Virus record (IMG/VR): IMGVR_UViG_3300046323_000570
Span: 1 to 20,709 of that record
Source: a virus
Strand: one strand, 5' to 3'
DNA: 20,709 nucleotides
The translations under genes and the position numbers were made by a program. Below are positions 1 to 20,709 of this stretch, piece by piece (position 1 is the stretch's first letter; every line of letters begins with the position of its first letter). A model generated the notes under the pieces. The model ran no database searches and was not told where the DNA came from. It saw nothing but the letters and a program-made list of their open reading frames with translations.

Positions 1-2
1 AA

Positions 3-1061
3 ACGATCAAGGCTGGTGAGCGCTACGACGATCAGCTTAAGCGCCTGAACTTCACGTTTGACGCGCTTCAAAAGAAGTTCGCGGCCCCGCTGATCGCTAA
101 GGTAACCGATCTCTTTGACCGGCTCAGCAAGACCCTCACTTCAAAGGGGATGGCCCGTGCCGTGGACGCCCTGTCCACCGGCTTTGAGCACCTGATCCTG
201 GCGGCCGGGGCTGTGATCGATTTGTTCGGGTGGCTCACGCAAAACGAAACCGTGGTGACCGTGGCGATCTTCGCCATCACCTCAGCCGTGGTGGGTCTGG
301 CGGCTTGGGCTGTGACCCTCGGACTTTCCTTCACGGGAGCCGCCGCGGCGGCCATTGCGGCTTGGGTCGGGGCCGCGGCTCCCTTCCTCGCGCTCGGGGC
401 GTTGATCGTTCTGATCGCGGATGACATTTTGACTTTCATTGAGGGTGGTGATTCAGCCCTCGGGGATCTGATCGCGTGGCTCAGCGAAATCGATCCGGAG
501 TCCACACCGTTTGTCAAAATGCTCAAGACAGCCGGATCGCTTCTGTTCGATCTCACGAATGAAGCCAAGTGGAAGCGCATGGGCCAAGCGATCACTGACT
601 GGGTGCTTTCTCCCATCACGGCCCTGGTGGATTCCCTCCACTGGGTCTTGGACAAGCTGGGTGTGGCGGACAAGTTCAACCCGAACGTGAAGACCAGTCT
701 TGATGAGATCGCGCCCATGTCTGGAGGCTTCCCCGGCATGAGTGATCCCCTCAACACGGGCGGCCAATCGTTCGGGGATGCTTTCGCGGCCAAGTTTCCC
801 GGCGTGGCCCCTCTGGTGGACAAGCTGGACGGGTGGAACATGAGCGCGGGCAACTTCGTTTCTTCGCGCTTCAACGAGACTGGGGCCGGCAACATCCCGG
901 GTGGAGGCTCGAACACCACCACCATTGGTGACGTGAACGTGATCCTCCCGCCAGGCGCAACCGCCACTGACCCGGACGCCATCGGCTCAGCCGTGCGCAA
1001 GGCCGTGAGGGAAGAACTCGGAACCGAACTCAGCAACGCCCAAGGCGCGGTGGGGACCTAA
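3..1061 (+). CDS. Tail tape measure protein, C-terminal part (5' end outside window)
   Basis: The reading frame is open from the window edge to the TAA, so only the C-terminal ~352 residues are present. The tape measure protein sets tail length and occupies the tail tube before DNA ejection. The visible part has a long alanine/glycine-rich hydrophobic stretch (about nt 250-430), as expected for the membrane-active section of these proteins. It is followed by an acidic ADDILTFIEGGDSALG-type motif that is common in tape measure proteins of contractile-tail phages. The C-terminus is Gly/Thr-rich, then a short charged helix. The next gene, a Dit-like tail protein, starts 3 nt after the stop, which agrees with the usual order tape measure then distal tail/baseplate. 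An internal ATG at 150 is not needed, because coding continues upstream of it. Family assignment is by motif and gene order. Confidence 0.85.
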   Translation, partial: TIKAGERYDDQLKRLNFTFDALQKKFAAPLIAKVTDLFDRLSKTLTSKGMARAVDALSTGFEHLILAAGAVIDLFGWLTQNETVVTVAIFAITSAVVGLAAWAVTLGLSFTGAAAAAIAAWVGAAAPFLALGALIVLIADDILTFIEGGDSALGDLIAWLSEIDPESTPFVKMLKTAGSLLFDLTNEAKWKRMGQAITDWVLSPITALVDSLHWVLDKLGVADKFNPNVKTSLDEIAPMSGGFPGMSDPLNTGGQSFGDAFAAKFPGVAPLVDKLDGWNMSAGNFVSSRFNETGAGNIPGGGSNTTTIGDVNVILPPGATATDPDAIGSAVRKAVREELGTELSNAQGAVGT

Positions 1062-1064
1062 GCC

Positions 1065-1661
1065 ATGACAACTGAACTCAGCTTCACCCGCGGGCAATCG
1101 CTTAAAACGATCCCGTTCGACACAGCCACCCGGCAAGCCACGTTCTCAGCCGACCTCACGAACTCCCCTCAGGAGCGTGGGGGCCTGACTACGGACGGTT
1201 GGACCAACAAGCCGGACGCCCTCTCCCTCAACTGCACTCTGACTGACACTCCGCTCAGCCGGCCGGGAGGGGGCACCGGGGCCACGGCTGAGGTAGGCCG
1301 GGCCGCTCGGTTGCTCAACGAACTGATCGAGGTGAAAGCGGCCGGCTTGCTGTGTGCCGTGTCCACCCCCTGGAGACAATACGACTCCATGCGGATCCAA
1401 ACGATCGTGGTCAACGATGACAAGCCCAAGTCAGGGGCCCGAGCGTTTACGATCACCCTCCAGCAAAGCGTGGTAGCCGATTCGATCACCGTGCCTCAGG
1501 TGACGGCTTCCGAGCGCAAGCCCCAGCCCTCCACAGACAAGGGGAAAAAGGGGACCGATGACGCGGACGCGAACAAGGGGAAACAGTCCTACATTCAAAA
1601 GATCCGCAAGGGGATCTCTGGTGGGATCAAGCAACTGATCCCAGAAAGTTTCATGAAATGA
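1065..1661 (+). CDS. Dit-like distal tail / baseplate protein
   Basis: This 198-residue protein begins with a beta-rich domain (residues ~1-120). It contains a 'FDTATRQATFSADLTNSP...' stretch and 'LSLNCTLTDTPL', which resembles the N-terminal domain of Dit-like tail proteins that form a ring between tail tube and baseplate. The C-terminal ~50 residues are lysine-rich and low complexity (KGKKGTDDADANKGK), then a basic helix ending in PESFMK. The stop overlaps the next ATG (ATGA), so translation is probably coupled to the following plug-type protein. Position directly after the tape measure gene supports a tube/baseplate adaptor role. The assignment rests on recalled family appearance plus synteny, so the exact family is less certain than the structural role. 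Confidence 0.7.
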   Translation: MTTELSFTRGQSLKTIPFDTATRQATFSADLTNSPQERGGLTTDGWTNKPDALSLNCTLTDTPLSRPGGGTGATAEVGRAARLLNELIEVKAAGLLCAVSTPWRQYDSMRIQTIVVNDDKPKSGARAFTITLQQSVVADSITVPQVTASERKPQPSTDKGKKGTDDADANKGKQSYIQKIRKGISGGIKQLIPESFMK

Positions 1662-1996
1662 TCACGATCCCAATCACGAACCCCACTCCCCGGTTCTCTC
1701 AGGGTGTGGACCTGGACGGTGTGGCCTTCATCCTCGCTTTCGAGTGGAACGATCGTGATGAGACCTGGAGTTTCAACCTCCTGGACTCAGACTCCGTGCC
1801 GCTGGTTACCGGGGTCGGTGTCCGCGTGGGCCTCCCGCTACTCAACCGCCACACGGGCATTGCAGGCCCGGCCGGCGTGCTTGAAGCGATCGATACCTCA
1901 GGCGCTGGGCTGGATCCGGGGTTTGCGGATCTGGGTGAGCGCGTGCAACTTCTCTACACGCCGATCGGTGAGATCCCCGCTGATTTCAGGGTGTAA
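1658..1996 (+). CDS. Small baseplate plug-type protein (Pam3 gp18-like)
   Basis: The product has 112 residues, is beta-rich, and has no signal peptide or membrane segment. The pattern 'ITNPTPRFSQGVDLDGVAFILAFEWNDRDETWSFNLLDSD' (an all-beta start, then a W-rich strand) resembles the short proteins found between the Dit-like gene and the hub gene in minimal myophage baseplates. There they act as a plug beneath the hub (Pam3 gp18; recalled, not searched). It starts with an ATGA overlap on the preceding stop and ends 2 nt before the hub ATG, so it sits inside the baseplate operon. Synteny is the stronger part of the evidence. It could also be a general small tube-terminus protein. Confidence 0.6.
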   Translation: MITIPITNPTPRFSQGVDLDGVAFILAFEWNDRDETWSFNLLDSDSVPLVTGVGVRVGLPLLNRHTGIAGPAGVLEAIDTSGAGLDPGFADLGERVQLLYTPIGEIPADFRV

Positions 1997-1998
1997 CC

Positions 1999-2835
1999 AT
2001 GGAACTCTTTGGACGCCGCTACACCCTGACCGTTGGAACCGTCCAGATCAAGGGTGAGCCTGGGAAGGGTTTGCGGATCGCTTTCAAGGTCCACGCTTCA
2101 CTGGCCAAGGATCCGAACACAGCGGAGATCAAGATCTACAACCTGAGCCCGGACAACCGGGCCAAGCTCCAGGGGAAGGGAGTTCCGATCATCCTGTCCG
2201 CTGGTTATGACACCACGGAAGCCTCGATCTTTTCAGGGGACTCCCGCTACATCACACACGAGTCAGAGGGCCCTACGTGGGTGACGAAGATCCAGAGCGG
2301 GGACGGGGAAAGGATCTTTGCATTCGCGCGCATGAGCAAGAGCTATGCGGCCGGAGTGTCACCCGGGACGATCCTCCGTGAAGCCGTGGCGGCCACCAGT
2401 CTCAAGCCGGGGAACCTGGAAGCGGCCATAAGTGAGATCCCGCGGGGAGGTCTGGCCACTTATGCCCGTGGCTACGTGGCCCACGGACGGGCCATTGACG
2501 TGATCGATTCGGTGGCCAAATCGATCGGGTTCTCCGTGTCCGTGCAAAGCGGCGTGCTTCAATTCCTCCGCGGTGGTGTGGCTCCAGGACCGGCTGTGTT
2601 GCTCAGCCCCAAGACAGGCTTGGTGGGCTCCCCCGCGTTCTCCAACCCGGAGAAAAAGGGAGAGGCCCCGAGGCTCTTGGTCAAGTCCCTACTCCAGCCC
2701 TCGATCGTTTGCGGGGGTCAAGTCTCCGTGCAAAGTGAGAACGTCAAGGGTGCGTTTCGAGTTCAGAAGCTGGACCACACGGGTGACACCATGGGTTCCG
2801 AGTGGTATACCTCGCTTGAGGTCAAAGGACTGTGA
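1999..2835 (+). CDS. Baseplate hub protein (gp27/late-control-D-like)
   Basis: The product has 278 residues. Its N-terminus 'LFGRRYTLTVGTVQIKG' followed by 'GLRIAFKVHASLAKDPNTAEIKIYNLSPDNR' is characteristic of phage hub proteins whose first beta-barrel mimics the tail tube protein. The later part (VSVQSGVLQFL...LLSPKTGLVGSPAFSN...LLQPSIVCGGQVSVQS) fits the second barrel of the same fold. The protein would bridge the tail tube to the central spike encoded next. Its TGA overlaps the GTG start of the spike gene (GTGA), suggesting coupled translation and matched stoichiometry. No catalytic motif is visible. Confidence 0.72.
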   Translation: MELFGRRYTLTVGTVQIKGEPGKGLRIAFKVHASLAKDPNTAEIKIYNLSPDNRAKLQGKGVPIILSAGYDTTEASIFSGDSRYITHESEGPTWVTKIQSGDGERIFAFARMSKSYAAGVSPGTILREAVAATSLKPGNLEAAISEIPRGGLATYARGYVAHGRAIDVIDSVAKSIGFSVSVQSGVLQFLRGGVAPGPAVLLSPKTGLVGSPAFSNPEKKGEAPRLLVKSLLQPSIVCGGQVSVQSENVKGAFRVQKLDHTGDTMGSEWYTSLEVKGL

Positions 2836-3641
2836 ATCAAGCCAACACGACTCTTGCTCAGGTGATCCGCTCCTACGTTGCGGCCGGGGCGGCTGAGTTG
2901 CGCGTGTGTACGGTTGGGCGAATCGAGCGTTTCGATCCGGTCAAGCAAGTGGCGGACGTGAAACCGTTGCTCAAGGATTCGGTTGAGGGTGAGGACGGTC
3001 AGGAGATCGTTGAGTCCCTCCCGGTGATCTCAAATGTCCCGGTCCACTTCCCCGGTGGTGGTGGGTTCGCGGAAACCTGGCCGGTGGCCGTGGGTGACCT
3101 GTGCTCACTCGTGTTCACGGACCGATCCATTGATCGTTGGTTCTCCAACGGTGGTGAGGTGGATCCGGTGGATCTTTCCCGCCACCTCCTGAGCAATGCC
3201 ACCGCGCACATGGGGGTCAGGGACTCTCAGTCAGTCCTGGCTGAGTTCGATACGGCCCGAGCGGTCTGGGGGAACAAGGGCCCCCGGATGGCCGCGGATG
3301 GAACGTCCCTCCACCTGGGTGTTGCTCACAACGAGAGTGGTACTCAGGACGCTGTGAGGGGAACCGCGTTCCTCAACGCTTTGGATCAATTCCTCACCAT
3401 GCTGGACACGAACACCACCACGGCTGGAACTGGCCTGAGCACGGCCGGCACTTCGATTACCAGCGCGGCCCCGCTCAACGCGGTTCCTATGTACGGTGGC
3501 GCTCTGGCCTCTCCCGCGCTGGTTGCGGCCGGGGCCGCGCTGGCCTCAGCCGGGGCCGCGGTCACGGCCATCAAGGCCGGGATCACTTCGTTCAAGGCGC
3601 TCTGGTCCACCCTCTCAACGAACAAGGTAAAGACTCCATGA
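2832..3641 (+). CDS. Baseplate spike protein, gp138-like N-terminal domain
   Basis: The product has 269 residues and starts at a GTG that overlaps the hub stop. The N-terminal half contains an OB-fold-like segment 'VCTVGRIERFDPVKQVADVKPLL', a proline/valine strand 'PVISNVPVHFPGGGGFAETWPVAVGDLCSLVFTDRSIDRW', and a 'VDPVDLSRHLLSNATAHMGV' histidine region. That order is typical of the gp138 spike family, the membrane-piercing tip of contractile tails. The C-terminal ~80 residues are Ala/Thr/Gly-rich (TAGTGLSTAGTSITSAAPLNA; ALVAAGAALASAGAAVTAIKAG) and may form a coiled or low-complexity tail. The stop overlaps the next ATG. No visible iron-binding HxH tip could be assigned with certainty. Confidence 0.78.
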   Translation: MNQANTTLAQVIRSYVAAGAAELRVCTVGRIERFDPVKQVADVKPLLKDSVEGEDGQEIVESLPVISNVPVHFPGGGGFAETWPVAVGDLCSLVFTDRSIDRWFSNGGEVDPVDLSRHLLSNATAHMGVRDSQSVLAEFDTARAVWGNKGPRMAADGTSLHLGVAHNESGTQDAVRGTAFLNALDQFLTMLDTNTTTAGTGLSTAGTSITSAAPLNAVPMYGGALASPALVAAGAALASAGAAVTAIKAGITSFKALWSTLSTNKVKTP

Positions 3642-4159
3642 TCGTCAAGGCTTGGGAGAAAGAGCGGGCCCAGCTTGTGGCGGACGCCATGAGGGATCTT
3701 ATCACCATGGGGGTCACGGGTGCGGAGTACCAAGATCCGCTGGTGGCCTCAGCGGACGTGCCGGTTTCCGCGGATGCTCAGGCGCGGCTGGCCGCATACG
3801 GGATCCTTGCCGCGCTCAACACTCATGAGCCGTGGATCACCGTGGGTTCCGGTGGTGCCCCTCCGTTCGAGAACTCTTGCAGCCACTACGCTGGCGGGAA
3901 CCGGCTGGTTCAGTTCCGCAAGGAAAACGGCCGGGTGGTGATCCGCGGGCTGGTTGCCGGGGCATTCCTGGCCACGGTGATCTTTACCCTCCCGCCTGGC
4001 TACCGTCCGAGCCTTTATGAAAACCTGCTCATGTCGGCTGAGGGCATGGACGCAAACTTGGTGGTCCAACCGGACGGCCAGATCTACCTGAACATTGCTT
4101 CTGCCGCGAACCCCGAGAACTACGCCAGTTTTGCCGGCGTGAACTTCTTTCCTGACTAA
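3638..4159 (+). CDS. Short tail fibre / receptor-binding protein
   Basis: The product has 173 residues and starts at an ATGA overlap with the spike gene. A ~60-residue alpha-helical head (MIVKAWEKERAQLVADAMRD...) precedes a beta-rich C-terminal domain. That domain has the pattern 'WITVGSGGAPPFENS...YAGGNRLVQFRKENGRVVIRGLV', then 'ATVIFTLPPGYRPS', a combination common at the C-terminus of phage fibre and receptor-binding proteins. The location directly after the spike suggests attachment near the baseplate centre or to fibres. No enzymatic residues are recognised. The receptor is unknown. Confidence 0.6.
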   Translation: MIVKAWEKERAQLVADAMRDLITMGVTGAEYQDPLVASADVPVSADAQARLAAYGILAALNTHEPWITVGSGGAPPFENSCSHYAGGNRLVQFRKENGRVVIRGLVAGAFLATVIFTLPPGYRPSLYENLLMSAEGMDANLVVQPDGQIYLNIASAANPENYASFAGVNFFPD

Positions 4160-4171
4160 AAGGATCTGACC

Positions 4172-5416
4172 ATGAACTCATTTCAACCGGCTCCCAACGT
4201 AGACGCCAGCGCCACCAAGCGCGGTTTGGTCAACCTGGTGGCTCAGGTGTTCGCTGGGCTCAAGACGTTTACCAACGGGGCGGCCGTTCCGATCAATGTG
4301 GCCTATGAACTCAACGGGAGCGGCGGAAACGTCAACGTGAAATATCGGAGTGGTGACGGCATGGCCGGGTTCACTAACAATGCGGCGGCTTATCTCGGGT
4401 TGTTCCCCGGGACTGGCGCGGCTGGTTGCTCCAGCAACTTCAATGTGGGTGGCACCCTGTACATTGCAGGCAACATCATTGGTGATAGCGCGGGCTCACA
4501 GCGGATCACTTTCCCTGGTGGTGGTTCGGTTCTCAGTATTCGTGGTTCCAATGGCGGTGGGGCCGCGGACGTCGCGATTCGAATGGGTCCGGACTTGGCG
4601 GACGCCTCAGTCAACGCAAACGCCACCATGTTGGAGCTTGCCACCGGCCTGGGTGGGACGATCGTTTCACACGCAACCTTCCACAGTTCCGGCCTCACCA
4701 ACGGGTTCACCCTCAAGGGTGGCGGCACCACGGGGGCGCTTGCGATTAACAACTCTGTGGGTGTGAATCTTTCTTGGAATTCGATCAGCACGCTGCTACT
4801 GGACTCCGGAAAATTCAGACTCTCAAACGCCTCACTCACGTTGGATTCCGCAAGCAACTCCCAAGTGGTGTGCGCCTCCAAGCCGCTTTATATCTACGCC
4901 ACCGGCTCCAGCGGAATCACTGAAACGATCCGGTTGGTAAACAACCGAGCGGACGCCGGCCTTAAGTCCGTGGTGGTTGGTACTGAGAACGCGACCCCCA
5001 ACGCAACCTCAGTGCTCTTTCAGGTGGCCCACTCGATCACCACGGCCGCCACGGACGCAGGTAACGGAACAGGTCTGTTCAAGGTCTACGGAGCCGGCAA
5101 CGTTTCGATCCCCACGGGAGCCGCGATCTATTTCGGTGGGAACATTGCCACGGGTTGCTACGTGTACGGCTCAAGCACCACTCAGCTTGAGCTTGGTTGT
5201 AACAACTCAACCGCGTTCACGCTCACAGCCGCAAAGGGGGTGTTGGTTGGAGCAATGCAGATCGGAACCGCTGGAGCCGCCAGGCCCACCGCAGACGCCA
5301 CCAGCCGCGGGTTGCTGTGGTACTCCAAGAGCGCTGGTGGTGCCGCTGACACCTTGGAAGTTTGCCTTAAGAGTGCCGCGGACACTTACAGCTGGAAGGT
5401 CATTCAAACCGGGTAA
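4172..5416 (+). CDS. Tail fibre protein
   Basis: The product has 414 residues, preceded by a good AAAGGA ribosome binding site. The N-terminal 'MNSFQPAPNVDASATKRGLVNLVAQVFAGLKTF' resembles the linker found at the head of many phage fibres (KRGLVN...Q.FAG.KTF). The middle is a long Gly/Ser/Asn/Thr-rich, beta-structured stalk without enzymatic motifs. The end, 'ARPTADATSRGLLWYSKSAGGAADTLEVCLKSAADTYSWKVIQTG', is a recurrent fibre-tip motif. It sits between the spike/short fibre and the sheath-initiator fusion, in the host-recognition part of the operon. The function is adsorption by inference. Only the fibre-like composition and end motifs are seen. Confidence 0.7.
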   Translation: MNSFQPAPNVDASATKRGLVNLVAQVFAGLKTFTNGAAVPINVAYELNGSGGNVNVKYRSGDGMAGFTNNAAAYLGLFPGTGAAGCSSNFNVGGTLYIAGNIIGDSAGSQRITFPGGGSVLSIRGSNGGGAADVAIRMGPDLADASVNANATMLELATGLGGTIVSHATFHSSGLTNGFTLKGGGTTGALAINNSVGVNLSWNSISTLLLDSGKFRLSNASLTLDSASNSQVVCASKPLYIYATGSSGITETIRLVNNRADAGLKSVVVGTENATPNATSVLFQVAHSITTAATDAGNGTGLFKVYGAGNVSIPTGAAIYFGGNIATGCYVYGSSTTQLELGCNNSTAFTLTAAKGVLVGAMQIGTAGAARPTADATSRGLLWYSKSAGGAADTLEVCLKSAADTYSWKVIQTG

Positions 5417-5434
5417 CCGTACAGGAAAAGATCC

Positions 5435-6364
5435 ATGCCATCCTTTCGACTGGTTGACGATACTGGAACCCCACTCACCACAGCCCTGGCCACCGGCCTG
5501 GCTTTCGCGGCCTATCGCGATCGGAACAACGTGGCCCGGACGCCCCCCACGATCTCCCATCGGGGAGAGGGGCTCTACAGCTTCATTCCCACCGCGGCTG
5601 ACTACTCGGACGGGGTGGGCTATCTGATCGAGTGTGGCACAGGTGCGAACCCTCCCCGCGGGGCCGGGTTCGTTGGGGATGAACACGTGTTCTTTGCCGG
5701 CTACGATGCGGCCGGGGCGTTCCTGGCCGGCCTCACACCAACGATCACCACCTACGTGAAGCCGGACGGTTCACCCGCTACACCGATCCCCACGGTGGTA
5801 GCGCTGGCCCTGGGGCTCTATGCCTTCACCCCGCTGGCCGCGGACCGGATCAACGGTGTGCGGTTCGCAATCGATCTCGGGGCCGGTGCGGTCCCCAACC
5901 GTTACCCGGGTGGAGATCTCGGGGACGGCTTCACCGTGGCCGCTGAGCCCAGCCCCACCCCTGTGGACTTCACGGTCAACACGGACACGGCCGCACCCAA
6001 GGCCCGAGCGCTGGCCTTCAACCTGGAAACCGGAACATTCATCCGCTCGAACGGCCGGATCACTTTCGTGGCGGACCGTGCCGCAATCGGTCAGGCCGTA
6101 GCGATCCACCTCCAGAGTTTCCGGGGTGAGTGGTTCCTGGATATCTTCAACGGCCTCCCGTATTTCGATCAGATTTTGGTCAAGGCCCCCAACATGGTGG
6201 CGATCGAGCAAACACTCAGGCGCGAAATCGAAAGCGTGCCGGGGATCAAAGCCGTGAAGACTCTCAACCTGACTCGCGATAGAGTCAACCGTACCCTTTC
6301 AGTTACTTGGGTTGCTGACTCAGACCTTGGGGAACTCAAGGGAACTGAAACCCTTTCGCCATAA
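5435..6364 (+). CDS. Fusion: two beta-rich repeats + gp25/W-like sheath initiator
   Basis: The product has 309 residues, with a GGAAAAG ribosome binding site before ATG 5435. The C-terminal ~120 residues (about 190-305) have the hallmark of gp25/gpW baseplate proteins that nucleate sheath assembly: 'AIHLQSFRGEWFLDIFNGLPYFDQILVK', then 'IEQTLRREIESVPGIKAV' and 'NRTLSVTWVAD'. The N-terminal ~165 residues are not part of that family. They contain two tandem similar units, with 'GLYSFIPTAADYSDGV' (47-62) matching 'GLYAFTPLAADRINGV' (127-142), followed in both by I..G.GA.P.R...G. Sheath initiators are usually only about 110-150 residues, so this is a fusion. The next gene encodes the baseplate J wedge protein, the usual partner of gp25. 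The function of the added repeats is unknown. Confidence 0.75.
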   Translation: MPSFRLVDDTGTPLTTALATGLAFAAYRDRNNVARTPPTISHRGEGLYSFIPTAADYSDGVGYLIECGTGANPPRGAGFVGDEHVFFAGYDAAGAFLAGLTPTITTYVKPDGSPATPIPTVVALALGLYAFTPLAADRINGVRFAIDLGAGAVPNRYPGGDLGDGFTVAAEPSPTPVDFTVNTDTAAPKARALAFNLETGTFIRSNGRITFVADRAAIGQAVAIHLQSFRGEWFLDIFNGLPYFDQILVKAPNMVAIEQTLRREIESVPGIKAVKTLNLTRDRVNRTLSVTWVADSDLGELKGTETLSP

Positions 6365-6380
6365 CCCGGAGATAACGATC

Positions 6381-7553
6381 ATGCCTGGACCTTACGGAGT
6401 CACACCCACTGGCTACAATCCGAAATCTCTTCAAGAGATCATCACTGACCTTCAATCCGCCTGGCGCACAATCTTTGGGAACGGGATCGATGTTTCCGCG
6501 GACAGTCCGGACGGGTTGATCATTGGGATCTTTGCGGACCGGCTGGCCGATCTCTGGCAAGCGGATCAGGCGACCTATAACGCGGCTTTCCCTGACACGT
6601 CCACGGGTGTTGGCCTCGATCGGGTAATGGCCCTCACGGGGGCTGTAAGGCTCCCGGCTACCAAGTCCCTGGTGGCCGTGGTGCTCAGCGGTGTGGCTGC
6701 AACGGCCATCCCCTCAGGCTCCAGGGCGTCTGTAGCGGGGGCCGGTACTCTGTTCGAGACCACAGGCGCGCTGGTGATCGGTGGAGGCGGGACCGTTGCC
6801 GCAACCCTCAGGGCTGTGGAGTTCGGTCCCATGTATGCACCGGCCGGAACCCTCACGGTGATCGAAACTCCCGTGGCCGGCTGGACTGGTGTCACCAATG
6901 CCGCGGATCAATCTTTCCTCGGGTCCAACGTGGAAACGGATCCGCCCGCTCGGGTCCGGCGTGAACTCACGTTGCGCGCCATTGGGGCCGCCGCGGCGGA
7001 TGCGATCCGCGCTGGCTTGCTTCAACTGGCTGGCGTGACCTCCGCTTCTGTGTTCGAGAATGAAACGGACTTCATCGTTGACTCAATGCCCCCGCGCTCT
7101 TTTGAGTGTGTGGTGGTGGGCGGATCAAATCCGCTGATCGCTCAGACCATTTGGGATCGCAAGCCCTCGGGGATCCCTTCATTCGGGAACACGTTTGACA
7201 CGGCCACTGACTCAGAGACTGTGCCTCACACGATCTATTTCTCCCGCCCTGTGGCCCTCAATGTCTGGGTGACTGTGAACGTGGACGTGAACTCAGACGC
7301 CCCGGAGAACGTGGGAGATCTGATCAAGGCGGCCGTGGTTGCGTGGGGAGATCTCAACCTCAGGCCGGGTGGCTCACTCGTGGCTCAGGCTCTGGTTCCT
7401 ACCGTGTTTGACCAAGCCGGCGTGGTTGACTGTGACGTGCCGTTGATCGGGCTGGCCGTGTCTCCTGGAGCCTCAACCACGCTCAACACCACCCCGCGCC
7501 AGTTGCTGGATCTGGACACAGCGCGGGTTGTAGTCAACGTCACCCGGATCTAG
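6381..7553 (+). CDS. Baseplate J-like wedge protein
   Basis: The start is set at ATG 6381 (MPGPYGVTPTGYNPK) because a CGGAG ribosome binding site precedes it. The 390-residue product has the typical N-terminal pattern 'LQSAWRTIFGNGIDV...SPDGLIIGIFADRLADLWQ', then 'TGVGLDRVMALTGAVRLPA' and the beta stretch 'VVLSGVAATAIPSGSRA'. The central 'ETDPPARVRRELTLRA' is the usual signature region of baseplate J/gp47 wedge proteins. It forms the wedge arms that surround the hub and connect to the fibres. An upstream in-frame ATG at 6312 lies inside the sheath-initiator gene and lacks family sequence, so it was not used. The next gene (7567) is the other wedge component. Confidence 0.88.
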   Translation: MPGPYGVTPTGYNPKSLQEIITDLQSAWRTIFGNGIDVSADSPDGLIIGIFADRLADLWQADQATYNAAFPDTSTGVGLDRVMALTGAVRLPATKSLVAVVLSGVAATAIPSGSRASVAGAGTLFETTGALVIGGGGTVAATLRAVEFGPMYAPAGTLTVIETPVAGWTGVTNAADQSFLGSNVETDPPARVRRELTLRAIGAAAADAIRAGLLQLAGVTSASVFENETDFIVDSMPPRSFECVVVGGSNPLIAQTIWDRKPSGIPSFGNTFDTATDSETVPHTIYFSRPVALNVWVTVNVDVNSDAPENVGDLIKAAVVAWGDLNLRPGGSLVAQALVPTVFDQAGVVDCDVPLIGLAVSPGASTTLNTTPRQLLDLDTARVVVNVTRI

Positions 7554-7566
7554 TAGGTTCAACTCC

Positions 7567-8217
7567 ATGGCATACACGGAGATCACAGATCACGTCACCC
7601 GGGCTCTTGCTCGGCTCAAGACGGTGTTTTCAACCTCCGTTGAGTTCCGCGGAGTGTTGGCCGCGCTGGCGTTGGAATGCCAGGCGTTGGAAACCGCGAT
7701 CCTTTCGGTGCGTGAATCGATCCGCAATCCAGACAACGGTGGCACGGGCAACCTTGCCACCATGGTCAGGGTGGCCAAGCTGATCGGGGCCCGGCCGCTC
7801 GGGACGTTGGCCGCGGTTGACTACGTGAATTTGATCAATGCGCAAATCCAGGTGAACAAGGGTCAGGGTTCCCCGGAAGATCTGATCAACGTTTACAACG
7901 CCATGCTGAAACCCTACACGGGAGATCTGATCGAAATCCTGGACGCTGGGGAGACTGGCGGACAAGGCTACACGTCCGGGCCCGGCGTGCTTCAACTGAT
8001 CAGCCAATTGGACATGGGAAAGTTTGCCACGTTCGAGCAAGCACGGAACGCCATGGCCCTGATCAAGAGCGCCACCCCCGTTGGTAGCCGAACGATCGTC
8101 ACTATGGCGATCGACCCTGTGTTGAACACAGGCGCGATCTTTTTCTGTGACGCCTCAAACACTGATGATTCCGGTTACGGCCTTCTGGCCTCTTTTGATT
8201 CCCCTCTCGTGAGGTAA
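7567..8217 (+). CDS. Baseplate wedge protein (DUF2612 / tail protein I-like)
   Basis: The product has 216 residues. The pattern 'NLATMVRVAKLIGARPLGTLAAVDYVNLINAQIQVNKGQGSPEDLINVYNAML' matches proteins of the DUF2612 type, which follow baseplate J genes and play the part of P2 gpI, completing the wedge and carrying fibre connections. The C-terminal ~60 residues (KSATPVGSRTIVTMAIDPV...CDASNTDDSGYGLLASFDSPLV) are also typical. The ribosome binding site is weak (TAGTAGG), which may keep it at a stoichiometry set by the upstream gene. The next gene is a fibre, as expected. Confidence 0.75.
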   Translation: MAYTEITDHVTRALARLKTVFSTSVEFRGVLAALALECQALETAILSVRESIRNPDNGGTGNLATMVRVAKLIGARPLGTLAAVDYVNLINAQIQVNKGQGSPEDLINVYNAMLKPYTGDLIEILDAGETGGQGYTSGPGVLQLISQLDMGKFATFEQARNAMALIKSATPVGSRTIVTMAIDPVLNTGAIFFCDASNTDDSGYGLLASFDSPLVR

Positions 8218-8221
8218 CACC

Positions 8222-9457
8222 ATGGCTCAACCCATCAACGTCCCGCGCTGGAACACGGATCTTACCAACCAGACCGAGCCTCCCGCGGGTCAGAAAGATA
8301 CGGGCCAGGTGGCCGGGGCTCCCCTTGACTCCAGTTACTTCAACTGGATCCTTTTCACGATCTATGAGTGGGTGCTTTGGCTCCAAGGGCTCCAAGGTGA
8401 GATCCTCACCTGGACCGGCCTCAACACGTTCAACGCGGGAATAGTGGTCACCAAGGCCGCGGGTGACGCGGTAACGGCCACGGCCGGGACTGGCGCTTCT
8501 GCCTATGCGGTCAAGGGCACGGGCAACACGGGGGCCGGCTCCCACGGTGGTTACTTCACGTCAACCGCCAGTGTTTCCGGTATTGGTGCTCAGGGCATTG
8601 GCACGATCCGCGGGTTGGTGGGGACAAGCACCGACCCGGACCCTACGTCATTCGGGGTGTTGGGTATCGCCACGGGAGCCGGGGCCGGCGTGGCTGGGTC
8701 CTCAGACTCGGGGGCCGGTGGATCGTTTTCCTCAAGCTCTGGTGATGGCGTTGTTTCTGTGGGTGGTGCCAACCGCCACGGCTTCAACGGTACGGGTACC
8801 GGGACCGGCTGGGGTGGATTTTTCACAGGTGGTGGCACGGGTGCGGCTGGTGTTCGCGGTGTAGGTGGTGCCAACGGGATCGGTGGTTCCTTCCAAGGAA
8901 CTAACGCCTCTGGCTTGGTTGCGACTGGTGGCACTGGGGCCGGTGGTGTGGTTGGTATCGGTGGCACGGGGGCTTGGGGTGTGTCGGCTGAGGCCAATGG
9001 CGTGGCGGCCCTCCGCGCCCTCCGCTATGACTCCAGTTCGCTGGCCGTGTTCGATTGCCGTGGTGCGATCGATTTCGAGAACTCCGCGGCCCCAGGGATC
9101 ACCGTTGCGACCAAGAATAAGTTGGGTCGCGACTCTTTCCCCAAAGCCTTGGCCAAGCTCACGCTTAACGGTGGAACTCCGGCCCTCACGTTCGGTGGCA
9201 ACGTTGCCTCAGTCTCCCAAGCCGCGGGTGGTGACGTTTCGATCGTGTTCGCGTTCAACATGCTCAGCACAGATTACATGGTCATGAGTGACATTGAGGA
9301 AGCACTGTCCGGTGATTGCTTCGTCACCAAGGTGATCAGTAAGTCTGTAAGCGGGTTCACGCTGAGAATCCTCCAGGTGGGGAACCCGGCCGTCCAGATC
9401 AACCAAACGAACTCGAACGGACACACGATCAATTTCACCGTGTTTGGAGCCCAGTAA
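8222..9457 (+). CDS. Glycine-rich tail fibre protein
   Basis: The product has 411 residues, with a GAGG ribosome binding site. The N-terminal segment 'INVPRWNTDLTNQTEPPAGQKDTG...SSYFNWILFTIYEWVLWL' is a recognisable fibre anchor domain seen on phage tail fibres. Residues ~95-270 are glycine-rich with repeated aromatic 'GGYF/GGSF/GGFF/GGSF' positions, consistent with a repetitive beta-helical stalk. The C-terminal ~100 residues (KLTLNGGTPALTFGGNVASVS...) form a beta-rich tip. A 12-nt DNA repeat (ggtggtgccaac) occurs at 8762 and 8864, so replication slippage could change stalk length. Its stop overlaps the next start (TAATG). This is probably the main host-recognition fibre carried by the wedge protein encoded before it. 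Confidence 0.75.
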   Translation: MAQPINVPRWNTDLTNQTEPPAGQKDTGQVAGAPLDSSYFNWILFTIYEWVLWLQGLQGEILTWTGLNTFNAGIVVTKAAGDAVTATAGTGASAYAVKGTGNTGAGSHGGYFTSTASVSGIGAQGIGTIRGLVGTSTDPDPTSFGVLGIATGAGAGVAGSSDSGAGGSFSSSSGDGVVSVGGANRHGFNGTGTGTGWGGFFTGGGTGAAGVRGVGGANGIGGSFQGTNASGLVATGGTGAGGVVGIGGTGAWGVSAEANGVAALRALRYDSSSLAVFDCRGAIDFENSAAPGITVATKNKLGRDSFPKALAKLTLNGGTPALTFGGNVASVSQAAGGDVSIVFAFNMLSTDYMVMSDIEEALSGDCFVTKVISKSVSGFTLRILQVGNPAVQINQTNSNGHTINFTVFGAQ

Positions 9458-9771
9458 TGATCGAGCCGGCCAACCTCCCGATCGTGTTCGGCCAGGTCGC
9501 TGAGGTCTCCGGCCTTTCGGATGCGCTCCAGAAGAACTTTCACGCCACGGTTACCGCGATCCTTTTGTTCGCGGTTCTGTTTCTCTACCGTGAGGTTGCC
9601 GCTGAGCGGGTCAAGCGGTTCCAAGACCTGGCCGGCTATCAGGCTGAGGTCAAGGCTCAGAACCTGGAGATCCGAGCGCTCTACAAAGAGTTGATCCCGG
9701 TGATCTCCCAGACCAACACGGCCGTTGCTGAGCTTGGCCGCATTGCCGAACGTTTCACCCGGGAGGGCTAG
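9457..9771 (+). CDS. Holin-like single-membrane-span protein
   Basis: The product has 104 residues. One clear transmembrane segment (about 29-46, ATVTAILLFAVLFLYREV) is followed by a charged amphipathic helix likely to form a coiled coil (AERVKRFQDLAGYQAEVKAQNLEIRALYKEL). The layout, a short N-terminus, one span and a cytoplasmic helix, resembles small phage holins of the one-span type, but no sequence signature is decisive. It stands directly ahead of the endolysin, with one 58-residue gene between, which is the usual lysis-cassette order. TAATG overlap with the fibre stop and GGAG upstream support the start. Confidence 0.55.
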   Translation: MIEPANLPIVFGQVAEVSGLSDALQKNFHATVTAILLFAVLFLYREVAAERVKRFQDLAGYQAEVKAQNLEIRALYKELIPVISQTNTAVAELGRIAERFTREG

Positions 9772-9773
9772 AC

Positions 9774-9950
9774 ATGAAAGCCAAAAAGATCGAAGTCCCC
9801 AAAAGTGAAGTCCCCAAGTTGGCTGAGGTCATGCGTTGCCACATTCGCCAGACTGTGAGCAGCGTCAGTGAAGTGGTTGAAAAGATCCGTGAGTCCGCGG
9901 ATCGAGCCTCAGCCCGTTCCCACATTCGATTGGTCAAGGTGTCCCGATGA
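9774..9950 (+). CDS. 58-residue basic helical protein of unknown function
   Basis: This short gene lies between the holin-like and endolysin genes. The ATG is 2 nt after the upstream stop, with a strong GGGAGGG ribosome binding site, and its TGA overlaps the endolysin start (ATGA), which argues that it is translated. The product is charged and helical: a short duplication at the start (IEVPK/SEVPK), a helical middle, and a basic end (RASARSHIRLVKVSR). No transmembrane segment or signal peptide is visible. It might be a lysis regulator or only a translational coupling element. The function is not recognised. Confidence 0.6.
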   Translation: MKAKKIEVPKSEVPKLAEVMRCHIRQTVSSVSEVVEKIRESADRASARSHIRLVKVSR

Positions 9951-10537
9951 TCGCACCATTCAAGAATCCAGACCCCATCAAGCGGATCGGCCACCCGTGG
10001 GAGGGCCGGGGGATCGTTTCGTTCCCGCCCAAGCGTTCGGCCGTCCAGTCGATTGCCGTGATCGATCAGTTCGAGTTCGCCACACACGGCCGCTACGCCA
10101 TTCGCGACACCAGCGGGGACGGGAAAGACGATACCCTTTGCAACCTGGCCCTCTGGGATTGGTCGATCGCCATGGGTGCGGAGATCCCACACTGGGTGAA
10201 TTACCTGGGGGCCCCGATGCTCCCCCGCGCTCCCGGTGCGCACGAACTCTCAGCCAATGCCACCGTTGACTGGCTCCGGAAGCACGGGAGCCAATACGGC
10301 TGGACCCAGGCCCCTGAGGCCGCTTGCCGGCTCAACGCCCTCACGGGAGCCCCCTCCTGTGTCACCTGGAAGAACCCCACGGGCAAGTCAGGGCACGTGG
10401 TGATCGTTCGGCCAGCGCCCACCCAGGGCCCCGCTCGGGTGGCTGGGGCCGGTGCGCGCAACTTCAACGATGGGGCCGTGTCCGATTCGTTCCGAGGCGT
10501 CCCCCCGGCCGCGCTGGAGTGGTGGATCCATGGATAA
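9947..10537 (+). CDS. Cysteine endolysin (CHAP/NlpC-like amidase or peptidase)
   Basis: The product has 196 residues. 'GDGKDDTLCNLALWDWSIAMG' carries a candidate nucleophile, C65, at the start of a helix, and 'WKNPTGKSGHVVIVRP' carries a candidate catalytic histidine, H150, on a beta strand. This is the cysteine-histidine arrangement of CHAP and NlpC/P60 cell wall hydrolases. 'ELSANATVDWLRKHGSQYGW' between them and the terminal 'AGARNFNDGAVSDSFRG' resemble phage and bacterial wall hydrolases of this type. No signal peptide is seen, so export would depend on the holin-like protein encoded just upstream. The ATGA overlap with the 58-residue gene supports the start. The bond cleaved cannot be told from sequence. 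Confidence 0.72.
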   Translation: MIAPFKNPDPIKRIGHPWEGRGIVSFPPKRSAVQSIAVIDQFEFATHGRYAIRDTSGDGKDDTLCNLALWDWSIAMGAEIPHWVNYLGAPMLPRAPGAHELSANATVDWLRKHGSQYGWTQAPEAACRLNALTGAPSCVTWKNPTGKSGHVVIVRPAPTQGPARVAGAGARNFNDGAVSDSFRGVPPAALEWWIHG

Positions 10538-11057
10538 GCTCAAGGCGTTGGCCACCTGGTCATTGCCTTGGTACGTGAGGGCACCGATCATGATCGGTCT
10601 GGTTGTTCTCGCGTTCTTTGCCGGCAAGTTCACCACACCGGCTGAGGTCCAGGAGATCCACACCACTGAGGTTAAGTGGAAGGAAAAGATCACCACGGTG
10701 GACCGGACGGTCAAGGCTCGGACCTTGGTGGTGTATGTGGACCGGGTGATCTCCCCGGACGGGACGATCAAAGAGAAGTCTGAGACCCGGGAGGTTGAAT
10801 CGATCAAGGCTGACACGTCCAGCTTGGTGGACCGCTCGGGACTCCGGAAAGAGGAAACCTCCAAGGTCACGGTGGCTCAAGCCAAGTGGCGGGTTGGGGC
10901 GTTGGTGGGGGCCAGCCTCACGGCTCCGGCCATCCCGATCACCGGGCCACTGGTGTTGGGTGCCACGGTGGAAATGAGGATCGTTGGTGGCGTGTGGGTT
11001 GGGGCTTGGGTCCTGACCTCCGGCCAGGCTGGTGGGAAGATTTCCGGGGAGTTCTAA
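10530..11057 (+). CDS. Membrane-anchored protein, possibly inner-spanin-like
   Basis: The start is placed at ATG 10530, overlapping the endolysin stop by 8 nt, with GGAG upstream. The longer frame beginning at 10452 lies wholly inside the endolysin gene. The 175-residue product has one N-terminal transmembrane segment (about 14-34, WYVRAPIMIGLVVLAFFAGKF). It is followed by a charged, strand/coil region of repeated K/E/T/V (residues 35-120) that would lie in the periplasm. A hydrophobic Gly/Val/Trp-rich C-terminus (about 121-165) is unusual for a classic inner spanin. Position right after the endolysin suggests a role in the final lysis step, but no partner lipoprotein gene was found nested in it. 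The function is inferred from position only. Confidence 0.45.
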   Translation: MDKLKALATWSLPWYVRAPIMIGLVVLAFFAGKFTTPAEVQEIHTTEVKWKEKITTVDRTVKARTLVVYVDRVISPDGTIKEKSETREVESIKADTSSLVDRSGLRKEETSKVTVAQAKWRVGALVGASLTAPAIPITGPLVLGATVEMRIVGGVWVGAWVLTSGQAGGKISGEF

Positions 11058-11059
11058 AC

Positions 11060-12265
11060 ATGCGTGGTTGCCCAGACTGTGGAGAAAAAGATCGGTCCAA
11101 GTTCCACAAAAGCCGGAGCCGGCCGGAGGGGATTGAGACCTACTGCAAGCCCTGCAAGCTCACGCGAACCCAGAAGCAACGCGTAGCCCGGGTGGTGGCC
11201 AACACCCCCGCGGCCGTGCCGGGTGAGCCGGTGATCGTCCGGCCCCCGCTGGAGAACGCCTACCACCTCCACACTCAGGCCAGGAAGGCCCGAGACCTCA
11301 AGGCCGAACACACGGCCCTACTTGAAGAGAACCAGCGCCAGGCGGCCTTGCTGGCCAGCCTGAGGCCGCTTCACGGAAGCACGCCACACGCCATCCCCCC
11401 GGGGATCCCAGCGCTCCCGGGAGAGGCTGTGCCGCTGATCCTCCTGTCGGATTGGCACGTTGAGGAAACCGTTGACCCGATCAAAATGCACGGGGTCAAC
11501 GCTTTCACCTTGGAGATCGCCAGGGCACGGGCCCGCAAGTTCGCGGAGAACGCGCTACGCCTGATCAAGCTCACGTCCCGTGACTCACTGATCCGGCGTG
11601 TGGTGGTGGGCTTGCTCGGGGATCTGTTCTCGAACCACATTCACGCGGAACTCATGGAGATCAACGCGCTGGGCCCCCAGCCCGCGGCCAGGTTCGCCAA
11701 AGATCTTTTGGTCGGTGTGATCCAATACTGGCTGGACAATTCAGATCCAAGCCTGACCTTTGAGTTTTTCTGTGTCGGTGGCAACCATGGGCGCATGACT
11801 GAAAAGACCCGGATCTCAACCAACGCTGAGAACTCGCTTGAGATTTTCGCCTACCACTTCCTTGCCGCGGAGTTCAAGGATCAGCCCCGAGTCAAGTTCA
11901 CGATCGCTCAGGGTGACATGTTGTATGCGGACGTATTCCCCGAGTATCGGATCCGCTTCATCCACGGAGATCAGATCATGTTCGGTGGTGGCGTTGGTGG
12001 TCTGACGATCCCACTCAACAAATGGATCAGCCGACAGGACAACGCGATCCGCGCTCAGTTGACCGTGTTGGGGCACTTCCACCAACGCCTTGATGGGGGG
12101 AACTTCCTGGTCAACTCCAGCCTGATCGGCCACTCCCCCTACAGCCAACGCTTTGGGTTCTCCCCCGAGCCACCCTCACAGCAATTCGCCCTGATCCATT
12201 CACGCCGGGGCGGCTGTAAAGCGATCGTTGCGCCTATCTGGGTGAATGACTCCGCGCTCACCTAA
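11060..12265 (+). CDS. Zinc-ribbon-metallophosphoesterase (calcineurin-like)
   Basis: The start is at ATG 11060, 2 nt after the upstream stop, with GGGGAG upstream. The 401-residue product has an N-terminal CPDC (C4, C7) ... CKPC (C29, C32) zinc-binding pair, then a charged helical linker (~60-105). The calcineurin-like phosphoesterase core follows: DWH (D131, H133), GD (187-188), GNH (241-243), HGD (302-304) and GHFH (338-341). Those are the metal ligands of a two-metal phosphatase or nuclease, and all are intact, so it is probably active. The zinc ribbon resembles those attached to phage nucleases and may bind nucleic acid. It is the last gene before the terminator. Substrates could be DNA ends, nucleotides or phosphoproteins, and the sequence does not decide. 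Confidence 0.8.
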   Translation: MRGCPDCGEKDRSKFHKSRSRPEGIETYCKPCKLTRTQKQRVARVVANTPAAVPGEPVIVRPPLENAYHLHTQARKARDLKAEHTALLEENQRQAALLASLRPLHGSTPHAIPPGIPALPGEAVPLILLSDWHVEETVDPIKMHGVNAFTLEIARARARKFAENALRLIKLTSRDSLIRRVVVGLLGDLFSNHIHAELMEINALGPQPAARFAKDLLVGVIQYWLDNSDPSLTFEFFCVGGNHGRMTEKTRISTNAENSLEIFAYHFLAAEFKDQPRVKFTIAQGDMLYADVFPEYRIRFIHGDQIMFGGGVGGLTIPLNKWISRQDNAIRAQLTVLGHFHQRLDGGNFLVNSSLIGHSPYSQRFGFSPEPPSQQFALIHSRRGGCKAIVAPIWVNDSALT

Positions 12266-12270
12266 ACAAC

Positions 12271-12300
12271 GGCCCCAACACCCGGGTGGGTGTTGGGGCC
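12271..12300. terminator. Strong hairpin between convergent units
   Basis: A perfect 13-bp stem (GGCCCCAACACCC with GGGTGTTGGGGCC) closes a GGGT loop. It lies 5 nt after the stop of the last + strand gene and 39 nt after the end of the last - strand gene. No long T run follows on the + strand. On the - strand the stem is followed by GTTGTTT, a weak U-rich tail. It is best read as a bidirectional terminator or mRNA 3'-end barrier. The rest of 12266-12339 shows no gene. Confidence 0.8.
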
Positions 12301-12339
12301 CCTGACTGGACCGCGCGCCATGCGTTGAGGTCCAGCGCC

Positions 12340-12807
12340 CTACTTGCCGGCCTTGCTCTTGCTCGCCTTGACCACAGGGGCCTTGGTCACGGTGTAGAGG
12401 AAGGCACGCCGGCCCGGCTTCTGGGTCGGTCCCGAGCGGGCCGCGTCCACCACGGCCCCCTGGCGCTCCAGGAGCGAAACCGCACGGTGGATCTCCACCG
12501 GCCGCGCCTTGAACTTCGCGGCCAGGTCGGTGCTCTTGAACGCCTTGCCCTTGTTCTCCACCATGAAAGCCGCGATCAGGCGGACGGCCGGAACGCGCTT
12601 GGGCTTGTTGCTCTTGGCCGGCTTCCGGGCCTTGGCCTTGGTCTTCGCGGGGGCCTTGGCCTTGGTGGGCTTGCTCGCCTTGGCCTTGGACTTCGCCTTG
12701 GACTTCGCGGGGGCCTTGGTCTTGGTGGCCTTCACGGGCTCCGGGGTGGTGCCGGCCAGGTGGGCTTTCAGTTCAGTGGAGGTCATTTCTTCAACAGTCT
12801 TGCTCAT
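12340..12807 (-). CDS. Histone-H1-like basic protein with winged-helix-like domain
   Basis: The product has 155 residues in three parts. Residues 1-25 are acidic/neutral (MSKTVEEMTSTELKAHLAG). Residues 26-70 are a K/A/P/T-rich tail built on two ~20-residue repeats beginning TKAPAKSKAK and AKAPAKTKAK. Residues 72-140 form a compact helical domain (VRLIAAFMVENKGKAFKSTDLAAKFK...EIHRAVSLLERQGAVV) that looks like a winged helix. A short basic tail ends it (KASKSKAGK). The basic tail resembles histone H1 and AlgP/HC-like tails, and DNA binding is the natural inference. It has a good AAAGGAAAA ribosome binding site and is the last gene of the - strand unit. A small intergenic hairpin precedes it, so its expression may be uncoupled from the metabolism genes. 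A role in packaging or chromosome compaction is possible but unproved. Confidence 0.75.
   Translation of the reverse strand: MSKTVEEMTSTELKAHLAGTTPEPVKATKTKAPAKSKAKSKAKASKPTKAKAPAKTKAKARKPAKSNKPKRVPAVRLIAAFMVENKGKAFKSTDLAAKFKARPVEIHRAVSLLERQGAVVDAARSGPTQKPGRRAFLYTVTKAPVVKASKSKAGK
12643..12719 (-). repeat. 60-bp-period direct repeat in the basic-tail coding region
   Basis: A 17-nt segment (cttcgcgggggccttgg on the + strand) occurs at 12643-12659 and again at 12703-12719, exactly 60 nt apart. This keeps the reading frame and encodes the 20-residue lysine/alanine-rich repeat of the histone-like protein. Recombination or slippage between copies would shorten or lengthen the tail by 20 residues without a frameshift. 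Confidence 0.8.
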
Positions 12808-12843
12808 GGGGTCTTTTCCTTTCGAGGCCCCGCGAAAATGCGG

Positions 12844-12876
12844 AGTGGCCCAGACCCTAAAAGGATCTGGGCCACT
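12844..12876 (-). terminator. Hairpin ahead of the histone-like gene
   Basis: An 11-bp perfect stem (AGTGGCCCAGA with TCTGGGCCACT on the + strand) has an 11-nt loop that can pair further. Read on the - strand it ends 6 nt before CATTTTCG, a short T run, so it resembles an intrinsic terminator or attenuator for transcripts arriving from the upstream - strand genes. It lies 14 nt after the stop of the gene at 12891 and 36 nt before the start of the histone-like gene. It could instead be an RNA-processing or stability element. The remaining 12808-12890 sequence shows no gene. Confidence 0.5.
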
Positions 12877-12890
12877 GTGTCAAGCACTCT

Positions 12891-13220
12891 CTAGGACTTT
12901 TTGATCGGGACCTTTTCCATGGCTTCCCAGGCCAGCCCGTCCACCGCGTGGCGCTCAAGCGCCTGAGCCAGGGCCCGGGTCTCCCGCGGGGTGAGGTGGC
13001 ACTCGTGCTCAGGCATTTGGATCCACGGGTGCGGCCCAGCGCGGCCCACGTAGATCGCGCCACGGCCAAAGTCCCGAGCGATCCGGTTGGTGGGCCCGTG
13101 GACCGGGACGTTGGCCGGAGCCGTCCCGAGTTCATCCACATGACGCCTGACCAAGCGTGCCAGCATGGCCACGATCAGAACACCCGTGAGAAACCCGATC
13201 AGTTCCGGCCAGGCGATCAC
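12891..13220 (-). CDS. Membrane-anchored protein of unknown function
   Basis: The product has 109 residues and starts at GTG 13220, overlapping the upstream stop (GTGA). One N-terminal membrane segment (about 6-24, ELIGFLTGVLIVAMLARLV) precedes an arginine-rich stop-transfer region (RRH), giving a likely inner-membrane anchor with the C-terminus in the cytoplasm. The remainder has no recognised domain: a Pro/Gly/Arg stretch, then the helical 'TPRETRALAQALERHAVDGLAWEAMEKV'. The function is not recognised. It shares an operon with the 193-residue unknown gene upstream. Confidence 0.6.
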   Translation of the reverse strand: MIAWPELIGFLTGVLIVAMLARLVRRHVDELGTAPANVPVHGPTNRIARDFGRGAIYVGRAGPHPWIQMPEHECHLTPRETRALAQALERHAVDGLAWEAMEKVPIKKS

Positions 13221-13798
13221 TGGGCCGGCTCGGGCTCAGGGTGGATTGCGGCCATCACGGCCGCGTTGGATTCGTCCGCGGTGGTCTTGCCGTTGGCCCG
13301 GTCCGCCAGCGCGGCCCCCAGCTTGTCCACGTCCACGGGCACGGCCGGATCCATTTCCAGGGGCAACTGAGCCTCAGTGCCAACAAAGCCCTTGATGGGG
13401 CTCAGCCGGTACGCTCCCGGGAACTTCGGATCCCAGGTGGCGGCCATCCCGTAGTGGCGAAAGGCCGCGCACAAAAGAGCCTGACAGGCCCCGGCCTCAG
13501 TCCCGTTGGCCGGGATCTCGACATGGCTGATCGGTGCTTCCGACCCACCGGCCGGCCGGTAAAAGAGTTGCACCGACCTTTTCCCGTCCACCGTGACGCT
13601 TTGAAAACGAGCGTGGGGGAACACCTTGCGGAGGGTGCGGAGGGTCTTGGACTTGGTGGGCACCGGGACCAGACCCAGGCGCTTGGCCTCAGCCACCGCG
13701 GCCGGCTTGGGCTCCATGCCAACGAACGTGTGGACGGGGGCCGTGATGCGATCGAATTCTTCCTGTGAGATCGGGGGCGCTGGCGTTTCAGGTGACAT
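13217..13798 (-). CDS. Protein of unknown function
   Basis: The product has 193 residues. The start is supported by a GGAGAAACC ribosome binding site just before the ATG, 23 nt after the stop of the dNMP kinase gene. There are no membrane segments. The N-terminal half is mixed alpha/beta (TLRKVFPHARFQSVTVDGKRSVQLFYRP). The middle has 'HVEIPANGTEAGACQALLCAAFRHYGM', and the C-terminus is acidic (VDVDKLGAALADRANGKTTADE...EPEPAQ). The TGA overlaps the next GTG start. The family is not recognised. Similar composition occurs in small phage accessory proteins, which does not give a role. Confidence 0.6.
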   Translation of the reverse strand: MSPETPAPPISQEEFDRITAPVHTFVGMEPKPAAVAEAKRLGLVPVPTKSKTLRTLRKVFPHARFQSVTVDGKRSVQLFYRPAGGSEAPISHVEIPANGTEAGACQALLCAAFRHYGMAATWDPKFPGAYRLSPIKGFVGTEAQLPLEMDPAVPVDVDKLGAALADRANGKTTADESNAAVMAAIHPEPEPAQ

Positions 13799-13821
13799 GG
13801 TTTCTCCGGTTGGTGAAGCGG

Positions 13822-14532
13822 TTAGGTCAAACCCAAGTAGTAGAGTTCTTCTCTCACACGATCCCTGAGTGAGTCAAACGATCCGAAATTCGGAAAGGTT
13901 GAGGTCACGAACTTGGGATCAATCCCGCGCTCAGACATGTGCGCGTCCAGCTTGCCGGCCGGCCGGGTTCGGATCACGGCCCACACCTGGCCCCTACGCG
14001 CCAGGACCGCTTGGGCCTCATTGTCAAAGCGAACATCCGGGATCACGTAGACGGGGGCTGAGCCGCGGTCCATGCGCTGGAAAGCAACCTTGGCCCACAC
14101 GTCCTGATCGATATGCACCCGGCCAAAGTCTGAGCCCAGTTGCTGGAGCACGTGGCGCGGGTTGAGCTTGCTGGGGTCGGCTTCACACTCGTGGCGGATG
14201 CGATCGAACCAGTCCACAAAGGCCGAACCACCTACGCCGGCCGGCCGCCCACACGCCTCCAGCCACTCCCGGTGAAAGGCCCCGGCCAGATTCCAGAAGC
14301 GGCCCAGACACCCGGTCCAGTAGTCCACGGACTGGGGCACCAACACCCGGCTTCTGAGTTCGCTCCCACCATACAGCCAGTCATGTGGAAACAGAAAGAT
14401 TGCCTCAGCAAATTCCTTGAGAGGCGTGGCGAATGAAACGATCTCCGTGCCGGGCAAGGTGTGTTGGATCATGCGTGCAACGGTGTCTTTCCCCGAGCCG
14501 GCCAGGCCGGTGATTCCGATCAGGTGTTTCAT
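13822..14532 (-). CDS. Deoxynucleotide monophosphate kinase
   Basis: The start is set at ATG 14532 (MKHLIGITGLAGSGKDT), giving 236 residues. This codon overlaps the upstream stop (ATGA) and has AAAGGGACC before it, whereas the upstream alternative (14565) has no family sequence. The P-loop GLAGSGKDT (residues 9-17) sits at the N-terminus. 'RHVLQQLGSDFGRVHIDQDVWAK' (126-148) and 'VIPDVRFDNEA' (163-173) match phage dNMP kinases of the T4 gp1 type, which phosphorylate dNMPs to dNDPs. Late residues 'DAHMSERGID' are also typical. The enzyme would supply precursors for the polymerase in the same unit. It belongs with the MazG and HD hydrolase genes upstream. Whether it prefers a modified nucleotide cannot be told. 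Confidence 0.85.
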   Translation of the reverse strand: MKHLIGITGLAGSGKDTVARMIQHTLPGTEIVSFATPLKEFAEAIFLFPHDWLYGGSELRSRVLVPQSVDYWTGCLGRFWNLAGAFHREWLEACGRPAGVGGSAFVDWFDRIRHECEADPSKLNPRHVLQQLGSDFGRVHIDQDVWAKVAFQRMDRGSAPVYVIPDVRFDNEAQAVLARRGQVWAVIRTRPAGKLDAHMSERGIDPKFVTSTFPNFGSFDSLRDRVREELYYLGLT

Positions 14533-14735
14533 GAGGTCCCTTTCGAGCGGTTGATCCTGTAGCACTTGGAGAACGGGCCGCGCTTCCCCTGTCTTCGTTG
14601 GGTGACCTCCACCGGCAAGAGCCGGAGCCAGAGCCCCACGGTTACCTTGGTCACCTTGAACTGGCGGGAGATCTCCCGAACCGTCCGCGGCTCACGGAGA
14701 AACAGATCCAAACCCTCAGCGTCCTCAGGTGTCAC
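14529..14735 (-). CDS. Small helix-turn-helix DNA-binding protein
   Basis: The product has 68 residues and starts with GTG overlapping the upstream stop (GTGA). A helix-turn-helix is visible at about residues 17-40 (RTVREISRQFKVTKVTVGLWLRLL): a helix, a turn at 'FKVTK', and a recognition helix. A basic C-terminus (TQRRQGKRGPFSKCYRINRSKG) suggests nucleic acid contact. The ATGA overlap with the dNMP kinase suggests coupled expression. It may be a regulator or a small adaptor. No target operator was identified. Confidence 0.6.
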   Translation of the reverse strand: MTPEDAEGLDLFLREPRTVREISRQFKVTKVTVGLWLRLLPVEVTQRRQGKRGPFSKCYRINRSKGTS

Positions 14736-15307
14736 AGCGGGTAGACCCTACGCGGTTCGAACCGGCCAGTGAACTTGAGGCCCACCCCGATGGCGTCCAG
14801 GACGTTGTGACGGTAGGACGCGGGACATTCCTCCACCCGGCCAAGCTCACCACCACGCGCTAGCTCAGCCTCCACCCGCTTGCAGCAAACCTCGGGGTCG
14901 ATCTGATCCTTCCACTGGGCCGGGAGGTACTGAACCAGTTTGCTCGAACTCAGCCCACACAGGGCCGCGAACATTGCGGAGACCATGACCATGGGGACCA
15001 CGGAGACATTCTGATCCCCTTTCTGGTGTTCGGCCCCATAGACCTGGGGGACCTCACAGACCACGTGGGAAATGAAAAGCTGGGTGTTGAGACTCGCCCA
15101 CTCCCGAGCGGCCCGAGCAATCCCGTATGCCGCTTCCAGATCGTGGCCGCGCTTGACGGGGTTTCGGATCAGAGCGGCCCGCATGAGCACCCAACGCGGT
15201 AACGGCCCCGAGTGGCCAGCCGGGTGAACCTCGAACTCAGCCACCCCGAGCATTCTGATCCCTGGGTCAAGCGAGATCATCCGGTCACCATCCGTGGCCC
15301 TACTCAC
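14732..15307 (-). CDS. RuvC-like Holliday junction resolvase family nuclease
   Basis: The start is proposed at GTG 15307 (191 residues). It follows an AGGAA ribosome binding site at 5-nt spacing and overlaps the HD gene's stop. ATG 15280 is an alternative. The RNase H-like layout is visible: an N-terminal strand with 'ISLDPGIRMLGVAEFE' (D14), a middle 'VVCEVPQVYG' (E85) and a C-terminal 'RHNVLDAIGVGL' (D171). This is the acidic-residue order of RuvC-type resolvases. The length is typical. It would cut branched replication or recombination intermediates before packaging. Sequence outside the motifs is divergent, so junction specificity is inferred. Confidence 0.72.
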   Translation of the reverse strand: MSRATDGDRMISLDPGIRMLGVAEFEVHPAGHSGPLPRWVLMRAALIRNPVKRGHDLEAAYGIARAAREWASLNTQLFISHVVCEVPQVYGAEHQKGDQNVSVVPMVMVSAMFAALCGLSSSKLVQYLPAQWKDQIDPEVCCKRVEAELARGGELGRVEECPASYRHNVLDAIGVGLKFTGRFEPRRVYPL

Positions 15308-15878
15308 AAAGTTCCTGGGTGAGCCGGTAGAAATCATCCATGAACAGGGCCCGGACCAACACGGGATCATCCGCGAAATCCCAGAACGTTTTGACCAAGC
15401 CGGCCGCGTCCTCTTTCGGGCTGGGGATCCCTTCCTCGGGGGAGCCCATGCAAACCGGCCACTCCGCACAGAAGATATCCCAATCACACTGGCGGATCAG
15501 TTGCTCCTGAGCGCCTGAGGGTTGCCGGCCCAGAAACTTCCGGTAGATCGTTTCCTGCAACTTGGCTTCAACCACCCGGTAGAAACCGAACTCCGGTTCA
15601 TCCTTCACCGGGGCCGCCACGTCCGCCAAGTAGGCTTCTGAGGCGTCATGGAGCAAGCACGCCAGTTGCGTGAACGATCCCCAGCCGCGCTTACGGGCCA
15701 GCCGGCACACCGTGACCGAATGGATCCCAACACTGTAGGGCTTGACGCTGGCCCCCGTGAAGCGGTTGACGTGGCTCAGGTGGTGCGCAACGTCCAGGAT
15801 TTCGATCAGCGCGAGGTCAGGCTTGAGGGGGCGGAAGCGAACCCCGGTTGCCGTTCGGATGTAGCGGTTAGCGGCCAT
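15300..15878 (-). CDS. HD-domain phosphohydrolase (5'-nucleotidase-like)
   Basis: The product has 192 residues, with AAGG 8 nt before the ATG at 15878. It is related to the phage/bacterial YfbR-like family: 'YIRTATGVRFRPLKPDL' and 'LIEILDVAHHLSHVNRFTG' at the N-terminus, 'YSVGIHSV' (H53), the metal-binding HD pair in 'ACLLHDASEAYLADV' (H77, D78), and a downstream D in 'CDWDIF'. These enzymes remove phosphates from deoxynucleotides. It overlaps the resolvase start and follows the Dam-type gene by 27 nt. The exact substrate (dAMP, dATP or others) is not visible from sequence. Confidence 0.8.
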   Translation of the reverse strand: MAANRYIRTATGVRFRPLKPDLALIEILDVAHHLSHVNRFTGASVKPYSVGIHSVTVCRLARKRGWGSFTQLACLLHDASEAYLADVAAPVKDEPEFGFYRVVEAKLQETIYRKFLGRQPSGAQEQLIRQCDWDIFCAEWPVCMGSPEEGIPSPKEDAAGLVKTFWDFADDPVLVRALFMDDFYRLTQELCE

Positions 15879-15905
15879 GGTCTGAACCTTACAGTAAAGA
15901 GGGGA

Positions 15906-16520
15906 CTACTTCAAGAGTTTGCGGCCATCCCAGATCACCACGGCCATATCGAATGGGGCCGGCGTGGTGGTCTTGCCGTCCGTGTTGACAAAACTCATGC
16001 GGCCTTTCCAGAAATCGAACACCCCCGGGAACGCCCCGAGGCGGACGGGCTCAATGTATTTGTGCCACCACCTGGTTCCAGTGCGGCTCGGGATGATCGA
16101 AACTACACAGGCCCCGCGCTGTGCTTCCTCCCAAGCCTTGGTAATGAACGCTTTGATTGCGGATCCGAATGGCGGATTCATCCATGCACACCCGCCCAAC
16201 TGAGCCAGGGCCGCGGTCCAGTTCTGGGCCAGCGCGTCCAGAGCAAGCGGGGTGTTGACCTCGATCGCGTGGCGTAGCGCTCGGGTCTTGAAGTCTGAAT
16301 CAACCTTCCAGGTGCCACGCTCGGGGCCCTTGGTGACCTTGTACCGGCCGATCTCTTCAAGCGGGGGCCCGTAGTAGGCGCGGCAGATCTCCCGCCCCGG
16401 GGTCGCGCAAACGTCCAGGGTGAGATCGTAACCGATGGCTCTGATCCCATCGATCACTGACCGGGGTGTGCCCCACTCCACCGTTGCACTGGAGGTGAAG
16501 ATATCGATTGAGTTTGTCAC
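15906..16520 (-). CDS. Phage Dam-type DNA N6-adenine methyltransferase
   Basis: The start is chosen at GTG 16520, which overlaps the upstream stop (GTGA). The open frame runs back to a TTG at 16538. The product has 204 residues. 'ATVEWGTPRSVIDGIRAIGYDLTLDVCATPGREICRAYY' (13-50) followed by 'CAWMNPPFG' (111-119) matches phage DNA N-6-adenine methyltransferases. The NPPFG catalytic motif replaces the commoner NPPY/NPPYG while keeping the NPP core. A later 'VVSIIPSRTGTRWWHKYI' is also typical. GATC as target is likely from the family name but is not proved here. GATC is abundant in this window. Confidence 0.8.
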   Translation of the reverse strand: MTNSIDIFTSSATVEWGTPRSVIDGIRAIGYDLTLDVCATPGREICRAYYGPPLEEIGRYKVTKGPERGTWKVDSDFKTRALRHAIEVNTPLALDALAQNWTAALAQLGGCAWMNPPFGSAIKAFITKAWEEAQRGACVVSIIPSRTGTRWWHKYIEPVRLGAFPGVFDFWKGRMSFVNTDGKTTTPAPFDMAVVIWDGRKLLK

Positions 16521-17182
16521 GGCCGGCACGTCCGGCAACCCCAGCCCTCACACTTACCGCAAGCCGGGGTGTAGGCGTGCTCAGGCTTCACCACCGGGTA
16601 TCCGTTGCCGGCCGTGGCGTAGTTATCCACCTCGAACTGGACCGCGGCCGGGATCGAGGCGTGGATCTTTTCCTCCCCCTTGACCTTGCTGGCTTCCACG
16701 GAGAACCCCTCAGGGTAGCGGGCCCTGAGCTTGTCCCGGTTGGCCGCGTAGATTTCTTCCACGCTCACAGGTGGGGTCAGTCCCTGGCCCAGCGTGTGGA
16801 CCAGTGCAAAGAACTCTTGACCGGCGTCCGCGGCCTCGAACGGGAACGTTGCGTGGCCCAGCTTGGAGCCGGCCTCACACAACATGTCCGCCAGATCCTC
16901 CAACGACTCGGGGATCAGATAGCGCGAGTTCATGTGTACCGCGGCACTCGGGGCACCCAGAACCTTGACCAGACAGACCACCGCGTACCAGGCGCAATCA
17001 CCCAGTTCCTTGATCATTTTCACGCGGAACTCAGGGCCCGTGCCGTGCCCGTGGCCGATCGCTTTCTTCACCAGGTCTGCCACCTCCCCAGTCTCCCCGC
17101 GAAGACCCAGAAGGAAGGTCTTGGGGGTGTTGAGGTCTGAAACCGTGCGCTGGACTTCTCTCAGGTATTCGATCGCTTCCAT
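16517..17182 (-). CDS. MazG-like nucleoside triphosphate pyrophosphohydrolase
   Basis: The product has 221 residues, with an AAAGGATCC ribosome binding site. The MazG core is 'FLLGLRGETGEVADLVKKA' with E30 and E33, then 'VKMIKELGDCAWYAVVCLV' with E59 and D62, the four acidic metal ligands of the all-alpha NTP pyrophosphatases. 'IYAANRDKLRARYPEGF' (144-160) is the usual C-terminal helix of phage MazG-like proteins. Beyond it is an extra tail ending in CGKCEGWGCRTC (C208, C211, C216, C219), a small zinc-binding knuckle. It hydrolyses a (d)NTP to the monophosphate. With the kinase and HD hydrolase this suggests control of nucleotide pools. The favoured nucleotide is unknown. Confidence 0.82.
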   Translation of the reverse strand: MEAIEYLREVQRTVSDLNTPKTFLLGLRGETGEVADLVKKAIGHGHGTGPEFRVKMIKELGDCAWYAVVCLVKVLGAPSAAVHMNSRYLIPESLEDLADMLCEAGSKLGHATFPFEAADAGQEFFALVHTLGQGLTPPVSVEEIYAANRDKLRARYPEGFSVEASKVKGEEKIHASIPAAVQFEVDNYATAGNGYPVVKPEHAYTPACGKCEGWGCRTCRP

Positions 17183-17195
17183 GATTCGGATCCTT

Positions 17196-17594
17196 TCAGG
17201 TGGGGTTGGACTTTTTGTAGCGCTTGGAGCATTTGGCGTTGCAGAAGTTACGGGCCCGGCTGGTGAGGTCTTGGGTTATCGGCTGGGCACATTGCCGGCA
17301 ATGGGTGGGCCGGTCAACCTTGGCCGCTCGGGCCGCCCTGAGTTCTTCGTTGTGGTGCTTCACCCGACACGTGTCCGAGCAAAACGATCTCAACCAACCC
17401 TTGGGCCGCCGCTCAAAGTCTTTCCCACAGCCAGGGCAGGGGATGAACTCAGAGCGCTTGAGAATACGGCCGGCCGCCGCGTTCCTCCGCTTCTGGTCTA
17501 GCTCAGCGGAACGCCAGGCCAGCGCCTCCCCAGCCGCCAGGAACCAGGTTTCCTGAAAGCCAAGGGCCTCCCGGGTCTCAACGTCCAGGTCCAT
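17196..17594 (-). CDS. Small protein with two zinc-finger pairs
   Basis: The product has 132 residues, and its start codon ATG follows directly on the polymerase stop (TAAATG). The N-terminal ~50 residues are helical. Two CxxC...CxxxC units follow: C53/C56 with C72/C76 (CPGCGKDF...FCSDTCR) and C99/C102 with C118/C122 (CRQCAQPI...FCNAKCS). The pattern matches treble-clef or zinc-ribbon modules that often bind DNA or RNA. The C-terminus is basic. It is expressed straight after the polymerase, so a role in replication or recombination is plausible but not established. Confidence 0.65.
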   Translation of the reverse strand: MDLDVETREALGFQETWFLAAGEALAWRSAELDQKRRNAAAGRILKRSEFIPCPGCGKDFERRPKGWLRSFCSDTCRVKHHNEELRAARAAKVDRPTHCRQCAQPITQDLTSRARNFCNAKCSKRYKKSNPT

Positions 17595-19979
17595 TTACGC
17601 GGCCTCAGGCATCGGTTCCCATGGGGAAAGGATCCCGTTGCGCTTGCACTCAGGGCATTGCTTGCGGTTCGGCTTGCCGTCCTCACCCGTGAAGGGGATC
17701 CAGCCTTGGCCGCCGCACGGCTTGCAGTTCGGATCTAAATAGAATTCCTCCGCTTCCTTGTACCAAGCGCGCATGAGGGCGGGAGCAATGCCGATCGCAA
17801 CGTCCGGGCAAATGATCCCCATTGCCTTTTTCATGAGGACGGTTTGACGGGCCGCGGCAAGGTGGGCCGTGGGCCGTGGCATGAGCGTAATAATTTCGTC
17901 ATGCGCGTGGATGATCGGCCGGCACCCGAACAGAGCGGTTCCACGATCCACGTAGCACTCACGCGAGACCATACACAGCGCGAGTTTGGATCCGTATCCA
18001 CCAAGGTGTTGGAAGGGCTGGTTACACGCCTCGGACACGTTGAGGCCACCTCGCATGTAGCCGGTCCCGGGGGTGATCATGACCGCTTCACCGTCCTGGA
18101 TACCGTCCAAGGCGTCCACATAAGCGAAGTAATCCTCAAGCTCCCAGGTCTCCAGCCACCCCTTTTTCAATTCGTCCGAGACCTCCACACACTGGAGGCA
18201 GATCGGATCAATGGGGCGCTTCCACCAGGTGGAGATCTTTTCCTTCCCACAACCTTGGGGGGACTCGCGACCCATGAGCCGGCACATGGAACCGTGGCCA
18301 CCGATCTTGGCCCTCCGCTGAGTGAGCGCGAACTTAGGCGCACCCATCCGGCCACCAAAACCAAAGTTGCCGGCCTTGGTGCCTTGACGGATCATCACAT
18401 AGAAAGCCTTGGTGGACGGATCCTTAAGGCCGGCCATGAATTGCTCATAAGTGATCCCGAGCATCCGGGCCCCAAGGATCACGTGTGGATCTTTACCCGC
18501 GTTGATGGCGTCAACGATCGGGCTCCGGCCGCACACCCACAGTTGAGCTTGACCCAGGTTGGCGAACTCCAGGGCGTTCCAATCGTTGGAACACATGACC
18601 CACTCAAACCCGAGGGAGGGCCGATCGTCCGGGGCAATGATGCACTCCCGAGCGCCACCCTTGCGGGGGAAGGTCTGGAGCAAGCCGGGGGCTGAGTCGT
18701 CCCCGTCCTCTTGCTTGCCGAAAGAGGTTCGAGCCGTGGCAACCAACACGTTGCTTTGCACGTTGATCGGGTAAACGATCCCATCCACCAGGAAGGGGAT
18801 GAACGTGTCACGTAGCTTGCGGTTGGTGGAGGCCCTCAGGTCGCTGAGGTCCTGATCGCCTGACTGAGTGCAAGCGTCACGATCAGCGCACACCCCCTGG
18901 ATCCCTGACTCACCACCCTTGGTCAGAGGGGCGTCCCCGGGGTTCAGGCCCGTGGCTGAACACGGCTTGCACTGGACGGGGTTGCGCTCCCCTTTTGCGT
19001 TTGGCTTGCCCAGCGCCTTGCCAGAGCCCCCACACTCAGAACACGGTACGTCCTCACGGCCCGGGTTGTAGGCACGAATGATCCGCCGCTTGATCTCAAT
19101 CCCGTTGTCTTTCCCGTCCGGTTTGAGCAACCCGGTTTGCACGAACCTGGCGATCTCTTTCTCGTGGACGGCCTCCACCCGAGTGATCAGCCGCTTGAGC
19201 GGTTCCACACCCACGCGCAACCCCCACGCGCTCAGGAGGTGGAGACACCAGCCGGCATAGGCGTTGAGGCCCATGTGAGTCAAAAGGATCTCTTTCTCAG
19301 ACCCTTCCCACTTGACCGTTACGCCCTCCCATTGCTCGGGTGGCTTGCTGGGGATCACCCGGATCAACGGCCCCAGGTTCTGGAAGTTCTGGATCTGAAA
19401 GGCCGCGTTGTCCCACGTGTTCCTGGCGTCGTCCTTGGGATACTGGATCGCTTGCTCGGGCCAGTTCTCCATGGGGACGGGCTCCAGTTCCCCGTAGCGC
19501 TTGCGATAAAGATCGTTTTCCTTGGCCGGCCGCTGGAGGTTTTGCCACGTCACCAGTTCGAGGCCGTAACGCTTTTTCACCTGACCGTTGGGGTGAGCCA
19601 CGTTGGCTGGAAGCCGCATCGGGCCACCGTCCGGGGCCGTGAAGATATGACCGCGGCTCACGTGGTCCAGGGCCTGAGCGATCAGCACGTCAAAGAACCC
19701 CATTCGATCGTAATGCTCGAACACCCGCGGCAAGAGTTCGGGCCGCTCAGCACAGGCCACCGCGTTGTCATAGGCCGAATGGGCCCCAGCAATCACGGTG
19801 TCAGGGTTCAGGTTGCTGGCGTAGGTGTCCAGGCCCGTGGCCTTGCCTTCCAGCTTGGCGTTGATCCCCTCATTCCACGCGGTGGAGTGATCCGCAAAGG
19901 ACGCGCACACACCACGGGGGACGTAGTGGCCCGGCGTGCTGAGCCATGTTTCAGTGTCGAAAGCGATCAGCTTGGACAT
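17595..19979 (-). CDS. DNA polymerase I family (family A) with 3'-5' exonuclease
   Basis: The product has 794 residues. The proofreading domain is at the N-terminus, with ExoI 'IAFDTET' (D8, E10), ExoII 'HSAYD' (D71) and ExoIII 'YPKDD' (Y180, D184). The polymerase domain carries motif A 'MCSNDWNALEF' (D466), motif B 'RQGTKAGNFGFGGRMG' (531-546) and motif C 'HAHDE' (691-695). The active-site residues are intact. Three unusual cysteine clusters interrupt it: 313-344 (CSECGGSG...CKPCSATG, DnaJ-like), 566-597 (C566, C577, C594, C597) and 752-778 (CKPCGGQG...CPEC). No 5'-3' exonuclease domain is present, as is common in phages. Its ribosome binding site lies inside the upstream tRNA. The small zinc-finger gene follows without a gap. 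Confidence 0.9.
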   Translation of the reverse strand: MSKLIAFDTETWLSTPGHYVPRGVCASFADHSTAWNEGINAKLEGKATGLDTYASNLNPDTVIAGAHSAYDNAVACAERPELLPRVFEHYDRMGFFDVLIAQALDHVSRGHIFTAPDGGPMRLPANVAHPNGQVKKRYGLELVTWQNLQRPAKENDLYRKRYGELEPVPMENWPEQAIQYPKDDARNTWDNAAFQIQNFQNLGPLIRVIPSKPPEQWEGVTVKWEGSEKEILLTHMGLNAYAGWCLHLLSAWGLRVGVEPLKRLITRVEAVHEKEIARFVQTGLLKPDGKDNGIEIKRRIIRAYNPGREDVPCSECGGSGKALGKPNAKGERNPVQCKPCSATGLNPGDAPLTKGGESGIQGVCADRDACTQSGDQDLSDLRASTNRKLRDTFIPFLVDGIVYPINVQSNVLVATARTSFGKQEDGDDSAPGLLQTFPRKGGARECIIAPDDRPSLGFEWVMCSNDWNALEFANLGQAQLWVCGRSPIVDAINAGKDPHVILGARMLGITYEQFMAGLKDPSTKAFYVMIRQGTKAGNFGFGGRMGAPKFALTQRRAKIGGHGSMCRLMGRESPQGCGKEKISTWWKRPIDPICLQCVEVSDELKKGWLETWELEDYFAYVDALDGIQDGEAVMITPGTGYMRGGLNVSEACNQPFQHLGGYGSKLALCMVSRECYVDRGTALFGCRPIIHAHDEIITLMPRPTAHLAAARQTVLMKKAMGIICPDVAIGIAPALMRAWYKEAEEFYLDPNCKPCGGQGWIPFTGEDGKPNRKQCPECKRNGILSPWEPMPEAA

Positions 19980-19981
19980 AA

Positions 19982-20053
19982 CAACCCCTCTTGGATTCGA
20001 ACCAAGGTAGCCGGCTTCAAAGGCCGGAGTCCTAGCCGCTGGACGAAAGGGTT
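19982..20053 (-). tRNA. tRNA-Gln (anticodon TTG)
   Basis: The 72-nt cloverleaf folds on the - strand. The acceptor pairs AACCCTT with AGGGGTT (7 bp, one G-U). The D arm is GTCC/GGAC with an 8-nt loop containing GG. The anticodon stem is CCGGC/GCCGG with loop CTTTGAA, placing TTG at 34-36. The variable region is CTAC, and the T arm is CTTGG/CCAAG with loop TTCGAAT. The discriminator base is G73 and CCA is not encoded. G73 and the TTG anticodon suit glutamine. The gene ends 2 nt before the polymerase start codon. It could supplement CAA decoding, which the phage uses regularly. Confidence 0.9.
19985..19991 (-). promoter_or_regulatory. Ribosome binding site of the polymerase inside the tRNA acceptor strand
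   Basis: Read on the - strand, AGAGGGG lies 5 nt before the polymerase ATG (spacer TTGTT), an ideal position for a Shine-Dalgarno sequence. The same bases form the last base of the T-stem and the 3' acceptor strand of tRNA-Gln. In the folded or mature tRNA they are paired or cleaved away. Confidence 0.75.
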
Positions 20054-20149
20054 AAAGATCGGTGGTTTTCAGAGTAACAGCCTGTGGGGGCCTCGGGGTT
20101 AGCGGGCCATGTCACAGTGTGTTCGTTTCCCCGAAATTTACTGGCTCCT

Positions 20150-20200
20150 GTGGTTGACCACCAACCACCCGGGCCCAGCGCTCTAGATCACTGGGCCCGG
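20150..20200 (-). terminator. Two adjoining hairpins after the right-edge gene
   Basis: A 10-bp perfect stem (CCGGGCCCAG at 20169-20178 with CTGGGCCCGG at 20191-20200, 12-nt loop) abuts, with no gap, a 7-bp stem (GTGGTTG at 20150-20156 with CAACCAC at 20162-20168, 5-nt loop). They follow the stop of the right-edge gene by 13 nt. No U tract follows, so a terminator is likely but not certain, and an RNA-processing barrier is possible. The remainder of 20054-20213 contains no gene that could be supported and no promoter that could be assigned. Confidence 0.5.
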
Positions 20201-20213
20201 TTATGTGTTTCGA

Positions 20214-20709
20214 TCAGGTGGCCTTGGGCTGGAGCATGGCCCGAACCGCGGCCCGCTCAGAGGGCGTCTGAGCCAAGTGATCCCAGTTGCAGCGGATCCC
20301 CGGCTTGCCCGCGTTCTTCCCCGTCTTGGTGAGGCTTCTGCGTGTGGTGAGCGCGAGGAAGCGACCTTGCAGCGGGTTGGCCAGCCCGGTGGCCTTCCAG
20401 GTCGGGTTGCCCCCAGGGACTTCCACGTTGTCCGAAAGCCACTTGCTCAGGTTTTCGTCATTGATCTGATCGTGCTTGAGCCCGAGATCCGCCGCGGCCA
20501 GTTCCTTGACGTTGGCCGGGCCCATTTGCGAGTTGAGATCCACCACCATGGAGCAATCTGAGCCCACAGTGTTGGGGGTGGTGACCGGCGTGTGATTCTT
20601 ATCGCCAACCGGGAGGATGAATTCAGGAGGAACGTCCACGGGAGCCGCGGAGACCACGAAGAACTCAGCGATGAACCAGACTTCAGGCCCCTTTTTGTCG
20701 CTGGGCTTG
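20214..20709 (-). CDS. Phage protein, possibly ssDNA-binding type (5' end outside window)
   Basis: The frame is open to the window edge, so the N-terminus is missing. The last ~165 residues are present, and a GTG at 20657 is only an internal codon. The visible start 'KPSDKKGPEVWFIAEFFVV' followed by a beta-rich stretch with 'GSDCSMVVDLNSQMGPANVKELAAADLG' resembles phage OB-fold-like proteins that act as ssDNA-binding or replication accessory factors. That match is from appearance only. The C-terminal part includes 'LQGRFLALTTRRSLTKTGKNAG', a strand plus basic patch, and 'NWDHLAQTPSERAAVRAML'. It lies upstream of the tRNA and polymerase in the same direction, consistent with a replication role. 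Confidence 0.45.
   Translation of the reverse strand, partial: KPSDKKGPEVWFIAEFFVVSAAPVDVPPEFILPVGDKNHTPVTTPNTVGSDCSMVVDLNSQMGPANVKELAAADLGLKHDQINDENLSKWLSDNVEVPGGNPTWKATGLANPLQGRFLALTTRRSLTKTGKNAGKPGIRCNWDHLAQTPSERAAVRAMLQPKAT

Follow-up and report, generated by a model that had tools for sequence, protein, structure and literature searches.

The window, by which we mean the whole stretch of DNA analysed, is a 20,709-base record from an uncultured virus, and it carries on its minus strand a tRNA gene lying directly before a DNA polymerase gene. The tRNA gene (19982-20053) was called by ARAGORN as tRNA-Gln (ttg) at 19981-20054 on the minus strand and matches the Rfam family RF00005 at 19982-20053 of the same strand with 58.9 bits, against a gathering score of 29. 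The complete tRNA-Gln that an earlier interpretation made from the sequence alone (the sequence-only reading) had placed here is thus predicted within 19970-20060 by both methods. The match covers model positions 1-71 completely, and the full cloverleaf places the sequence among the tRNAs. Its acceptor stem pairs AACCCUU (5′ strand AACCCTT, 20047-20053) with AGGGGUU (3′ strand AGGGGTT, 19983-19989) and is followed by the discriminator G at 19982; the anticodon loop is CUUUGAA, with the anticodon TTG at 20018-20020, and CCA is not encoded. The anticodon UUG and the discriminator G that a glutamine-charged tRNA would need are present.

The polymerase gene (17595-19979, minus strand; 794 aa) matches PHROG 17 (DNA polymerase; E 3.6e-14), and the annotated polymerase of MW202816 aligns with 93% of its product by tblastn; a Pfam search of the open reading frame gave no match. 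Its N-terminus, MSKLIAFDTET, aligns with those of polymerases on three related viral contigs (MPTLIAFDTET in L035, MPTSIAFDLET in L110 and MYAHRFSLDAET in L005), and in all four the exonuclease motif, FDTET in the window, stands 6-8 residues after the start. This agreement among homologues fixes the polymerase start at the ATG at 19979-19977, two nucleotides past the tRNA. A start further downstream was considered and dropped, as it would cut the FDTET motif and lose catalytic residues; there is no in-frame start upstream of the ATG, and the reading frame begins past the tRNA rather than enclosing it. The window polymerase also contains zinc-knuckle-like pairs: CSECGGSG..CKPCSATG, which relatives have as well, and CKPCGGQG..CPEC close to the C-terminus.

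Both neighbouring genes lie on the minus strand as well. A MazG-like gene (16517-17182) is found downstream of the polymerase, as it is in L005, while the gene upstream (20214-20708), incomplete at the window end, has a counterpart with 37% identity at the same position in L005. Right behind the stop codon of the upstream gene lies a strong inverted repeat (CCGGGCCCAG..CTGGGCCCGG, 20169-20200); it has no T-run and may separate that gene from the tRNA-polymerase unit. No intrinsic terminator was seen on the relevant strand. The 160-nt leader between the upstream gene and the tRNA contains a conserved non-coding element, TATCGGGC..GAGCAT..CCCGCTAGGCCCGAGG, at 20086-20148 (minus strand), which recurs upstream of the tRNA or polymerase in L110 (2513-2574) and L035 (2910-2971). 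It was delineated by alignment, motif search and a covariance model that matches these sequences by construction. Its stem reads TCGGGG/CCCCGA in the window and TCGGGC/GCCCGA in L110 and L035, one pair having changed on both sides. Rfam families gave no match to the element, and its exact pattern was found in the viral collection only in the L110 and L035 contigs. In L035, the element sits within a stem of about 16 pairs (2890-2998; fold z-score -3.5); between this stem and the polymerase ATG there are 6 nt and no Shine-Dalgarno (SD) sequence.

The junction itself is compact. Two bases, TT (19980-19981), separate the discriminator from the ATG, and the 3′ side of the tRNA, across the T-stem and acceptor strand, reads AGAGGGG (19985-19991). 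The sequence-only reading took this strand for the only good ribosome binding site of the polymerase, and this part of it is borne out: the arrangement is GGGG-TTGTT-ATG, a spacing of 5 nt (7 nt counted from GAGG), and the predicted SD duplex of -7.9 kcal/mol is among the strongest in the window. SD use is general in this phage: 64% of predicted gene starts lie at or below -4.5, compared with 15% for shuffled upstream sequences. The strand is also paired in the folded tRNA, as had been proposed, with a mean unpaired probability of 0.085 for AGAGGGG in the whole tRNA; opening it would cost 7.7 kcal/mol, approximately what the SD duplex repays.

From this geometry the sequence-only reading drew an either-or switch, in which the acceptor 3′ strand is a working SD and each transcript yields a tRNA or a translated polymerase, thereby balancing translation against replication. 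The tRNA, the 2-nt gap, the SD-like strand and its pairing all stand; the switch drawn from them fails comparison with relatives. It would suit the well-spaced, strong and hidden SD of an SD-using phage, and a similar either-or idea has been proposed for a tRNA-Sec gene nested in selB (PMC8124441). Against it, the SD in this position is not shared by relatives, and neither a controlling signal nor an alternative open structure came to light. Matches to an SD of this quality also occur at about 5% of phage tRNA 3′ ends (4.8% of 230 CCA-less phage tRNAs), so that a single match beside an ATG gives no strong argument for design. Given abutment, an SD-like match is only mildly unusual. The SD-like acceptor strand of the window is specific to its lineage and probably incidental; a switch private to this lineage is possible, and the switch as a whole is improbable.

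A second promoter within the tRNA gene offers another way to free the SD, by producing a polymerase mRNA with a short leader from which the 5′ acceptor strand is missing. The unpaired probability of the SD would indeed rise from 0.085 to about 0.4-0.5 in such 5′-truncated transcripts. However, a search for sigma-70-type promoters found none in 17400-20709, and the leader element, which L110 and L035 also have, suggests that the transcript begins further upstream, leaving an internal promoter a quite unlikely source of the polymerase message.

Relatives were obtained by profile searches of viral contigs. A blastn search with the junction region found nothing in the phage collection, i.e. no near DNA relatives, and neither a single-sequence polymerase scan of viral contigs nor an alignment scan of bacterial genomes for the polymerase returned a relative. 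The exact junction pattern proved too strict for this purpose; a looser tRNA-Gln pattern matched 17 contigs, with a polymerase behind the tRNA only in L018 (the same contig as L005). The tRNA-Gln of phage Philippe is similar in sequence but is followed by a gap of about 800 nt and not by a polymerase, and was set aside. In the polymerase phylogeny, L035 (41% identity to the window polymerase) branches first, followed by L005 (47%) and then by the window and L110 (51%) as sisters, with support of 100/99 for the clade and 98/97 for its three inner members.

All three inner members carry a tRNA-Gln(UUG) right upstream of the polymerase, yet each presents a different initiation signal at a different spacing. 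In L005 the tRNA ends CGCGCCT-G and is followed by T and the ATG, a gap of 1 nt with no SD in or after the tRNA, compared with 2 nt and an SD-like strand within the tRNA in the window. In L110, TTCAGGAGCAACGCCC stands between the tRNA and a TTG start, a gap of 16 nt that contains a free AGGAG outside the tRNA; since this SD lies between tRNA and start, both products would be possible from one transcript. An SD hidden in the tRNA is thus confined to the window among these same-arrangement relatives, which argues against the switch as a conserved device. Nor does the relative without the tRNA keep the same upstream bases as a ribosome binding site, an outcome that the sequence-only reading had named as refuting it: L035 has neither tRNA nor SD, and its polymerase ATG lies 6 nt past the long stem. 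Judged from these comparisons, the tRNA-Gln/polymerase junction is old and has been kept, and the ribosome-binding arrangement is different in each phage.

Further variants occur in the wider surroundings of this clade. In the distant relatives L080 and L086, a tRNA-Gln(UUG) is followed by a short open reading frame and then by the polymerase. Upstream of related polymerases in L051 (2193-2426) and L101 (2487-2768), homologous small proteins (70% identity) start directly behind predicted tRNAs (Ala and Met respectively), the former weak, with no Rfam match in the L051 contig. Upstream of the tRNA-Gln in L005, at about 2613-2701, lies a sequence resembling a tRNA, whose ends pair (GGTCGCT/AGCGACC) and which contains a T-arm-like CTCGGTTCGACTCCGAG; it is called by neither ARAGORN nor Rfam.

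How common such junctions are was surveyed by running ARAGORN over the whole of the viral DNA retrieved, with tRNAs selected by pattern search excluded. Abutment was defined as an ATG-initiated open reading frame of at least 60 aa starting at -2 to +3 of the called tRNA end, and the expectation was taken from the rate at +4 to +79. Among CCA-less phage tRNAs, 20 of 222 abut such a reading frame against 5.4 expected, a count that includes the window and L005 and at least two reading frames that look spurious (one reads through following tRNAs and one shares its stop with another), in a sample partly biased by the many contigs that came from the tRNA-Gln pattern search or polymerase kinship. Tallied separately, CCA-encoding tRNAs abut at the expected rate (2/157 against 1.9). 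Thirteen of the 20 abutting frames share a single offset, corresponding to two bases past the discriminator in the window, and an ATG of any kind occurs there 25 times compared with about 3.8 times per offset further downstream. Real genes are found in this position, including those for a glutamine synthetase-like protein (behind tRNA-Lys), endonuclease VII (tRNA-Arg) and a nucleoside deoxyribosyltransferase-like protein (tRNA-Pro), and most abutting genes in the survey have no SD. The butt-joint of tRNA and ATG is therefore recurrent in other phages. The glutamine synthetase-like gene lies on a phage contig (L195, 6640-7788; Pfam Gln-synt_C, E 1.2e-14). It is one of several genes, on L184, L186, L194, L195 and L149, that start 1-3 nt past a CCA-less tRNA, mostly without an SD; about five of these junctions lie on L184 alone. 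The literature searched contains no description of the tRNA-polymerase butt-joint arrangement in phages.

We tentatively propose, at a probability of about 0.45, that the locus is a compact tRNA-mRNA junction at which maturation of the tRNA 3′ end would yield a polymerase message whose leader is 1-2 nt long. A CCA-less tRNA-Gln gene in the 5′ leader of the polymerase gene would form with it a butt-jointed unit, with leader, tRNA and polymerase presumably borne on one transcript. RNase P and an RNase Z-type enzyme would excise the tRNA. With a cut behind the discriminator, the polymerase mRNA of the window would begin UU-AUG and that of L005 U-AUG, and the L110 message would retain a leader containing its SD; the two short forms would then be translated as near-leaderless messages. 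The SD-like strand of the window might add initiation on unprocessed or unfolded transcripts. In Bacillus subtilis, a uracil no more than two bases from the discriminator raises the cutting of CCA-less tRNAs by RNase Z about 200-fold (PMC10100781). This context is present in the window, L005 and L110, none of which encodes CCA in the tRNA and all of which have U directly behind the discriminator (UU, UA and UU respectively). Leaders shorter than 10 nt are classed as leaderless, a type of message that is common in Streptomyces and mycobacteria and rare in Escherichia coli (PMC4681348, PMC4633059). The predicted processing site lies within that distance of the start codon in the window (2 nt) and L005 (1 nt), and 16 nt away in L110, which has its own SD. 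Processing need not silence the polymerase through loss of the SD, as the sequence-only reading had supposed: the 2-nt-leader message that it is predicted to leave would belong to the leaderless class, so the tRNA and the polymerase are not necessarily alternatives.

Further evidence for this processing model comes from the retention of the junction in the window, L005 and L110 while the SD is in the tRNA, absent and after the tRNA respectively, and the excess of abutment at one offset, seen for CCA-less tRNAs only. Against it, the phage clearly uses SDs and that of the polymerase is strong, so SD-dependent initiation fits too, and in the sister L110 the gap measures 16 nt and holds a free SD. 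A rival reading is plain compaction, whereby the tRNA has been put as near the polymerase start as possible, with initiation through the SD-like strand before folding or by a weak SD-independent route, and with no regulation. The variation in spacing (1, 2 and 16 nt) and in initiation signal among relatives is consistent with compaction, and phage T5 also interleaves its tRNAs with small genes at tight junctions (AY543070), though its annotated tRNA-to-CDS gaps of about 13-25 nt are wide enough to hold a free ribosome binding site like that of L110. Compaction does not predict an excess at one exact spacing limited to CCA-less tRNAs, when CCA-encoding tRNAs show none, and we regard it as possible but doubtful.

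Of known systems, mitochondrial tRNA punctuation is the closest analogue in its working. In mitochondrial transcripts, an established case cited within PMC4633059, tRNAs abut coding sequences as in the window, and a leaderless or near-leaderless mRNA starts where the tRNA has been cut off at its 3′ end. The phage differs in having SD-using genes, a single junction at the polymerase and an SD-like strand kept in the tRNA, and processing here is a prediction. The closest published bacterial idea concerns selC (tRNA-Sec) nested in selB in Alphaproteobacteria, where the tRNA overlaps translation signals and its processing is proposed to repress SelB and yield a leaderless mRNA for the next open reading frame (PMC8124441). 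There the tRNA lies inside a reading frame, whereas the window tRNA lies between genes, stops 2 nt short of the ATG and has nothing but an SD-like sequence in its overlap; it is thus not a member of the nested selB/selC class. With SD-sequestering switches, such as RNA thermometers and translational riboswitches, the window shares an SD that is paired in the default fold, but it lacks a sensor and a conserved alternative fold.

Of more interest than the switch is the recurrent tRNA-ATG butt-joint. Many phages may use a CCA-less tRNA 1-3 nt before a start codon as punctuation, with processing producing near-leaderless mRNAs and tying expression to host tRNA processing; the window polymerase would be one case and its SD-like strand an extra. 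This broader proposal is speculative and rather unlikely, but it comes down to a simple rule that can be counted across phage genomes: a CCA-less tRNA, 1-2 nt, then ATG. For gene finders, the warning is that the start codon of a gene may directly adjoin a tRNA and have no usable SD. Should the polymerase message be made by tRNA 3′ processing, these phages would need a host RNase Z-type activity to replicate, and a mitochondrial-style route to leaderless mRNAs would be operating in phages.
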